From contig NZ_CP162602.1 in assembly GCF_040957575.1 (NCBI RefSeq), positions 810,896-874,895 on the forward strand: 64,000 bases of DNA. The letters run 5' to 3'. The notes under the pieces were generated by a model. It was not told the origin of the DNA, ran no database searches, and was given only the letters and a program-made list of their open reading frames with translations. A program made the translations under genes and the position numbers. Source of the stretch: Vibrio sp. HB236076. Its GTDB lineage: Bacteria; Pseudomonadota; Gammaproteobacteria; Enterobacterales; Vibrionaceae. Of this stretch, positions 1 through 64,000 are shown in pieces; the stretch's first letter is position 1, and each line of letters begins with the position of its first letter.

Positions 1-261
1 TTAAAAAATTCCGATACACTGTGGAACACCAACATCACAATCAAACTCACGCCAGATACGCGATTGAACGACAAGCAACAAGCGGTGATCGCCAAAGATT
101 ATGGCATGCAAGACGGGGTACTCGATATTCATACCAATGCTTCCTTGATCCGCTATTGGCTCGATACCTACAACATTGATATTCACACTTTAAAGTCGAG
201 CCCTCAGAGCCAGCAGATCACGCTAGCAAATTACGATGAGCTGATGCCTTATTTGTCGTAA
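1..261 (+). CDS. C-terminal end of an unidentified protein (possible WYL-type regulator)
   Basis: An open frame enters from the left edge without a start codon and ends at TAA 259-261, so only the last 86 residues are visible. The segment alternates a beta-like stretch (ITIKLTPDTRLN), a helix, a short DGVLDIHT strand and a helix with RYWLDTYNID. That order weakly resembles the C-terminal extension of WYL-domain transcription regulators, but no decisive motif is present, so the family call is tentative. The gene is followed by decameric ACAGT repeats that begin 20 bp after the stop. A window extended to the left would settle the identity. Confidence 0.5.
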   Translation, partial: LKNSDTLWNTNITIKLTPDTRLNDKQQAVIAKDYGMQDGVLDIHTNASLIRYWLDTYNIDIHTLKSSPQSQQITLANYDELMPYLS

Positions 262-280
262 AGAAAACCCAAGGTATAAG

Positions 281-320
281 ACAGTGCAACACAGTTTGGG
301 ACAGTAAAACACAGTCACAA
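281..320 (-). repeat. Four ACAGT decamers (inverse orientation of the composite-repeat array)
   Basis: ACAGT occurs at 281, 291, 301 and 311, exactly 10 bp apart. This is the reverse complement of the ACTGT decamers found after position 464, so the hairpin head at 400-444 is bracketed by arrays pointing in opposite directions. The bases from 321 to 399 show no gene or recognisable site. Confidence 0.75.
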
Positions 321-399
321 GGAAAACCGAGAAAAAAAACCAAACCTTTATTTTTTGATTTTGACCTTACTTGAGCCTTGAGCTAGATAGAGAAAATAA

Positions 400-620
400 C
401 GGGACACTCACCTATTTCGACGCCTGAAATACATGCGTGTCCCGAACTCTTTGCCTGTTCTAGACTGTCCTTCACTGTCTTAAACTTTTTTACCTTGCCA
501 CTTGCAGCGCAGCGATCTTGAAACGAAGTGATCTTGCCCCTGTGTTTCACTGTCCCACACGGCAAAGTGACTGCACTTCACTGTTTTAAACTGCAGTTTA
601 CTGTGTTTTACTGTCTGTCT
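400..620 (+). repeat. Composite repeat copy A (hairpin head, ACTGT decamers, conserved block)
   Basis: The head has inverted arms CGGGACAC (400-407) and GTGTCCCG (437-444). ACTGT-type units follow at 464, 474 and 484. Next comes the conserved block that starts TTACCTTGCCACTTGCAGC and ends in CTTGCCCCTG (about 487-541), then units at 548, 569, 579, 589, 599 and 609. The array ends about 25 bp before the start codon of the next gene. The same architecture recurs five more times in the first 12 kb. Confidence 0.85.
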
Positions 621-644
621 CTTATGTATCAATAGGATATGAAA

Positions 645-935
645 ATGCAAAACAACGTCAATCTTCTCGTCACACTGAAAGCGAAGGAAGATAAGCTTTC
701 AGAGTTTAAGGAAATTCTCGCCAAATTGTGCTCAGAAAGCCAAAAAGAACCCGGCTGTATTGAATACTGCTCAGGTGAAGTGATTGATGAAAACACCTTT
801 TTTATCAAAGAGTGTTGGGAAAACGAAGAGGCTCTAGAGCAGCATAAGCAAACGTCTCATTTTCTGGAATTAGGCCCATTGCTCGGTGAATGCACAACCT
901 CAATTGAACTCAAGCGTGTGCAGTGGAATCAATAA
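645..935 (+). CDS. Antibiotic biosynthesis monooxygenase (ABM) domain protein, YgiN-like
   Basis: A 96-residue protein that fills a single ABM (dimeric alpha/beta barrel) domain. It has an N-terminal beta strand (NLLVTLKAKEDKLSEF), the family-typical EPGCIEY segment, then FFIKECWENEEALEQHKQT with the W-x-x-x-E-A-L and H signature, and a final strand. Family members are small cofactor-free quinol or heme-type monooxygenases, but the substrate cannot be told from sequence. ATG 645 was preferred to ATG 639 because the AGGA at 634-637 is 7 nt from 645 and only 1 nt from 639. The gene stands alone between repeat copies A and B, each within about 30 bp. That makes it look like a mobile or cassette-like cargo gene (inference). 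Confidence 0.85.
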   Translation: MQNNVNLLVTLKAKEDKLSEFKEILAKLCSESQKEPGCIEYCSGEVIDENTFFIKECWENEEALEQHKQTSHFLELGPLLGECTTSIELKRVQWNQ

Positions 936-964
936 ATCCTGTCGAATAACAGTGGCAAAAAATA

Positions 965-1131
965 GCGGGACACTCACCAATTTCCACCGTTCAATTTCAT
1001 GCGTGTCCCGCACTCTTTTCCGTTCTAGACTGTCTTTAACTTTTTACCTTGCCACTTGCAACGAAGTGATCTTGCCCCTGTCTTTTACTTTGTTTGACTG
1101 TACTAGACTGTCCTTAACTGTCATTTACTAA
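965..1131 (+). repeat. Composite repeat copy B, with a shortened conserved block
   Basis: The head arms are GCGGGACAC (965-973) and GTGTCCCGC (1003-1011), a perfect 9-bp inverted pair. Decamer units start at 1029 and 1039, and after the block at 1087, 1097, 1107, 1117 and 1127. The conserved block lacks the GCGCAGCGATCTTG part present in the other copies. This looks like a deletion between short direct repeats. Confidence 0.85.
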
Positions 1132-1141
1132 AAATAGCGGT

Positions 1142-1843
1142 TTAAATTGTTTCTGATGAGATAACTTCAACACCGGACTTTTCAAGTTCTGAATATATTT
1201 TCTGGATATTTTCTTCACTTGGGTCAACGGCTCTGGTTAAGTCTTTAATAAAGTACGTTTTATAGTCCAAGTTAGCTCCATCAATCGCGGTGGCTTTCAC
1301 GCAGTAGTCTGCTGCCAGCCCAACCACATAGATTTCATCCACCTGTTGCGATTTTAAAAAGTCGTCTAGGTCGGTTTTAGCCGATTGATTGTTATCTTTG
1401 AAGCCACTGTAGCTGTCTACGTTAGGATCCAAACCTTTAAAAGTGGTGTGGGTTATTTTGTCAGTTGTTAGGCCGTTAACAAACTCTGCACCTAATGTAT
1501 TTTGCACACAATGATCGGGCCACAGCACCTGGTCAACTCCACCAAGTACAGACATATCAAACGGTTTTTTTCCTGAATGTTGACTGGCAAAACTGCCATG
1601 ATTGGCGGGATGCCAATCTTTTGTTGCCACAACGATATCGAACTTTTCTTGCAATTGATTAATCCCTTGCACGATATCCCTTCCTCCTTTCACTGGCAGA
1701 CTGTGCACGACAGAATCCGCCCCTGAAACAAAACAGTTCTGCATATCAACTATGATTAACGCTTTTTTTGCGTAGGTTGGCGTACTAAACGCTAAACTAG
1801 AAGATAAAATAAACATACATAGGGAAATAATTTTCGTTTTCAT
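1142..1843 (-). CDS. Exported nicotinamidase/isochorismatase-family hydrolase
   Basis: A 233-residue cysteine hydrolase that would convert nicotinamide to nicotinate. The PncA catalytic triad is visible as D33 (VDMQNCF), K136 and C181 (DYCVK). The metal ligands appear as D76, H78 and H82 (KDWHPANH), with the WPDHC motif at 108-112. Unlike ordinary cytoplasmic PncA it begins with a Sec-type signal peptide: KTK, a hydrophobic core at about 5-20, and a likely cleavage after TYA (residue 25). This predicts a periplasmic enzyme. A cytoplasmic paralogue sits at 47341-47970. The start is supported by AAGGATGAGCG just upstream. The gene is flanked by repeat copies B and C together with the neighbouring acetyltransferase gene. 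Confidence 0.88.
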   Translation of the reverse strand: MKTKIISLCMFILSSSLAFSTPTYAKKALIIVDMQNCFVSGADSVVHSLPVKGGRDIVQGINQLQEKFDIVVATKDWHPANHGSFASQHSGKKPFDMSVLGGVDQVLWPDHCVQNTLGAEFVNGLTTDKITHTTFKGLDPNVDSYSGFKDNNQSAKTDLDDFLKSQQVDEIYVVGLAADYCVKATAIDGANLDYKTYFIKDLTRAVDPSEENIQKIYSELEKSGVEVISSETI

Positions 1844-2069
1844 CGCTCATCCTTGATGGGTAATTAAAATTCCCACTCTCTATTGCAAGCTTTAAGCCAT
1901 TGATTATATTTACCCTAACATCAAAAGCGCAGTAACGATTACCACCAGCAGTAACAGCGAATACGCACCAAAATAGGGACTTCAATCCCGCTCTTAAGGC
2001 ACTGCACTTTATGTAATTCCTAACTTAGCTGTCCCAAATCAAGCTTCACCGTTCGACACTGAATTTTTT

Positions 2070-2546
2070 CTATAGTCGTTTTTCCATCCGTAAAAGGCCC
2101 CAAGCCTCTCCGTCGAAAAAGCGAGAACCTTTTTCATAAGATGTGACCGTAAAACCCAATGACTCATAGCAATGTATCGCCACTGTATTTTGTTCAAATA
2201 CAGCTAATGACAATAAGTTAGCGCTGTGTTTTTCTTTCGCTAAATCAATTAATTGACCAAGCATGAGCTTTGAAATACCCTTACCACGAAAACTGACTGA
2301 AACAAACACACGACATATTCTGAAGTGAGACTCCGTCACTTTGAATAGTTCTATATAACCCGCACTCTGACCTGAGACCACAAAAATAAAGGGAAATACG
2401 TCCGGTTGCGAGCAATGCTTACTAATTTGCGTCGAGTCCAAAGGGAACTCAAAGTTTGGTCCGCCCCATTGATAGTTCAATTTATCCGAGTCAATCCAAC
2501 TGATAAGCAGGTGATGATCGCGCTTTTCAAATGCTCTAAGTTCCAT
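2070..2546 (-). CDS. GNAT-family N-acetyltransferase
   Basis: A 158-residue acetyl-CoA-dependent acyltransferase of the GNAT fold. It opens with MELRAFEKRDHHLLISWI and has the acetyl-CoA loop RVFVSVSFRGKGISKLML (V-x-x-x-x-R-G-K-G-x-S-x-x-L). A late segment, NTVAIHCYESLGF, is typical of motif B in ribosomal-protein or amino-acid acetyltransferases; the substrate is not predictable. A longer frame begins at 2588, but its extra 14 codons come from the hairpin head of repeat copy C. AGAGG sits correctly before ATG 2546, so the shorter form is chosen. The promoter region is therefore almost entirely repeat sequence. Confidence 0.85.
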   Translation of the reverse strand: MELRAFEKRDHHLLISWIDSDKLNYQWGGPNFEFPLDSTQISKHCSQPDVFPFIFVVSGQSAGYIELFKVTESHFRICRVFVSVSFRGKGISKLMLGQLIDLAKEKHSANLLSLAVFEQNTVAIHCYESLGFTVTSYEKGSRFFDGEAWGLLRMEKRL

Positions 2547-2568
2547 TCTGCCTCTAATGATTTTTACA

Positions 2569-2755
2569 GGACACCCACCTATTGCCACCGCTCAAATTCA
2601 TGCGTGTCCCGTACTCTTTGCCTTTCCTAGACTGTCCTTCACTTTTTACCTTGCCACTTGCAGCGCAGCGATCTTGAAATGAAGTGATCTTGCCCCTGTC
2701 TTTTACTGTGTTTGACTGTCTAAAACTGTGTCACACTGTTCTAGACTGCCCTTCT
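2569..2755 (+). repeat. Composite repeat copy C
   Basis: The head arms are GGACAC (2569-2574) and GTGTCC (2604-2609). Decamer units occur at 2631 and 2641. The conserved block lies at about 2644-2698. Further units fall at 2705, 2715, 2725, 2735 and 2745, again exactly 10 bp apart. The head lies 22 bp upstream of the acetyltransferase start codon, and the tail ends just before a putative promoter for the copper operon. Confidence 0.85.
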
Positions 2756-2770
2756 CGGTGTAGTATTTTA

Positions 2771-2813
2771 TTGACAGCATGAAAGCTATAGTAGATATTT
2801 ATTGTATCTATAG
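2771..2813 (+). promoter_or_regulatory. Putative promoter and operator of the copper/silver operon
   Basis: A perfect TTGACA (-35) at 2771-2776 is followed after 17 bp by GATATT (2794-2799), a 4/6 match to a -10 box. Overlapping it is a dyad: CTATAG at 2786-2791 and again at 2808-2813, plus TAGATA (2792-2797) facing TATCTA (2805-2810). A regulator overlapping the core promoter would fit a metal-inducible operon, but its identity cannot be given. Confidence 0.4.
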
Positions 2814-2829
2814 AAAATAAGTGTTTGTG

Positions 2830-3201
2830 ATGCGAAAAAAAATGCACACAATTTGGGTGACATTTGTAACGTTAGTAGTTTTAACACTATCTAGCGCTCT
2901 CCCTGCTTCACCTCTTATTTCTGTCAATGCTCACTCATCACCTAAAATGAGTATGGCAGCCGATTCGAGCGGCTCACACTGCGATTCACCTCAACAAAGT
3001 ATCGCTAGTGACAACACTATATGCTGTGATGATAAAGCCTCAGAAAACCAATGCTACAGTCATTGCTTCACTGTCCATACTACTTTTACCCCATCGACTT
3101 ATAATTTTTCGCAAAGTTTCGGCCTCGTTCTTATTTCAAAAGAACTGAATAATCAAATTAACTCAATTTCCAGTTCACTTTTCCGTCCCCCTATCGCTTA
3201 A
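2830..3201 (+). CDS. Small secreted Cys/His-rich protein leading the cus operon
   Basis: A protein of about 123 residues with an N-terminal signal sequence or anchor (KKMHTIWVTFVTLVVLTL, then SSALPASP). The middle is rich in Met, His and Cys (MSMAADSSGSHCDS, ICCDD, NQCYSHCF), and the C-terminus is SLFRPPIA. It lies first in the metal efflux operon. Short exported proteins with this layout and an RPP-type end occur ahead of copper RND operons (DUF2946/CopL-like); I infer kinship from layout and not from a clear motif match. It may bind copper in the periplasm or act as a leader. GTG 2821 is an alternative start, and neither start has a strong ribosome binding site. Confidence 0.6.
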   Translation: MRKKMHTIWVTFVTLVVLTLSSALPASPLISVNAHSSPKMSMAADSSGSHCDSPQQSIASDNTICCDDKASENQCYSHCFTVHTTFTPSTYNFSQSFGLVLISKELNNQINSISSSLFRPPIA

Positions 3202-3321
3202 ATTCCATCAGATGATCTCGATCATCACTCTCTTTTCACGCGCATTTCCCGCGTGACTCATTCTGTTTGCAAGCGATTAGTTTTGCTAATCACTTACACC
3301 TGTAAACGATTGGAATTAAAA

Positions 3322-4662
3322 GTGAAAATCAAAACCGTATCTCTAGCACTGCTATTAAATACTGTGCTGACACCTTCCTATGCCAGTGAAGGCCAATTGA
3401 CGTTAAATAACATTATTGAACTTGCGGTAGCCCGTGATCAGGGCGTCGTTCAGCTCAACTTACAATCCTTATCACTTAAGGAAACCGGAATCGCCAGCGC
3501 AACCTTGTTAGACCCAAAAGTAAAATTTGGAGTGAGTGGTCTACCTGTCGACAGTTTTCAGCTCGATGATGATGCCATGACCAATATTTCTATTGGACTC
3601 TCTCAGCAGTTCAGCCGTGGCGCCACACTCGATTTATCAAAAAAACATTATCAGCAACAGGCTCAGGCGATGAATTATAAGGCAGATCTGCGAAAACTTG
3701 ATATCGCCAAAAGTATTACGCAGCTGTGGATAGAGCTAAACTACCTGACTCGTGAGCGTGAGCTTATTAATGAAATGCATCAACTCATGCAGCAAATGCG
3801 CCGCTTTATTGAGACCAACTACTCGCTCGGTAAAAGTGAAACACAAGACTTGCTTTACGCTGAGCTTCAGGTAAGTCAACTCAACGAGCAAATCCAGAAA
3901 AATCGTCAAATGCAACAGCGTATTCGTGCACAACTCTCTGAGTGGGTGGAACCTGAATACCTTCAACAAGCTCAACTAAATGACTCTTTAGAAAACCACT
4001 GGCAATCATTGCTCGCTATCGACAAAACCCGCAACTCTGACTCGATGGCGTATTTTGATTTACTGGCAACTCACCCGAAAGTTAAAGCCGTAGAACAAAT
4101 AATACAGAGCAAACAAACTCAAGTGTCTATCGCTGAGCAATCTTACCGACCTCAGTTCGGTGTTGAAGTGGCATATGCCTTCAGACAAGCGAACAGTATG
4201 GATGGACAGCCCGCATCCGATTTAGTCAGCGCTTATTTAACGATGGATATACCTCTATTCACTGATAAAAAACAAGATCGACAATACTCAGCAGCACAAC
4301 ATCGTCTTAGTGCGGCCAAATCTCAAAAAGATCGCCTTTTGGTTCAGATGAATGCCAGAGTCAACACTCTAATTTCCGATAAACACAATTTGCAAGACCG
4401 TATTAACCGCTATCAAAAAGTGTTAGTCAAACAAGCCAAAGAACGTACTCAAGCCATTGAACGTGGGTATGAAAATAATACGGCTCAGTTTAGTGAACTC
4501 ATTAGTGCAGCCAAAGATGAGCTCATGATCGCGAAAGAACAGGCGCGTTTAGTGGCCGACATAAACAACACCCAAAATGAACTTGCCTATGTACTCAACC
4601 GCTACGACCAAAATATCACTGAACTGAGTACCGCTTATGAGCTTGAGGAGAACAATCAATGA
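3322..4662 (+). CDS. cusC: CusC-like outer membrane factor (TolC family)
   Basis: The outer-membrane channel of a tripartite metal exporter, 446 residues from the chosen GTG start. The signal peptide is MKIKTVSLALLLNTVLTPSYA, cleaved before SEGQL. Two long coiled helical hairpins follow, rich in Gln, Ala, Leu and Glu (for example KSETQDLLYAELQVSQLNEQ and later AQFSELISAAKDEL), as in the two repeats of TolC proteins. The frame stays open upstream to 3253, but that extension lacks a credible ribosome site, whereas GGA at 3312 is 7 nt before GTG 3322. The last four bases overlap the next gene (ATGA). No lipobox cysteine is present, unlike Escherichia CusC. Confidence 0.85.
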   Translation: MKIKTVSLALLLNTVLTPSYASEGQLTLNNIIELAVARDQGVVQLNLQSLSLKETGIASATLLDPKVKFGVSGLPVDSFQLDDDAMTNISIGLSQQFSRGATLDLSKKHYQQQAQAMNYKADLRKLDIAKSITQLWIELNYLTRERELINEMHQLMQQMRRFIETNYSLGKSETQDLLYAELQVSQLNEQIQKNRQMQQRIRAQLSEWVEPEYLQQAQLNDSLENHWQSLLAIDKTRNSDSMAYFDLLATHPKVKAVEQIIQSKQTQVSIAEQSYRPQFGVEVAYAFRQANSMDGQPASDLVSAYLTMDIPLFTDKKQDRQYSAAQHRLSAAKSQKDRLLVQMNARVNTLISDKHNLQDRINRYQKVLVKQAKERTQAIERGYENNTAQFSELISAAKDELMIAKEQARLVADINNTQNELAYVLNRYDQNITELSTAYELEENNQ

Positions 4663-6362
4663 AATCACTACCTGTAGCTACATTGGCACTGCTTATCGGT
4701 GGCATTTTAGGTTTTTCCGCAAATCAATACTTTATGGGCGGGCATGAAATGGGCCCAGGCTCTATATCCGATGCAGAAGAAAAAGAACCTCTTTATTGGG
4801 TGGCCCCCATGGATCCTAACTATCGCCGAGATTCTCCGGGCAAGTCTCCAATGGGAATGGACCTTATCCCGGTTTACGATGAAACCTCCTCAAACCAATC
4901 AAAGAAAGGCACGGTTAAGATTGACCCAGCAGTAGAAAACAATCTCGGCGTTAAAACCGCCAGTGCCTCTTTCAATAAATTGACACCGCAAATTGATACC
5001 GTGGGATACATCAAGTTTGATGAAAGTCGTTTGTGGCAAATCAACAGCCGAGTGACTGGCTGGATAGACCACCTTAATGTGAATACAGTTGGACAACAGG
5101 TATCTAAAGGTGATGTGCTTTTTACTCTTTTCTCTCCTGAATTAGTGAAAGCACAAGAAGAATTGCTCAATGCCTATCGCACTGGTCGTAAAGGTTTGAT
5201 TAACGCTGCGAGAGAGCGCTTGGTTGTGCTGGGGATGGATAAAAACCAGATTAACCAGGTGGTAAAACAAGGACGAACGAGCAAAAACATCGCGATAAAC
5301 GCCCCTGCTAATGGTGTGATCGCTCAATTAAACATCCGCAAAGGAGGTTACATATCCCCCGCTCAAACAGTTATCAAAGCAGGGCCGCTCGATGAGGTTT
5401 GGGTCGATGTAGAAGTATTTGAGCGTCAAGCACACTGGGTTGAAATAGGCACTCGTGCCTCTATGGTACTAGCCGCTATTCCCGGTCGAACCTGGCAAGG
5501 AAACGTTGATTATATCTATCCCATTTTAGATGCGAGAACAAGAACGCTTAAAGTGCGCTTAACGTTTTCAAACCAAGATGGCCTACTCAAACCCAATATG
5601 TTCGCTAACGTGATACTTCAGGCAGAATCGAAAACACCAGTCCTAACTATCCCACGAGAATCGGTCATTCGTTCGGGGGGGATGACCCGAGTTGTGCTGT
5701 CTGAAGGCAATGGAAACTACCGCTCCGCAAGAATCGAGGTGGGCAGAGAAGCCGGAGACGTTATTGAGGTTATTTCTGGCCTATCTGCAAGAGATAAGGT
5801 CGTCACCTCCGCTCAATTTATGCTCGACTCTGAATCCAGTCAAACCGCAGAGCTAGAGCGAATCAATGGCGTGCAGGCCAAGAACTCTAGTGTCTGGGTC
5901 AAAGGACAAGTTACCGACATGATGGTTGGACATCGCATGGCGACGATTAATCATCAACCCGTTGAAGAGTGGCAATGGCCAGGAATGGTCATGAACTTTC
6001 ACTTTGCAGAGGGTTTGGATATAGCCATGATTAAACCCGGTCAATCTATCGAGTTTGAAATTCACAAAACCGACTCTGGTCAATATGAAATTCTCGACTT
6101 CAACGTCGGCGACTCTGATATTGCCAACGAGGTTTGGAGCTCTGGGAAGATAAGTATGCTCATGGCCGATTTTGGTATGTTAACTGTCGTGCACGACCCC
6201 ATCCCTGATTGGTATTGGGAAGCGGGAGAAATGAACTTCTCTGTAGATGAGAGCATCAACTTAAACCACTTTACCGAAGGGCAGTCAGTTCGGTTTCTCA
6301 TCAACCGATCAGATAGTGAGCCCAAATTGGTTGCGCTTGAGCCAGTCGGAGGCAATCAATGA
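4659..6362 (+). CDS. cusB: CusB-like periplasmic adaptor with tandem CusF-like domains
   Basis: The membrane-fusion subunit of a Cu(I)/Ag(I) efflux pump, 567 residues. It has an N-terminal anchor (1-25), a heavy-metal-binding motif YWVAPMDPNYRRDSPGKSPM at 46-65 followed by GMDLIPVYD, then barrel-sandwich and hairpin adaptor domains. Two CusF-like copper-binding domains end the protein, at about 412-485 and 492-562. The first keeps the full CusF metal set at CusF spacing: H432, W440, M443 and M445 (WPGMVMNF). The second keeps H512, W520 and M525 but has Gly where the first Met should be (WEAGEMNF). Single CusF fusions are familiar, whereas two in tandem is less usual. The gene overlaps cusC and cusA by ATGA, so the three are translationally coupled. 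Confidence 0.9.
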   Translation: MKSLPVATLALLIGGILGFSANQYFMGGHEMGPGSISDAEEKEPLYWVAPMDPNYRRDSPGKSPMGMDLIPVYDETSSNQSKKGTVKIDPAVENNLGVKTASASFNKLTPQIDTVGYIKFDESRLWQINSRVTGWIDHLNVNTVGQQVSKGDVLFTLFSPELVKAQEELLNAYRTGRKGLINAARERLVVLGMDKNQINQVVKQGRTSKNIAINAPANGVIAQLNIRKGGYISPAQTVIKAGPLDEVWVDVEVFERQAHWVEIGTRASMVLAAIPGRTWQGNVDYIYPILDARTRTLKVRLTFSNQDGLLKPNMFANVILQAESKTPVLTIPRESVIRSGGMTRVVLSEGNGNYRSARIEVGREAGDVIEVISGLSARDKVVTSAQFMLDSESSQTAELERINGVQAKNSSVWVKGQVTDMMVGHRMATINHQPVEEWQWPGMVMNFHFAEGLDIAMIKPGQSIEFEIHKTDSGQYEILDFNVGDSDIANEVWSSGKISMLMADFGMLTVVHDPIPDWYWEAGEMNFSVDESINLNHFTEGQSVRFLINRSDSEPKLVALEPVGGNQ

Positions 6363-9300
6363 TCCCTAACATTATAAGATGGTCCATCAACAATCGGTTT
6401 GTCGTCCTTATTTTGACTTTGTTGCTCGTTTTTGCCGGTGTGTTTAGCATAAAAAACACCCCTATCGATGCACTGCCTGATCTCTCTGATGTTCAGGTTA
6501 TCATCAAAACAAGTTACCCAGGACAAGCCCCGCAAGTCGTCGAAGATCAGGTGACTTACCCATTAACGACAGCCATGCTAGCTGTACCAGGTGCAGAAAC
6601 CGTACGTGGCTACTCTTTCTTTGGAGATTCCTATGTTTATATCATTTTTAATGATAATACAGATATTTACTGGGCTCGCTCTAGAGTACTGGAGTATCTC
6701 AGCCAGGTCTTACCGAACCTCCCTGACAATGCCAAGCCGACACTTGGGCCAGATGCCACGGGTGTCGGCTGGGTTTACAGTTATGTCCTTCAAGACAAAA
6801 GCGGTAAACACGATTTATCTGAGCTTCGAAGTTATCAAGACTGGTTCTTAAAATATGAGCTACAAACCGTTAATGGGGTCTCAGAAGTCGCTACCGTTGG
6901 CGGTATGGTTAAGCAATACCAAATACACATTGATCCTGCCAAACTACGTGCTTACGACCTCACACTACAACAAGTCAATGAGGCGATTAGACTGGGTAAT
7001 CAGGAAACGGGGGCATCAGTAATTGAAGTCGCTGAAGCAGAGCATATGGTACGAACAACGGGGTACTTGTCCGGTATAGAAGATATTAAAGCACTGCCAC
7101 TTAAGGTGACCGAAAAGGGAACCCCATTACTATTGGGTGATATTGCTGATATCAATCTGGGGCCTCAGATGCGTCGAGGTATCTCTGAGTTTAACGGTGA
7201 AGGTGAAGCCGTTGGCGGTGTGATTGTGATGCGTTTTGGGGAAAATGCCAGTAATGTCATCAGCAATGTAAAGCAGAAACTTGTTGAGCTTAAATCCAGC
7301 CTGCCGGAAGGCATTGAGATTGTTGCCACTTACGATCGCTCAACACTGATCAATAAAGCGGTCGACAACCTGTGGGAAAAACTGGCGGAAGAGTTTTTTG
7401 TGGTCGCCATTGTGTGTGCGCTTTTTCTCTATCACATCCGCTCATCGTTAGTCATTGCACTTAGCTTACCCGTGGGTATTTTTTCAGCTTTTATCATCAT
7501 GTATTGGCAAGGGATTAACGCCAACATAATGTCACTAGGAGGGATTGCGATTGCGATTGGTGCCATGGTTGACGGAGCTATCGTGATGATAGAAAACGTG
7601 CATAAACATATTGAGCGAACGCCGTTAACAGATAAAAACCGATGGCAGGTCATTGGGAAAGCAGCGCAAGAAGTCGGTGCGCCATTATTTTTTTCACTTC
7701 TTATCATTACGCTGAGCTTTGTACCGGTATTTGCGCTCGAAGGGCAAGAAGGTAAAATGTTCTCGCCACTGGCATTCACCAAGACCTATGCCATGGCGGC
7801 AGCTGCAGGCTTGTCTATTACTCTGGTGCCTGTATTGATGGGGTATCTGATACGGGGAAAAATTCTACCTGAGCACAAAAACCCCATTAACCGTTTTCTG
7901 ATCTCCTTATATAAACCGATACTTAACATCAGTCTTAAATACCCGAAAAGTATCGTGCTTATTGCACTTATCCTGATGTCATCCGCTTATATCCCTATTG
8001 CCAAGATGGGGAGTGAGTTTATTCCCCCTCTGGACGAAGGCGACTTAATGTACATGCCGACAACCTATCCGGGTATTTCCATCGGTAAAGCTCGCGAGCT
8101 CTTGCAACAAACAAACAAGCTAATAAAAACCGTGCCTGAGGTAAAAACAGTATGGGGCAAGGTTGGCCGAGCAGAAAGCGCTACAGACCCAGCTCCGCTA
8201 ACCATGATTGAGACGGTTATTCAGTTAAAACCGAAAGAAGAGTGGCGTGAAGGGATCACCACGGATTCTCTAAGGCAGGAATTTGACAATCTCATCCAAT
8301 TCCCCGGGTTAACCAATGCCTGGGTAATGCCGATCAAAACTCGTATCGATATGTTGTCGACAGGTATTAAAACCCCAATCGGGATAAAAATAGCCGGTCC
8401 TGATCTCAAAGTGATTGAAAGCATTGGGGCGAAGATCGAACCTATCCTCGATACCATTGAAGGTACCGCGTCAGTCTATGCTGAACGTGTCGCTGGGGGC
8501 AGATATGTGACTATTGATATTAAGCGCAAAGAAGCCGCCCGCTATGGTCTTAGTATCACACAAATCCAGCAAGTAATTTCAACCTCAATAGGCGGTATGA
8601 ATGTTGGTGAGACAACGGAAGGTCTAGAGCGTTATCCAATTAATATTCGATATCCTCAGACATATCGAGATTCGGTTGAGAAACTGAAAAATCTTCCACT
8701 GGTGACACCAAGTGGAGCACATATCGCACTTGCAGACGTGGCGGAGGTCCGTTTTGAAGATGGCCCACCGATGATTAAAACTGAAAATGCGCGTCCAAAC
8801 GGCTGGGTTTTTGTCGATATTTCTGGCCGAGATCTTGGTTCGTATGTCGCACAAGCAAAACAAAGCGTATCCGAACAACTGATATTGCCAGCGGGTTATT
8901 CCCTCGCCTGGTCTGGGCAATACGAATACATGGAACGCGCAAAAGCCCGGCTTAGTATCGTCACACCCGTCACCATTGCCATCATCATGTTGCTTTTGTA
9001 TTTCAGCTTCAGACGTGTTGGCGAAGTCATGATCATCATGCTCACTCTACCTCTGGCGATGGTCGGCGGACTCTGGTTGATGGACTACCTGAACTACAAC
9101 TTTTCTATAGCGGTTGGCGTAGGCTTTATCGCCCTATCTGGTGTAGCGGTAGAGATAGGGGTCATTATGTTGGTTTACCTCAATCAAGCATGGCATTACC
9201 GAAAGCTTGATTTAAAGGAAAACAAAAAGCCTCTAACATCACAAGATTTGCAAGAATCCATAATCGAAGGCGCTGGACTACGCGTTCGTCCCATCATGAT

Positions 9301-9481
9301 GACGGTTCTCACAGTCATTATCGGCTTAATCCCAATTATGCAGGGTTCCGGAACGGGCTCCGAAGTTATGCAACGTATCGCTGCACCTATGATTGGGGGG
9401 ATGGCCTCGGCGATCATACTCACCCTGCTGGTTCTGCCAGCAATTTTTAAACTCTGGAAACAGTACGAAGTTAACTCGTAA
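6359..9481 (+). CDS. cusA: CusA-like heavy-metal RND efflux pump
   Basis: The inner-membrane proton-driven RND transporter of the exporter, 1040 residues, the usual CusA/CzcA length. The heavy-metal RND signature GGIAIAIGAMVDGAIVMIEN is present with D405 in the proton-relay position. The three methionines that bind Cu(I)/Ag(I) in Escherichia CusA (573, 623, 672) have counterparts here at M566 (LMYMPTT), M616 (PLTMIET) and M665 (RIDMLSTG), with the same 50 and 49 residue spacing. This argues for Cu/Ag and not for Zn/Co/Cd. Its start overlaps the adaptor gene by 4 bp. A cupredoxin follows 64 bp downstream. Confidence 0.95.
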   Translation: MIPNIIRWSINNRFVVLILTLLLVFAGVFSIKNTPIDALPDLSDVQVIIKTSYPGQAPQVVEDQVTYPLTTAMLAVPGAETVRGYSFFGDSYVYIIFNDNTDIYWARSRVLEYLSQVLPNLPDNAKPTLGPDATGVGWVYSYVLQDKSGKHDLSELRSYQDWFLKYELQTVNGVSEVATVGGMVKQYQIHIDPAKLRAYDLTLQQVNEAIRLGNQETGASVIEVAEAEHMVRTTGYLSGIEDIKALPLKVTEKGTPLLLGDIADINLGPQMRRGISEFNGEGEAVGGVIVMRFGENASNVISNVKQKLVELKSSLPEGIEIVATYDRSTLINKAVDNLWEKLAEEFFVVAIVCALFLYHIRSSLVIALSLPVGIFSAFIIMYWQGINANIMSLGGIAIAIGAMVDGAIVMIENVHKHIERTPLTDKNRWQVIGKAAQEVGAPLFFSLLIITLSFVPVFALEGQEGKMFSPLAFTKTYAMAAAAGLSITLVPVLMGYLIRGKILPEHKNPINRFLISLYKPILNISLKYPKSIVLIALILMSSAYIPIAKMGSEFIPPLDEGDLMYMPTTYPGISIGKARELLQQTNKLIKTVPEVKTVWGKVGRAESATDPAPLTMIETVIQLKPKEEWREGITTDSLRQEFDNLIQFPGLTNAWVMPIKTRIDMLSTGIKTPIGIKIAGPDLKVIESIGAKIEPILDTIEGTASVYAERVAGGRYVTIDIKRKEAARYGLSITQIQQVISTSIGGMNVGETTEGLERYPINIRYPQTYRDSVEKLKNLPLVTPSGAHIALADVAEVRFEDGPPMIKTENARPNGWVFVDISGRDLGSYVAQAKQSVSEQLILPAGYSLAWSGQYEYMERAKARLSIVTPVTIAIIMLLLYFSFRRVGEVMIIMLTLPLAMVGGLWLMDYLNYNFSIAVGVGFIALSGVAVEIGVIMLVYLNQAWHYRKLDLKENKKPLTSQDLQESIIEGAGLRVRPIMMTVLTVIIGLIPIMQGSGTGSEVMQRIAAPMIGGMASAIILTLLVLPAIFKLWKQYEVNS

Positions 9482-9545
9482 ACACACTCAAGATCTCCTA
9501 CTTTCACAAAGGGCTATATTAATGAAAACGCAACTGAGGTTTATT

Positions 9546-10046
9546 ATGAAAAAGACAATCAGCACTCTGGTATTAATTCTACTTTCTGGCAGTGTCATTG
9601 CAGATGAGCAACACAACCACTCTGAAATGGGCGATATAAAAATGGATCATTCTAACATGGCGATGGAAGGTATGTCTGATGTCGGTATGTCTGCAAAAGG
9701 TTCCAAACCAGATAAAGTGGTTTATGTACTCTTATCTGATGATATGACTATTCGCTTCAAGCAAGAGATCACAATTGAGCCAAATGATGTCGTACAGTTT
9801 GTAGTGATGAACTCGGGTAACATTGACCATGAATTTTCTATAGGGAGCCCTGCAGAACAAGTTAAGCATCGAAAGATGATGAAAAGTATGGGAAATCACG
9901 ATCACGACACCGGTAGTAGTGTGACAGTGAAACCAGGCAAAGCAAAACAACTGCTGTGGCACTTCCATGGCGACAACAACATCGAATTTTCATGTAATAT
10001 CCCAGGTCATGCAGAAGCAGGAATGGTTAAAACCATAAAAATTTAA
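9546..10046 (+). CDS. Periplasmic cupredoxin-family copper-binding protein
   Basis: A 166-residue exported blue-copper-fold protein. The signal peptide is MKKTISTLVLILLSGSVIA. A Met/His-rich linker follows (HNHSEMGDIKMDHSNMAMEGM), then a plastocyanin/azurin-like domain. The type 1 copper ligands can be assigned as H95 (IDHEF), C150, H155 and M160 (SCNIPGHAEAGM). The Met/His-rich linker could hold additional Cu(I). ATG 9546 is preferred to ATG 9522 because GAGG lies 6 nt upstream and the shorter form has the better signal peptide. It probably works with CusCBA as a periplasmic copper chaperone or sink (inference from context). Confidence 0.88.
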   Translation: MKKTISTLVLILLSGSVIADEQHNHSEMGDIKMDHSNMAMEGMSDVGMSAKGSKPDKVVYVLLSDDMTIRFKQEITIEPNDVVQFVVMNSGNIDHEFSIGSPAEQVKHRKMMKSMGNHDHDTGSSVTVKPGKAKQLLWHFHGDNNIEFSCNIPGHAEAGMVKTIKI

Positions 10047-10124
10047 ACACATCCAAGAAGCTATAATGTAAAGGCTGTGATTTCATTTATGAAACACGAG
10101 CCCCTTAGCAACTTAGTCGTCAAA

Positions 10125-10144
10125 CCTCGCCCAAATGGGCGGGG
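10125..10144 (+). terminator. Hairpin after the copper operon
   Basis: CCTCGCCC (10125-10132) pairs with GGGCGGGG (10137-10144) around an AAAT loop, giving eight pairs including one G-U. No T-tract follows, so rho-independent termination is uncertain. The position about 80 bp past the cupredoxin fits a transcript end. Confidence 0.4.
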
Positions 10145-10227
10145 TATAAGACGTCAATTTCGATAACCTATTGTACCAATCTGACTAAATCACAGATTAA
10201 AAACTCGATAGCGTTGGTCAAAAATAA

Positions 10228-10525
10228 CGGGACACTCACCAATTTCCACCGATCAATTTCATGCGTGTCCCGCACTCTGTGCCTTTCCTAGACTGTCCTA
10301 CACTGTCTTATACTGTGTTTCACTGCCTTCAATTTTTTACCTTGCCACTTGAAGCGCAGCGATCTTGAAACGAAGTGATCTTGCCTCTGTCTTTTACTGT
10401 GTTTGACTGTCTTACACTGTGTATAACTGTCCTTCACTTTTTACCTTGCCACTTGCAGCGCAGCGATCTTGCAGCGAAGTGATCTTGCCCCTGTCTATTA
10501 CTGTTTCACACTGTTCTAGACTGAC
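10228..10525 (+). repeat. Composite repeat copy D, with the array-block unit duplicated
   Basis: The head arms are CGGGACAC (10228-10235) and GTGTCCCG (10265-10272). Decamers fall at 10292, 10302, 10312 and 10322. A first conserved block (about 10335-10390) is followed by decamers at 10396, 10406, 10416, 10426 and 10436. A second block (about 10441-10494) is followed by units at 10500, 10510 and 10520. It is the longest copy. Its last units run into the 3' end of the next minus-strand gene. Confidence 0.88.
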
Positions 10526-11456
10526 TTAACTGCTTACCATAATCCTCAATTTTCTCTCGCCAAGCCAACTTCGCCAGCCAATCGGATGGCAACCCCTCAA
10601 GGGAATAAAACGCCCCCGCTAATTGACCATAAATGGCGGCTGTTGTATCGGCATCATCACCTAAATTAGCCGCCAACAGCGCCCCTTCAGCAAAATTATC
10701 ACTGTGAGCAAAACACCAAAGTGCCGCCTCTAACGCATCGACCACAAAACCAGTCCCATTAATCTCATCGCGCGATTTAGTCACAAACGCTCCTGAGACC
10801 AGAGGGAAAAAATCCTCATGAACATGGGAAAATTGTGCCTCAAGAGAAGCGAACAAAACCGCCTTATCGCGCTCACCATGAAACACCTTATCCATTAAAT
10901 GTGCCATTATTTGACACCCTTGGATCGCTCTTTGCTCAGCGTGGGTCACCACCGAACTTGCTTCTGCCATGGCGAATAAGGTCTCTTTGCTCACCCCTTT
11001 CACGGTTGAAAAGAAAACCGCCACGGGTGCCAAACGCATCAAACTGCCATTGCCCGCAGTATAAGACTCCTCAATACCGGCATTAGGGTCGCCAATATCA
11101 AGGTAACGATTTATCGCGCTGCTCACGGTATTACCAATATCAAAACAATAGCCTTTGACTGAATTTTCCCCTTCTTCGCGCCAACGAAGGTAACGCTCGA
11201 TTTGATCTTGAGCATCGTGATCACCAACGGCCAGTAAACTCTCGGCCAAACACAGCGCCATCGAAGTATCATCGGTCCACTCACCCGCATTGAGACGAAA
11301 CGGGCCGCCACCGACCATATCGGTTAGCGGCACGTAACTGTCTTTGCTCTTAAATTCCAATGTTGTCCCTAAGGCATCACCGAGCGCTAAGCCCAGCATT
11401 GCCCCTTTAGAGCGCGAAACAAAAGACGCATTAGAAGCCATTTTGTTGTTATCCAT
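10506..11456 (-). CDS. ADP-ribosylglycohydrolase family protein
   Basis: A 316-residue hydrolase of the DraG/ARH fold, which removes ADP-ribose from proteins or related small molecules using two Mg ions. The three metal-site segments are visible: LGLALGDALG at 21-30, GEWTDDTS at 58-65 (T61, D62, D63) and GDDADTTAA at 266-274 (D268, D270, T271). The start ATG 11456 has GGGG about 7 nt upstream. The final codons, encoding about QSRTV plus the stop, are made of decamer-repeat sequence from copy D, so the element supplies the C-terminus. No ADP-ribosyltransferase gene is next to it, so its target is unknown. Repeat copies on both sides make it look like cargo. Confidence 0.9.
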   Translation of the reverse strand: MDNNKMASNASFVSRSKGAMLGLALGDALGTTLEFKSKDSYVPLTDMVGGGPFRLNAGEWTDDTSMALCLAESLLAVGDHDAQDQIERYLRWREEGENSVKGYCFDIGNTVSSAINRYLDIGDPNAGIEESYTAGNGSLMRLAPVAVFFSTVKGVSKETLFAMAEASSVVTHAEQRAIQGCQIMAHLMDKVFHGERDKAVLFASLEAQFSHVHEDFFPLVSGAFVTKSRDEINGTGFVVDALEAALWCFAHSDNFAEGALLAANLGDDADTTAAIYGQLAGAFYSLEGLPSDWLAKLAWREKIEDYGKQLSQSRTV

Positions 11457-11499
11457 TTCGTTACCCCGTCACCATGTTGACTGCTGTACACCATTTACA

Positions 11500-11651
11500 G
11501 GACACTCACCTATTTCCATCGCTCAATTTCATGCGTGTCCCGCTGTGTTTACCTGTCTTATACTGTGTCACACTGTTCTAGACTGTCCTTCACTGTCTGT
11601 TCCTTGCCACTTGCAGCGCAGCGATCTTGAAACGAAGTGATCTTGCCCCTG
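11500..11651 (+). repeat. Composite repeat copy E (tandem partner of F)
   Basis: The head arms are GGACAC (11500-11505) and GTGTCC (11535-11540). Decamers lie at 11562, 11572, 11582 and 11592. The conserved block ends with CTTGCCCCTG at about 11651. From the head to the block it matches copy F with only a handful of differences, mainly in the hairpin loop. Confidence 0.88.
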
Positions 11652-11666
11652 CTTTGTACAAAAATA

Positions 11667-11905
11667 GCGGGACACTCACCAATTTCCACCGCTCGATTTC
11701 ATGCGTGTCCCGCTGTGTTTACCTGTCTTACACTGTGTCACACTGTTCTAGACTGTCCTTCACTGTCTGTTCCTTGCCACTTGCAGCGCAGCGATCTTGA
11801 AACGAAGTGATCTTGCCCCTGTCTTTTACTGTGTTTGACTGTCTTGCACTGTGTCACACTGTCCTAGACTGTCCTAGACTCTCCTTCACTGTTCTTTGAG
11901 CGAAG
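11667..11905 (+). repeat. Composite repeat copy F (tandem partner of E)
   Basis: The head arms are GCGGGACAC (11667-11675) and GTGTCCCGC (11705-11713). Decamers lie at 11732, 11742, 11752 and 11762. The block follows, then a seven-unit array at 11828, 11838, 11848, 11858, 11868, 11878 and 11888. The array ends beside GAGCGAAGCGACC, 20 bp before the stop of the DUF1566 gene on the other strand. Confidence 0.88.
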
Positions 11906-11925
11906 CGACCTTGGTTTCCTTTCAA

Positions 11926-13140
11926 TCAATCTGCGTCTCTGACCAAGCGAACCCAGTTATCAATCGAAATATAATCCGACGCCATTTTCGACGCCAATTC
12001 ATAGTCACTCGGTTGACCCGCTTTGGGATCACTGCGCTGTGCCCCCGCGCCATGCCAATCATAATAAGTCGTCGCCTGTGAGTTTTTCTTACTCCACGCC
12101 TGAGCGAACGACACGTAATCTGCAGTCCACTTAAAATCCCCTTGCGTGGTACTGGTCCAAAAATAATAACTGTCTTTTGGCGAGTTAAATTGCTTTAACG
12201 TGGTATTAAAATACGCTGTATTAATGGCTGGGAATTGCGTTTTTTGGTAATCCACTAAGCTTTGTAACTCTTTGGCATTAGGGACGCGCCAATCATTGTG
12301 GCCAGCTAACTTTGATTGCTTAGCGTACTCGAGCGCCTCGACCCAATTCATTCGTTTGCCACTGTCGTCTTTTGCCCACATCAAATGGGTGGACGTATCG
12401 GTGACCGTGCCATCTTGGTTATCCACGTAATGCATGTCATACAGTGTTGTGCTGCCGCGCACTGCTCGCACAAAACAGCCCGGGACAAACATATTATCAG
12501 CGCGAGTAATTTCTGTGCCGTCATAAAATAGACCGGTTTCATACGACTTAATATGGCCATCCGAGAAGTTAAAGCCAAAAGCCCCCAGCAAACCGCCGTG
12601 CTTAGAAAAATTTTGAATCGCCTCTTTGACATACACGGTACTGGACCAAAATTGCCCCGCGAAAGCTAAATGACGATCGTATTGATAATCAAAGTAATCG
12701 GTGTCGATATAAGGTTTACTGACCCCATCATCCCCGGGTTTGATTAATTGGCCCTCCATGTCCGCAAGCGAATACAACTCTTTGATGGTCGGAATGCGCC
12801 AATCGTCGTAACCGGCCAGCGTCATATTCTCGACATGTCGCTTGGCCTGCTTTAAAGTACGACGCGTGAAGTCATGAGCTTTTTGCCACATCAATCCGGT
12901 GTTTAAATCGGTGACTGTGCCATCGCCATTATCTCGATAGCGCAAACCATGTCCGGGGTGAGAGGCATCCTGCCCGGTATAAACACTTGAAGATGATACC
13001 GCCAGCACCTTGCCTTGTGTATCGTAGTGTTGACGTTGCCCAGTCCCCGGTAGCACAGGTAAAAACGTGTCACCTAAGGCCGGCTGAGTGCTCATCAGTG
13101 CTGCCGTCATCAGCGATAAAGTGGTGATAGAATGATTCAT
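11926..13140 (-). CDS. Exported protein with two DUF1566 (Lcl C-terminal-like) domains
   Basis: A protein of about 404 residues with a signal peptide (MNHSITTLSLMTAALM, then STQPALGDT). Two copies of the DUF1566 pattern are visible. The first runs from NGDGTVTDLNTGLMWQK to DDWRIPTIKELYSLAD, the second from NQDGTVTDTSTHLMWAK to NDWRVPNAKELQSLVD. The repeated D-G-T-V-T-D, G-L-M-W and W-R-[IV]-P-x-x-K-E-L motifs define the family, which is found in surface and exported proteins and lacks a settled biochemical role. The frame stays open upstream to 13224, but ATG 13140 starts the signal peptide. It is divergent from the membrane AraC gene, whose product may control it (inference from context). 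Confidence 0.85.
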   Translation of the reverse strand: MNHSITTLSLMTAALMSTQPALGDTFLPVLPGTGQRQHYDTQGKVLAVSSSSVYTGQDASHPGHGLRYRDNGDGTVTDLNTGLMWQKAHDFTRRTLKQAKRHVENMTLAGYDDWRIPTIKELYSLADMEGQLIKPGDDGVSKPYIDTDYFDYQYDRHLAFAGQFWSSTVYVKEAIQNFSKHGGLLGAFGFNFSDGHIKSYETGLFYDGTEITRADNMFVPGCFVRAVRGSTTLYDMHYVDNQDGTVTDTSTHLMWAKDDSGKRMNWVEALEYAKQSKLAGHNDWRVPNAKELQSLVDYQKTQFPAINTAYFNTTLKQFNSPKDSYYFWTSTTQGDFKWTADYVSFAQAWSKKNSQATTYYDWHGAGAQRSDPKAGQPSDYELASKMASDYISIDNWVRLVRDAD

Positions 13141-13263
13141 ATGGATTCTGCCTAAATAAGGAACATGCCAGAACACATTAATTGAACCAAGCACCACTGG
13201 CGTCCCAATGGCGGTGAATGGCACCTAAAAAAATATCAATTTAGCTTTTTAGAAGGACTTACC

Positions 13264-14499
13264 TTGAGTGGTTTTGAAACATTAAATTGGGAAATCAGCC
13301 TGTTGGGTCTTGCTTGGGCGAGCATGGCCATGATCACTTTCGCCATTCAAAGGCCACCAACACACGCGCAGAAAATTCTGTTTCCTTGGCTCATCGTCTT
13401 GTCGTTGCCTTTGATCCATTCCGGGCTAGAATTCCACCATATCGACATCGGACGCTTTTTCTATTTTACCAATCCAACACTGAATTTGTTGCATGGTCCA
13501 TTGTTATTGCTTTATTTACGCGCTTTAACGCAAACCTCACCGCCACGCCTTACCACTTACGCTGCCCATTTGCTGCCAACCTTGGTTTTTTATGCCATGT
13601 ATCTACTCATGAGCCACCCAAGTATTATGCGCCCAGCGCCACAGTTTGACACTCAAGCCATGTTAACCTTCACGGCCAACCCATTCGACCCTTGGTTTTT
13701 ACCGATAATGAAGCACTTTGGCCTGATCAACGCGCTGATATTTTTGGCGTACTCAGTCAGCGCACTGATGGTTTTACACAAGCACCAACAGACGATTTTA
13801 GACTACTTTGCCAAACTGTCATGGTCACGGCGTTTAGCGTGGGTCTATAGCTTACCGGCCACGCTTGGGTTACTGTCGGTGATCAACCTCCTTTATAACC
13901 TCCAAGACCCCGTCCCCGATACCCTGCCTGTGGTCCGTGTACAATTATTGTCGTTTGTGTTTTTTATCGGACTTCTCACCGTATTTGGGGCGCGTCAGCA
14001 ACCTGTTTTTTCCACGCATTCACTGGGTGACCCTACTGCAGCCACTTTCAAGGCGACTCATCAGCAACGCCACGACAACCCTACCCGCCAAACGCCACAC
14101 CATCCTACCATTGCGCCACAAGCACGTGCTATCGTAGCGCACTTACAGCGCACTCAAGCCTTCACCGACAGTGAGTTCTCTCTCTATCAACTGGCAGAGC
14201 AGCTCAACCTCCCTTATCGAGACGTATCGAGAACCATCAATCAAGGGCTAGGCAAAAACTTTTATCAATTGATCAACGAACTGCGCCTAAGCAAAGTGAA
14301 ATCCTTGCTCGAGTTAGGTGAGAAAGGCACCATCATGTCGGCTGCCATGGCGTGTGGTTTCAACTCAAAATCGAGTTTTAATCGCCAGTTTAAGCAGCGC
14401 TACGGTGTGACCCCGTCACAAGTACAACGACAAGCCAAATTCGACAATCAAGAGAAGGGTGACTCTGCAACTGAGGAAAAGGTCAGCCGGCTAAAATAA
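13264..14499 (+). CDS. Membrane-anchored AraC-family transcription regulator
   Basis: A 411-residue regulator with an N-terminal membrane part (about residues 5-240) containing roughly seven hydrophobic segments, a polar linker, and a C-terminal AraC/XylS DNA-binding domain (about 290-395). The second helix-turn-helix has the family signature (AMACGFNSKSSFNRQFKQRY then GVTPSQVQ). The start is TTG 13264, supported by AAGGA at 13253-13257 with 6-nt spacing. Membrane AraC proteins of this layout sense envelope or extracellular signals, but the ligand is unknown here. It lies head-to-head with the exported DUF1566 gene, 123 bp apart. Confidence 0.85.
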   Translation: MSGFETLNWEISLLGLAWASMAMITFAIQRPPTHAQKILFPWLIVLSLPLIHSGLEFHHIDIGRFFYFTNPTLNLLHGPLLLLYLRALTQTSPPRLTTYAAHLLPTLVFYAMYLLMSHPSIMRPAPQFDTQAMLTFTANPFDPWFLPIMKHFGLINALIFLAYSVSALMVLHKHQQTILDYFAKLSWSRRLAWVYSLPATLGLLSVINLLYNLQDPVPDTLPVVRVQLLSFVFFIGLLTVFGARQQPVFSTHSLGDPTAATFKATHQQRHDNPTRQTPHHPTIAPQARAIVAHLQRTQAFTDSEFSLYQLAEQLNLPYRDVSRTINQGLGKNFYQLINELRLSKVKSLLELGEKGTIMSAAMACGFNSKSSFNRQFKQRYGVTPSQVQRQAKFDNQEKGDSATEEKVSRLK

Positions 14500-14513
14500 G
14501 ACGCCGGCTTTCC
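14485..14513. terminator. Hairpin between the convergent araC-like and amylosucrase genes
   Basis: AGCCGGC (14485-14491) pairs with GCCGGCT (14503-14509), followed by TTCCTCT. The left arm overlaps the last codons of the AraC gene. It can serve that gene and, less clearly, the convergent amylosucrase gene. Confidence 0.5.
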
Positions 14514-14541
14514 TCTACTCCAAGTTAAAGCCTGGCGGACA

Positions 14542-16497
14542 TTACGCCAATTTTAGCCAATAAAATTGAAAACCACCCAACACCAGTGATTGCTCGTAAA
14601 GAGTTGGTGAGGTGCCCGTCCAAAGGTCGACCAATTGATGATGTACCACATACTGAGATTTGGTCATATCGTGTAAGGAAATGGTCTGCGGCTCGAGCGA
14701 CATATTGGCAATCACATACACCTTTTCTGATGGATTTTGCACATCGTAACGCACAAACCCAAACACGTTATCATTGTTGAGCTCGAGTAACTCGCGATTG
14801 TTGAAATCGGCAAACGACGGAGTGGCTTTGCGGATCTCAATCAACTTGCGGATATCTTGAAAAATACGTTGTTGTACCGTCCCCTCCTGGTGGCGGCGTT
14901 CAAGGTGTTGCCAATCAAAACGCGGCCTGTGCAACCAGCGAGAATCATGACTCTTTTGCTCGTCAGACTCAAAGGAATAATCGTTGAGCATCCCCACCTC
15001 ATCGCCGTAATAGAGCAAGGGAATACCGCCAAAGGACATGATCAGGCTGTGCAGCAAGGTAATGTGACGGCAACAATCGTCGACCCGTTGTGGATCGTCG
15101 GATGCCAGTGCCTGCTCTAACCCCACAAGCGAGGCTAAAGAGCCTGAAATTCGCGCATCACCGGTTTTGTCATTTTGACCAAAAATACGCCCAGTGGCAT
15201 CCGAGCTCGGATGTTGACCGGTAAAGTAATCGATGAGAAATTTGCGATGCCAATAAGCGTCATAACCAATGTGGTAAATGTCGTTGTCATCAAAACCAAA
15301 ACCGATGTCATCGTGACAACGCAAATAGTTAAGCCAAGTTGCTTGCTCGAGCTTGCCCGGTAAACTGCGGATCCCTTGACTGAGCAATTTGGCGTTTTTG
15401 GTCGCCACGGCATCCCAAATCAGCGCCATGTAGGTCGCGTTATAGGCAATTTCACACTCTTTGGCCACCACCGCATCTTCACCAAAATACTTGATGATTT
15501 CGGTGGGCGATACGATAGCTTCAGCGATAAACAGCAGTCCCGGCGACACAATCTGACAACAGTCTTTGAACAGTTGTAAAATCAAATGGGCTTCTTCTTC
15601 GTTTTGACATGCCGTGCCCATTTTTTTCCACAAAAAAGCCACCGCGTCGAGGCGCAAAATATCCACCCCTTGGTTGGCCCAGAACAAAATATTTTCCAAC
15701 ATTTCGATAAACACCGCCGGATTGGTGTAATTTAAGTCCCACTGATAGGAATTAAACACCGTCATCACCCATTTGTTCATCTGCTCATTATAGGTAAAAT
15801 TGCCGGGGTCTTGCTCGGGGAAAATATCCGGCATGGTGTGCTCGAACATGTCGGGAATGTCGCGATTATCAAACATGTAATAACAATCTTGATACTGCTT
15901 ATCACCGGCTTTGGCTTTCATCGCCCATTGGTGTTGATCGGACGTGTGATTAACCACCATGTCTAAAGCGATCAAGGTATCGGTTTGATTGCAATGATTG
16001 ATAATATTAAGCAGTTGCTCATTGGTGCCGACGCGTTCATCGACTTTGCGAAAATTACTCACCGCATAACCGCCATCACTTTTGCCAATTGGGCACTCCA
16101 TGATGGGTAAAATGTGAATAAAGTTGACCCCGAGTTCAGAAAAATAGTCGATTCGAGAGGTTAAGTCCTGTAAGTCTTTGGCAAAACCATCGGCGTATAA
16201 GGCCATCCCAACCCATTTTTGATCCAAAAACCACTGATGATTTTCTTCTCGCTCGCGATCTTTTTTGCGCAGCTCTGGGCTGCGTTCAATGTAATTGATG
16301 GTCAACACTTCAACTAGATGGCGCAAGTGGGGATAAAAATCATCGCGATTGCCGTACAAGCGTTCAAACAAACCGTGAATGGCGTAAAAGTTCGCCCCTA
16401 AGCGACTGTAGAAAAAACGCAGCTCTTTTTCGCCCAACTTAGGGGCCAGATCGTCAAAGATTTGATTGAGCAGCGTATGGGAGACGGGTTCATACAT
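14542..16497 (-). CDS. ams: Amylosucrase (GH13)
   Basis: A 651-residue transglucosidase that takes glucose from sucrose to extend alpha-1,4-glucan and releases fructose. The length and the long alpha-helical N-terminus are those of amylosucrase (Neisseria enzyme about 636 residues) and not of sucrose phosphorylase. The catalytic residues are the nucleophile D284 (DILRLDAVAF), acid/base E326 (FIAEAI) and D396 (RCHDDIGFGF). Further GH13 motifs are ALDMVVNHTS (177-186) and GGYAVSNFR. It is the last gene of the sps-spp-frk-ams operon, 12 bp after fructokinase, which would phosphorylate the fructose it releases. It is predicted to be cytoplasmic, with no signal peptide. Confidence 0.93.
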   Translation of the reverse strand: MYEPVSHTLLNQIFDDLAPKLGEKELRFFYSRLGANFYAIHGLFERLYGNRDDFYPHLRHLVEVLTINYIERSPELRKKDREREENHQWFLDQKWVGMALYADGFAKDLQDLTSRIDYFSELGVNFIHILPIMECPIGKSDGGYAVSNFRKVDERVGTNEQLLNIINHCNQTDTLIALDMVVNHTSDQHQWAMKAKAGDKQYQDCYYMFDNRDIPDMFEHTMPDIFPEQDPGNFTYNEQMNKWVMTVFNSYQWDLNYTNPAVFIEMLENILFWANQGVDILRLDAVAFLWKKMGTACQNEEEAHLILQLFKDCCQIVSPGLLFIAEAIVSPTEIIKYFGEDAVVAKECEIAYNATYMALIWDAVATKNAKLLSQGIRSLPGKLEQATWLNYLRCHDDIGFGFDDNDIYHIGYDAYWHRKFLIDYFTGQHPSSDATGRIFGQNDKTGDARISGSLASLVGLEQALASDDPQRVDDCCRHITLLHSLIMSFGGIPLLYYGDEVGMLNDYSFESDEQKSHDSRWLHRPRFDWQHLERRHQEGTVQQRIFQDIRKLIEIRKATPSFADFNNRELLELNNDNVFGFVRYDVQNPSEKVYVIANMSLEPQTISLHDMTKSQYVVHHQLVDLWTGTSPTLYEQSLVLGGFQFYWLKLA

Positions 16498-16509
16498 AGT
16501 TCACCTCCC

Positions 16510-17400
16510 TTATAAGTGCCAAAAATTAATAAAATCTTGATAGATCGTTATATCTTCGACCACCGCACCGGGTTGGGTGACAATGTAACCGGCAAACTGA
16601 TGCGCGCGCTCTAAAGTCTTTAACCAATCCCATTGGTTGATCACCCCCATGATCACCACAGAGGTGAATGCATCTCCGGCGCCAACCGGAAAATTGGCCT
16701 TGTCCAACGTGTGGAAATCTTCTGCGGTATCAAAGCGTTGATCTTCGCCGTCAAACAAACTCGCCCCTTGAGCCCCGCGTGTCACCAACAAATTAACGAT
16801 ATCGAGTGATTGCTTTAATGCCAACGCTTGCTCTTGCCACTCCCCCTTCTCAATAGGAGACAAGGTATAGAGCTCATCGAGACTCAACTTGACCAATAAG
16901 CCACAATGCAAACTGGCCAGAACATCGTCTTTACTCCAATGTGGCGGGCGCAGATTGACATCGATAATGCGATCATCGCGGCTGTGAGTCAGCAAACGAT
17001 CCAATGCCCGTTTCGAGGTGTGATTGCGACACGCCAACGAACCGTGGTAAAAATAACCGCTTTGTGGTTCAGGAACTTGTTGTTCATCAATATCATCCCA
17101 AGCCACAGGGCCCACGATATCGTAGTGAGGTTCACCGTCGATCATCTCGACCGCCACGGTCCCGGTGGGCAGTTGCGAGTTGATCTGAACGTATTGCTGA
17201 GACAGACCCCATTCCTGCATTTTATGCTGCAGCGTCTTGCCCAGTTCATCGTCGCCTATCGAGGTGACCAAGTACGGCGAATAACCAAACCCCTGTAGGT
17301 GCCAAGCCACATTTAAAGGGGCACCACCTAACACCGGCGCTTGCTCGGGAAAGCAGTCAAACAACACCTCCCCAAATAAATAGATTGATTGTTGTTTCAT
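16510..17400 (-). CDS. Fructokinase (PfkB family)
   Basis: A 296-residue ATP-dependent sugar kinase of the ribokinase/PfkB family, predicted to phosphorylate fructose at position 6. The N-terminal substrate motif is GEVLFDCFPEQAPVLGGAPL (10-29), with N30 and the family GGAPxNVA element. The C-terminal anion-hole motif is VGAGDAFTS, with catalytic D243. It sits 15 bp after the sucrose-phosphatase gene and 12 bp before amylosucrase. This fits recycling of the fructose released from sucrose by amylosucrase back to fructose 6-phosphate, the substrate of sucrose-phosphate synthase. A glucose or other ketose specificity cannot be excluded by sequence alone. Confidence 0.88.
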   Translation of the reverse strand: MKQQSIYLFGEVLFDCFPEQAPVLGGAPLNVAWHLQGFGYSPYLVTSIGDDELGKTLQHKMQEWGLSQQYVQINSQLPTGTVAVEMIDGEPHYDIVGPVAWDDIDEQQVPEPQSGYFYHGSLACRNHTSKRALDRLLTHSRDDRIIDVNLRPPHWSKDDVLASLHCGLLVKLSLDELYTLSPIEKGEWQEQALALKQSLDIVNLLVTRGAQGASLFDGEDQRFDTAEDFHTLDKANFPVGAGDAFTSVVIMGVINQWDWLKTLERAHQFAGYIVTQPGAVVEDITIYQDFINFWHL

Positions 17401-17415
17401 TGAATACTTACTCCA

Positions 17416-18255
17416 TTAAGTTAATTCAAAGCGAAATTGCGGGAAAAAGTGATGCAATCCTTCGATGATCCCCGCACTGTAACAGCCGTTGAGCTCTGGC
17501 GATTCACCTTTAGCCAAGTACAACGCATCACTGTTACCTTGTTGTTTGGCCATGGCAATGGCTTTACTCTTGATGGTCTCGGTCGCATTGGCCACTAATA
17601 CCGAAGGAAAGTGGCTAGCCAATACTTGAATATCATTGCCACTGTCGCCAGAAAACAGCACCTGATTCGGGTCGAGTGCCATTTGCTCAATGACGTATTC
17701 TAAGGCATACAACTTATTGGCTTGGGTTGGTAAAATATCAATCAGACCGTGATTGTCATATTCATTTTCACTGGCAATACAGTGACAGCGTAACTCGTTA
17801 TCTTGGATGATTTGCTCATACTCAGCCAACACCCCCTCTAACGCCTCGACCGGTTCGATCATAAAACTCAATTTAAACTCGCCCTGATGAAACTCGTCTT
17901 GAGCCGTCACCTGCTCAGAAAGGGGAAACAAACGACTCATTTGCTCACGCGAATAGCCATCCCAATCTTGGCGAAGGCGCTCACGCCACCCTTGCCACTG
18001 CACCCATTGCTCACCGTCACGGGAATAAATGCTCGAGCCCACATCGGCAATCAAATAATCAGGTAATGGCAGTTGATATTGTGCGATCGCCTCATCGACC
18101 AATGTTTTATCTCGGCCTGTGGCATAGACAATAATGGTATTCGGGTCTTGCGCTAACCGGTGGAAATGCACCCTCACTCCAGGGGATTCCTGCTGCACGC
18201 CATTGGGTAACAAAGTGCGATCAAGGTCGGTACAAATTAATAGTGGATTACTCAT
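17416..18255 (-). CDS. spp: Sucrose-6-phosphate phosphatase (HAD-IIB)
   Basis: A 279-residue HAD phosphatase of the Cof/SPP group. The nucleophile pair D10 and D12 lies in LICTDLDRTLLP; motif II is in VYATGRDKTLV; the lysine is at about 180; motif IV is intact as GDSGND (202-207). It would remove phosphate from sucrose 6-phosphate. The frame extends to 18282, but ATG 18255 is preferred because GGAGAGGG precedes it and it gives a tight 8-bp overlap with the stop of the synthase gene. The overlap implies translational coupling. The synthase's own HAD-like domain lacks key aspartates, so this separate protein probably supplies the phosphatase activity. Confidence 0.9.
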   Translation of the reverse strand: MSNPLLICTDLDRTLLPNGVQQESPGVRVHFHRLAQDPNTIIVYATGRDKTLVDEAIAQYQLPLPDYLIADVGSSIYSRDGEQWVQWQGWRERLRQDWDGYSREQMSRLFPLSEQVTAQDEFHQGEFKLSFMIEPVEALEGVLAEYEQIIQDNELRCHCIASENEYDNHGLIDILPTQANKLYALEYVIEQMALDPNQVLFSGDSGNDIQVLASHFPSVLVANATETIKSKAIAMAKQQGNSDALYLAKGESPELNGCYSAGIIEGLHHFFPQFRFELT

Positions 18256-20413
18256 TACCCTCTCCTGCACCAAAAAAGTCAAAGTGCTCTATCGCTTCCA
18301 AAATGCCGTTGGCGTAATTTTTTTCAGCAAAATAAATCGCTTTTTGTTCTATGTAATCTGAAAGCTGTTCGTGTTTTCGGTTATTGACAATCACATTGAG
18401 CATGTTGCCGCCAAGCATGTCCTCATCGGTCCCTGAGCCGCCTGCAACCAAAATGTTTTGCAGTGGGATTTCCCACAAACGCGCCACATAGCGAAGCGCC
18501 AACCCTTTCGAGGCTCGTACGGGCAGCACATCAATAAAACGCTCATTAGACAAAAACACATTAACGGTTTGTTCTTCCTTGCGAAGGGCGGCAACAATGT
18601 CCTCGTAGGTCACCTCATCGGAGACCATTTCGTAGGCTAATTTAAACTTGCTTTGCTGGTCTTGAGGCAAGCGTTTCAGGCCTTTAAACTTCGACAAGAT
18701 GCGCCGTATCGCTTTGCTATTCCAGTTGTGATCTATGTACTGTCGCCAATCGGTACTTGGGTTGAGTTCGCGAGAAAAATAAATTTCGGTGCCCAAACTG
18801 CAGATCAAAATATCCGGTTTTGGCAAGCCGTGCTTTTTCATCACCGCCAACACACTGTCTAAAGGCCGCGCTGTGGCAATGCCAAACGCACACTCTTTGC
18901 GCTTGCTTTTCATCAGCTTAGAAAAATCTTGTAAGCCATCACTTTGCGGGCTAAGCAAGGTGCGATCTAACCCCGACACCAGCATTCGTGGGACATGACG
19001 CGAGGCTAAACGAATTTCATCTTGGGCAATAACCGTCGCCGGCGTCGAAGCAAGGCGTTTGACTTCTTTGAGGTACTGTTTGGCGTGGTGCTGCCAAGAA
19101 TATTGCTCTGCGACATTTTTAATGCCGTTTTGTGAATATTGACGCCACTTGTCGGGGTCAGTTAACAGTGATTCTATAGACTCGCCAATCTGAGTGACGT
19201 TTAAAGGGTCGACCAACAAGCCGCATTGACAGTTGTGCACAATATCGACAGGACCACCGTTTTCGGTTGCGACAAACGGCAACCCACAGGCCGCCGCTTC
19301 GAGCAAAGTCAAACCAAAGGGCTCAGTCAGCGCTGGATTGACGAACACCCCCATCGAATTGGCAGCCATTTTATAAATCATGGGTACTTCTTCGGAAAGG
19401 TGGTGCTTGGGCAACGCGACTTTGCCGTACAGATCGTAGACATCGATCAGCACCATCAACTCGCTCAAAACGCTTTGAGCTCCTTCATCCATTTGGCGCA
19501 CATCGTCGCGATTGCCGGCAATGATCACCAAGTTGGCTTTTTCTTGTAACGTAGGATTCTCACCATACGCTTTGAGTAAGGAGGCGATGTTTTTTCGCGG
19601 ATCAGGGCGCGACAAGGCCAAGATCATCGGTTTGTCCGCGTCGTCGAGAAAGCGACTGATCGACTTTCGGATCTCCGAAACTGGCTCACCTAACTGCGGC
19701 GGGTGAAAATCATCCAATGACGTCCCGGGCGGGATCACCTTCATGGCATTGGGTTTGTAAAAGTCGTAGAGGTCGTATTGGTCACTGATTTCTTGATGGG
19801 TACTGGTGATGATCATGTCCGCGTTGGCGAGCACGCTTTCTTCGGCATAAATACGCTGAGAAATGTTATATTTTTCTTCAACTTGCTGCCGGCTCATGCC
19901 GCTGGCTAACAAACGTTTTCGCTTATCTCGGCCCAACGAATGGCCCGTGTGCACCAGTGGGATCCCCGTTTGTAAGTGCAATTTTGTCGCGACGTAACCG
20001 GCATCGGCATAGTGGCTGTGCAGCACGTCGGGCATGCGGTCTTGCTGGCGAAAATAATCGAGTAAGTTATCGGCAAAACTGTCGAGATAATCCCAAAGTT
20101 TTTCTTTGGCAAAATAGGTTTCTGAAGGGCCGCCATCAATGCGAACGATCCGGCTACCTTGGTTGAGGGATTCACTGAACGTGGAGTAAATTGCATCGAT
20201 ATGCGGGTCTTGAATACGACGGGTGATCAGCTCCACTCTGCTCACTTGCGGGTTTTTACCCAGCGCTTTGGCTAAGTCGACTACGTATTTGGTCTGGCCG
20301 CCGGTATCGGCATCTCGGCCTAATTCTAAATCTGTGCCCCTTATCAATCCATGTATGCTTATTAATGCGATATATAACTCATCTTCCTTAAGGTCTTTCG
20401 CACCTGGAGCCAT
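18248..20413 (-). CDS. sps: Sucrose-phosphate synthase with a degenerate C-terminal HAD domain
   Basis: A 721-residue enzyme that makes sucrose 6-phosphate from a nucleotide-glucose and fructose 6-phosphate. Residues 1-460 form a GT4 glycosyltransferase: SIHGLIRGTDLELGRDADTG near the start, SRPDPRKN at 268-275, and the E-x7-E pair E364/E372 (ALTEPFGLTLLEA). Residues 475-710 form a phosphatase-like HAD domain. There the nucleophile aspartate is replaced by Gly481 (SGLDRTL where the partner protein has TDLDRTL), and motif IV reads GGSGTD with Gly659. Catalysis by this domain is therefore unlikely. It is the first gene of the four-gene operon, with AGGGG before the ATG. Confidence 0.93.
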   Translation of the reverse strand: MAPGAKDLKEDELYIALISIHGLIRGTDLELGRDADTGGQTKYVVDLAKALGKNPQVSRVELITRRIQDPHIDAIYSTFSESLNQGSRIVRIDGGPSETYFAKEKLWDYLDSFADNLLDYFRQQDRMPDVLHSHYADAGYVATKLHLQTGIPLVHTGHSLGRDKRKRLLASGMSRQQVEEKYNISQRIYAEESVLANADMIITSTHQEISDQYDLYDFYKPNAMKVIPPGTSLDDFHPPQLGEPVSEIRKSISRFLDDADKPMILALSRPDPRKNIASLLKAYGENPTLQEKANLVIIAGNRDDVRQMDEGAQSVLSELMVLIDVYDLYGKVALPKHHLSEEVPMIYKMAANSMGVFVNPALTEPFGLTLLEAAACGLPFVATENGGPVDIVHNCQCGLLVDPLNVTQIGESIESLLTDPDKWRQYSQNGIKNVAEQYSWQHHAKQYLKEVKRLASTPATVIAQDEIRLASRHVPRMLVSGLDRTLLSPQSDGLQDFSKLMKSKRKECAFGIATARPLDSVLAVMKKHGLPKPDILICSLGTEIYFSRELNPSTDWRQYIDHNWNSKAIRRILSKFKGLKRLPQDQQSKFKLAYEMVSDEVTYEDIVAALRKEEQTVNVFLSNERFIDVLPVRASKGLALRYVARLWEIPLQNILVAGGSGTDEDMLGGNMLNVIVNNRKHEQLSDYIEQKAIYFAEKNYANGILEAIEHFDFFGAGEGNE

Positions 20414-20446
20414 AGTTTTTCCCCTGTGTTTCTAATCACACGGTAG

Positions 20447-20452
20447 AGTATA
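20447..20452 (-). promoter_or_regulatory. Extended -10 promoter of the sps operon
   Basis: On the minus strand the bases read TGCTATACT, an extended -10 element (TG-N-TATACT), 34 bp before the sps start codon and just after the upstream terminator. No convincing -35 hexamer is seen, which extended -10 promoters tolerate. This suggests that sps-spp-frk-ams has its own promoter. Confidence 0.45.
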
Positions 20453-20461
20453 GCACAAGGT

Positions 20462-20498
20462 TAAAAATCATGCAGTTAAATAACAAAAACTGCATGAT
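20462..20498 (-). terminator. Rho-independent terminator after the MarR gene
   Basis: Read on the minus strand, ATCATGCAGTT (20498-20488) and AACTGCATGAT (20477-20467) form a perfect 11-bp stem with a 10-nt loop, followed at once by TTTTT (20466-20462). It separates the TRAP-MarR transcript from the sucrose operon. Confidence 0.85.
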
Positions 20499-20508
20499 CC
20501 GACGACTT

Positions 20509-21024
20509 TTACAGCGATCGCACCGCCCGAGAGGCTTGATCGTAAAAGCCCGATAACGTCCGCATCGCGCTGGCAATGTCACCGAGTTGTTCATCCATGC
20601 CGAGCTTTTTAATCGCATCGACCAACAACTGCTCGCGGGTTTCTTTGTAGCGGTTACAAAAATCTTCCCCGGCTTCCGTCACCGAATAAAAAGTATCTTT
20701 GCCCTGGCGCCGACCTTGTACTAGTTCAAGCTTAACCAGTTTGCGCACCGAATAGGACACCGTGTGCAAATCATCAATATTCAGCGTAAAGGCCACATCG
20801 GCGATGCGCTTAGGACGCTCGCGATGATACACATTGTGCACCACCATAATATCGAGCGGACTCAGCTCAGAAATCCCGGTGGCGCTACTGCAAGATTGCA
20901 TCCAACGATGAAAGGCATTGTTCATCATAGTTAAGGCGTATTCAAATTCACTGAGTGCCATCCCCTCTGCTGTCGCAAGGTGTGAAGAAGAGACAATCGG
21001 CCTTTTAGTCACTGGCTCATTCAT
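20509..21024 (-). CDS. MarR-type winged-helix regulator
   Basis: A 171-residue regulator with a winged helix at about 45-125. ELSPLDIMVVHNVYHRERPK leads into the recognition region (ADVAFTLNIDDLHTVSYSVR), and the wing is QGRRQGKDTFYSVT. It belongs to the predicted MarR-like group often found beside TRAP transporters and LamB/YcsF genes. It follows dctM by 23 bp with AGAATGG-type spacing before its ATG, so it is probably co-transcribed with the transporter. It is a likely regulator of the TRAP/pxp locus. A strong terminator after it argues against read-through into sps, although a role in osmolyte control cannot be ruled out. Confidence 0.82.
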   Translation of the reverse strand: MNEPVTKRPIVSSSHLATAEGMALSEFEYALTMMNNAFHRWMQSCSSATGISELSPLDIMVVHNVYHRERPKRIADVAFTLNIDDLHTVSYSVRKLVKLELVQGRRQGKDTFYSVTEAGEDFCNRYKETREQLLVDAIKKLGMDEQLGDIASAMRTLSGFYDQASRAVRSL

Positions 21025-21047
21025 AGACCATTCTCCCGTTCTCTTAG

Positions 21048-22349
21048 TTATTTCGTCATTGTCATCGGTAGCCAGGTGACCAACTGTGGAAACGCCGTCA
21101 CCACCACCACCGCCAACATTAACACAAAGAAAAAGGGCAGTGCCGCTTTGGCCACATATAAGATATCTTTGCCGGTCAAACTTTGGATCACAAACAAGTT
21201 AAAGCCAACCGGAGGGGTGATTTGCGACATTTCGACCACCAGCACAATGTAAATACCAAACCACAGAGGGTCGATACCCGCTTGGGTCACCATGGGCAAT
21301 ACGACGGACGTCGTCAATACCACTACCGAGATCCCATCGAGAAAACACCCGAGAACGACAAACAAAATGGTTAGGAAAAACAACAGCATGTATGGAGATA
21401 ATTCGAGAAGTGCAATGTGCTCTGCCAACATTCTCGGCAAGCCGATAAAGCCCATCGCCACGGTTAAAAAGGCCGCTCCCGCCAAAATAAAAATGATCAT
21501 ACAGGACGTTTTCACCGCCCCCATCAAACTCTGGACAAAGGTGTCTAAGGTCAAGGTACGGCTGGTAAGCGCGAGAATCAATGCCCCTAACACCCCAAAT
21601 GAGGCCGCTTCTGTTGGCGTGGTGATCCCGCCGTAAATTGAGCCTAAAACAAACACCACCAAACACAAGATAGGGATCAATTTGACCAAGGCTTTGCCCT
21701 TATCCGCCCAAGTGTATTGAATGGTGGATTTAGGGGCAATTCTAGGGTGGGCTAATGACCAATAAATGGTAAACGCCACAAACATCGCCAACAGCATGAT
21801 CCCGGGGATGGCTCCGGCGATGAACAGACGGCCAATCGAGACTTCTGCCGACACGCCGTAAACAATTAAAATAATCGATGGCGGGATCAAAAGCCCCAAC
21901 GTGCCTGAGCCGGCTAAAGTACCGATCGCCATCTTGTCATCAAACCCTTGGCGCTTTAATTCTGGCAGGGTCATTTTGCCGATCGTCGCTGCAGTGGCCG
22001 CCGACGAGCCCGACACGGCGGCAAACATGCCACAACTGAGAATATTGACGTGTAACAACGAGCCAGGCACTCGATTGAGCCAAGGGGTCAGGCCTTCAAA
22101 CAAGTCTTTAGACAAGCGAGTGCGAAACAAAATCTCGCCCATCCAAATAAACAAGGGCAAGGCGGCCAATGACCAATCTGAAATCGCGCCCCATGTCGTG
22201 GTGGCATAGATAAGGCCAAACGATTGATTGCCCAGTAAGCTCATGCCGACAATGCCGACAGACACCAAAGACAAGGCGATCCAGGTGCCGCCCGCCAGTA
22301 AGGTAAATAGGACGATCAGGGCTATTACGCCAATCATTAACTCATTCAT
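21048..22349 (-). CDS. dctM: TRAP transporter large permease (DctM)
   Basis: A 433-residue inner-membrane protein with about 12 hydrophobic segments over its whole length. Typical DctM stretches are SGSSAATAATIGKMTLPELK at 113-132 and GTLGLLIPPSIILIVYG. It is the sodium-driven transport subunit of a TRAP carboxylate importer. Its start overlaps the end of the small-permease gene by 4 bp. With the divergent pxpABC genes next door, 5-oxoproline or a related acid is a reasonable substrate guess, but sequence does not fix it. Confidence 0.93.
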   Translation of the reverse strand: MNELMIGVIALIVLFTLLAGGTWIALSLVSVGIVGMSLLGNQSFGLIYATTTWGAISDWSLAALPLFIWMGEILFRTRLSKDLFEGLTPWLNRVPGSLLHVNILSCGMFAAVSGSSAATAATIGKMTLPELKRQGFDDKMAIGTLAGSGTLGLLIPPSIILIVYGVSAEVSIGRLFIAGAIPGIMLLAMFVAFTIYWSLAHPRIAPKSTIQYTWADKGKALVKLIPILCLVVFVLGSIYGGITTPTEAASFGVLGALILALTSRTLTLDTFVQSLMGAVKTSCMIIFILAGAAFLTVAMGFIGLPRMLAEHIALLELSPYMLLFFLTILFVVLGCFLDGISVVVLTTSVVLPMVTQAGIDPLWFGIYIVLVVEMSQITPPVGFNLFVIQSLTGKDILYVAKAALPFFFVLMLAVVVVTAFPQLVTWLPMTMTK

Positions 22350-22885
22350 TGGCCTTCTCCTGATATCGTATTTTGCTGTACGAGTTGTTCTTCATCTGAG
22401 GCGGGAATCGCTTCTGCGCCGGTCAGGTAACGAATTAACGTATCCACCACCGATACGGCAAACAACAGCGCCCCCAAGGCGGTAGGGAATTGCACTAACC
22501 ACAAGGGCATCGGAATATAGCCGTGAGTAACATCGTCAAATAACCAAGATTCATAGACCATGTAGCCAAGCTGATAGCTCAAATAAACCGACAACACAGA
22601 GGCAAACAGCAAGACTAAGGATTCAACGATACGCAAATAACGCGCCCCAAGCCGCTGGGTAAACAAGCTGACACGAATATGTGCCCCTTGGCGAAAGGCG
22701 TAGGCCAAGGCGAGAAAACTCGCAGAAGCCAACAGATAGCCGGCCAAATCTTCACTCGATGGAATAGCGACGCCAAACCAGCGCCCCACGACTCGGGCCA
22801 AAATAATAAGGCAAATTAAAACAATACACAGCCCGGAGACTGCGCCCGACCAGCGGTACAATTTATCCAATCCATCACGCATCAT
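22346..22885 (-). CDS. dctQ: TRAP transporter small permease (DctQ)
   Basis: A 179-residue protein with four hydrophobic helices (about 15-35, 48-68, 90-110 and 135-155) and the DctQ-type segment AFRQGAHIRVSLFTQRLGAR on the cytoplasmic loop. It pairs with DctM in the membrane. The stop overlaps the dctM start as ATGA, giving coupled translation. A 268-bp gap separates it from the binding-protein gene upstream. Confidence 0.9.
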   Translation of the reverse strand: MMRDGLDKLYRWSGAVSGLCIVLICLIILARVVGRWFGVAIPSSEDLAGYLLASASFLALAYAFRQGAHIRVSLFTQRLGARYLRIVESLVLLFASVLSVYLSYQLGYMVYESWLFDDVTHGYIPMPLWLVQFPTALGALLFAVSVVDTLIRYLTGAEAIPASDEEQLVQQNTISGEGQ

Positions 22886-23050
22886 CGAACTCCCTGTTCT
22901 GCGTTATTGTGGTTCTCGTTACTTGTTTTTAGTCTCGGGTTGCTGCGGCACACCCATGACGTAAATAACGGGTCTTCTTTCGTCATTCTCTGACTTGTGC
23001 CGTTTATCACTTGTTGAATACAGGCTATTTAACACTGCGCAACTCACTTA

Positions 23051-23076
23051 GTCTGTGATAAAGGTCTGTGATAAAG
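23051..23076. repeat. 13-bp tandem duplication in the dctP-dctQ gap
   Basis: GTCTGTGATAAAG occurs twice head to tail at 23051-23063 and 23064-23076. It is followed at once by GGCTT (23076-23080) facing AAGCC (23083-23087). The gap between dctP and dctQ otherwise shows no gene. The repeat may be a regulator site or a replication-slippage product. Confidence 0.6.
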
Positions 23077-23153
23077 GCTTGAAAGCCATTTAAAAAGCAA
23101 CAAAGCGAGCGCTCAGCTCACGCCGTGCGCCCGTTTGCTGTATGATCACAGAA

Positions 23154-24137
23154 TTATTGCTGTGATTGATAATAGCTGTCGAGAACCTGAGATCCGGTCG
23201 CGCCAGCTTCTTCTTTCCATTCATTGGCCATCACAGCACCGATGTCTTGCAGCGAGGCTTTAAGCCCTTCATTTGGCTGTGACACTTCGATACCGTTCTT
23301 AGCAAGCCCTTGAGTTTTTGACACGGTTTCTTCTTCGGCCATTTGCCAACCGCGCTGCTCGGCTTTTTTCGCTGCATTTAGGAGTTCAGTTTGCACTTCT
23401 TTTGGCAAACGCTTAAAGGAGCGCTGATTGACGATCACCATGTTTTTGGGAATCCAAGCTTGCACGTCGTTGTAATAGCTGAGGTAATCCCAGGATTGAG
23501 AGTTAACCCCTGTGGTGGAAGAGGTGATCATCATGTCGATAATTCCGGTCGAGAAAGCTTGAGGAATTTCGACATTTTGTACTGTGGTTGGCGTGGCTTC
23601 GAGCAACACAGCCAAGCGAGACAAAGTTGGGCTGTAAGCACGCATTTTGGCCCCTTTCATGTCCTCGACATCCACCACCGCTTGCTTGCTGTAAATCCCT
23701 TGCGGTGGCCATGGCACCGAGTAAAGCAGCATCATGCCATCTTTGTTTAACTGAGCTTCTAACGCCGACTTGGAAGCGTCATACAAGGCCTTCGCTTGAT
23801 CAAAGTTGGTGGCGAGAAACGGCAGGTTATCCAACTTATAAATGGGGGCTTCGTTGCCCAAAATGCCAATGAAGACTTCGCCAATTTGCACCTGACGCGT
23901 TTTAACCGCACGCGCAATTTCAGGGTGTTTGATCAAAGACGAGCCGGTGTGAACCACGATGTTGAGTTCCCCATCGGTCGCCGCTTTCACTTCTTTAGCA
24001 AATTCAACGATATTTTGTGTGTGGTAAGTGGCATCAGGGTAAGGGGTGGCCATATCCCAACGCGTTTCTGCGTAGGCACTGCTGGCACTGAGTAACGTTA
24101 ACGCGAGTAGTGACTTGTTCCATTTAGAGCATTTCAT
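23154..24137 (-). CDS. dctP: TRAP transporter periplasmic binding protein (DctP)
   Basis: A 327-residue solute-binding protein. The signal peptide is KWNKSLLALTLLSASSAYA, cleaved before ETRWDM. The mature part has the DctP fold signs: a TPYPD loop, HTGSSLIKHPEIARAVKTRQ, and the carboxylate-binding region MRAYSPTLSRLAVLLEATP, where the Arg at about 168 is expected to bind the substrate carboxylate. AAGG lies before the ATG. It is the first gene of the minus-strand dctP-dctQM-marR cluster, divergent from pxpABC. Confidence 0.93.
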   Translation of the reverse strand: MKCSKWNKSLLALTLLSASSAYAETRWDMATPYPDATYHTQNIVEFAKEVKAATDGELNIVVHTGSSLIKHPEIARAVKTRQVQIGEVFIGILGNEAPIYKLDNLPFLATNFDQAKALYDASKSALEAQLNKDGMMLLYSVPWPPQGIYSKQAVVDVEDMKGAKMRAYSPTLSRLAVLLEATPTTVQNVEIPQAFSTGIIDMMITSSTTGVNSQSWDYLSYYNDVQAWIPKNMVIVNQRSFKRLPKEVQTELLNAAKKAEQRGWQMAEEETVSKTQGLAKNGIEVSQPNEGLKASLQDIGAVMANEWKEEAGATGSQVLDSYYQSQQ

Positions 24138-24502
24138 TGCCTTCTCCTTAGAGTGTCCTTGGCGAATTTCCTTTCCATATTAACCGAGCCGACGGGCAAA
24201 CAACGTTCAGTAAGCGTGCGCGACGCTTATTGATGAATTTGATGATATCGCTGCGGCACTGGTCATAAATACGACATTTTTACCCTACCTGCAAATAAAC
24301 AGTTTGACAACAATTAAAAAGTAATTACGATTTAATTTAAATGCACTTTGCATTTGTTGGCGAAAAAACGGACGATGCGCCATTCACCTGTACGCAATAA
24401 ACCGCGCCCAAAACAGGGCTATTGCGTGTGTAGCGTGGCGGTATTGGATGGATTGTAAGAGACTAAGGTCAGTCTCGTGACAACAGGATAAGGATATTGA
24501 TA
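24138..24502. promoter_or_regulatory. Divergent control region between dctP and pxpA
   Basis: This 365-bp gap must carry promoters for both the TRAP genes and pxpABC. A perfect inverted repeat, GAGACT (24459-24464) and AGTCTC (24471-24476), lies 26 bp before the pxpA start. It is a candidate operator or leader hairpin, perhaps for the nearby MarR protein. Nothing else stands out. Confidence 0.4.
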
Positions 24503-25240
24503 ATGAAATTAAACAGTGACTTAGGCGAGAGTTTTGGCATTTGGTCAGTCGGAATGGATGAAGCGGTCATGCCGCATATCGATATGGCCAACGTCGCCTG
24601 TGGTTTTCACGCCTCCGATCCAGACATCATGGCGCAAACCATACAACGCGCGATCAAACACAATGTCAGTATCGGTGCTCACCCTGGCTACGACGACAAA
24701 AAAGGTTTCGGTCGACGCTCTATCCCCCACACCTTGGACGAAATCAAACACGCGCTCACTTATCAAGTCGGTGCTTTGATCGGCCTATGTCAGCTCTACG
24801 GCACAAGCGTCACTTACATCAAGCCCCACGGCGCACTCTACAACGACATGATGGTCAATGCCGATATTTATCGCGCCATTGTCGAAGCCATCGCTGAAGC
24901 AAAATTTGATTTGCCGTTAATGATCCTCGCTAAAGCGGATAATCAAGCCTATCAAGCCATTGCTGATCAACACCAGGTTCCCCTATTGTTCGAAGCCTTT
25001 GCCGATCGGGCCTATACCGAGGACGGCACGTTAGCGTCTAGGCAATTGCCAGGTACTGTGTATCATGAGCCAGAACTTATCATCAACCAAGTCAAACAGT
25101 TAGTGACACAAGGGACCGTCACCACCATCGACGGGCAAACCTTAGCGTTGCAAGCCGATACCGTTTGTGTTCACGGTGATAATCAAGAATCGATCAACAC
25201 CGTTTACCAACTGCGCCAACTGATTGACCAATGCCAATGA
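24503..25240 (+). CDS. pxpA: 5-oxoprolinase subunit A (LamB/YcsF family)
   Basis: A 245-residue protein that opens the 5-oxoproline ring together with PxpB and PxpC, using ATP to form glutamate. It has the family features LNSDLGESFG at the N-terminus, MANVACGFHASDPDIM, VSIGAHPGYDDKKGFGRR, YIKPHGALYNDM, and a C-terminal VHGDN. ATG 24503 is preferred to TTG 24497 because AGGA ends 8 nt before it. It is the first gene of a tightly packed pxpABC operon facing the TRAP transporter. Confidence 0.93.
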   Translation: MKLNSDLGESFGIWSVGMDEAVMPHIDMANVACGFHASDPDIMAQTIQRAIKHNVSIGAHPGYDDKKGFGRRSIPHTLDEIKHALTYQVGALIGLCQLYGTSVTYIKPHGALYNDMMVNADIYRAIVEAIAEAKFDLPLMILAKADNQAYQAIADQHQVPLLFEAFADRAYTEDGTLASRQLPGTVYHEPELIINQVKQLVTQGTVTTIDGQTLALQADTVCVHGDNQESINTVYQLRQLIDQCQ

Positions 25241-25917
25241 AGATCTTACCTGTCTCTGAATCGTCGCTGATTGTCTATGTGAGCGACGAAATCAACCTCT
25301 CGCTCATTGCACGCTTGGCGAGATTTACCGACGCCATCGAAGCCCAGTTTGGCGAGGCCATTTTCGATGTGATCCCCTCTTACACCTCGATCTTGATCGA
25401 CTATCACCCGCTGAAAGTCGACCTCGCCAGTTTAACCACATGGTGTGAAGCGCACTGGCCAAGCTTTGCCACATCGCCGCTGAACGCCACCGCGAACACC
25501 CTAACGCTGCCCGTCTATTACCACCCTGATGTAGCAGAGGATCTCGAACCCTTGGCCAAGCAAAAAGGCCTCTCGGTCGATCAAGTCATCGAGAAGCACA
25601 CCGGCCAAGAATACACCGTCTGTGCCATTGGCTTTGCGCCGGGGTTTGCGTTTCTTGGCTCAGTAGACCCCGCCATAGCCACGCCTCGCCACGCCAAACC
25701 GCGTTTGCAGGTGAAAAAAGGCAGTGTGGGCATCGCCGATCAACAAACGGCGGTTTATCCTTTAGACACCCCCGGCGGTTGGCAGATCATCGGCAACTGC
25801 CCAATCGATTTATTCGACATCGATGCCAAGCCGATGATGCCGTTCAAAGTCGGTGATACCATTCGCTTTGAAGCCATCGACCGCGCCACGTTTTTGCAAA
25901 TGGGAGGACAAGTATGA
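25237..25917 (+). CDS. pxpB: 5-oxoprolinase subunit B (KipI/allophanate hydrolase subunit 1 family)
   Basis: A protein of about 226 residues, the catalytic-complex partner of PxpC. It has the expected layout of an N-terminal strand-rich half and the conserved GFAPGFAFLGSVDP segment followed by TPRHAKPRLQVKKGSVGIAD and then PGGWQIIGNCPIDLFD. ATG 25237 overlaps the pxpA stop as ATGA, while ATG 25231 is also possible. The overlap with pxpC is again ATGA, so all three subunits are translationally coupled. Confidence 0.92.
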   Translation: MKILPVSESSLIVYVSDEINLSLIARLARFTDAIEAQFGEAIFDVIPSYTSILIDYHPLKVDLASLTTWCEAHWPSFATSPLNATANTLTLPVYYHPDVAEDLEPLAKQKGLSVDQVIEKHTGQEYTVCAIGFAPGFAFLGSVDPAIATPRHAKPRLQVKKGSVGIADQQTAVYPLDTPGGWQIIGNCPIDLFDIDAKPMMPFKVGDTIRFEAIDRATFLQMGGQV

Positions 25918-26846
25918 AGGCATTATTAACCGTGAAGCCGGGCATGCAAACTCTCATTCAAGACACCGGCCGTTATCGGGTAGCGCAAATGGGACTCAGC
26001 TGTGGTGGACCGATGGATTTGCATGCTTATTGCTGGGCCAATCGCTTATTGGGCAACGACATATCCAGCCCAACGTTGGAAATTACCTTAGGTAATGCCG
26101 CCTTTAAAGCGCTAAAAGATTGTTGGTTGTCGCTCACTGGCGCGCCGATGCCAGCGGATATCGATGGCAAGCCACTGCACAATTGGCGCAGTTTTTTGCT
26201 CAAAAAAGGTCAAACCTTATCCTTATCAGTCGCCCGAAGCGGCATGCGCGCGTATTTAGCCATCGAAGGGGGATTTGTCGGCGCGGACGTGTTTAACAGC
26301 GCAGCGACCGTGGTTCGCAACCAATTAGGCGGCCACCCTAGCCACCCAGGAGAAGCGCTGAATAAAGGCGATATTCTTCAGCAGCGCCCCGCTTCCTCAA
26401 GCATCGACAAAGCGCAATGGGTCGAGCGCCACTTCACTCGTCACTATGACAGTACGCTCAACATCGCCGTGATCGAATCTTACCAGGCCAAGGACTTTTC
26501 CGATCACACCAAACGCGTACTCTACCAAAAGCCTTACACCTTAACGCAGCAATGCAATCGTATGGGGGCGTTCTTAGAAGGCGAACCGATTCAAGGTCAC
26601 GGCGATGGTGTGATTTCAGAAGGGATCGCGTTGGGCGCCATCCAGCTGCCCGCGAATGGCCAGCCGATCATTTTACTCAATGACCGTCAAACTCTCGGCG
26701 GCTACCCCAAAATTGGTTGTGTCTCTAAACTCAGTCTAATGAAACTCGGCCAAGCCCGCCCTGGAGATAGGATCCAATTTTATCGCGCCGATTTGGCATT
26801 AGAAACCGACAAATACCGCCAGTTTGTCCGCTTTTTTGGTCTTTAA
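25914..26846 (+). CDS. pxpC: 5-oxoprolinase subunit C (KipA/allophanate hydrolase subunit 2 family)
   Basis: A 310-residue carboxyltransferase-fold subunit. Family motifs seen are KPGMQTLIQDTGR near the N-terminus, LSCGGPMDLHAYCWANRLLG, LEITLGNAAF, and the late RMGAFLEGEPI and LLNDRQTLGGYPKIG. Together with PxpA and PxpB it hydrolyses 5-oxoproline in the cytoplasm. It ends the operon, and a hairpin terminator follows. Confidence 0.93.
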   Translation: MKALLTVKPGMQTLIQDTGRYRVAQMGLSCGGPMDLHAYCWANRLLGNDISSPTLEITLGNAAFKALKDCWLSLTGAPMPADIDGKPLHNWRSFLLKKGQTLSLSVARSGMRAYLAIEGGFVGADVFNSAATVVRNQLGGHPSHPGEALNKGDILQQRPASSSIDKAQWVERHFTRHYDSTLNIAVIESYQAKDFSDHTKRVLYQKPYTLTQQCNRMGAFLEGEPIQGHGDGVISEGIALGAIQLPANGQPIILLNDRQTLGGYPKIGCVSKLSLMKLGQARPGDRIQFYRADLALETDKYRQFVRFFGL

Positions 26847-26857
26847 ACGCCACCTAG

Positions 26858-26886
26858 GGCTCAGAGCCTCTCCTCTGAGCCTATTC
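26858..26886. terminator. Hairpin between the convergent pxpC and chemoreceptor genes
   Basis: GGCTCAGAG (26858-26866) pairs with CTCTGAGCC (26873-26881) in a perfect 9-bp stem with a 6-nt loop. TATTCTCT follows. The T-tract is weak, but the place between two converging genes suits a shared terminator. Confidence 0.6.
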
Positions 26887-26906
26887 TCTAGACGTTCCTT
26901 CAATCC

Positions 26907-28796
26907 TCAAACTATTTTAAACAAACCCAACTCCTTTTTTTGACGCTCAGCAGCATCGGATAAAGCTTTGCACGACTGCAACGTCTTCTCAATTAACGCC
27001 ACATTTTGATGGACTAAGTCGTGCGCCTTGGTGGTATTGAGCGCAATATCTTCGGTAACGTGATATTGCTCTTGTGACGAGGTCGCCACTAAGGTATTGA
27101 CATCAGAAATCGCGCTAACGGATGCAAAAATAGCTTGAAAACTGTCATCAATCGCATTGGTGAGATCAACCGATTGACCAATTAATCTCATGTTGTGCTG
27201 CATATTTTGCTGGGCTTTTTGCGACTGACTCTGCAGTTTTTCAATGATTTGTTGAATATTCACCGTCGATTGCTGGGTTTTCGAGGCCAAACTTCTCACC
27301 TCATCCGCCACCACGGCAAATCCTCGACCGTGCTCTCCCGCCCTCGCCGCTTCAATGGCGGCATTGAGCGCGAGTAAATTCGTTTGCTCAGAAATCGCGT
27401 TAATCACTTCGGTCACGCTGTCAATCTCTATCGCAAATTGACGCAGTTCATCGATCAATTGAGCGGTCTCAGTAAACGATTGATGCACACTGTTATTGAG
27501 TTGAATATTTTCTTCCACTTTTTGCTTGCCCTGCTCGACAAATCCTCTTGCTTGCATGGCTTGCTCTTCTGCACTGATGGCTTTTTGACTCATTTCTTGT
27601 GAGGTAGAAGAGAGTTCAGTGACCGCCGTTGAAATTTGCTCGACTTGCGCCAATTCATCTTGCCCGTTGTCTTTGTTGCGCTCCATGGCGTTGGTTAAGT
27701 GATCCGTTGCGCTGGTGACTTGCTCTGAAATAGCATGAGTATTACTGATGAGTTGGCGCAATTGATGATTCAGCGACAACGTTGAATGATAAATACCAGT
27801 TTGATTGTTAACGTCATTGTCACCGCTGTCTGGCATTCGAAAATCGCCTTGAGCCATCTTCGCTATCATGGCTTCGATGGCCTTTGGCTCGCCACCGACG
27901 GGTTTCAGCACCAATTTGTTGATTAACCAACTGCTCATCACACAGGAAAATAGCAGCATGAAGCCACCGGTTACCAAAGCGCGGATTAATTGATAATTGG
28001 CGTCTGCTTCAATGGTCTCATCGCGGACAAAACTCACATATTGCCAGCCGTTGATGGCAAACTCGCCCCAAAAAGCGGTAAAGTCAACCGATTGGTCATT
28101 GACCTCGGCGGAATAATGAAGTTGCTGATTTTGTGTGCTGAACGCTTGATAGGTCGGTCTTTTGTCTTGAATTTTTTGACCAATGTACTCTGGGTAAGGG
28201 GCGTGAACGATCAACCCTTTGCTGGTATAAATGAATAAGTCATCGCGCTGGCGAGCCGATCCCAATAAATCATCAAGAAACACGCTCGATAAGATGGCAA
28301 TATCACGATTGACCTTAACAATCACACCGACGACTAACTTGCCCGTGGTTTTAGACAAGTAAGGCTCAGAAAAATAATCGTTTTTTCCAAGTTGAAAGAC
28401 CGCGGTGTAATAAGGCCGCTGCAAGGCTTGGACATTAAAATCCAATTTGCTTTCGAGATCATAAATCTCACCACTGCGTCTGACGACATAAACCCCAGAG
28501 CTGGCTTTGTCTAATACGGTGTTAAGAGGTTGAAGCGCGAGTTTGGCCTCTGGGCTCAATCCCGATGCGGTAAAATCTTGCTCTTTAATAGCGACAGACG
28601 ACAACAAGGCTTTTAAGTGCTGAAAGCGCTCATGTAACTCAGCGCGGACGGTGGCGTTTTTTTGTTGTAATATTTCTTTGGTAAGCAGCACACTCTCTTC
28701 TTTGTATGCCATGTAACTCATTGTCGTCAGAACCAAAATAGTCATGACGATAAAACCGCATATCGCCCCAATCACTTGAACTTTAAACTTGCCCAT
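26907..28796 (-). CDS. Methyl-accepting chemotaxis protein with a dCache sensor
   Basis: A 629-residue transmembrane chemoreceptor. TM1 spans about 7-29 and TM2 about 272-295. Between them lies a large periplasmic dCache-like domain, with QRPYYTAVF at 126-134 in the ligand-region position. A HAMP-like linker follows ([20 protein letters not shown]). The cytoplasmic signalling hairpin has the conserved tip [20 protein letters not shown] and [15 protein letters not shown]. The C-terminus ([11 protein letters not shown]) has no NWETF-type CheR tether. The ligand is unknown. It stands alone as a single gene. Confidence 0.92.
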
Positions 28797-28938
28797 TTTT
28801 CACCCATTGCACTTAACCTTGATATATATTGGTATAAGCGCAAGCATGATTCCCTGTATTGATATTTATCATGATAAAGAACGGTAATCGGCGCTGCCAA
28901 CCACTTGCTGCTCGATATAGTGATCTGACACACAAGGC

Positions 28939-29040
28939 TTCATCAGGACAGGCTTCATCGGGACACGCACCAAAATCGCCAACAGGACACGCATTAAAAA
29001 CGCAATCGGGGACACGCACCAAAATCGCAAACAAGGACAC
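28939..29040 (+). repeat. Cluster of five GGACA tags, including a 20-bp exact repeat
   Basis: Five GGACA units lie in about 100 bp, four of them GGACAC: at about 28946, 28961, 28985, 29010 and 29035. GGGACACGCACCAAAATCGC is found exactly at 28960-28979 and 29009-29028. All units point the same way. The last, AAGGACAC, lies so that its AAGGA sits 9 nt before the next start codon. Confidence 0.8.
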
Positions 29041-29046
29041 ACCACT

Positions 29047-29538
29047 ATGAATCAAGGCAACGAAAAACCAACATTCGCCATCACAAGGCTCGCGCTCCTG
29101 ATCCCGCCCCCGGTACTGCTACTGATTTGTGCCGCTATTGCTTACGGGTTAAGCCATATCAAAGGGTTGAGTTGGGCAATGCCACGGCAAACACTTGTCG
29201 CTGTGGTGACACTGATTTTTGCCGTCACAATTGCGATTGCCGCCCTCATTCCCTTTATCAAACACAAAACGACAATCAACCCACACCATATAGAACGCAC
29301 GCGTTATTTGATTGAGGACGGCATTTACGCTCACTCACGCAACCCGATGTACCTCAGCCTCGCCCTGATTTTATTCGCTTATAGTTATACCTTATCATCG
29401 CCTTTGAGCCTGCTCTCCTGCTTTGTGTTTGTCGCATACCTCAACACCTTTCAAATCGCTCCAGAAGAAGCCCTGCTCAAGCAAAAGTTTGGCGACCAAT
29501 ACCAAGCCTACTGCGCTCGAGTTAGGCGATGGTGCTAA
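29047..29538 (+). CDS. Membrane methyltransferase, isoprenylcysteine/phospholipid methyltransferase family
   Basis: A 163-residue membrane protein with about four hydrophobic helices and the ICMT/PEMT-type cofactor motif near the end. GIYAHSRNPMYLSL (with R-N-P-M-Y) is followed by PEEALLKQKFGDQYQAYC and then RVRRW, the usual E-E-x-x-L-x-x-x-F-G-x-x-Y-x-x-Y pattern. It probably transfers a methyl group from S-adenosylmethionine to a lipid or small substrate. Bacterial members are mostly uncharacterised. Its translation start lies directly after a tag cluster, which appears to supply the Shine-Dalgarno bases. Confidence 0.85.
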   Translation: MNQGNEKPTFAITRLALLIPPPVLLLICAAIAYGLSHIKGLSWAMPRQTLVAVVTLIFAVTIAIAALIPFIKHKTTINPHHIERTRYLIEDGIYAHSRNPMYLSLALILFAYSYTLSSPLSLLSCFVFVAYLNTFQIAPEEALLKQKFGDQYQAYCARVRRWC

Positions 29539-29558
29539 AGCCATGTAAAAAAGCGGTG

Positions 29559-30875
29559 TTATTGAGACAACTCTGGCAATTTATTCGTGACCAATACCCC
29601 GACAAAGGTAAAGACAGCAAACAAGACAATTAAACTCGGCAAAGCCAGTAGCTCGGTCAACAATCCCAAAAAGCTCATCAGTAATAACATCACGCCAATG
29701 ACCGTATTAGAGACGGCGACATAGGTCGTGCGCGTGTTGCCTTCAGACATATCCACCAAGTACGTCTTGCGACCGACGCGTACGCCATCGTGAGCAATAC
29801 AAATACCAAAATAAAGTATGGGCAGGAAACCGCTTAATGCCAACCATTGGGGGGCCAGTTGGGCGATGACAAACAAACCAATACCGATCAATCCACTCAA
29901 GCTCGCGCCTAGCATCATGACTTTACGACTCGACTGATCGGCAAAGCGCCCCCAAAACGGCCCTGAGCACAAAGAGGCCATGCCACTGGCAAACATAAAC
30001 AAAGCCAATAACCACATTTGGTTACCGATTTTCTGATGGGCCAGTAAAACGTAATACGGTGCACTCAGTGCGGTGCTCAACAGCAAGGTTCTCGCCAAGA
30101 CAAACTGAAAGAACACCTTGTCGGTCCACAGTAATCGGCATTGTTTCAACGCTTCGAGCAGCCCGTTTTTGCCCCCGTCCGTTTCGCCTTGCTCTTCTTT
30201 GATGAGGCTAAATACCCCCGCGCCTAACAACCATACCGCAGCCGCGCCAATCAAGCTCAACGCATAAAAGACACCATTGCCTTGCCAGTCGACAAAATAA
30301 GAGATAGCCATCACCCCGGCCAGCATTAGAGTGACTAAGCCTGAACTGCTGCTCGACCACCCATTGACTTGCCCGCGCTGTTTTTTGGGGATGGTTTTGC
30401 CAAGGACGTCTTTGGCTGCCACTGAGCTTAGTCCCCTTGCTAAACTGAAGATCACCAGCAATAGGATAATCAGTGTCCCGGCGGTTGCCCCGGTAAATAA
30501 TAAGGCAACCAGGCCAATCCCGAGTACAGACAACGACTGAATCAGCGCGCCGACGACCCAAGGCCATTTTCTCAGTGGCATTTGCCTGATCAAGCTGGCA
30601 ATGGCCAATTGCGGTATCAAGGATCCCGATTCACGGATCGGCACTAACCACGCAATAAACGATGCCGGTACACCAATACTTTGCATGATCCATGGCAAGG
30701 TCACTTTCGGATTAATGAGGGCATCACCAAGCTTGGTAAAAAATTGCGCGACCACCATCTTAATGAAATTGCCCGGCACCACTTTACAGGCGCTATCTGA
30801 AATCGCACGACAAGCCCTGGCGTCTTCATCATTGATCAAATATTCGTATACTTTTTCTAACTTTGGATCTGGCAT
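29559..30875 (-). CDS. Major facilitator superfamily transporter
   Basis: A protein of about 438 residues with 12 predicted hydrophobic helices. An N-terminal cytoplasmic stretch of about 40 residues (DPKLEKVYEYLINDEDARAC) is followed by the first helix, FIKMVVAQFFTKLGDAL. A loop at about 168-180 reads LGKTIPKKQRGQVNGW, like the G-x-x-x-D/R-x-R loops of MFS proteins. Substrate unknown. ATG 30875 is favoured over ATG 30881, because AAGGA abuts the latter and is 6 nt from the former. It is divergent from gsk. Confidence 0.85.
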   Translation of the reverse strand: MPDPKLEKVYEYLINDEDARACRAISDSACKVVPGNFIKMVVAQFFTKLGDALINPKVTLPWIMQSIGVPASFIAWLVPIRESGSLIPQLAIASLIRQMPLRKWPWVVGALIQSLSVLGIGLVALLFTGATAGTLIILLLVIFSLARGLSSVAAKDVLGKTIPKKQRGQVNGWSSSSSGLVTLMLAGVMAISYFVDWQGNGVFYALSLIGAAAVWLLGAGVFSLIKEEQGETDGGKNGLLEALKQCRLLWTDKVFFQFVLARTLLLSTALSAPYYVLLAHQKIGNQMWLLALFMFASGMASLCSGPFWGRFADQSSRKVMMLGASLSGLIGIGLFVIAQLAPQWLALSGFLPILYFGICIAHDGVRVGRKTYLVDMSEGNTRTTYVAVSNTVIGVMLLLMSFLGLLTELLALPSLIVLFAVFTFVGVLVTNKLPELSQ

Positions 30876-30999
30876 TTGCATTCCTTGGCCTTTGATGATG
30901 AGCTAAGCATAACCAATTTTGTGATTAAGATCTTTATTCATCCCCTTTGCGTAAATCTGTGCTATATTGCGCGCCTGTTTTTTTCCAAAGCCTGTTATC

Positions 31000-32304
31000 A
31001 TGAAGTTCCCCGGTCAACGCAAATCAAAACACTATTTTCCTTCGTCATCTCGTCCTTTAAATGCCTCTCATGTTTTGCCATTTGACAAAACACCGCGGCC
31101 GATTGTGATTGGCATTGGTCAAACCATGGTCGATATCGAAGCCAACGTCGACGATGCTTTCCTGGCGCGTCACCAACTCAGTAAAGGTCACTCATTAGTT
31201 TTGCCTCATGAGAAAGCCGAGCAACTCTACCAAGAACTTCAACAGCAACATTTAATTACCCATCAGCACCCAGGTGGCACCATAGGTAACACCTTGCACA
31301 ACTACTCGGTGATCGCCGACAGTAAATCAGTGTTACTCGGCGTCATGTCGAAAAACATTGAGGTCGGCTCTTACGCCTACAGTTACCTGTGTAAAACCTC
31401 CTCGCGCATGAATCTCAACCACCTACAAACCGTAGAAGGCGCGATTGGCCGTTGCTATACCTTGATCACGCCAGACGGTGAGCGAACCTTTGCTATTAAC
31501 GTGGGTGCGATGAACCAATTACAGCCTGACGCTATTCCCGAAGGCATCTTTTCTAGAGCGTCTGCACTGGTCCTTTCCTCATATCTGCTGCGCGGTGAAA
31601 AAGAGGATCCAATGCCACAAGCGGTAATGCAGGCAATTGAATATGCAAAAGCCAACCAAGTTCCCGTGGTGCTAACCTTAGGCACCAAATACGTGATAGA
31701 AAAAGACCCACAATTTTGGCAACAATTCATAAGTGACAACGTCACTGTTGTTGCCATGAACGAAGAAGAGGGTTTAGCGTTAACCGGTGAATCAAACCCA
31801 CTTTTGGCCGCCGATAAAGCGCTTGAATGGGTTGATTTGGTGTTGTGTACCGCTGGCGAGAACGGCTTATACATGGCGGGATATTGCGATGAAGAGTCTG
31901 TAAGAGAAACGCGTCACGACATCCAAAACGGGCCAATCGAGGCCTACAACCGCCACGAGTTTAGCCGCAGTATGTTAAAAGCCGATTGCGCAAAGCCCGT
32001 TAAAGTCTACTCTCATATCGGCCCTTACCTCGGCGGACCACTCAAAATCAAAAACACCAATGGCGCCGGTGATGGTGCATTATCGGCTTTGCTCCACGAC
32101 ATTTCCGCCAATGTTTTTCACGCGCAAAAAGTGCCAGACTCACACAAGCACAGTGTTAAATGTTTAACGTACTCGTCCTTGTCGCAAATCTGTAAATACG
32201 CCAACCGAGTCAGTTACCAAGTATTACTACAGCACTCGCCTCGCCTCAGTCAGTCGTTGCCAGAACGCGAAGACAGCCTCGAAGAAGCCTACTGGGAACG
32301 TTAG
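31000..32304 (+). CDS. gsk: Inosine-guanosine kinase
   Basis: A 434-residue PfkB-type kinase that phosphorylates inosine and guanosine in purine salvage. It matches my recollection of Escherichia Gsk over its length: MKFPGQRKSKHYFP at the start, THQHPGGTIGNTLHNYSV, SVLLGVMSKNIEVGSYAY, TNGAGDGALSALLHDI with the GAGD catalytic motif, and LPEREDSLEEAYW at the end. ATG 31000 restores the usual N-terminus; the frame stays open further upstream. TGCTATATT at 30960-30968 could be an extended -10 promoter. Confidence 0.96.
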   Translation: MKFPGQRKSKHYFPSSSRPLNASHVLPFDKTPRPIVIGIGQTMVDIEANVDDAFLARHQLSKGHSLVLPHEKAEQLYQELQQQHLITHQHPGGTIGNTLHNYSVIADSKSVLLGVMSKNIEVGSYAYSYLCKTSSRMNLNHLQTVEGAIGRCYTLITPDGERTFAINVGAMNQLQPDAIPEGIFSRASALVLSSYLLRGEKEDPMPQAVMQAIEYAKANQVPVVLTLGTKYVIEKDPQFWQQFISDNVTVVAMNEEEGLALTGESNPLLAADKALEWVDLVLCTAGENGLYMAGYCDEESVRETRHDIQNGPIEAYNRHEFSRSMLKADCAKPVKVYSHIGPYLGGPLKIKNTNGAGDGALSALLHDISANVFHAQKVPDSHKHSVKCLTYSSLSQICKYANRVSYQVLLQHSPRLSQSLPEREDSLEEAYWER

Positions 32305-32390
32305 TTTTACACTGTAAATTGACCTCGACTGCGAACACCGTACTCGACTGTTCACAGTGTTCGGCATCGCGGTTTACCGTCTATTACGCG

Positions 32391-32436
32391 AATCCCGATT
32401 GCGCGACCCCTTTGGTAAGCGCAATCGGGGATTTTT
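32391..32436 (+). terminator. Rho-independent terminator downstream of gsk
   Basis: AATCCCGATTGCGC (32391-32404) pairs with GCGCAATCGGGGATT (32419-32433), with one bulged G, and is followed by TTTTA. This is a long, stable stem about 85 bp after the gsk stop codon. Confidence 0.85.
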
Positions 32437-32732
32437 ATCAATAAGAATATTACTTGAATATAAAATTAATTTCATAAAAATAATAAAAACTCCGCTTTTT
32501 CCCTCACCACTGACTCGGCTTGATCTTATATTCCCCCAGCCCAAGGTCACTTTTTTCTCAAACTTCGAGTTAGCCCAAATTATCGATTCTCCAGATTGAT
32601 CAATGATAAAGATAAGTGCATTATGATGTGGTCAACTCTGGCTTAACCATTATCAAACAATGACTTCTGGCATTAAATTTGCTTTTTTGCTCTTGTTAAC
32701 ACGATAAATATACGAAAAAAAGAGAGAACGTG
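32437..32732. other. Non-coding leader region before glgC
   Basis: This AT-rich stretch must contain the glgC promoter. I see no strong sigma-70 pair, riboswitch fold or repeat. AGAGAG at 32721-32726 is the ribosome binding site for ATG 32733. Confidence 0.4.
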
Positions 32733-33947
32733 ATGCAAGATACACTCGCCGTCATACTGGCTGGTGGAGTGGGCTCTCGGCTTAGCCCATTAACCGACGA
32801 CCGCACCAAACCCGCTGTGCCTTTTGGCGGAAAATACCGAATTATTGACTTTACACTCACCAATTGCCTGCATTCAGGGCTGCGCAAAATCCTCGTATTG
32901 ACGCAAAATAAATCCCACTCCTTGCAAAAGCATTTGCGCGATGGCTGGTCTATTTTTAACCCCGAGTTGGGTGAATACGTGACGGCCATTCCACCGCAAA
33001 GGCCTAAAAACGGCAAATGGTACGACGGTAGCGCTGAGGCCATTTACCAAAACGATTGGCTGCTGACCCGCAGCGAAGCGAAATACGTGGTGGTGCTTTC
33101 AGGCGATCACATTTATCGCATGGACTACGCGGCCATGGTCGAAGAGCACAAAGAAAACCGCGCCGCAATGACCATTGCTACCATGAAAGTCGCGGCGGAA
33201 AAGGCCAGCGAGTTTGGCATTCTTGGTATCGATAACGACAGTCGAGTGACTTCATTTACCGAAAAGCCTCGTCGACCGGCCACCTTACCCGAGGAGCCAC
33301 AGGCTTGTTTGGCTTCGATGGGGATCTACGTGTTTGACATGGATATCTTGCTTGAACTGCTAGAAGCCGACTCGCAAAATCCAGATTCTCAACACGATTT
33401 TGGCAAAGACATCATTCCTCATTTAGTCGCGCAAAATCAAGTTTTTGCATACCAATTCTCGGGTAAAAAAGGCCGTGTCGACAAAGACAGTTACTGGCGT
33501 GACATCAACGATATCGATGACTATTACCAAGCGAACATGGATTTGCTTGAACCTATCCCACCGATGAATTTATACCAAAAGAATTGGCCAATCCGGACCT
33601 ATGAGCGCCAATTGCCTCCAGCGCGCACCGTGTCATCGGGCTCGGGAAATGAAGGCATTTTTATCAATTCCATCATTTGCAATGGCGTGGTCAACTCGGG
33701 GGGATCGGTTCATCACTCGATCATGTCCGCCAATGTTCGTATTCAAGACAGTGCCACCGTGTCTGACAGTATTTTACTCGATGACGTCGAAGTGGGTGAA
33801 AATTGCCAAATTTCTCGCTGTATTATCGACAAACACGTCAAAATCCCGGCCAATACCACGATCGGATTTGACCCAATAGAAGATAGCAAGCGCTTTCAGA
33901 TTTCGGACAAAGGCATTGTTATCATTCCTGAGCACTACCAGTTCTAA
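32733..33947 (+). CDS. glgC: Glucose-1-phosphate adenylyltransferase
   Basis: A 404-residue ADP-glucose pyrophosphorylase, the committed enzyme of bacterial glycogen synthesis. The N-terminus has the nucleotide-binding signature LAGGVGSRLSPLTDDRTKPA followed by VPFGGKYRIIDF. Other family segments are WYDGSAEAIYQN, VVLSGDHIYRMDY and KGRVDKDSYWRDI. The C-terminal left-handed beta-helix repeats begin near residue 295. ATG 32733 is preferred to the overlapping GTG 32730. No glycogen synthase gene is adjacent. The alpha-glucan connection with the amylosucrase operon 16 kb away is an inference. Confidence 0.95.
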   Translation: MQDTLAVILAGGVGSRLSPLTDDRTKPAVPFGGKYRIIDFTLTNCLHSGLRKILVLTQNKSHSLQKHLRDGWSIFNPELGEYVTAIPPQRPKNGKWYDGSAEAIYQNDWLLTRSEAKYVVVLSGDHIYRMDYAAMVEEHKENRAAMTIATMKVAAEKASEFGILGIDNDSRVTSFTEKPRRPATLPEEPQACLASMGIYVFDMDILLELLEADSQNPDSQHDFGKDIIPHLVAQNQVFAYQFSGKKGRVDKDSYWRDINDIDDYYQANMDLLEPIPPMNLYQKNWPIRTYERQLPPARTVSSGSGNEGIFINSIICNGVVNSGGSVHHSIMSANVRIQDSATVSDSILLDDVEVGENCQISRCIIDKHVKIPANTTIGFDPIEDSKRFQISDKGIVIIPEHYQF

Positions 33948-33969
33948 CGCTTCTCGTCGTTTTTTGCTT

Positions 33970-34875
33970 CTAGCTTGCGACTGGATACTCCCGCTCTGCC
34001 ATGGCACCGGGAGTATGAGCAAATTGGCGTTTAAATTCACGACTAAACTGTGAGCTGCTTTGGTAACCCACTAATACCGCGGCTTCACTGACTCGTTTAC
34101 CCTGCAATTGAATCAACTCCTTGGCTTTATTAAGGCGCACTTGTTTTAAGTATTGCAGCGGCGGCAAAAAAGTGACCGATTTAAACGCGGTGTGAAAAGC
34201 CGAAACACTCATACCGACCTCCTGAGCCAAAAAGTTGACCGTAAGTGGCTCGGCGTAATGGCGATGAATATAATCCAAACTGCGGGCAATTTTTGATGCC
34301 TTGCCTTCTTGTCGAGCAAGATTGATCAAGGCCGCACCACTTTCATGCATCAACACTTGATATAGCAACTCGTCCACTAAGGCTTCGCCAATCAATTGTG
34401 CGGTCAGGGGATGATTGAGCGTTTTGGCAATCCGGAGCAAAATCTCGTTGATCTCACCATCTTTTGCGCGGCAGTGTAAACCACACAGCGGGTCTTTTTG
34501 CTTGGCTGGGGCACAAAAGCCCAACTGCTCCAAACGGCTGACACAACGCATTAACCGCGCGCGTGTAAAGTTGACGGCAATCCCCATCAGCGCCTGCTCA
34601 CCATCACACACGGCTTCACACTCTAATGGCAATGGCACGCCAACCACCAAATAATCATTGGCACTGTACTGAAAACGTTGCCCGCCCCCGAACACCGTTT
34701 TACGACCTGCTGCCAAAGCAATAATCCCCGATTGATACAACAATGGCTGGCGCTCATGGCCGCGTGTGCTGCGATAAATCGACACCCCCTCAATCTCGGT
34801 GTGGCAATTGCCTTCTAGATGACTGAGCTGATGACGTAATAAATATTGGTGTAAATAATGATCAAATTTCAGCAT
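33970..34875 (-). CDS. yqhC: AraC-family regulator, YqhC-like
   Basis: A 301-residue regulator with an N-terminal AraC-N cupin-type domain (GIIALAAGRKTVFGGGQRFQ and VGVPLPLECEAV) and a C-terminal double helix-turn-helix (AQEVGMSVSAFHTAFKSVT, then VGYQSSSQFSREFKRQFA). In Escherichia the AraC protein YqhC activates yqhD, encoded divergently beside it. Here the divergent neighbour is a YqhD-like aldehyde reductase, so the same regulatory pair is inferred. It converges on glgC with only 22 bp between stops. Confidence 0.82.
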   Translation of the reverse strand: MLKFDHYLHQYLLRHQLSHLEGNCHTEIEGVSIYRSTRGHERQPLLYQSGIIALAAGRKTVFGGGQRFQYSANDYLVVGVPLPLECEAVCDGEQALMGIAVNFTRARLMRCVSRLEQLGFCAPAKQKDPLCGLHCRAKDGEINEILLRIAKTLNHPLTAQLIGEALVDELLYQVLMHESGAALINLARQEGKASKIARSLDYIHRHYAEPLTVNFLAQEVGMSVSAFHTAFKSVTFLPPLQYLKQVRLNKAKELIQLQGKRVSEAAVLVGYQSSSQFSREFKRQFAHTPGAMAEREYPVAS

Positions 34876-35179
34876 AACGGTGTCATGGTCCTACCGGAAA
34901 AAATGAAACAAAACACGTGTCTGGTGCTTAGCAATGAAAAGACAACAAACACCTTACCGCGTCAAGAACGAGTCGTCACAGCCTAAAGCGGCATGAAGAA
35001 ACCTACCAGTGAAAATTATCACTTTTGTAGAAATAGGCAATTATTTTGGCGAAACCCGCCTTAATAATGCCAACTCCAAACGCTATTATGCACTCACACT
35101 GTCGAGTTAAACCAGCGGGTTCAATCCAGTATCCGTGTTTAACTCTCCCTTAGTGATACAAAAATAAGTGAGTGAAGTT
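34876..35179. promoter_or_regulatory. Divergent control region of the yqhC/yqhD-like pair
   Basis: A 304-bp gap between divergent genes that must hold both promoters. I could not pick out a clear operator or a good -35/-10 pair. The ATG at 35180 has only a weak AGTGAAG upstream. Confidence 0.35.
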
Positions 35180-36328
35180 ATGCATTTTAGTTACCACAAC
35201 CCTACAAAAATTCTCTTTGGCCAACAGCAAATCAGCAACATTGCGCAAGAGATCCCGCTTGATAAAAAAGTCATTGTTTTATACGGCGGTGGGTCAATTA
35301 AAAGCAATGGGGTTTACCAACAAGTTGAGCAAGCGCTAAGTGACCACCAATGGATTGAGTTTTCAGGTATTGAGCCCAACCCAACCAAAGAAACCTTAGA
35401 TAAAGCAGTCGCTTTGATCAAAGAGCAGCAAGCCGATTACATTCTGGCTGTTGGCGGCGGTTCTGTTATTGATGGTTCGAAATACGTTGCTGCATCGGCT
35501 TTATATCAAGGTGATGGCTGGGACATTCTCACTGGCGACTATCAGATCGACGATGCCCTCCCCATTGGTGCGGTGTTAACGATTCCGGCGACGGGCTCTG
35601 AGTCTAATGCCGGCGCGGTGATCACCAACAAAGCGCTGCAAACCAAACTGCCGTTCTTTTCACCTAAAGTACAGCCTCAGTTTGCCGTGTTGGATCCCGA
35701 CACTATGAAAACCTTGCCACAACGCCAGTTAGCCAATGGCGTCATCGATGCTTGGGTTCATACTTGTGAGCAGTTTATCACCTACCCTGCTGGGGCCATG
35801 GTACAAGATGGCTATGCGTTAGCGCTACTTAAAGCCCTGAAACAACTGGCCGACAACTTTGAGCAACAAGATGATCAATGGCGCGCTAACTTGATGTGGG
35901 CAGCGAACCAAGCACTCAATGGCTTGATTGGCAGTGGCGTAGCACAAGACTGGGCAACGCACATGATCGGTCACGAGTTAACGGCTCTGTGGGGCACTGA
36001 CCACGCGCGTTCGCTGTCGATGATCCAACCGTCTCTGTTACGTGTGACACTTGAGAGCAAAAAAGACAAGCTTGAATTATTGGGCAAAGAAGTCTTTGGG
36101 CTAGCCGATGCCGACGATCTTGCAGAGCAAACCATTAACGCCATCGAAAAACTGTATCTCTCGCTCGACATGCCGATTCGCGTGGCCGATTACGACACCG
36201 ACCAAGCACAAGCGATCGACAACGTTCTCAAACAGTTAAAAGCGCACAACATGACCGCCTTGGGTGAGCATAGCCGCATTGATTTAGACGTTAGCAAACG
36301 CATTCTCGATTTGGCCTTTGCAGACTGA
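35180..36328 (+). CDS. yqhD: Iron-containing alcohol dehydrogenase, YqhD-like NADPH aldehyde reductase
   Basis: A 382-residue dehydrogenase that reduces aldehydes, including lipid-peroxidation products, with NADPH. Family signs are GGGSIKSNG (37-45), LAVGGGSVIDGSKY (89-102) and PATGSESNAGAV. The metal ligands correspond to D190 and H194 (DAWVHTCEQF), H261 and H275 (HMIGHELTALWGTDHA), with the same 4- and 14-residue spacings as in Escherichia YqhD (194, 198, 267, 281). GTG 35168 is an alternative start. A strong terminator follows the stop. Confidence 0.92.
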   Translation: MHFSYHNPTKILFGQQQISNIAQEIPLDKKVIVLYGGGSIKSNGVYQQVEQALSDHQWIEFSGIEPNPTKETLDKAVALIKEQQADYILAVGGGSVIDGSKYVAASALYQGDGWDILTGDYQIDDALPIGAVLTIPATGSESNAGAVITNKALQTKLPFFSPKVQPQFAVLDPDTMKTLPQRQLANGVIDAWVHTCEQFITYPAGAMVQDGYALALLKALKQLADNFEQQDDQWRANLMWAANQALNGLIGSGVAQDWATHMIGHELTALWGTDHARSLSMIQPSLLRVTLESKKDKLELLGKEVFGLADADDLAEQTINAIEKLYLSLDMPIRVADYDTDQAQAIDNVLKQLKAHNMTALGEHSRIDLDVSKRILDLAFAD

Positions 36329-36357
36329 TATATCAATCTACCTCAATAGCTAGCATC

Positions 36358-36398
36358 AAAAGACCCCAGTCACGCGCCGTGAACTGGGGTCTTTTTTA
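36358..36398 (+). terminator. Rho-independent terminator of the yqhD-like gene
   Basis: AGACCCCAGT (36361-36370) pairs with ACTGGGGTCT (36383-36392), extended inward by CAC/GTG, and is followed by TTTTT. It is flanked by AAA on the 5' side and may also work toward the convergent S4 gene. Confidence 0.93.
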
Positions 36399-36486
36399 TT
36401 ACGTGAATTCAAAGGTTTATCACTCGAGTTCAATAGGCCTTGGCTTAATTGCAAGCTTGCCTCGTCACTGAGTGTCAAAAGCGGGC

Positions 36487-37026
36487 TTACAAAAAACCAG
36501 GAGCTTTGCGTCCGGTCGAGGCGCGTTGTGAACCATCAGAAGGTGATGAAGACGCCGCTGATGACGAAGACGCTGACTGTGCTTTGTTAGACGGCCCTTT
36601 TTTCGACGCTGAGCGGCTTTTTTTCGACGTGCGTTTTTGTTGCGCGGCTTTAGAACGCTTGTGCTTGTCTTGCTTATCCGCGGGCGCTGCTAAAGATACG
36701 TGCGAAACCGGTGCATCAAAATCGTCGCCATCTTCTACAGATGAGGTGGATTGAGCCGGCTCTTCAACAGGGCTATCACACACCACGACGTAATACTCAC
36801 CATCAAACTCCAAAAAATCACCATCGTACATTTTTCGGCGTTTGCGGGTTTCCAATTCGCCATTAACCGCCACATAGCCTTCGCCAATAAAGTGTTTGGC
36901 TTCTCCGCCGCCGTTGACCACATTGGCCATTTTGAGCACTTTGTAAAGCTCTATCGGTTGACTGCTGACTTCAACGCCAAGGGCTTCAATTTCGATAGCG
37001 TCTTCTTCTGGGATTTCGTGTTGCAT
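36487..37026 (-). CDS. S4-domain RNA-binding protein, YbcJ-like, with long disordered basic tail
   Basis: A 179-residue protein. Residues about 20-85 form an S4 RNA-binding domain like the 70-residue Escherichia YbcJ: IELYKVLKMANVVNGGGEAK, then FIGEGYVAVNGELETRKRRK and GDFLEFDGEYYVVV. After it comes an acidic stretch (VEDGDDFD) and a tail of about 70 residues rich in Ser, Ala, Lys and Arg (HKRSKAAQQKRTSKKSRSAS), ending GRKAPGFL. The tail more than doubles the usual size and should be disordered and RNA- or ribosome-binding (inference). ATG 37026 is preferred to 37038 on the GAGAG spacing. Confidence 0.85.
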   Translation of the reverse strand: MQHEIPEEDAIEIEALGVEVSSQPIELYKVLKMANVVNGGGEAKHFIGEGYVAVNGELETRKRRKMYDGDFLEFDGEYYVVVCDSPVEEPAQSTSSVEDGDDFDAPVSHVSLAAPADKQDKHKRSKAAQQKRTSKKSRSASKKGPSNKAQSASSSSAASSSPSDGSQRASTGRKAPGFL

Positions 37027-37280
37027 GATAACTCTCAATTAATGCGATAGGTTCAGTATAACATTGAACGCCACTCAAACGATATCAATACCCGTATCTG
37101 TCAATCTCACTGTGTTGCTTTCAGTTAACAATACAACACTAAGCGATAGTTCAACGTTGCAAAAGCATACTCTTTCACATTGATTGTTTTCACGTTGATG
37201 GTTAAAAAAGCGCGGCGTTCTGCCACTTGCGTTGGCTCGCTTGACGCTTACATAAGATTTCGTTCGCATCGCGCTTAACA

Positions 37281-38261
37281 TCAACGCCGACGAATTAACT
37301 GGCGCGCAATAAATTCAACCCCGGTGTGGTAACGCTTAGCCGAGGCATTGATGGCCAACTCTGTGGCGCTGTCGGCGATTAACTCAAATTGCTGTGATAA
37401 CGAATTAATTTTAAACGGCAAAAAGTCCAACAAGCGATTATCACCAAAGGTGGCAATGGGCAGTTGATGACTGAGCGTATTGTGATCCACCAGCACATCT
37501 AATACCCCTTCGAGTAAGGTATAAGATGTGGTCATCACGGCATCGGGCAGTGTGCCTTGCTCAAGCCATTGTGCGAACAGCGCTGAACCCTCACGGCGAT
37601 CAAAGTGCTTTCCATAAGCGACTTGCAATTGCTTACCCGCCTGGCGCACTGCTTTCTCCACACCGAGATGGCGCTCTTTAGAAATCGTCAATTCAGGTAA
37701 GGCGCCAATGAGTCCAACGGTTTTGATCGACGGTGACAATATCGATTGCGTTAACTGATAAGCACCCTGATTGTCTTCGCTGACCACACAAGCAAAAAAC
37801 TCATCATCTAAAGGGCGGTCGATAGCGATAACGGGGGTACCGAGTTTTTGTATTGCTAGGTAAAAATCACTGGCGTCGGGCATGGTGCTGGCAACGAGCA
37901 ATGCATCGATACGACGGCTAACTAGAGCCTGCGCGACTTCTTTCTCGCGTTCGTTGTCATCATCAGAGCAGCCTATCAATATTTGGTAACCCGCTTGGCG
38001 CGAGTTGTATTCGAGTAGCTTGGCCAGTTTTGCGTAACTGCTGTTTTCAAGATCGGGAATAATTAAGCCAAAAGAACGTGAGTGTCCTGCTCTTAGTGAA
38101 CTGGCTGCCCTATCTGGTTGGTAGTTGTGATCATTGACTACCGCCATGACTTTTTGTTGCGTTTTTGCACTGATTCGATATTGCTGCGCCTTGCCATTGA
38201 TGACATAACTGGCGGTGGTTTTCGATACGCCGGCGAGTTTGGCAATTTCATCCAATGTCAT
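37281..38261 (-). CDS. cra: Catabolite repressor/activator Cra (FruR), LacI family
   Basis: A 326-residue LacI-type repressor. The N-terminal helix-turn-helix is LDEIAKLAGVSKTTASYVIN, then GKAQQYRISAKTQ with the Cra-type insertion. The periplasmic-binding-like core includes LIIPDLENSSYAKLAKLLEY and AIDRPLDDEFF. In enteric bacteria it senses fructose 1-phosphate and represses fruBKA. Three matching operators lie between it and the divergent fruB gene, two close to its own promoter, so autoregulation is likely. Confidence 0.93.
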   Translation of the reverse strand: MTLDEIAKLAGVSKTTASYVINGKAQQYRISAKTQQKVMAVVNDHNYQPDRAASSLRAGHSRSFGLIIPDLENSSYAKLAKLLEYNSRQAGYQILIGCSDDDNEREKEVAQALVSRRIDALLVASTMPDASDFYLAIQKLGTPVIAIDRPLDDEFFACVVSEDNQGAYQLTQSILSPSIKTVGLIGALPELTISKERHLGVEKAVRQAGKQLQVAYGKHFDRREGSALFAQWLEQGTLPDAVMTTSYTLLEGVLDVLVDHNTLSHQLPIATFGDNRLLDFLPFKINSLSQQFELIADSATELAINASAKRYHTGVEFIARQLIRRR

Positions 38262-38334
38262 AATAAACGATCCTTTAAAGTGTGCGCATGATCATAGATA
38301 TCAATGCCAAGTGAAAACAGAATTTGCATTATAA

Positions 38335-38350
38335 GCTGAATCGGTTCAGT
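38335..38350. promoter_or_regulatory. Cra operator 1
   Basis: GCTGAATCGGTTCAGT is a 16-bp near-palindrome matching the Cra/FruR consensus (GCTGAAWCGWTTCAGC) at all but two positions. It is 74 bp upstream of the cra start codon. Confidence 0.88.
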
Positions 38351-38356
38351 ATAAAA

Positions 38357-38372
38357 GCTGAAACGATTCAGC
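38357..38372. promoter_or_regulatory. Cra operator 2
   Basis: GCTGAAACGATTCAGC matches the Cra consensus and is palindromic apart from one pair. It lies 22 bp from operator 1 (start to start), close to two helical turns, on the cra side of the intergenic region. Confidence 0.92.
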
Positions 38373-38496
38373 AGCGAGATAAAAGTGAGGACATCGCCGT
38401 TTTGATGTTAACTTTGCCTTGTTTTAGGCTTCTCTGTGTTCGATGCGTTGGGGAATGGATTGTTCTTTTTGAGAATGAAAAATTTTTTATCTCAAT

Positions 38497-38512
38497 GCTG
38501 AATCGATTCAGC
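38497..38512. promoter_or_regulatory. Cra operator 3
   Basis: GCTGAATCGATTCAGC is a perfect 16-bp palindrome and an ideal Cra site. It lies 85 bp before the fruB start codon, where it would block or overlap the fruBKA promoter. Confidence 0.93.
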
Positions 38513-38596
38513 ATTCGATTTTTACTGTGATAGGTAAAGTTATTCTTGGTGGCGGCATGGGTTTGCGGCCATCTATTTGTACTACGAGAGGCAACT

Positions 38597-39757
38597 ATGC
38601 TGACTTTAACTTCCGATGACATCACTCTGGGCCAAAGCGCGAGTAATAAACTGGCGGCGATTAAAAATATCGCTCACCAATTACAACAAAGACAACTTGT
38701 TGAGCCCGGATACGTCAATGGCATGCTCGAGCGTGAACAACAGAGCTCGACCTACCTTGGCAATGGTATTGCAATTCCACACGGCACCACACAAACCCGT
38801 GACAAGGTGATCAAAACCGGAGTGAGTATTTTCCACTTTCCGAATGGCGTCGATTGGCACGATGGCAACACCGTGTATCTGGCCATAGGTATTGCGGCTA
38901 AATCGGATGAACATCTATCCATTTTAAAACAATTGACCAAAGTATTAAGTGCCGATGGCATCGATGAGCAACTAAAAAACGCCACCGATAGCAAACAGCT
39001 GATCGAGATTTTACAAGGCAATGCCGCCCTGCCCTGCCACCTAGATGAGTCGCTGATCGCTTTGTCGTTTCCTGCCGACGACATGCTACAGCTCAGTGTC
39101 GCTGGGGCCGGATTATTAAAAAATCAGCAATGTGTCACCGCGACATTTGTCGCTAATGCGATTGACTGTGCGCCCTCCCACCTCGGGAACGGATTGTGGT
39201 TAATGCATTCTGATCAGCACGTCACTCAACCTGCAGCCAGTTTTGTTTCCGTCGCTAAGGCCTTTACGCATCAACAAAAAGAAGTGAAGGGGCTGCTGAT
39301 ACTTGCCGGCCAAGCGGATGCTTTGCTTCCTCAATTAAACAATGTGGTTGAACTGTTGTGGAACAAGCACCAAGAAACCTTGTTCAATCAAACCAATAAA
39401 GCCGATGTGGTGGCAACATTGCAAGGCCAAGTGCCGGCAGGCGACACCCAATCTGCCTCAGCATCCCATGACGATAACAACGCACACAGCGCGGTGTTTA
39501 CCATCAATAATGCCCACGGCCTGCACGCCAGACCCGGTGCCATGTTGGTTGCTGAAGCGAAGCGTTTCCAAGCCAAAATTCAAGTTGCCAACCTCAATGG
39601 CGACAACAAAAGCGTCAATGCCAAGAGTTTGATGAAAGTGATCGCGATGGGCGTTCTCAAAGGGCATCAACTGCAGTTCACCGCTCAAGGTGAAGACGCC
39701 GCTGAAGCGCTCGATGCGATTGGCAAGGTTATTTCACAAGGCCTTGGTGAGGCGTAG
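38597..39757 (+). CDS. fruB: Fructose PTS IIA-HPr fusion protein (FPr)
   Basis: A 386-residue cytoplasmic phosphotransfer protein of the fructose phosphotransferase system. The N-terminal IIA(Fru) domain (1-145) has phospho-His H62 in IAIPHGTT. A central linker domain follows, and the C-terminal HPr-like domain (about 298-386) has H310 in GLHARPGA. It receives phosphate from enzyme I and passes it to FruA. ATG 38597 is set by GAGAGG 5 nt upstream; the frame extends further upstream but without support. It is the first gene of fruBKA, with fruK 8 bp downstream. Confidence 0.95.
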   Translation: MLTLTSDDITLGQSASNKLAAIKNIAHQLQQRQLVEPGYVNGMLEREQQSSTYLGNGIAIPHGTTQTRDKVIKTGVSIFHFPNGVDWHDGNTVYLAIGIAAKSDEHLSILKQLTKVLSADGIDEQLKNATDSKQLIEILQGNAALPCHLDESLIALSFPADDMLQLSVAGAGLLKNQQCVTATFVANAIDCAPSHLGNGLWLMHSDQHVTQPAASFVSVAKAFTHQQKEVKGLLILAGQADALLPQLNNVVELLWNKHQETLFNQTNKADVVATLQGQVPAGDTQSASASHDDNNAHSAVFTINNAHGLHARPGAMLVAEAKRFQAKIQVANLNGDNKSVNAKSLMKVIAMGVLKGHQLQFTAQGEDAAEALDAIGKVISQGLGEA

Positions 39758-39765
39758 GAGTTATC

Positions 39766-40737
39766 ATGACCAGTCACACATCAATGACCGATAAAGTGGT
39801 AACCATTACCCTCAACCCCGCTTTAGATCTTACCGGAGAGCTGGATACGCTCACGCCAGGGGCCGTCAATCTCGTCAACCGCAGCACGTTGCACCCTGCT
39901 GGTAAAGGGGTCAATGTCGCTAAAGTGTTGTGCGAGTTGGGCGCCAAAGTGACCGTCACCGGGTTTTTAGGTCGAGAAAACCGCGCTCAATTTGATGATT
40001 TATTTCAATCGCTCGGCCTGCATGATGCCTTTATCGAAGTCGACGGCGCCACACGAGTCAATGTCAAATTAGTCGATAAAGAGCGCTCTGTTTCAGACAT
40101 CAATTTTCCTGGCGCCTCGATAAGCCAAGCCGATATCGCCCGCTTTGAAACCACCTTATTCGAACTCGCCAAGCAACACGAGTATTTTGTGATTGCCGGC
40201 AGCCTGCCGCCAGGGGTATCGCCGCAACAATGTGCAAAATGGATTGAACGGCTCCAGTCGATGGGTAAGAAAGTCGTTTTTGATAGCAGTCGAGCGGCGC
40301 TGTTAGCGGGTATTGAAGCCAAACCTTGGCTTATCAAACCCAATGATGAGGAGCTCGCCTTCATACTGGATCGCGATGTGAATACGTCAAATGATCTTCT
40401 TGAAGCCATTAGGCAGCTCAACCAACGCGGGGTGAGCAATGTGATTGTCTCTCGCGGTGAACAAGGCCTGCTTGGTGTGTTTCAAGGACAACTCTATCAA
40501 GCGAAAGCCCCCGTCATGCCCGTGGAAAGCACCGTGGGCGCCGGAGACACGTTAGTCGCCGGCCTAACATGGGCTTGCATGCAGGTGATGCCCGTTAGCG
40601 AAGGGCTGGCCTTTGCCACGGCCCTATCCGCTTTGGCGGTGACCCAAGTCGGTGTTGGGATCAAAGACTTCGAACAATTAACAACAACAATAAAACAAAC
40701 ACAAGTAACGGCATTAAGCCCTACAAACGTGAACTAA
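39766..40737 (+). CDS. fruK: 1-phosphofructokinase
   Basis: A 323-residue PfkB-family kinase that converts fructose 1-phosphate to fructose 1,6-bisphosphate. The N-terminus carries VTITLNPALDLTGEL (12-26), then LHPAGKGVNVAKVLCELG with the G-K-G-x-N-V-A motif of 1-PFK. The C-terminal ATP/anion-hole motif is TVGAGDTLVAG with catalytic D261. Ribosome site AGGAG precedes ATG 39766. The gene order B-K-A matches enteric and Vibrio fructose operons. Confidence 0.95.
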   Translation: MTSHTSMTDKVVTITLNPALDLTGELDTLTPGAVNLVNRSTLHPAGKGVNVAKVLCELGAKVTVTGFLGRENRAQFDDLFQSLGLHDAFIEVDGATRVNVKLVDKERSVSDINFPGASISQADIARFETTLFELAKQHEYFVIAGSLPPGVSPQQCAKWIERLQSMGKKVVFDSSRAALLAGIEAKPWLIKPNDEELAFILDRDVNTSNDLLEAIRQLNQRGVSNVIVSRGEQGLLGVFQGQLYQAKAPVMPVESTVGAGDTLVAGLTWACMQVMPVSEGLAFATALSALAVTQVGVGIKDFEQLTTTIKQTQVTALSPTNVN

Positions 40738-40753
40738 AACAAAGGTGAATGTG

Positions 40754-42496
40754 ATGAATATAGCCATTGTGACAGCCTGTCCGAGCGGGATGACAAATAG
40801 CTTTATTGCGGCCAAATTACTTGAAAAAGCCGCCCAAGAATTGAACTGGACTTGCCAAGTAGAATGCCAATCTAGCCTTACCGGTGGATCGGTGTTGTCT
40901 GCTGCAAGCATCGAGCAAGCGCAACTGGTTGTGATAGCCAGTGATCAAGACATTGATACCACGCGCTTTATCGGCAAACCGGTCAGCAAACTCAGCATTG
41001 AAGAGGTGATAGAAAACCCAACAACTTCGTTGCAACAAGCCAAAGAGCGCGCCAAAGTACTGACTCAAGACCAAGCTTATCAAGCGCCACAAGCACCATC
41101 AGCTGGCGTATTGACGAGCAAAAATGTCGTCGCTATTACCGCGTGCCCAACCGGGGTAGCACACACTTTTATGGCCGCAGAAGCCCTTGAAGAAGAGGGT
41201 AAAAAGCGCGGATACAAGATCAAAGTAGAAACCCGTGGCTCGGTCGGTGCGAAAAACCAATTGACCGCCGAGGAGATCGCACAAGCAGATTTGGTCATTA
41301 TTGCCGCAGACATCGAAGTACCTTTAGAGCGTTTCGATGGCAAAAAACTCTATCGCACCAAAACCGGACCGGCGCTGAAAAAAACCGCGGCTGAGATGGA
41401 CAACGCGTGGGAGCAAGCGAGTGTTTATCACCACAGCGGTGCGAAAGAAACCAGCTCGAGTGAGTCCAAAGGCGTTTACCAGCACCTCATGACTGGGGTA
41501 TCTCATATGTTGCCGGTTGTGGTTGCCGGGGGCTTGATCATTGCACTCTCGTTTGTCTTTGGTATCGAAGCGTTTAAAGAAGAAGGCACTCTTGCCGCCG
41601 CGCTGATGACCATAGGTGGAGGCTCGGCATTTGCTCTTATGATCCCCGTTTTAGCCGGCTTTATTGCCTTTTCTATCGCCGATCGTCCAGGCCTGGCTCC
41701 TGGCCTGATTGGGGGTATGCTGGCCAGCACCATTAACGCTGGGTTCTTAGGCGGTATTGCGGCCGGTTTCATCGCCGGTTATAGCGCGAAGGCTCTTGCA
41801 CAATGGATAAAACTGCCGGTCTCGATGGAGTCACTCAAGCCCATTTTGATCATTCCTTTTGTCGCCAGTTTGTTTACCGGCCTAGTGATGATTTATATCG
41901 TGGGCAGCCCGGTAGCATCGATCATGGCCGCGATGACAGAGTTCCTGAACAGCATGGGCTCAACCAATGCCGTATTACTTGGTATTATCCTCGGCGCAAT
42001 GATGTGCTTTGATTTAGGTGGCCCAGTCAACAAAGCCGCTTACACCTTTGGCGTGGGACTGCTCGCTTCTCAACAATACCTGCCGATGGCGGCCATCATG
42101 GCAGCGGGTATGGTACCGGCATTGGGAATGGGCTTAGCCACCTTTATGGCAAAGAAAAAATTTGACAAGTCAGAGCAAGAAGCGGGTAAAGCCTCTTTTG
42201 TACTGGGGCTGTGCTTTATCTCTGAGGGGGCGATACCCTTTGCCGCGAAAGATCCAATGCGCGTGATCCCTGCGTGTATGCTTGGCGGCGCGACCACCGG
42301 TGCCCTTTCTATGTTAATTGGCGCAAAATTGATGGCTCCCCACGGCGGATTGTTTGTTCTGTTTATTCCTGGCGCTATCAGCCCAGCCATCATGTACTTG
42401 GCGACCATCGCCCTTGGCAGTGTGATCACCGCAGTGACCTACAGCCTGTTAAAAGTGCGTGGCAGCGCCAGCGAAGCAGACTTGGCCTCTGCCTAG
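40754..42496 (+). CDS. fruA: Fructose PTS IIB'BC permease
   Basis: A protein of about 580 residues that imports fructose and releases fructose 1-phosphate. Two IIB-like domains stand in tandem. The first (IVTACPSGMTNSF) is the IIB' copy. The second (AITACPTGVAHTFMAAEALE) carries the active-site cysteine. The IIC membrane domain starts near residue 245 (GVSHMLPVVVAGGLIIALSF) with about ten helices. ATG 40754 is chosen because AAAGG at 40741-40745 is 8 nt upstream. A perfect terminator follows. Confidence 0.95.
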   Translation: MNIAIVTACPSGMTNSFIAAKLLEKAAQELNWTCQVECQSSLTGGSVLSAASIEQAQLVVIASDQDIDTTRFIGKPVSKLSIEEVIENPTTSLQQAKERAKVLTQDQAYQAPQAPSAGVLTSKNVVAITACPTGVAHTFMAAEALEEEGKKRGYKIKVETRGSVGAKNQLTAEEIAQADLVIIAADIEVPLERFDGKKLYRTKTGPALKKTAAEMDNAWEQASVYHHSGAKETSSSESKGVYQHLMTGVSHMLPVVVAGGLIIALSFVFGIEAFKEEGTLAAALMTIGGGSAFALMIPVLAGFIAFSIADRPGLAPGLIGGMLASTINAGFLGGIAAGFIAGYSAKALAQWIKLPVSMESLKPILIIPFVASLFTGLVMIYIVGSPVASIMAAMTEFLNSMGSTNAVLLGIILGAMMCFDLGGPVNKAAYTFGVGLLASQQYLPMAAIMAAGMVPALGMGLATFMAKKKFDKSEQEAGKASFVLGLCFISEGAIPFAAKDPMRVIPACMLGGATTGALSMLIGAKLMAPHGGLFVLFIPGAISPAIMYLATIALGSVITAVTYSLLKVRGSASEADLASA

Positions 42497-42524
42497 CTCG
42501 TGTTAGGCCGCACAAACCTATAAC

Positions 42525-42550
42525 AAAGCCGGCGCATTCGCCGGCTTTTT
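42525..42550 (+). terminator. Rho-independent terminator of fruBKA
   Basis: AAAGCCGGCG (42525-42534) and CGCCGGCTTT (42539-42548) form a perfect 10-bp stem around CATT, followed by TT. The stem is symmetrical enough to act also on transcripts coming from the minus-strand SorC genes. Confidence 0.92.
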
Positions 42551-42602
42551 GATGACAACCTTCAGTACAACGTTTGGTTAAAAAAGACGGTCACTCAATG
42601 GG

Positions 42603-42716
42603 TTAACTCGACAGCCAAGCGAGGCAGATCACAATGGCAAACATCACACCAACCATTTTTAATAATAAGCCCATACTGCGAGTTCCGCCTTTTGGCGCTT
42701 GATTACAACACCCCAT
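42603..42716 (-). CDS. 37-residue membrane protein downstream of the SorC regulator
   Basis: A small open frame reads MGCCNQAPKGGTRSMGLLLK and then MVGVMFAIVICLAWLSS. It has a polar N-terminus with a Cys-Cys pair and one hydrophobic helix of about 20 residues. A GGAG ribosome site sits 5 nt before the ATG (read on the minus strand). It begins 23 bp after the stop of the SorC gene, so the two are probably co-transcribed. I recall similar MGCCN-type small proteins in Vibrionaceae and Shewanella, but this is memory, not a search. No function can be assigned. Confidence 0.7.
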   Translation of the reverse strand: MGCCNQAPKGGTRSMGLLLKMVGVMFAIVICLAWLSS

Positions 42717-42739
42717 ATCCGCTCCTTTGTCCTGTACTC

Positions 42740-43762
42740 TCAATCGAGTGGTTTTACAGAGTCTACCCCTTGCCCTTGGGGTAAGGTCAACTGCCCCATT
42801 TGTTGGTCGAGGTTAAGAACCGTCAGCGCATTGCTGACACTGGTGGCTAGTACATCGATCGCCCCAGTGCGCAAACCGCCTAACAAAGCCAACGGCTTGT
42901 TGTTCTCGGCTGCAATCGCAATCGTTTCTGATACCGAGCGAAAATCTTCGATCCCCAAACCAATCACACGATCGTTCATCACGGTATCGCGAATTTGACC
43001 GTGAATATCAAAAAAATCATAGCCGGCAAAATCGCCGACGACCCCGTGCTCGACACGCGATGACACGACTTCTTCCGCGGTAAACCAGCCAAGGTCAACC
43101 ATATAACTATTCTCACTCATATCCCCGATGCCCACCAAGGCGACATCGGCTTTGCGCGCCAAATCTAAGGTTTGTTTGACCGTGACATTTTGCATAAAGG
43201 CGAACTTTTGCTCACGAGTTTGCGCGTACGCTGGAGCGTAAAGTGTCTCTGAGCTGCCGCCGTATTTTTTGGCTAACTGACGACAAATGTGATCGGCGTT
43301 AAACATCCCACCACGGGGGTGAATACCGCCAATACTACAGACAAATTTGCAATCTCGTGGGTCAATCACACCGGTGTGATGTGCCACAGCCGACACATTT
43401 CGTCCTTGGCCAACCGAGACCACCATACCGGTTTTGAGTTGACTTGATAAATAATTAGACACTAAGCCCGCCACTTGCTGCCTTTGCAGTTCATCATTGG
43501 GTTGATCTAAGGCAATGAGTGCGCGTTTAATCCCAAAACGCTCAATCAAACGCTGCTCAATTTGGGCACTGAAAACCGGGTGATACTTGACCGTGATTTC
43601 GACAATCCCTTCCTCGCGAGCTTGCTTTAATAAACGCCCTACTTTGGCTCGTGAAAGGTGGTATTTTTTAGAAATCTCTTCTTGAGTGGCCCCTTGCTGA
43701 TAATAAGCAACGGCTATCGCAGTGAGTAAATCGGTTTGCTGATCAAAAGTCGACTCAGACAT
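42740..43762 (-). CDS. SorC/DeoR-type sugar-binding transcription regulator
   Basis: A protein of about 340 residues. An N-terminal helix-turn-helix (GATQEEISKKYHLSRAKVGR, then LLKQAREEGIVEI) joins a SorC sugar-binding domain with the usual phosphosugar-site segments SVGQGRNVSAVAH, CSIGGIHPRGG and PLALLGGLRTGAIDVLATS. Such proteins sense a phosphorylated sugar; neither the effector nor the target genes are evident here. ATG 43762 is preferred over upstream candidates by its AGAGAG spacing. It converges on fruA and lies just upstream of the 37-residue protein. Confidence 0.87.
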   Translation of the reverse strand: MSESTFDQQTDLLTAIAVAYYQQGATQEEISKKYHLSRAKVGRLLKQAREEGIVEITVKYHPVFSAQIEQRLIERFGIKRALIALDQPNDELQRQQVAGLVSNYLSSQLKTGMVVSVGQGRNVSAVAHHTGVIDPRDCKFVCSIGGIHPRGGMFNADHICRQLAKKYGGSSETLYAPAYAQTREQKFAFMQNVTVKQTLDLARKADVALVGIGDMSENSYMVDLGWFTAEEVVSSRVEHGVVGDFAGYDFFDIHGQIRDTVMNDRVIGLGIEDFRSVSETIAIAAENNKPLALLGGLRTGAIDVLATSVSNALTVLNLDQQMGQLTLPQGQGVDSVKPLD

Positions 43763-43898
43763 CCACATTCTCTCTATTGGTATGAGCACATGCTCAATCT
43801 ATACACATGTGTTCAGAATACCATGCCTGTCCGCTTAATCCACTGCAATCACTGCTCTTTGTGTCTTTCAGGATTCGATAACCAGGCTGTCATTTCGT

Positions 43899-44414
43899 TT
43901 ACTCTTGAAAAGGAGCAACAGACACCCCTTCTAACAGGTAGCCAGTTTGCGCTAACTCTGATTGGGTGGTCTGGGTTTTCATGACTCCGGTCACATTGAC
44001 CACATCCCATAATTGTTGGATAGGCGCACCGTGCTCGAATTTAACATAGATGATTTGATTTGGCGGCGGTGGCGGGACGTGAATACAAGCACCAAAAAAC
44101 GGCACCAATAAAAACTCCGTTATTTTTTCATTATCACCTTCAAGTGGAATTACAAAACCCGGTATAGTAATTAATTTATTATTAAGGTCATCTCTCACTC
44201 CACCAAATAATAATTGTGCTGGCGCCTCTCCATCGTGATTAATAATTTCTCGCTGTGGCGGAATTGTATTTCTTTCTTCAAAAGGGATTAAGTCTTGCCA
44301 TTGTAATGTTATAACATCCTGTTTTTCTTTGGCCAGCACGAGATTTGCACTCACTAGCCCACTCACAAGCAACATCAAACAAGCTTGATAGAACAATTTA
44401 ATCACACACTTCAA
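43899..44414 (-). CDS. Exported DUF3299 protein
   Basis: A 171-residue protein with an N-terminal signal sequence (KLFYQACLMLLVSGLVSANL). The domain has the DUF3299 hallmarks: LQWQDLIP near residue 40, GFVIPLEGDNEKITEFLLVP, then FFGACIHVPPPPPNQIIYV. Proteins of this family are often found near membrane export genes, and their role is not settled. It is divergent from the alkaline phosphatase gene. Confidence 0.85.
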   Translation of the reverse strand: MKCVIKLFYQACLMLLVSGLVSANLVLAKEKQDVITLQWQDLIPFEERNTIPPQREIINHDGEAPAQLLFGGVRDDLNNKLITIPGFVIPLEGDNEKITEFLLVPFFGACIHVPPPPPNQIIYVKFEHGAPIQQLWDVVNVTGVMKTQTTQSELAQTGYLLEGVSVAPFQE

Positions 44415-44501
44415 AACAAACCCTTATTTATAAAAATCTTGTATGTTTTATTGTAGATTCCAATTAATAAATTTTGATGACAGCGCCATATTTTCATTTT
44501 T

Positions 44502-44534
44502 CCGTCATCAATAATTCACAGTAATAATTATATT
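44502..44534 (+). promoter_or_regulatory. Weak Pho-box-like site and -10 before phoA
   Basis: CCGTCAT at 44502-44508 matches the PhoB half-site CTGTCAT in 6 of 7 positions, and AATTCAC 11 bp later (44513-44519) in 3 of 7. TATATT at 44529-44534 is a plausible -10. This is suggestive only. Confidence 0.3.
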
Positions 44535-44580
44535 CTATGGCGAAATTAACACGCTATTTATGATAAAAATGGAGTTCTTT

Positions 44581-46059
44581 GTGAATACTCACCCTTTATT
44601 GCTCAGCGCCGCAATAACCTTGGCCATCACCGGCTGCACAACACAACAAAATGCTCATGTTGATGCCCCACAAGCTAACGACCCTTGGTTTACACAAGCA
44701 CAAGACGCGCTTGCCAAAGCAAAAGCCAATCAACCAATTACCCATCCGGCCAAAAATGTGATCTTATTTGTTGGCGATGGCATGAGTGTCGGTACCATTA
44801 CTGCCGCCCGTATTTTTGAGGGCCAGCGCCAAGGTTTACTCGGTGAAGAATACCAACTGACCATGGAAACCCTTCCTAACGTGGCCTTGTCGAAAACGTA
44901 TAATACCAACGCTCAAACCCCAGACTCAGCCGGTACGGCGTCGGCGATGGTTTCAGGTGTCAAAACCAAGTCGGGCGTGATCAGCATTAACGACAATGTA
45001 CAGCGCGGTTTTTGTACCACTGCCAAAGGCAATGAAGTGAAAAGCGCTTGGGAAATGGGCGCAGAAAAAGGCTTGTCGGTTGGTGTGGTCAGCACCGCTC
45101 GCATTACCCATGCAACGCCAGCAACAACCTACGCACACAGTGCTGATCGCAACTGGGAAAGCGACAGCTCCATGCCCAATATTGCCAAGCAGCAAGGCTG
45201 TATCGATATTGCACAACAGCTGGTTAACTTTGATAAAGGCAATGGATTACAAGTGGTCTTTGGCGGCGGTCGCCGCGAGTTTCTCCCTGAGACCGTCGTT
45301 GACCCTGAAGGTAAAAAGGGCAAACGCAGTGATGGTAAAAACTTAATTGAGCAATGGGAAACTCGTTACCCAGATGGCCAATACGTCTACGATAAAAACG
45401 GCTTTGATCAGTTGGGCAAAGACACTACGCGTGCCTTTGGTCTGTTTGAAAGCAGCCACATGAAATACGAAGAGGATCGCGGGGCAGATGAACCTTCGAT
45501 TGCCGAGATGACGTCTAAAGCCATCGATATTCTCTCCAACAATCAAGACGGTTATATGCTAATGGTTGAGGCTGGTCGTATCGACCACGCTCACCACGAC
45601 ACCAACGCTCGCCGTGCATTGGCAGAAACGGTTGCTTTTGATCAAGCCATCAAAACCGCACTCGAAAAAACCAATCCAGAAGAAACGCTGATCATCGTGA
45701 CTGCCGACCACGCGCATACTTTTATTATGAATGGCTACTCAAACCGCGGTAACCCAATTTTAGGCTTAGCTAAACTCGGTAACGAATACAGCGAAGATGA
45801 ATACGGCCGCCGTTACACTACCATCAGTTATGGCAATGGCGCGACCGCTGCCAATGGCCCGCGAGAAAACCCAACCGAAGACGAAGTCCTCGCGCTGGAT
45901 TACAAACAGCAATCATTAATCAAGTTCTCTTCAGAAACGCACTCTGGCGAAGATGTGGCTATTTTTGCCAAAGGGCCAGAAGCCTACCTATTCCAAGGTG
46001 CGGTTGAGCAAAATTACATTTTCCACGTGATCAATGAGGCGCTGCAGCTAACTCAATAA
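44581..46059 (+). CDS. phoA: Alkaline phosphatase, predicted lipoprotein
   Basis: A phosphomonoesterase of about 492 residues. The active-site serine lies in TPDSAGTASAMVSG. The metal ligands sit in VEAGRIDHAHHDTNARRALA, VTADHAHTF and SETHSGEDVAIFAKGP, all in PhoA order. From the chosen GTG 44581 (GGAG 6 nt upstream) the leader is HPLLLSAAITLAITGC, a lipobox ending in I-T-G-C. The enzyme should therefore be lipid-anchored and not free in the periplasm as Escherichia PhoA is. The frame is open to 44560. Confidence 0.92.
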   Translation: MNTHPLLLSAAITLAITGCTTQQNAHVDAPQANDPWFTQAQDALAKAKANQPITHPAKNVILFVGDGMSVGTITAARIFEGQRQGLLGEEYQLTMETLPNVALSKTYNTNAQTPDSAGTASAMVSGVKTKSGVISINDNVQRGFCTTAKGNEVKSAWEMGAEKGLSVGVVSTARITHATPATTYAHSADRNWESDSSMPNIAKQQGCIDIAQQLVNFDKGNGLQVVFGGGRREFLPETVVDPEGKKGKRSDGKNLIEQWETRYPDGQYVYDKNGFDQLGKDTTRAFGLFESSHMKYEEDRGADEPSIAEMTSKAIDILSNNQDGYMLMVEAGRIDHAHHDTNARRALAETVAFDQAIKTALEKTNPEETLIIVTADHAHTFIMNGYSNRGNPILGLAKLGNEYSEDEYGRRYTTISYGNGATAANGPRENPTEDEVLALDYKQQSLIKFSSETHSGEDVAIFAKGPEAYLFQGAVEQNYIFHVINEALQLTQ

Positions 46060-46377
46060 CGGTGAAGATGGTATTTTAGCGCTAACAACCTGGCGTATTT
46101 TTGTCCCCGCCAACACAACCGCCGCGGGGACAAACTTGCACTCTCTTATACCCTAACTGTTTCTCACCTTTTCACAGCAAGACCCCCCCACTCAATGATC
46201 GCCCTCCCAGGCAAGTCGCAATAGCAGTGAGTCACACATCACACCACAAGCCGATTCACTCGTCTTGGTTTTCGCTGTGTTTCTGAGCGGCCTTTGAGCA
46301 TAGATACCAGTAGTTCATCGAGTTCAACCGTTAGGTACCGGCAGACAAAAACAAGCAGCCAGCCATGACTAAGCCCA
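46060..46377. other. Convergent intergenic region with a large palindrome
   Basis: Between phoA and the AEC gene lies a perfect inverted pair, TTTGTCCCCGC (46100-46110) and GCGGGGACAAA (46124-46134), with a 13-nt loop. There is no T-tract on either side. The remainder of the gap has no recognisable gene or site. Confidence 0.55.
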
Positions 46378-47325
46378 TTAAAACTTCACTAATAAGTGGG
46401 CTAAAAACACCATCAGCGGAATGGTCAATAATGAACACAAGGTGGTGAGAAGCTGAGTCGAGGCGCAAAAAGCACTTTGCCGATAACGCTCACCAATCAC
46501 AGTAAACGTACTGAGCATAGGCACACAGGTGATCAAGACTAAAGTTAAAAACAGCTCAGGATGATCGCGTAATAATGCGTACCCTATCGCCATAGCAATC
46601 AATGGATGAAGGACTAATTTACCCATTAAGGTTAACGTGACCGCACGCCAGTGGGTTTCACTTAACACCACCGTGGCTAACGAGCCGCCAATCACAAATA
46701 ACGCCACCGCGACAGCCGAAGGGGCCAACAGGTCGAGGGTGGTTTGCGCGACTTGGGGCAAGGTTATTTGAGCCAGGTTGCCGACAATCCCTAACACAAT
46801 GGCGATCAATAACGGATTTTTTATACTGCGCTTTAACACCAACCAAACCTTGGTCGCCAAGCTTGATGATGAAGACGAATGATGATAATCCATCAAAACA
46901 AAGCAGATAGGCACCACAATCAAGTTTTCGACAATTAAGGCCATAGCAAAACCACTCAGCGGCGGATCGGCCAGTATTTGACTGAGTAAAGGAAAGCCAA
47001 TAAATGCGCTGTTTGGCACCACCATACCCGTTACCGATACCGATGTCGTTGGCCAGGGTTGCTTGAGTAATGCAATAAATACGACGATCCCCAAACCGAG
47101 CGTAACCAAAGACGCACAGATGTAGCTAATAAAATAATTGGGGTTGAACAAGGCTGCCAAGTCTAAAGTGAGTAAGGTTTTTACAATCACAGCAGGTAAA
47201 GCGACATACATGACATAGCGCCCCATTTCTGCAAACGTAGTAACCGACAATAACTTGGCCTTAGCACACAAAAATCCGATTAAGATAATGATAAATATCG
47301 GGGCAATCACACTGAGAAGGTCCAT
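46378..47325 (-). CDS. AEC-family transporter (auxin efflux carrier-like)
   Basis: A 315-residue permease with about ten hydrophobic helices in two halves. The N-terminus is LLSVIAPIFIIILIGFLCAK; the paired broken-helix region includes YVALPAVIVKTLL, VVPNSAFIGFPLL and the late ITCVPMLSTFTVIGERY. AAAGGGG is well placed before the ATG. The gene starts 15 bp after the pncA stop, so the two look co-transcribed. Nicotinate, the PncA product, is a possible substrate (inference from context only). Confidence 0.86.
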   Translation of the reverse strand: MDLLSVIAPIFIIILIGFLCAKAKLLSVTTFAEMGRYVMYVALPAVIVKTLLTLDLAALFNPNYFISYICASLVTLGLGIVVFIALLKQPWPTTSVSVTGMVVPNSAFIGFPLLSQILADPPLSGFAMALIVENLIVVPICFVLMDYHHSSSSSSLATKVWLVLKRSIKNPLLIAIVLGIVGNLAQITLPQVAQTTLDLLAPSAVAVALFVIGGSLATVVLSETHWRAVTLTLMGKLVLHPLIAMAIGYALLRDHPELFLTLVLITCVPMLSTFTVIGERYRQSAFCASTQLLTTLCSLLTIPLMVFLAHLLVKF

Positions 47326-47340
47326 CGATTCCCCTTTGAG

Positions 47341-47970
47341 TTATTGGTTCAAGTATTGCTGAATTTGTGATGAGGAAATCACCGTTCCCCCTTTGGCTTC
47401 AATCTCTTGATACGCGTTTTCGATATCGCCAGGGCTTAACTCAACACCGCGACAAGCGTCTTTTACTACCGCGGTATGATAACCCAGTCTCAACGCATCA
47501 AGAGCGGTAAATTTGACGCAGTAATCCGTGGCTAACCCGACGATCAAGAGTCGATTAATTCCCAAACCTTGTAGGGCGTCGTCGAGGTCAGTCTTAAATT
47601 TGTCTTGGTTATCAAAAAAGCCGCTGTAGCTGTCAATATCACGGTGCGTGCCCTTGTAGATCACGTGCGCTATGTTTTCGGTTTCTAAGCCAGGAATAAA
47701 ATCACTACCAAGGCTGCCTTGAATACAGTGATCGGGCCACATAATCTGCTCAACCCCATTCACTATTTTGATATCACCGACCGGAGCGCGGTGCGTCGAC
47801 GCAAAGCTACTGTGACCACTCGGATGCCAATCTTTGGTAGCCACAACGACATCAACTAATGGCATTAACTGATTGACCACTGGGATAATCTCATTACCGC
47901 AGGGGACGGCCAATGCTCCTTGTGGTGAAAAATCATTTTGAATATCAACCAAGATAAGCGCACTTTTCAT
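47341..47970 (-). CDS. pncA: Nicotinamidase (cytoplasmic)
   Basis: A 209-residue nicotinamide deamidase of the NAD salvage pathway. The catalytic triad in the longer numbering from TTG 47976 is D11 (LVDIQNDF), K108 (VIYKGTH) and C153 (DYCVK). The metal site is D49, H51 and H55 (KDWHPSGH), with H83 in WPDHC. The DIDSYSGFFDN segment is typical. ATG 47970 is preferred because AAGGA lies 6 nt upstream. It has no signal peptide, in contrast to the exported homologue at 1142-1843. It is followed within 15 bp by the AEC transporter gene. Confidence 0.94.
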   Translation of the reverse strand: MKSALILVDIQNDFSPQGALAVPCGNEIIPVVNQLMPLVDVVVATKDWHPSGHSSFASTHRAPVGDIKIVNGVEQIMWPDHCIQGSLGSDFIPGLETENIAHVIYKGTHRDIDSYSGFFDNQDKFKTDLDDALQGLGINRLLIVGLATDYCVKFTALDALRLGYHTAVVKDACRGVELSPGDIENAYQEIEAKGGTVISSSQIQQYLNQ

Positions 47971-48024
47971 AATCAATCCTTTATTCTCTCTGAAAACCGT
48001 AACCGCGCACCCGAAAACAACGCG

Positions 48025-48753
48025 CTACTTCATAACAAAAAGGCTTTCGTAAATCGCCACACTGCCCGATACCGAGCACAACAACAAGGCTGAATACCTC
48101 ACGGTTTGCTTGGGTAAGTGTTCTGTGGTTTTAATCGCCAAAAAGAACCCCGCCATCGTCGCCGGAATCAACGGGACACTCATGTAAATATGTGACCATG
48201 TCACATGTCCTAATACAACCAAAACCGCAATCGATATTAAAGAGCTGGCAATAAAAAAGGCCGACAAATTGGCGCGCAACGAATGCGCTTCTTGATGTTG
48301 AAGTAATAACGCCATCGGTGGGCCACCAATCGCACTACTGGTCCCAAATAAACCAGAAAAGAACCCCGCAACCGCCATACGCCTTGGTGTGGGTTCATAG
48401 CGAATCGGCATTAAACTCACCAACACCGCCACTAACACCAGAACGCCAACCCACATCGACAGCACAGAACTAGAAACCCAGACTAATAAACCCGCGCCCA
48501 ACAACGACCCAGGTACTCTGCCAAGCAGCGCCATTTTCAACTGCCCAATTTTAATACTGCGACGATGACGGACCGCCCCCAACAATGCGACCGTGAACGC
48601 ACTGATAATGATCGGTAAAGGGACCCACTGCGGGTCGAGTATGATCAAGACCGGCGCGGCAATAATTGCCAACCCAAAGCCAATCGCCGTTTGTACATAA
48701 GCACCAATAAAAATCACCAACATCGGCAACCACAATTCCTCTATACTCATCAT
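48025..48753 (-). CDS. TSUP-family membrane transporter (TauE/SafE)
   Basis: A 242-residue membrane protein with seven to eight hydrophobic helices. The TSUP marks are YVQTAIGFGLAIIAAPVLII at 19-38 and the second-half repeat FFSGLFGTSSAIGGPPMALL. Family members export or import sulfite, sulfoacetate or other organosulfur anions. The start codon lies 3 nt from a repeat tag (TGTCCTGAA), and no Shine-Dalgarno is visible. A stretch of this coding sequence (48165-48213) is nearly identical to intergenic DNA 800 bp away. Its stop is 54 bp before the pncA start, so a TSUP-pncA-AEC operon is possible. Confidence 0.85.
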   Translation of the reverse strand: MMSIEELWLPMLVIFIGAYVQTAIGFGLAIIAAPVLIILDPQWVPLPIIISAFTVALLGAVRHRRSIKIGQLKMALLGRVPGSLLGAGLLVWVSSSVLSMWVGVLVLVAVLVSLMPIRYEPTPRRMAVAGFFSGLFGTSSAIGGPPMALLLQHQEAHSLRANLSAFFIASSLISIAVLVVLGHVTWSHIYMSVPLIPATMAGFFLAIKTTEHLPKQTVRYSALLLCSVSGSVAIYESLFVMK

Positions 48754-48755
48754 TT

Positions 48756-49216
48756 CAGGACAGCCACCTATTTCATCAAAATCATCATTAAACCATTACC
48801 CATCGTGGTCTTCTCAACCCAACCATGTTCAGGACACCCATACATTTACGATCACTTGCAAAGGACATCTCTCGACGCGACACCTACCCGGACACACACA
48901 AAATTTCACAACACTTTTAAGACAACCACAAGCTTCAAAACTGTGCCCCCCATGAATCAACGGGATGGAATCAACGGGACACTCAGAATCAACGGGACAC
49001 TCATATAAATATGTGACCATGTCACATGTCCTAAAAAACGTTGAGGACAGTCATAAAAACAACGACAACGCCATTGTCTAGACAGGCATGAACTTTTAGC
49101 CACACTAATCTACAACAAAGCTCCGGACACTCAACAAAGATCCGGACACTTAAGGATACATATACTCACAGCAGTTGCGGACAGTCATAAAACAGTCCAA
49201 ACATAATATCAGGGAC
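48756..49216 (+). repeat. Tag-rich intergenic cluster of GGACA units
   Basis: At least ten GGACA units lie on the plus strand between TSUP and LysE, including 48758, 48831, 48863, 48890, 48976, 48995, 49054, 49126, 49144, 49173 and 49213. Variants are GGACACTCA, GGACAGTCATAAAA and GGACACCCA. The first (GGACAGCCACCTATTTC) resembles the heads of the composite repeats at 0-12 kb. Spacing is irregular (about 20-85 bp). No gene is seen in the region. Confidence 0.8.
48986..49034 (+). repeat. 49-bp near-copy of a segment of the TSUP coding sequence
   Basis: This stretch matches 48165-48213, inside the TSUP gene, over 49 bp with a single mismatch (A for G at 49005). Both copies contain GGGACACTCA and the palindrome ATGTGAC-CAT-GTCACAT followed by GTCC. 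An extra GGAATCAACGGGACACTCA lies just upstream at 48967. Confidence 0.9.
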
Positions 49217-49437
49217 AGACACCGAGTGAGTTATTGGCAACCACTTTCTCTCACTATCGCACTCAATTTAGGTCCATCGTTCATATCGCACAATAGTGTA
49301 CTTTAATCGGTTGATAAAGGCGTTAACTTTTACAACAATGACAATTATTTAGCATAATCGTCTATCAAAAAGTCTTCCTCTCTCGGTCGCTTATCGATAC
49401 AATTGGTTTCACATTAATGTATTAAGGAAGATACCTA
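49217..49437. other. Upstream region of the LysE-family gene
   Basis: This stretch is AT-rich with no tags. It should hold the promoter of the LysE gene, but I see no clear -35/-10 pair. AAGGAAG just before 49438 is the ribosome binding site. Confidence 0.35.
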
Positions 49438-50055
49438 GTGAACAGCGCGTTACTTGCCATGTTTATCCCAACCTTTTTCTTTGTATCAATCACCCCTGGT
49501 ATGTGCATGACTCTGGCATTGAGTTTAGGGATGAGTATTGGCTATAAACGCACCTTGTGGATGATGGCCGGCGAAGTTGTTGGCGTGGCGTTAGTGGCTA
49601 TCGCCGCCGTCATTGGAGTAGCGACAGTGATGCTCAACTACCCAATGTTGTTCATTGGATTTAAGATCATAGGGGCGAGCTATTTATTCTATTTAGGAGT
49701 TCAACTTTGGCTTTCAAGAGGCAAATTGGCTCTTTCTCAAGAAACCAAGACTCAACAAGGCACAGATTGGGAGTTGGTTGTGCAAGGTTTTGTTACCGCT
49801 ATCGCCAACCCTAAAGGCTGGGCATTTATGGTGTCTTTGTTACCTCCATTTATCGACCAAAGCCATGCTCTCACACCACAACTGGCTTTTTTAGTTTCCA
49901 TCATCATGTTATCTGAGTTCATCTGTATGACATTATACGCCACTGGCGGTAAAGGCTTAAAAAAACTCCTCGGGGATGACAAAAACGTACGCTTGATGAA
50001 CCGCATTGCCGGCTCACTGATGATGATGGTTGCCATTTGGTTAGTCATGAGCTGA
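49438..50055 (+). CDS. LysE/RhtB-family amino-acid exporter
   Basis: A 205-residue inner-membrane protein with six hydrophobic helices. The family N-terminal motif is FIPTFFFVSITPGMCMTLAL (S-x-T-P-G), followed by the G-x-x-x-G-Y-K loop, and later GFVTAIANPKGWAFMVSLLP. It is predicted to export an amino acid such as homoserine, threonine or lysine; the substrate is not fixed by sequence. It starts at GTG 49438 with AAGGAAG upstream, converges on the iron transport genes and ends 13 bp from them. Confidence 0.9.
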   Translation: MNSALLAMFIPTFFFVSITPGMCMTLALSLGMSIGYKRTLWMMAGEVVGVALVAIAAVIGVATVMLNYPMLFIGFKIIGASYLFYLGVQLWLSRGKLALSQETKTQQGTDWELVVQGFVTAIANPKGWAFMVSLLPPFIDQSHALTPQLAFLVSIIMLSEFICMTLYATGGKGLKKLLGDDKNVRLMNRIAGSLMMMVAIWLVMS

Positions 50056-50068
50056 TCAAACCTCTGAA

Positions 50069-51022
50069 TTACTTCATTTTAGACAATAAATACAAAAAAT
50101 ACGGCGCCCCTAACAACGCCGTCATAATACCAGCCGGGATATCCAGGGGCGGCGAAATATTGCGTGCGAGCAAATCGGCAAACAGTAGCAACAAACTGCC
50201 GACTAACATGGAAACTGCGATCAGTTGGAAGTGATTTCCCCCCACGAGACGACGAGCAATATGAGGCGAGACCAATCCCAAAAATGCCAGTGGACCACAA
50301 ACCGCCACCGACACCGACGTTAGCAAGACCGCGAGTAATAATACCCCCAACCGTGTCTTGTTGACTTTCACACCCAGGTTAATGGCTTTTTCATCTCCAA
50401 TCGCATATAAGTCGAGTCTTTTACTACAACTGATGGCCACAGGTAACAGCAGACACCAAGGCAGCAATAACGTCACTTGAGTCCACCCTCTTGCCCACAA
50501 ACTGCCCGTCAGCCACAGCAGGGCCTGGTTAATATCCACTTTTTGCGTCAGCATTAAAAAATCGATGACTGATCCCAAAAGCGCAGCCAAAGCGACTCCG
50601 GTCAATGCAAACTCAATAGGCTTGTGTAACCGACGACAAAACACCAATAAAACCCCCGCAGCAACCAAGCCTCCCACAAGCGCCACCCAGGGCAATAAAT
50701 ACACCGAGCCATTCGGCATATAGAGCATAAAAAAGACCGCAGCCAGACCGGCGCCATGGCTGATCCCTAAAATATCAGGCGATGCCAATGAGTTTCTGAC
50801 CACGCCTTGGACCAATGCACCAGAGGCACCTAAGAAAGCACCAACCATGAGTGCGAGTAGTACCCTTGGCAACCGATAGTCATACAAGGTAAATTGATGA
50901 GCAGAATCACTGGGCTGCCAAAGCTCATGCCACGCTAAATCAACGGCGCCCATTTTTAAGTTGGCGATACATAACGCCATAATGCCAAGGGAAAGATAAA
51001 GATACACAGAAGATTTTTGCAC
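50069..51022 (-). CDS. Iron-siderophore ABC transporter permease (FecD-like)
   Basis: A 317-residue FecCD-type permease with about nine helices. Family segments are DYRLPRVLLALMVGAFLGAS, GALVQGVVRNSLASPDILGI, and the late GPLAFLGLVSPHIARRLVGG followed by DIPAGIMTALLGAPYFLYLL. It starts at GTG 51022, whose first base is the last base of the upstream permease's stop codon. Together with that protein it forms the inner-membrane pore for a ferric siderophore. No ATPase gene follows; the next gene is a convergent LysE. Confidence 0.9.
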   Translation of the reverse strand: MQKSSVYLYLSLGIMALCIANLKMGAVDLAWHELWQPSDSAHQFTLYDYRLPRVLLALMVGAFLGASGALVQGVVRNSLASPDILGISHGAGLAAVFFMLYMPNGSVYLLPWVALVGGLVAAGVLLVFCRRLHKPIEFALTGVALAALLGSVIDFLMLTQKVDINQALLWLTGSLWARGWTQVTLLLPWCLLLPVAISCSKRLDLYAIGDEKAINLGVKVNKTRLGVLLLAVLLTSVSVAVCGPLAFLGLVSPHIARRLVGGNHFQLIAVSMLVGSLLLLFADLLARNISPPLDIPAGIMTALLGAPYFLYLLSKMK

Positions 51023-52011
51023 TACTTCTTCCTAACCAAATAAAAGAAACTCGGAGCGCCAATTAACGCAATAATCGCCCCAGCAGGCGTCTCTATGGGA
51101 TAGGCCACCCAACGACTTAATACGTCGGCAGTTAAGCACAGTGAGCCACCAATTAAAGCGCTAATTGGGATGATGAATCGATGATCGTACCCAATCAAAT
51201 AGCGTGCTAAATGTGGTACTAATAAACCAATAAAGCCGATGCTGCCCACCGCGCTGATGCAAACGGCAACCATAACTAAAATGATGAGGCCTGTGACCCA
51301 TTTTATCGTATTCAAAGACAAACCTAAGCTCTGCGCATTTTCTTCGCCAATCGCTAAGAGGTTGAGTTTTGGGGAAATAATCACTGACAATAACAAACAA
51401 ATCAGTAATGGCAAAGTGATGGTTTGTAAGGTGGGCCAATCAGCACTGATCAATGATCCCGCCAGCCAAGCGAGAATATTGGCCGCTTTTTCTTCTTCAA
51501 GCAGCATAATTAATTTGGTTAAGGACATGCACAAAGCCGACACCGCAATCCCGGCAAGAACAAGCCGTGCTCGATGAGAAGGGCCAGACAATACCCCGCC
51601 GAGCAACATGACAATGCACCATGCAAGGCAACCGCCAATCATTGCCGCAAAAAAAGAAGAAAAAACACTATCAAAAGCCCATACTGTCGTGACCAAAGCA
51701 ACCGCGAGAGAAGCCCCTGCATTCACACCTAACACACTTGGTGAGGCTAAAGGATTGCGTGTCATTGCTTGCATCAACACCCCGGCAACGGCAAGACTGG
51801 CTCCGACCAACCAAGCCGTTATCGCTCTTGGTAAGCGAATTTGTTCAACGATCATGGCTCCCATCGTCGTCGGCTCAAAACTTAAAGCATCCTTTATATC
51901 AATGACGCTTATGTGGATGGGGCTAAACGTTCGCAAGCTGAAGATCAGCATAACAATGCTTATCAATACAAACCCCAAACACAGACTGCTAAAACGAAGA
52001 TTAGCCTTCAT
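51022..52011 (-). CDS. Iron-siderophore ABC transporter permease (FecC-like)
   Basis: A 329-residue FecCD-family permease. Typical segments are QIRLPRAITAWLVGASLAVA, GVLMQAMTRNPLASPSVLGV and GSIGFIGLLVPHLARYLIGY. The final segment reads ETPAGAIIALIGAPSFFYLV. Its ATG lies inside the end of the binding-protein gene (11-bp overlap), and its stop overlaps the next permease start by 1 bp. The three genes are therefore tightly coupled. Confidence 0.9.
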   Translation of the reverse strand: MKANLRFSSLCLGFVLISIVMLIFSLRTFSPIHISVIDIKDALSFEPTTMGAMIVEQIRLPRAITAWLVGASLAVAGVLMQAMTRNPLASPSVLGVNAGASLAVALVTTVWAFDSVFSSFFAAMIGGCLAWCIVMLLGGVLSGPSHRARLVLAGIAVSALCMSLTKLIMLLEEEKAANILAWLAGSLISADWPTLQTITLPLLICLLLSVIISPKLNLLAIGEENAQSLGLSLNTIKWVTGLIILVMVAVCISAVGSIGFIGLLVPHLARYLIGYDHRFIIPISALIGGSLCLTADVLSRWVAYPIETPAGAIIALIGAPSFFYLVRKK

Positions 52012-52936
52012 GGTTTGACTGACTCAATAAGTCTAACACCTGTTGTGCAATCAGCTCTGCTGAGATAACACTGCGACTTCTCGACCACAGCTGCCCGTCA
52101 ACCAGATACATTTCCTCGGATTTAGCGGCCGACATAAATTGCCATAAAGGCTGTGTTTGCCATTGCTCAAATATCGGTTCTGACGACGCTTTAGCATAAA
52201 ACAAGACATCTGGATTGACGGCAAGAAACTGCTCAAGGTTAATTTGCTGAGTGGCCATTTTTTTTGCAAAGAAAGGAGGATTTTGAAATCCAAGCGCCTT
52301 TAGGACACCACCGGCATAAGACATGTTAGGGTGCGCCGAAAAGACGTTCTCAAGTGCTGAACCAAACAACGCAGTTTGACCATTCATCCCCATCGCATTG
52401 AGCTGTTGTCGATAGCTCGCCATACGTTGCTGGTGCAGTGCCAGGCGTTTTTTCATCACACGGCCACGACCAACGACGTCAGCGATAATTTGAGCAGACG
52501 CTAAGTTATTTTGATAAGTCTCTCTTCTCGAAGCCAACATCAGTGTCGGTGCTATTTTTTCTAAATCTTTTTTGATCGCAGCATGCCGACTCGGATCAGC
52601 AATGATTAAGTCTGGCGCCAATTCAGCGATCACTTCCAGGCTTGGTTGTGCTCGACTGCCTACCGAAGTCCAAGCCCCAAAGTGCTGGCGAACTTGAGGT
52701 ATTAAACGATTAGGGTCATTATCGTCGGCAATACCAACCGGCGTAATATCGAGCAATGCCAAAGCCCCAGCAAAAGAATATTCCAAAACAACAATGCGTT
52801 TGGGCTGACTATCTAACGTAAAAGTACCTTGTTGATCTTGCACGGTAACCGGAAAAGACTGAACGCCAAAAGAGCTAAGAATCAAAATTGAAAGCATTAC
52901 CAAAGGCATAAGCCAAGTAAAAAAAGGACGAGTCAT
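52001..52936 (-). CDS. Periplasmic ferric-siderophore binding protein (FecB-like)
   Basis: A 311-residue class III solute-binding protein. The signal peptide is FFTWLMPLVMLSILILSSFG, and the mature region begins with TVQDQQGTFTLDSQPKRIVV. The core includes PVGIADDNDPNRLI, VGSRAQPSLEVIAELAPDLI and the long central helix of this fold. It delivers a ferric chelate to the permease pair encoded downstream. A Fur-like site sits at 52950-52968, directly before the gene. Confidence 0.88.
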   Translation of the reverse strand: MTRPFFTWLMPLVMLSILILSSFGVQSFPVTVQDQQGTFTLDSQPKRIVVLEYSFAGALALLDITPVGIADDNDPNRLIPQVRQHFGAWTSVGSRAQPSLEVIAELAPDLIIADPSRHAAIKKDLEKIAPTLMLASRRETYQNNLASAQIIADVVGRGRVMKKRLALHQQRMASYRQQLNAMGMNGQTALFGSALENVFSAHPNMSYAGGVLKALGFQNPPFFAKKMATQQINLEQFLAVNPDVLFYAKASSEPIFEQWQTQPLWQFMSAAKSEEMYLVDGQLWSRSRSVISAELIAQQVLDLLSQSNHEG

Positions 52937-52949
52937 GATGATATAGTTT

Positions 52950-52968
52950 CTAAATGAAAATTATTATG
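52950..52968. promoter_or_regulatory. Candidate Fur box
   Basis: CTAAATGAAAATTATTATG matches the 19-bp Fur consensus (GATAATGATAATCATTATC) at 13 positions. It lies 14 bp before the start codon of the iron-transport binding-protein gene, where a Fur repressor would act. Confidence 0.6.
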
Positions 52969-53059
52969 ATTTAACCTCGACATTATGCCCTAGCTTCAAC
53001 TCAAAGGCGAGTTGCGGCTGAGAATTTACTCAATCACCCGCAGCGACACTCCCCAATCT

Positions 53060-53240
53060 ACAGGACAGTCAATATCTATAGGACAGTCAACAATCTCTAT
53101 CAAACGGTGAAAAAATACTGTGGGACAGTCACAAAATTAACCGTATCACACCCGGAGCAGTTTCCCCTTCTGTAAAACCACCTTAAACGGCTTCATTATT
53201 ACTTAACTGAGAACAAGTGATCATTGGGACAGTCATGATC
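53060..53240 (+). repeat. GGACAGTCA tags upstream of the RAYT gene
   Basis: GGACAGTCA occurs at 53063, 53081, 53123 and 53227, always on the plus strand, and the last three are part of A/G-GGACAGTCA. They lie 135-310 bp before the transposase gene. The remainder of 52969-53374 holds no visible gene. Confidence 0.8.
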
Positions 53241-53374
53241 ACTAGGCTGTTAACCATTTCTTTTACCAACAAAATATTATCTAAATCTTACCAAATGCTA
53301 TTGACATCTTTGACAGTTTTCAACAATGCGTCTAATGTTATTACTGTATATAAAAACAGACTGGACATACTGCC

Positions 53375-54367
53375 ATGACTCAAGCTCGTTCTTCGCTGAT
53401 TTCTCTGCAAGACACACCTTATTACCACTGTATCTCTCGTTGCGTCCGAAAAGCGTATTTATGCGGCGAAGATCAGCAAAGTGGTCAGTGCTTCGATCAT
53501 CGTAAAATATGGCTAATAGAGAGAATCAGGCTACTATCTCAAGTATTCTCTATCGATATTTGTGCCTACGCCATTATGTCTAATCATTATCATTTAGTGC
53601 TTCACGTCGATGAAAAAAAAGCAAAAGGCTGGTCTAATTATCAAGTGATACAACGTTGGACCAAACTTTATCGTCCTTTGCCCTTGATAGAGCGATATTC
53701 AAACAATGAATTGACGGAAAAACCTGAAATAGATTGTGCGGAGAAAATAATTCATCAATGGCGAGAAAGACTGATGGATATCTCATGGTTTATGAAAAAC
53801 CTTAATGAGTACATTGCTCGCCAAGCCAACAAAGAAGACCAATGTACCGGACGGTTTTGGGAAGGACGCTTTAAATCTCAAGCTCTACTTGATGAGCGGG
53901 CGCTGTTAAGTTGTATGGCTTATGTAGACTTAAACCCGGTACATTCAGGCTTAGTAAATCGACTCGAGGACAGCGAATTTACCTCAATTTATGAACGATT
54001 ACACGGTTATGCTTGCAAGCAAGATTCGGGGAGAGGGCAAGTACAAAGCCTGGCTCGAACAAAACTGTTTGGGTTTTTAGGCAATCAAAGAGCAAAACAG
54101 CCGTGTAAAGGGTTAGCATTTTCATTACTTGACTATTTTGAAATGGTTGACGTTTTGGGTCACGCCATTCGACCAGATAAATGTGGCTCATTACTTGTTA
54201 GCCCTTGTACTTTACTCCAAGAACTTCAACTCGACAGTGACGAATGGTTAACTATATCAGCGCAATTTGGCCGTCATTTCACCTGTGCAGTAGGTGGAAT
54301 CAATGAGCTTAGATACTTTGCACAACACACTCGGCGAGCCTGGGTCAGGCAAGTACGCATTAGATAA
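53375..54367 (+). CDS. REP-associated tyrosine transposase (RAYT, HUH/Y1 family)
   Basis: A 330-residue IS200-like Y1 transposase of the RAYT type. The HUH metal motif is H71-Y-H73 in IMSNHYHLVLHV. The catalytic tyrosine is Y183 in CMAYVDLNPV, aligning with the Y-x-x-[IL]-N-P-V motif of Escherichia TnpA(REP). Other family segments are ISLQDTPYYHCISRCVRKAY at 9-28 and CTGRFWEGRFKSQAL at 157-171. RAYTs nick single-stranded DNA at short tetranucleotide-plus-hairpin repeats. Here GGACA tags flank the gene in inverted orientation. It has no partner gene and no IS ends of the ordinary kind, so it is a resident single-copy transposase as RAYTs usually are. The start lies in CCATGACTC with no strong ribosome site. 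Confidence 0.93.
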   Translation: MTQARSSLISLQDTPYYHCISRCVRKAYLCGEDQQSGQCFDHRKIWLIERIRLLSQVFSIDICAYAIMSNHYHLVLHVDEKKAKGWSNYQVIQRWTKLYRPLPLIERYSNNELTEKPEIDCAEKIIHQWRERLMDISWFMKNLNEYIARQANKEDQCTGRFWEGRFKSQALLDERALLSCMAYVDLNPVHSGLVNRLEDSEFTSIYERLHGYACKQDSGRGQVQSLARTKLFGFLGNQRAKQPCKGLAFSLLDYFEMVDVLGHAIRPDKCGSLLVSPCTLLQELQLDSDEWLTISAQFGRHFTCAVGGINELRYFAQHTRRAWVRQVRIR

Positions 54368-54550
54368 CAATAACTTAATACCGATGAATTAGCCTGGGCA
54401 GAGCGCTACCCCTGTTTATTGTCTCACTTACTGATTTATTGTACCAACTCACATCAGCGACCTAAACGTTGTCTCACATACCCAAGTCATTCCCCCAATC
54501 AAAGTGAGCAGGCGATCGTATGATCGTTTTATGTCAAAAACTCAATTTAT

Positions 54551-54920
54551 AAGGACAATTTATAAGGACAGTCATCTTCCACTGTCACACATCATGGTAA
54601 ATAGAAAATAAAATTATTAATTAACATACTTATTTAAAATGATTTTTTAAAAGTTTTTAATGTTGAGAATAAAATGTTTTCAGGGTATTAATTGAGTGTC
54701 CATTTTTCCGTTGCTTGAGCTTGTGAGCTGTCTCAATATGCTTTGAAGAGATACTCACCTACTTTTTGACTGTACTATTGAACTTGGACAGTGCTATTGA
54801 ACTGTTCTGCTGAGTTTGATGTGATTAAACTTTCTGTGTGTCCACAAAAAAGAGTGATTGTGGATGTTAGCTGCTCACAAAAACATGAGTGTCCCCTTGA
54901 TGAATTTATGAGTGTCCACC
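54551..54920 (-). repeat. GAGTGTCC (inverted GGACACTC) tags downstream of the RAYT gene
   Basis: Two plus-strand GGACA tags (about 54552 and 54566) are followed by minus-strand tags: GAGTGTCC at 54694-54701, GTGTCC at 54838-54843, and GAGTGTCC at 54887-54894 and 54911-54918. A further plus-strand GGACA unit lies at 54786. Most outer tags face the opposite way from those upstream of the transposase. The rest of 54368-54944 holds no gene that I can support. Confidence 0.75.
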
Positions 54921-54944
54921 TGATTTTTCTATTGTCTCGATCAA

Positions 54945-55841
54945 TTACTGTTTTAAACGCCATGGTGCATGGTAAACATTAAACGTCTCTGAGCGGGTAA
55001 ACCCAATCAGCGTGAGATCAAAACGCTGGGCAACTTGAATCGCTAGACTCGACGGTGCACCGACAGCGATAATGACACAAACGCCCGTGACCAACGCTTT
55101 TTGCATCAGCTCAAAACTGACACGCCCACTCAATACCAATACCCCTTGGGGATGCCACCGCTCGTGAGTAAGAAGATACCCGGTCACTTTATCCAATGCA
55201 TTATGGCGTCCGACATCTTCCATGACGCATTGCCAATCACCTTGTGACCAATAACCGATGCCGTGAACGGCCCCCGTGGCAGCAAAGAGTACTTGTTGCT
55301 CTTTGAGCTCGTTGACAAGTCGCTTGACTCGTTCTGGTTTCAACCAATGCGAAGCCGTGTCTAAACAAGGCGAAAGTGTCAGCTGTAATCCTTTTAAAGT
55401 GTTTATACCGCAAATACCACAACTGGAGTGACTGACTTGATGGCGTGAACTCTGAGCGAGTTTTGGCACTGTATCTGGCGTGAAGATCACCAATTGATGA
55501 TTGGCAGACCAGGTAGTGTGATCGTCATAATCTTGGATAACTTGGACAGAACAAAGAGAATCAATCACACCTTGGTTAATCAACAAACCGCGAATGAGAT
55601 AAGTATCCATACCTGGCGTTCGCATCGTGACAAGCCATGGTTTGATGATTTCCTTATCCCCTTCCTGCCATTGCAAGCTAATTTGTAGCGGTTCTTCAAC
55701 GATCACTTGATCGATACTTTGATTCGAGTGATTAATGTGATTGATATGGATCTTGGCCACATCCGCCAATGCTTTGGTTGTCATAACGCTATCGAGCCGC
55801 CAATTTAAAGTGCTCAAAGGAACATACTCTGAGCTTAGCAT
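54945..55841 (-). CDS. fdhD: Formate dehydrogenase accessory sulfurtransferase FdhD
   Basis: A protein of up to 298 residues that passes sulfur to the molybdenum cofactor of formate dehydrogenase. The essential cysteine pair is C141 and C144 in SSCGICG. Other family segments are EEPLQISLQW, MRTPGMDTYLIRGLLINQGV, FAATGAVHGIGYW, MEDVGRHNALDKVTGYLL and LSGRVSFELMQKAL. Neither ATG 55841 nor ATG 55784 has a good ribosome site, so the N-terminus is open. No formate dehydrogenase gene is in the window. Confidence 0.93.
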   Translation of the reverse strand: MLSSEYVPLSTLNWRLDSVMTTKALADVAKIHINHINHSNQSIDQVIVEEPLQISLQWQEGDKEIIKPWLVTMRTPGMDTYLIRGLLINQGVIDSLCSVQVIQDYDDHTTWSANHQLVIFTPDTVPKLAQSSRHQVSHSSCGICGINTLKGLQLTLSPCLDTASHWLKPERVKRLVNELKEQQVLFAATGAVHGIGYWSQGDWQCVMEDVGRHNALDKVTGYLLTHERWHPQGVLVLSGRVSFELMQKALVTGVCVIIAVGAPSSLAIQVAQRFDLTLIGFTRSETFNVYHAPWRLKQ

Positions 55842-55981
55842 CAGTGCAAGTATTTGAGACTCCCGTGGCTTTACATTAGATTTACACAGCTAATACGTTG
55901 ATTTACGGTTTTTTTCGTTATAATTGACCGATACTTTTCTTTTTGGTCCTCCAGTTACATGGCGATATGCCGTAGACACTT

Positions 55982-57157
55982 ATGAAAAAACAATCCAAGT
56001 ACCTTCTATTTATTATCGTCTTTATCGCGCTCATCGGTGGCACGGTTTATTTTTATTGGCGCCCTACCCCAGCTCCAGAATACGTGACCGAGCCCGTTCG
56101 TTACGGCTCAATTGAACAAACGGTCCTCGCCAATGGGATGATCCACGCCTCTAAACTCGTTTCAGTGGGTTCACAAGTGTCTGGCCAGATCAAAACGCTC
56201 GCCGTATCGCTAGGTCAAAAGGTAAAAAAAGGCGATTTAATCGCTCAAATCGATGATTTAACCCAGCGCAACACCTTAAAAGAAGCTCAAGCCTCATTGC
56301 AGAGTATTGATGCACAACTTAACGCCAAAAAAGCGCAAATCGAACAGGCAAAACTCGAATTTGAACGTCAGACTCGAATGTTAAAAGACAAGGCCAGTTC
56401 ACAAGCCGACTTCGAGTCGGCCAAGGCGACATATCAGGTCTATCAGGCTGAATATCAACAATTATTGGCGGAAAGAAAGCAAGCGGTGATCAGCGTCGAC
56501 AGCGCCAAACTCGATCTTAGCTACACCACCATTACCGCCACCATGGATGGCACGGTGGTTTACACCAGTGTATCTGAAGGCCAAACCGTCAATGCCAGTC
56601 AAAGTACCCCGACCATTGTCGAGCTTGCCAATCTAGACCAAATGACCATCAAAGCGGAAATTTCAGAAGCCGATGTCATTAATGTCAAACCCGGCCAAGC
56701 GGTGTACTTCACCATTCTCGGTCAATCTCAGCACCCCTTTCACACCACAGTGCGCGCCATTGAACCGGGTCCTACGTTGATGGATGGCGATGACAGCGAT
56801 CTGACCTCAAGCGATGATGATGCGATTTATTACAATGGGTTATTTGATGTCGATAACCCAGACCAACAACTCCGTATCGGTATGACAGCGCAAGTCTCTA
56901 TTGTCCTTGAGAAGGCCGAACACACGTTACTGGTGCCCGCTCAAGTACTGAAACCTGGTAAAAGGCCTGGACGTTATAATGTGCCTATCCTTGAAGATGG
57001 TCAGCTAGTCAACAAGCCGGTCAAAGTAGGCATTAACAATAAAATACAAGCACAGATCTTAGAAGGGTTAAACGAAGGGGATCGCGTTATCTTGGGTGCA
57101 CCTTCACAAAATGCAAGCCAGTCTGGACGTCGCTCTGGCCCACCAATGAGGTTTTAA
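55982..57157 (+). CDS. macA: MacA-like periplasmic adaptor
   Basis: A 391-residue membrane-fusion protein for an ABC-type exporter. It has an N-terminal anchor (LLFIIVFIALIGGTVYFYW), a lipoyl half-motif VSVGSQVSGQIKTLAVSLGQ then KVKKGDLIAQIDD, a coiled-coil hairpin at about 95-165, the second lipoyl half (TTITATMDGTVVYTSVSEGQ) and a beta-barrel. It links MacB to a TolC-type channel, and both genes follow directly. The ribosome site is weak. Confidence 0.92.
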   Translation: MKKQSKYLLFIIVFIALIGGTVYFYWRPTPAPEYVTEPVRYGSIEQTVLANGMIHASKLVSVGSQVSGQIKTLAVSLGQKVKKGDLIAQIDDLTQRNTLKEAQASLQSIDAQLNAKKAQIEQAKLEFERQTRMLKDKASSQADFESAKATYQVYQAEYQQLLAERKQAVISVDSAKLDLSYTTITATMDGTVVYTSVSEGQTVNASQSTPTIVELANLDQMTIKAEISEADVINVKPGQAVYFTILGQSQHPFHTTVRAIEPGPTLMDGDDSDLTSSDDDAIYYNGLFDVDNPDQQLRIGMTAQVSIVLEKAEHTLLVPAQVLKPGKRPGRYNVPILEDGQLVNKPVKVGINNKIQAQILEGLNEGDRVILGAPSQNASQSGRRSGPPMRF

Positions 57158-57160
57158 TTG

Positions 57161-59119
57161 ATGAGTCATCCACTATTACAAGTGAAAGGGTTGTCGCGTC
57201 ACTTCGCAGCAGGTGATCAATCCTTGACTGTCCTCAACTCGGTTGACCTAATGGTAGAGCGTGGTGAAATGGTGGCGATTGTCGGCGCTTCTGGCTCAGG
57301 TAAGTCAACATTGATGAATATTCTTGGCTGCTTAGACCGGCCCAGTGAAGGCGACTATTGGATTAATGGACAGTCAACCAAATCCATGAGCCCTGATCAA
57401 TTAGCCGCACTGCGCCGGGAATATTTTGGTTTTATCTTTCAGCGCTATCATTTGTTGAGCGATCTCGATGCCATTGGCAATGTCGAAGTGCCGGCTATCT
57501 ACGCAGGCAAAGACAAAAGTGAGCGTCAGCAAAGAGCGGAATCTCTCCTAACCCGTTTAGGCCTAGAAAGCCGCCTTGATCACAAACCCAGTGAGCTCAG
57601 TGGGGGTCAGCAACAAAGAGTGAGCGTCGCTCGAGCCTTAATGAACGGCGGTGATGTCATTCTTGCCGATGAACCCACAGGGGCTTTGGACAGTCACAGT
57701 GGCCAAGAAATGATGGCCTTGTTACAAGAGCTCCATCATGCCGGCCATACGATTATTTTAGTTACTCACGATATGGATGTAGCCCAGTTTGCCGATAGGG
57801 TGATTGAAATTAAAGACGGGGAAATCATTCGCGATACCCAAAATCGGCAGAATAACGACGATTCCGATAAAAAACAGTCACTAGAAAAGCCCATAGCGAC
57901 CTCAAAAAGTGCCGTCAGTTTGGCGATGGAATCACTGCGTGAAGCGTTCAAAATGGCAATCTTATCCATGGCCAGTCACAAATTACGGACATTTTTGACC
58001 ATGCTGGGCATTATTATTGGCATCGCATCGGTCGTTTCCGTCGTGGCACTAGGGACAGGATCACAACAATCTATATTACAAAACATTGCGTCATTGGGAA
58101 CCAATACCATTGATATCCGGCCCGGTACTGGCTTTGGCGACCGCCGGTCAGGTCGAGTGAGAACGCTCACCGCTTCTGATGCCCAGGCACTGACTCATTT
58201 ATCTTATGTTGATAGTGTCACCCCAAGCCTCAATACCAGTGTCACGGTCCGCTATGAAAACCAGGCGGTCACTGCGACGGTCTCAGGCGTGGGTAAAGAT
58301 TACTTTCGCGTCAAAGGTTACCAGTTATCACAAGGGCAATACTGGGATCAGCAAGACGAGCAAAACTTGGTACAAAACGCGGTGATTGACAATAATACCT
58401 TAAACGAAATGTTTCCTAATGCCAGCCCAATTGGCGAAGTGATCTTTGTGGGTACGCTACCCGTTAGAATCATTGGCGTAACCAAGAAAAAAGAAAGCGC
58501 GTTTGGCAATGACGATGCGCTAAAAATCTGGCTGCCCTACTCAACGGTGTCTGGCCGTATGGTTGGTCAACACTACCTTGACTCCATCAGTTTACGCATT
58601 GCCGATGACGCACCGAGTAATGCCGCAGAGCAAGGGATCATCAGTTTGTTAACCATGCGCCATGGCAAACAAGATTTTTTCACCATCAATACCGATACCA
58701 TCAGGCAAAATATTGAAAAAACCACCTCTACCATGACCTTACTGATCTCGGCTATTGCGGTGATTTCATTGATTGTTGGAGGGATTGGGGTCATGAACAT
58801 TATGCTTGTTTCCGTCACTGAACGCACCAAAGAGATCGGGGTGAGAATGGCCGTTGGCGCTCGGCAGGGTGATATATTACGTCAATTTCTCATCGAAGCC
58901 GTGTTGGTGTGTTTGATCGGTGGATTACTGGGGGTATTGCTGTCTTACTTGATTGGCTTGGCATTTTCTGCCTTTGGGTCTCATTTCACGCTCATTTACT
59001 CCACCAGTTCCATCATTGCCGCCTTTGTTTGTTCAACACTGATTGGGGTTTTATTTGGCTTTTTACCCGCCAAAAATGCCGCCAAACTCGACCCTGTTGA
59101 TGCCTTAGCCAGAGATTAA
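57161..59119 (+). CDS. macB: MacB-like ABC export permease/ATPase
   Basis: A 652-residue fusion of an ATP-binding domain and a four-helix permease. Walker A is GASGSGKST (42-50), the signature is [15 protein letters not shown], and Walker B is [14 protein letters not shown]1 is near residue 270 ([20 protein letters not shown]), followed by a large periplasmic domain and three C-terminal helices ([20 protein letters not shown] lies between them). MacB proteins export macrolides, peptides or lipoproteins by a mechanotransmission cycle. ATG 57161 directly follows the macA stop; TTG 57158 is the alternative. Confidence 0.94.
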
Positions 59120-59122
59120 TCT

Positions 59123-60511
59123 ATGAAACCTTTTCAAACCCTACGCGGTAGCGTGATTTCTTTTTGTTTGTTGGCCTTATGGGGTTGTACGAGCACTTCA
59201 GACGAGTCATTTAAAGCGCCAAAAGCGCAAGTCCCTCAAAACTGGTCACATGCCCTGCCGATCACCGCAGACAATACGCCTTGGTGGCAAACGTTCCAAG
59301 ACCCTGAGCTCAATCGCCTCGTTGAACGGGTATTAAAGAGCAATAATGACTTGGCCAGCGCGACCTTAGCACTGCAAAAAGCGCGTTTAGAAGCGGGGCT
59401 CGCCGAAGATGATCTCAACCCACAACTTGCGTCTAGCACCACAGCCAGCAAACAAAAAAACCTGTCAACTGGCACCACTACAGACAGTTTTTCGACGTCG
59501 TTATCCGTGAGCTATGAAGTTGACCTTTGGGGCAAATTATCCGCCGATACCGATGCCTACGTCTGGGCAGCCAAAGCCAGCGAAGAAAACCGAGAAAGCA
59601 TTGCCCAAAGCTTGATTGCCACCACAGCCACGCTGTATTGGCAAGTGGGGTATTTAAGTGAATTGGTTTCCTTAAACGAGCAAAACATTCAAGCAGCGCA
59701 AACCACATTAGAACTTACTGAAAAACAATATCAATACGGCTCGGTATCGCAACTCGATGTGATTGAAGCGCGGCGGACATTGGCGTCGTTACAAGCTTCA
59801 CAAACTTCAGATCAGCAAGACCTTACCGAAGCGAAAAACGCCCTTGCCCTACTATTTAACCAAGCGCCGAACCCTGACATGACCGCCATTTCGCGCTTGC
59901 CGCAAGGCCCGTTACCCGAAATTGATGCCGGCATTCCCGCTGAACTTTTGCAACGCAGACCCGATGTCCGTTCCGCTCTCGCTACGCTCAGATCAAAAAT
60001 TGCCTCACAACAAGCCACCGAAGCGAGTTATTTTCCGAGTTTGACCCTCACCAGCACGCTTGGCACGTCCTCTTCAGCGCTTGAAGACTTACTGCGCAAC
60101 CCGATTGGCACGTTAGGCGCGGGGTTAACCTTGCCGTTTTTGCAGTGGAATGAAATGAAAATTCAAGAGCAGATTGCTGATATCAACGTAAAGTCTGCCA
60201 TCATTGACTATCGCCAAACACTGTATAGCGCCTTTCAAGATGTCGAAAACGCCTTGTCAGCACGTCAGCAGTATCAAGAACAGTACACTTACTTAACCAC
60301 TCAGTATCAAGCCGCCCTCGCCGCCGAAACCATCTATCAAAGTCGCTATCAATACGGCTCAGCCAGCCTGATAGATTGGCTTGACGCCCAAGAGGACCGT
60401 CGCGATGTTGAAGCAGACCTATTAGAAAACCGATATAACCAGTATCAGACGCAAGCAACCTTGTACCAAGCGCTTGGTGATGCTCCGCCAATAGCGTCAA
60501 CATCACAATGA
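59123..60511 (+). CDS. NodT/TolC-family outer-membrane efflux lipoprotein
   Basis: A 462-residue outer-membrane channel. The lipoprotein signal ends in LLALWGC, with the lipid-modified cysteine at about 22. The two TolC repeats are visible as long helical regions: TPWWQTFQDPELNRLVERVL, then YQYGSVSQLDVIEARRTLAS and, in the second half, YQYGSASLIDWLDAQEDRRD. LLQRRPDVRSALATLRSKIA is the family hallmark. Only 3 bp separate it from macB, so it completes a dedicated macA-macB-outer-membrane-factor operon. Confidence 0.92.
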   Translation: MKPFQTLRGSVISFCLLALWGCTSTSDESFKAPKAQVPQNWSHALPITADNTPWWQTFQDPELNRLVERVLKSNNDLASATLALQKARLEAGLAEDDLNPQLASSTTASKQKNLSTGTTTDSFSTSLSVSYEVDLWGKLSADTDAYVWAAKASEENRESIAQSLIATTATLYWQVGYLSELVSLNEQNIQAAQTTLELTEKQYQYGSVSQLDVIEARRTLASLQASQTSDQQDLTEAKNALALLFNQAPNPDMTAISRLPQGPLPEIDAGIPAELLQRRPDVRSALATLRSKIASQQATEASYFPSLTLTSTLGTSSSALEDLLRNPIGTLGAGLTLPFLQWNEMKIQEQIADINVKSAIIDYRQTLYSAFQDVENALSARQQYQEQYTYLTTQYQAALAAETIYQSRYQYGSASLIDWLDAQEDRRDVEADLLENRYNQYQTQATLYQALGDAPPIASTSQ

Positions 60512-60724
60512 CACCAGGCAAATTGCTAACCCACTCACATAAACAACACGTTAATCGCCTTGTTTCGCATGAAAACGCTCAAAATGGTGAGTTTTTGCTA
60601 ACTTTAAGTAAAAATTTATTTAATTTCAGTCGATAAGGATTTAAGTGGCTTGTTGTTGATGAGCAGTCATCCTATTATACACGGCTCGATTTCTGTATTG
60701 ATTGTCTTGTTACCTGGAGTAGTC

Positions 60725-61072
60725 ATGGATCCGGTTTTATTTTATAAGTGTTTGGCCGATGATACTCGTCTTCGCTGTATGTTATTAATTCATTCACAGC
60801 AAGAATTGTGTGTTTGTGAGTTGGTTGAAGCGATGCAAATGTCGCAGCCGAAAATTTCTCGCCACCTTGCACAGCTGCGTCAATGTGGCTTGCTCAGCGA
60901 CCGTCGTCAAGGGCAATGGGTCTTTTATAGTCTCAACGAGGGATTACCGAATTGGGCAAGGCAAGTCATCGCACAAACGGCAGAAGGTCAAGGCGATTTT
61001 TTCGGTTCAGATTTAGAAAAACTTGCTCAAATGAAATCACGCCCTGAGAGGCAGACCTGCAGCGAAGAATAA
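60725..61072 (+). CDS. arsR: ArsR-family metalloid-responsive repressor (orphan)
   Basis: A 115-residue winged-helix repressor. The recognition segment is MSQPKISRHLAQLRQCGLLS, and the wing is RRQGQWVFYSL. The ELCVCELV segment carries C29 and C31, the Cys-x-Cys pair that binds As(III)/Sb(III) in classical ArsR. ATG 60725 is fixed by GGAG 5 nt upstream; the frame extends to 60650 without support. No arsenical resistance gene (arsB, arsC, acr3) is nearby. It lies about 210 bp after the efflux operon, which may be its target or unrelated. Confidence 0.9.
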   Translation: MDPVLFYKCLADDTRLRCMLLIHSQQELCVCELVEAMQMSQPKISRHLAQLRQCGLLSDRRQGQWVFYSLNEGLPNWARQVIAQTAEGQGDFFGSDLEKLAQMKSRPERQTCSEE

Positions 61073-61083
61073 ATCGCGGTGTA

Positions 61084-61104
61084 GCGGCACTCACCGTGTG
61101 CCGC
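61084..61104 (+). terminator. Hairpin after arsR
   Basis: GCGGCAC (61084-61090) pairs with GTGCCGC (61098-61104) around a 7-nt loop. No clear T-tract follows. It lies between convergent arsR and the aldo-keto reductase gene. Confidence 0.35.
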
Positions 61105-61144
61105 ATCGCTGTTCATTATCTTGTCTTTAACGCTGGATTACTGA

Positions 61145-62008
61145 CTAAGCACAGTCCATTTGCGAGCTCTCATCCAAACTTTCCAAAACGTCCTTATCCC
61201 ACGCCGGAGAAAAATCAGGATTGGTCATTTTTTGGTTGCGGTTGAGATCATTAATCTTCGCCACGTCGGCAGGGCTAAGCGCTAAATCCATCGCCGCTAA
61301 GTTATCGGCAAGATGAGCGCGTTTTGACGACGACGGTATCGTGGTGATCCCGTTGAGCAAACACCAAGCAATGACAATTTGACTTTCTGTACGCTGATAC
61401 TTTTTGGCTAAATCGACAATCACTGGCTCGGCAAGCACCTTACCTCGAGCCAAAGGCATGTACCCGGTCACGTGGATTTGGTGTTGATGACAATACTCGA
61501 TCAGCATGTGATTGCCGTGATAAGGGTGCACTTCGACTTGGTTGGTGTAGAGCACTTCTGGCGCAAGAATCGCTTGCGCTTGCTTTAATTGAGCAATCGT
61601 GAAGTTCGAAACGCCAATTTCCAAAGTAAAGCCTTTCAACTTCGCTTGTTTTAACGCCGCTAAGTACTCTGCCATTGGCACTTGATTGTTCGGCGACGGC
61701 CAGTGAACTAATAACAAGTCGACATAATCTAGGCCCAAGCGCATTAAACTGCTCTCGACGCTGCGAATAAAATCGTTAGGTCGCAATTTGTCCCACCACA
61801 CCTTAGTGGTAATAAACAACTCACTGCGAGAGACGCCGCTGTCTTTGACCGCTTGGCCAACTTCTCTTTCATTGCCGTAAAACTGAGCGGTATCAATATG
61901 GCGGAACCCAAGCTCGATTGCCGTCAATACTGTTTGGTATGCGCTCTGCCCTTCAAGGCGATAAGTTCCTAACCCTATTTGTGGCATGGCACGGTGTGTG
62001 ATCCCCAT
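61145..62008 (-). CDS. dkgB: Aldo/keto reductase, DkgB-like
   Basis: A 287-residue NADPH-dependent reductase of the AKR superfamily, probably acting on 2,5-diketo-D-gluconate, methylglyoxal or other aldehydes. The catalytic tetrad is D39 (HIDTAQFYGNE), Y44, K69 (TTKVWWDK) and H102 (LLVHWPSP). The coenzyme segment near the C-terminus is IPSSSKRAHLADNLAA. The length is slightly above DkgB (about 267) because of a 20-residue C-terminal extension that ends in Cys-Ala. Confidence 0.9.
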   Translation of the reverse strand: MGITHRAMPQIGLGTYRLEGQSAYQTVLTAIELGFRHIDTAQFYGNEREVGQAVKDSGVSRSELFITTKVWWDKLRPNDFIRSVESSLMRLGLDYVDLLLVHWPSPNNQVPMAEYLAALKQAKLKGFTLEIGVSNFTIAQLKQAQAILAPEVLYTNQVEVHPYHGNHMLIEYCHQHQIHVTGYMPLARGKVLAEPVIVDLAKKYQRTESQIVIAWCLLNGITTIPSSSKRAHLADNLAAMDLALSPADVAKINDLNRNQKMTNPDFSPAWDKDVLESLDESSQMDCA

Positions 62009-62227
62009 AGAAACCTCCAGGTCATATCTGATGAGTGTTTAGTGTGCCAAAAATTGCACCGCCATTGTTAAAACAAGGACAGAGATTGAACAGTCTAAGT
62101 TTAAGTTTCTGTTAACTTGTGCCATAGCTCTCAATTTCATATTCATGATGAAAAATTGTCATTTAAGTGAAAGAAAATATTTCCTCTCTGGGTCTACTCT
62201 GTTATCGAATCGCAATTGAGAAACGCC

Positions 62228-62806
62228 ATGTTGTTTGATGAGCTGATCACCACTCCCCAATCATGGGGCGCAGTAGGAATAATGCTAAGTCTCATTTTAT
62301 TGACCTATCTGTTAGAAGATGTCGCCATTTTTACTGCGGCCTTACTCGCTGCTGATCAAAGTATCTCATCGAGTTATGCCTTAATCGCGGTATTTATCGG
62401 CGTTGCCACAGGCGATATCGCCCTGTATGGCTTGGGGTGGTGGGCAACCAAATCTCGCCGTTTGCGGTATTGGTTATTAAAGCGCAGGCGTCTTAAATCA
62501 ATCAAACGCGCTTTGCAGCAAAAAGTGTTTACCAATATTTTCATTATTCGCTTTATTCCCGGTCTGCGTACCCTTGGCTATAGCCTAAGCGGCTTTTATC
62601 GCGTGTCTTTTACCCGTTTTTGCGCGGCCGTTTTACTGGCGACGGCAATATGGACCCTGTTGATTTTCACCTTAGTGTTTCACTTTGGGGCATTGAGTTT
62701 TTGGCAAGACAGTCCGCTTAAATGGGCACTCTTACCTCTGGGGTTGGTTTTGTTGTGGCAACTCAATCGAACCATGTCTAAAAACTTGGCGCTTGCGTCA
62801 TCTTAA
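62228..62806 (+). CDS. DedA-family membrane protein
   Basis: A 192-residue inner-membrane protein of the DedA/VTT (SNARE-associated) family, whose members act in lipid scrambling and membrane homeostasis. The N-terminal re-entrant region has LLTYLLEDVAIFTAALLAAD, and the conserved helix reads IIRFIPGLRTLGYSLSGFYR (F-x-R-F-I-P-G-x-R). ATG 62228 has GAG about 8 nt upstream. It is immediately followed by an ATP-grasp gene in a likely operon. Confidence 0.88.
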   Translation: MLFDELITTPQSWGAVGIMLSLILLTYLLEDVAIFTAALLAADQSISSSYALIAVFIGVATGDIALYGLGWWATKSRRLRYWLLKRRRLKSIKRALQQKVFTNIFIIRFIPGLRTLGYSLSGFYRVSFTRFCAAVLLATAIWTLLIFTLVFHFGALSFWQDSPLKWALLPLGLVLLWQLNRTMSKNLALASS

Positions 62807-62821
62807 TTGAGGAAATTACTC

Positions 62822-63991
62822 TTGAACGGATTACAACAACAAGACTCAGACCAACACGTACCTCAGCGAGATAACGTGGTGTCGTTTAAACAGCACACCG
62901 AAGCGGTCTCTGGCATGCCGCCGTTGGACGATTCTGGCCCTGCCATTTCGCGACATGAGTTTTGGCCCGCGTGGTTTTTTTACACTCCCGTCGTGATCCA
63001 GAGCCTTTGGCACAGTGTGAAATACCGCAGTATCGGGTTGCCCCTAATTGCCAATCCATCCGTCTGGTTATCTGGCATGGTTGGCGAGTCTAAAAAAGAC
63101 ATTCTCAACCTTGCGGGCGAAAAGGCCAAACCATGGATTTTGCCTTTTACCTGTTTGCGCAAAAACAACGATGCCATCGCGCTGCAGTATTCGGATGCAA
63201 AGCACGCCATGGACGATGCCAATTTGAGCTTTCCTCTGGTTGCGAAACCCGATAAAGGCTGTCGCGGCGTCGGCGTTAAATTGATAAAAAACGAACAGCA
63301 ACTCAAACGCTATATCGAGGCGTTTCCGGTTGGCGCCGATTACCTGTTGCAACAAAAATCCATATACGATGCCGAAGTCGGGGTATTTTACGTCCGCTAC
63401 CCTGGGCAAGAGAAAGGAGAAATTATCTCTTTGGGCTTGAAATACGCCCCCCATGTCAAAGGCGACGGCGTGCATACTTTGGAGCAGTTGATCGACAACG
63501 ACCCCCGCGCCGGTCAACTCACTCATCTATACAAACATCGACACCATGAAAAGCTCAATTGGGTGGTCCCCGAAGACATGAGTTATCGACTGGCGTTTGC
63601 GGGCAGTCACAGCCGCGGCTGTATTTTTAAAGACGGCAATCGCTACATCACACAAGCCTTAACCGAACAATTTGACGAGATTTTCCACGATGTCGACGGT
63701 TTTTACTTTGGGCGTATGGACGTTAAATTCAAAGATATCGACAGCTTGATGCAAGGAAAAGCGTTTCAAATTATCGAAATGAATGGCGCCAGCAGCGAAT
63801 CCGCGCATATGTGGGACAGTAAAACCCCTATGCGACACATTTTTGCCACTCTACTTAAGCAATATCGAATGCTGTATGAAATTGGCTATCAACAAAAACT
63901 ACGCGGTCATACCCCGCCATCGTTACTGACTCTGTATCGCGCTTGGCGAGAAGAGAAAAATCTTGAAAAACACTACCCATCAACCGACTAA
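62822..63991 (+). CDS. ATP-grasp enzyme (D-Ala-D-Ala ligase-like) of unknown substrate
   Basis: A protein of about 389 residues with an ATP-grasp fold. FPLVAKPDKGCRGVGVKLI (about 141-159) forms the nucleotide-binding lysine and glycine loop, followed by YLLQQKSIYDAEVGVFYVRY. The metal-binding part near the end reads GRMDVKFKDIDSLMQ and then FQIIEMNGASSESAHMWD (E-M-N). The N-terminal part, FWPAWFFYTPVVIQSLWHSV, is membrane-interacting or hydrophobic. TTG 62822 is favoured because GAGGAA lies 7 nt upstream; TTG 62807 is the alternative. DedA plus ATP-grasp pairs are conserved in my recollection of Vibrio, and the reaction is unknown. Confidence 0.82.
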   Translation: MNGLQQQDSDQHVPQRDNVVSFKQHTEAVSGMPPLDDSGPAISRHEFWPAWFFYTPVVIQSLWHSVKYRSIGLPLIANPSVWLSGMVGESKKDILNLAGEKAKPWILPFTCLRKNNDAIALQYSDAKHAMDDANLSFPLVAKPDKGCRGVGVKLIKNEQQLKRYIEAFPVGADYLLQQKSIYDAEVGVFYVRYPGQEKGEIISLGLKYAPHVKGDGVHTLEQLIDNDPRAGQLTHLYKHRHHEKLNWVVPEDMSYRLAFAGSHSRGCIFKDGNRYITQALTEQFDEIFHDVDGFYFGRMDVKFKDIDSLMQGKAFQIIEMNGASSESAHMWDSKTPMRHIFATLLKQYRMLYEIGYQQKLRGHTPPSLLTLYRAWREEKNLEKHYPSTD

Positions 63992-64000
63992 GGAATCACT

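Follow-up and report, generated by a model that had tools for sequence, protein, structure and literature searches.

At its left edge, the window, i.e., the whole 64-kb stretch of Vibrio DNA analysed, cuts into a reading frame whose stop codon lies at 259-261. An array of four cores in reverse orientation (ACAGT, positions 281-315, minus strand) begins 20 nts past this codon and forms the sole left arm in the window. Downstream, six composite copies lie on the plus strand, as the initial annotation had proposed, each combining a GGACAC..GTGTCC hairpin (start positions 402, 968, 2569, 10230, 11500 and 11670), ACTGT decamers and a block of the CTTGCARCGAAGCGAT type. In copy 1, the hairpin head GGGACAC..GTGTCCC (401-443) is followed by a first ACTGT array (464-478, exact cores at 464 and 474), a block of 16-bp units (CTTGCCACTTGCAGCGCAGCGATCTTGAAACGAAGTGATCTTGCC; 494-538) and a second array (549-614, exact cores at 549, 580, 600 and 610). 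The head of copy 2 (967-1009) precedes cores at 1029, 1097, 1107 and 1117 (1029-1121), which flank a short block (1048-1076). Copy 3 carries an AGGACAC..GTGTCCC head (2568-2610) and then, over 2631-2749, a core at 2631, a block (2650-2694) and an array (2695-2749; exact cores at 2705, 2715, 2725 and 2735). Copy 4 has a head at 10229-10271 and extends over 10292-10514 as three arrays (10292-10316, 10396-10430 and 10500-10514) separated by two blocks (10341-10385 and 10445-10489), with exact cores at 10292, 10302 and 10312, from 10396 to 10426, and at 10500 and 10510. Copy 5 (head 11499-11541; remainder 11562-11647) contains an array at 11562-11596, with exact cores from 11562 to 11592, and a block at 11603-11647, while copy 6 (head 11669-11711; remainder 11732-11892) contains an array (11732-11766), a block (11773-11817) and a second array (11828-11892), with exact cores from 11732 to 11762, from 11828 to 11868 and at 11888. 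Together, copies 5 and 6 make up a tandem duplication of 170 bp (93% identity). No Rfam family matched the window at gathering scores.

The ACTGT arrays are real and more extensive than first reported, which partly confirms the original observation. The motif ACTGTN5ACTGT occurs 26 times in the window, compared with a mean of 0.11 and a maximum of 2 in 100 dinucleotide shuffles, in agreement with the 10-bp phasing described earlier; 23 occurrences are on the plus strand and the other three make up the reverse array at 281-315. The block was also said to usually keep 64 bp between flanking decamers. One block has this step, but the others measure 55, 38, 54, 54 and 52 bp and the seventh lacks a right-hand unit, when units with at most one mismatch are counted (the 38 bp of the second block includes the units at 1077 and 1087, and 52 becomes 56 if an overlapping partial match at 11766 is ignored). 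Because block steps vary, the 10-bp register, described as kept across all copies, is held within arrays but lost across the block. Likewise, the selection of a single helix face applies locally: the DNA helix makes a turn about every 10.5 bp, hence steps of 10.0 bp drift over long arrays, and 26 pairs are spaced 19 bp apart.

Genome-wide, 170 exact triple decamers were found, compared with none for a reversed-pattern control. The stretches read contain all but one of them (169/170), with 112 in C1:370-665 kb and the rest next to rRNA operons, at C1:1738 kb and at two sites on C2. Arrays are absent from 20 control stretches (400 kb). Within the C1 region, 248 of 268 array units are located outside called genes and 20 inside. 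Array sites occupy 6 of 33 convergent, 13 of 101 co-directional and 3 of 34 divergent gaps; this gap-type preference is not significant (chi-square p 0.52), and for that reason the idea that arrays prefer gene 3′ ends was dropped. A superintegron was also discarded, the genes named in the dense region being ordinary (rpe, rpsF/rplI, capsule, uvrA, ssb, mdh, leu), judging from their names.

The exact spacing extends to the other copies: 278 ACTGT pairs lie exactly 10 bp apart, seven at 11 bp and none at 8, 9 or 12 bp, and none of the 59 other permutations of ACTGT exceeds 15 pairs at the 10-bp distance, both counts being made on sequence selected for hits. Information per base reaches 1.45-1.88 bits in the core vs 0.30-0.98 bits in the spacers, with last units omitted and units accepted at four of five core matches, which inflates the core figure; 89 distinct spacers occur among 396. 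Across 784 paralogous alignments (both directions counted), 2.5% of core and 33% of spacer positions are mismatched, compared with 15.5% at the edges of arrays and 8.2% outside them; swapped units, and not mutation, account for some of the spacer difference. For the 75-80% identity band, the values for core, spacer and outside are 2.9, 37.6 and 17.1%. Middle units of the C1 region retain the core in 56 of 60 cases in one-armed arrays and in 56 of 65 in two-armed ones. The notion of phased arrays built around a constrained core is therefore supported, with a conserved core, far more variable spacers and one-armed retention that is no weaker. That the ACTGT word is held while the bases between it change suggests that something recognises ACTGT.

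The better period is 20 bp, i.e., a direct repeat of two alternating 10-bp half-units, of the ACTGT+CTYAY and ACTGT+GTTTS types. Across 42 arrays, lag-1 similarity is below all 5000 within-array shuffles and lag-2 similarity above all but 3 of 5000, lag-3 is unremarkable (3138 of 5000) and lag-4 high (36 of 5000), while the C/G alternation of 0.79 vs 0.60 was reached in none of 5000 shuffles; these arrays share descent and are not independent of each other. The lag-1 and lag-2 similarities counter simple 10-bp slippage as a rule. Slippage, suggested earlier as the way the array grows, is not the main mode of growth, since adjacent units resemble each other less than chance predicts, and units two steps apart more. 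An exception is the C2:140 kb array, whose 15 near-homogeneous units resemble the outcome of simple slippage. Among the 408 gaps of the paralogous alignments, lengths of 10 bp (55) and 20 bp (16) are prominent.

The reading tentatively preferred here is that of a lineage-specific composite extragenic repeat, whose arrays would be tandem 10+10-bp sites for a putative DNA-binding protein. Several observations argue against binding. Regulator sites are expected at promoters, and the arrays show no gap-type preference. In the ≥95% identity band, core mismatch (1.0%, 2/197) exceeds that outside arrays (0.5%). Furthermore, with hundreds of sites in a single species, amplification of a repeat looks a better account than selection acting at each site. 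No candidate for the binding protein emerged from the Pfam names of 10 window proteins and of 30 of the 35 coding stretches listed beside C1 arrays.

A close rival, itself no more than possible, is a selfish repeat driven by recombination and without a binder. An intact ACTGT would be needed to anneal, priming template switching or unequal exchange, and copying itself would keep the core while the other bases hitch-hike and get reshuffled. Whole-unit indels, units swapped between near-identical copies, recurrent unit trains, the 170-bp tandem duplication in the window, the near-homogeneous 15-unit array at C2:140 kb and the regional clustering of arrays are all consistent with this process. 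However, simple 10-bp slippage predicts similar neighbours, whereas those observed resemble each other less than expected by chance. Five matching bases are few for priming, and recombination offers no explanation for needing 5 of every 10 bases rather than 20-bp identity.

Gene borders bear on another alternative. Among 36 gaps with units, 18 contain one ACAGT arm and then one ACTGT arm, eight ACTGT only, none ACAGT only, and 10 other mixtures, five of which are repeats of the ACAGT-then-ACTGT order. The first unit past the stop codon is a sense ACAGT in 25 of 28 genes, and the first unit lies within 21 nts after the stop codon in 17 of 28 cases vs 2 of 16 before the start codon. Such an order of arms would suit an RNA or DNA hairpin between genes, in which ACAGT arms pair with ACTGT arms at any 10-nt register and which could act as a bidirectional terminator, an insulator or an mRNA 3′-end protector, as proposed for REP/BIME. 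Three hand-picked two-armed loci fold strongly (z -9.4, -5.7 and -5.0), and looser blocks (up to 5 mismatches) occur in the C1 region on either strand (38 and 40, compared with 9 and 12 in a 400-kb control), making whole elements roughly palindromic. However, folding is weak in three stretches of the window (z -1.6 and -2.6 as RNA, -0.8 as DNA), and the two arms of a locus show no pairing advantage over arms exchanged among loci (13 loci; 4878 of 5000 permutations gave equal or greater stability). One-armed arrays retain the core as well, the gap-type preference is not significant, and at leuD, rplI and one tRNA-Asp hairpins that look terminator-like by eye persist between the gene and its array. 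A hairpin function is unlikely, and a locus-specific hairpin as the cause of core conservation was rejected, being unsupported by arm swapping or by one-armed arrays.

The heads and blocks raise the question of mobility. GGACAC heads number 20 in the stretches read, and 10 by the strict pattern; their direction, judged from printed sequences, is uniform within each region (13/13 in the C1 region, 7/7 in C2), although C1-region heads adjoin genes of both strands. A palindromic head in a single orientation per region fits a non-autonomous REP- or MITE-like element, moved by an HUH or other transposase recognising the GGACAC hairpin. Strict blocks in the C1 region number 30 on the plus strand and one on the minus, and over C1 as a whole, clusters of strict blocks run in one direction in 14 of 15 cases on the right replichore and in the opposite direction in 4 of 5 on the left (Fisher p 0.005, in a table without two plus-strand clusters at 893 kb). 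This rule is confined to the strict pattern, looser matches occurring on both strands, and a general block orientation was discarded. All five left-replichore clusters lie near rRNA operons, whose orientation could account for that of the clusters, and C2 copies are on the plus strand where GC skew is negative, opposite to the C1 rule; on both grounds, replication-coupled single-strand insertion was also set aside. PF01797 (Y1/RAYT) proteins are absent from the genome at E ≤ 0.001, whereas 5 of 14 control genomes are positive; this negative covers the present genome, and other strains may carry tnpA-REP. Target duplication was not demonstrated: none was seen by eye in the loci read, and the closest relative, 79% identical over 671 bp at leuD, is too distant to fix boundaries. 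With no PF01797 protein, no demonstrated target duplication and heads uniform per region, the non-autonomous transposon suggested at first is very unlikely.

Comparison with known systems places the family close to REP/BIME, which are described in the available excerpts as extragenic mosaics of modules with palindromic parts and many copies per lineage (PMC3733652, PMC8266576). The family is likewise extragenic and modular, with palindromic stem-loop heads and many copies in one lineage. It differs in that no GTAG/CGTC tag accompanies any of 20 heads (within 12 nts, either side or strand), the genome lacks a Y1 transposase (PF01797), heads are uniform per region (13/13 C1, 7/7 C2) instead of inversely paired, and a phased 10/20-bp array is added. 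CRISPR, defined in an excerpt as 24-48 bp repeats with regular non-repetitive spacers (PMC3733652), was rightly dismissed at the outset, the word and the spacers here measuring 5 bp each and the spacers recurring. Head-to-tail 10-bp units with whole-unit indels are also reminiscent of 10-bp minisatellites or VNTRs, and ACTGT minisatellites are present in other phyla (GTDB contigs, among 80 listed stretches). Most of these are near-homogeneous, whereas the units of the present family vary, alternate and reappear at dozens of loci; with 89 distinct spacers among 396 the units are not near-identical, although the C2:140 kb array would pass as such a tandem repeat.

OmpR/PhoB/ToxR-type regulators bind tandem paired half-sites, direct repeats about 10 bp apart with 20 bp per pair. 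The 10-bp direct repeats and 20-bp alternation of the family would fit this arrangement, but there are hundreds of units here, in arrays of up to 15, with no preference for promoter-bearing gaps. The plasmid centromere array parC of R1 has iterons about one helical turn apart, with one protein along a face. Units here have a similar spacing, but occupy dozens of chromosomal loci, and word and spacers are very unequal in conservation. Drosophila foldback elements have inverted arms built of short tandem units, as does the present family, with the difference that here the arms of one locus are not matched to each other.

Of the Vibrio genomes searched, this one alone gave matches to the strict decamer, hairpin and block patterns. 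Plasmids and phages gave no match, in searches that may have excluded records of this genome or of one very close to it, and three viral contigs contain short near-homogeneous arrays. GTDB contigs gave at least 117 stretches; among 80 listed, most are near-homogeneous minisatellites and some are promoter-like rows in Lachnospiraceae. The view that no described element has such a plan still holds among open-licence PMC papers, in which no published description was found. The word "vibrio" is absent from the available text of PMC6006769 and PMC8266576, and in that of PMC3733652 it occurs only inside Thioalkalivibrio and Micavibrio.

Under the preferred binding-site reading, the family would be a BIME-like mosaic in which a palindromic head is combined with blocks of 16-bp units and arrays of ACTGT decamers, the core being kept through recognition by the putative protein. 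The binder would most likely be a winged-helix (OmpR/ToxR-like) or similar DNA-binding protein, whose monomers dock head to tail on paired half-sites, each one helical turn from the next. Copies may have spread within a chromosomal region via recombination or template switching, and arrays would gain and lose whole units. Bound arrays could serve as a roadblock or insulator between genes or as a protein sponge, or could be a parasite of the protein. A more elaborate version, which seems rather unlikely, has the putative protein polymerise along tandem 10+10-bp sites at dozens of gene borders, the sites being carried as well as multiplied by the composite repeat, and build a regional chromatin or insulation domain, species-specific and concentrated along a single 220-kb stretch and next to rRNA operons.

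The family is a clear natural case in which half of a repeat unit is held and half is free, in exact 10-bp steps, with none in the genus relatives searched. Should a protein be what maintains the core, the arrays would offer a ready route to a new DNA-binding protein for which hundreds of sites are already mapped; should the copying process be what maintains it, they would provide a test bed for the evolution of bacterial repeat families without a transposase.

All six composite copies described in the initial annotation are present in the window, where ACTGTN5ACTGT was observed 26 times against 0.11 expected. The genome comprises two contigs (3.88 Mb), and the window forms the end of the smaller one (C2:810,896-874,895). 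Its placement in Vibrio agrees with a protein comparison, in which Vibrio supplies many of the nearest named relatives of one protein of this genome. GC skew suggests a C2 origin near 300-350 kb and a terminus between 760 and 798 kb, which would place the window just beyond the terminus. Across the whole genome, ACTGTN5ACTGTN5ACTGT has 170 matches and the reversed control pattern none. All but one forward match fall in the stretches read (169 of 170): 112 in C1:370-665 kb of the larger contig (hereafter the C1 region), 6 at C1 885-899 kb, 4 at 1.74 Mb, 7 at 2.65 Mb, 8 at 2.91 Mb, 3 at 2.95 Mb, 14 at C2:140 kb and 15 in the window. Each array-bearing stretch at 410-425 kb, 885 kb, 2.65, 2.91 and 2.95 Mb contains an rRNA operon. 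Arrays of three units number 59 in the C1 region versus none in 20 control stretches of 20 kb elsewhere, which hold one ACTGT pair at 10 bp in all; 13 more C2 stretches of 10 kb each lack such a pair.

The recurring modules are of three kinds: hairpin heads, blocks built of 16-bp units, and arrays of decamers. Among 36 gaps with units, 18 carry an ACAGT arm followed by an ACTGT arm, 8 carry ACTGT alone and 10 carry other mixtures; in the window, every copy but the first has a single arm. Of the strict blocks found in the C1 region, 30 lie on the + strand and 1 on the -, and the AAGCGMAGCG joint occurs 5 times on + and 31 times on -. Block-like sequence with up to 5 mismatches occurs there 38 and 40 times per strand, versus 9 and 12 in a 400-kb control, and its presence on both strands means that block relatives of different kinds occupy both arms. 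By heuristic gene calls, arrays occupy 22 of the 168 C1 region gaps of at least 20 bp, without significant difference between gap types, and genes adjoining arrays are of mixed functions. Where a unit lies within 300 nt downstream of a stop codon (28 genes), ACAGT comes first in the sense direction in 25, because of arm order, and the nearest unit is within 21 nt of the stop in 17; for units within 300 nt upstream of a start codon, 2 of 16 are that close. At C1 ~577 kb (L067:11941-12242), arrays fill the space separating a gene for a LuxR-type regulator (VpsT-like by a weak match) from a UvrA-like gene, and may lie in the promoter region of the latter.

In 16 stretches chosen for holding arrays plus the window (320,411 bases; 500 units in 104 arrays), ACTGT pairs are spaced by 10 bp 278 times, 11 bp 7 times, 19 bp 26 times and 20 bp 183 times, and never by 8, 9 or 12 bp. 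The period of the arrays is better described as 20 bp than as 10 bp. This was tested with 5000 shuffles on 42 arrays of four or more exact cores (one 13-core array omitted). No shuffle made adjacent spacers as dissimilar as they are, only 3 equalled or exceeded the similarity of second neighbours, and third neighbours were unremarkable; position 6 alternates between C and G in 79% of 73 steps versus 60% expected, a value that no shuffle reached. A 15-unit array at C2 ~140.3-140.7 kb (L075:5290-5710), with about ten identical ACTGTGTTTG units, is in contrast to these alternating arrays a recent simple expansion.

Information content is 1.45-1.88 bits per base in the core and 0.30-0.98 at the other five positions. 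Over 784 paralogous alignments (both directions counted), differences amount to 2.5% in the core, 33% in spacers and 8.2% outside arrays, and among the closest paralogues (at least 95% identity) to 1.0%, 8.4% and 0.5%; unit swapping explains some of the spacer difference (51 aligned units). The 408 alignment gaps include 163 of 1 bp, 54 of 2 bp, 27 of 9 bp, 55 of 10 bp and 16 of 20 bp.

Core retention could reflect pairing of the arms into a hairpin, and three two-armed loci do fold very well (z = -9.4, -5.7 and -5.0); three window stretches fold weakly (z = -1.6, -2.6 and, as DNA, -0.8). However, in a comparison of 13 loci, two arms from one locus showed no pairing advantage over arms taken from different ones, and middle units keep the core in one-armed arrays (56 of 60) as in two-armed ones (56 of 65), hence pairing is unlikely to be the reason. 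What is left is that the word is recognised, either by a protein or by a copying process. Protein binding is narrowly favoured over self-driven recombination, neither being proven.

Head orientation is uniform within regions: all 13 heads of the C1 region, which adjoin genes of both strands, agree with one another, as do all 7 on C2. Of the 15 strict-block clusters in the C1 region, 14 share one direction. The left replichore has five such clusters, all near rRNA operons, and four of them are reversed. The 12 strict blocks of C2 run in the + direction, contrary to the leading strand. These orientations, mainly those of the heads, fit orientation-keeping local copying better than movement by a replication-guided transposase. 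A search of the genome for PF01797 proteins gave no match.

Other repeats were noticed. At C1 ~473.1-474.8 kb (L063:8090-9770), about four tandem units of ~420 bp with GGGGTCGG..CCGACCCC hairpins were seen by eye, each terminating in a short ACTGT pair, with relatives downstream of the rRNA operon in another stretch of this genome (L062:7950-8770). Short, partly tandem GGACAC/GGACAG clusters with 18-25 bp periods and no ACTGT arrays lie at window positions 28946-29040, 48174-49230, 53056-53240 and 54566-54917, and are possibly a separate family. Among contigs of other bacteria, those of Lachnospiraceae and relatives (L093, L107, L140, L141, L143, L155, L158) carry ACTGT decamers overlapping TTGACA or TTGACT (ACTGTTGACAACTGT..) in what appear to be upstream regions, where they may form a phased operator that is conserved. 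Streptococcus contigs (L100, L101, L120, L123, L126, L131, L133) carry ACTGTATTCT/ACTGTATCCT/ACTGTTTCCT minisatellites, the number of overlapping four-unit matches per contig reaching 20 in L133.

Four exact units were found in 1 of 196 genomes of the genus, the one that holds the window (92 matches). The relaxed CTGTN6 x4 pattern matches 110 times there and 1-9 times in each of 9 of 226 other genomes, either as isolated matches or as simple repeats of 5 or 10 bp, with no four ACTGT units among the matches listed. The strict head (10 in the window's genome) and strict block (56) are absent from all 226. Four units with partly fixed spacers matched 1 of 394 genomes (114 genera) order-wide, and a 316-bp copy used as DNA query matched 1 of 41. 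Since the closest relative at leuD is only 79% identical (671 bp), the repeat can be called private only with respect to the species searched. It is a real, unusual and lineage-specific composite.
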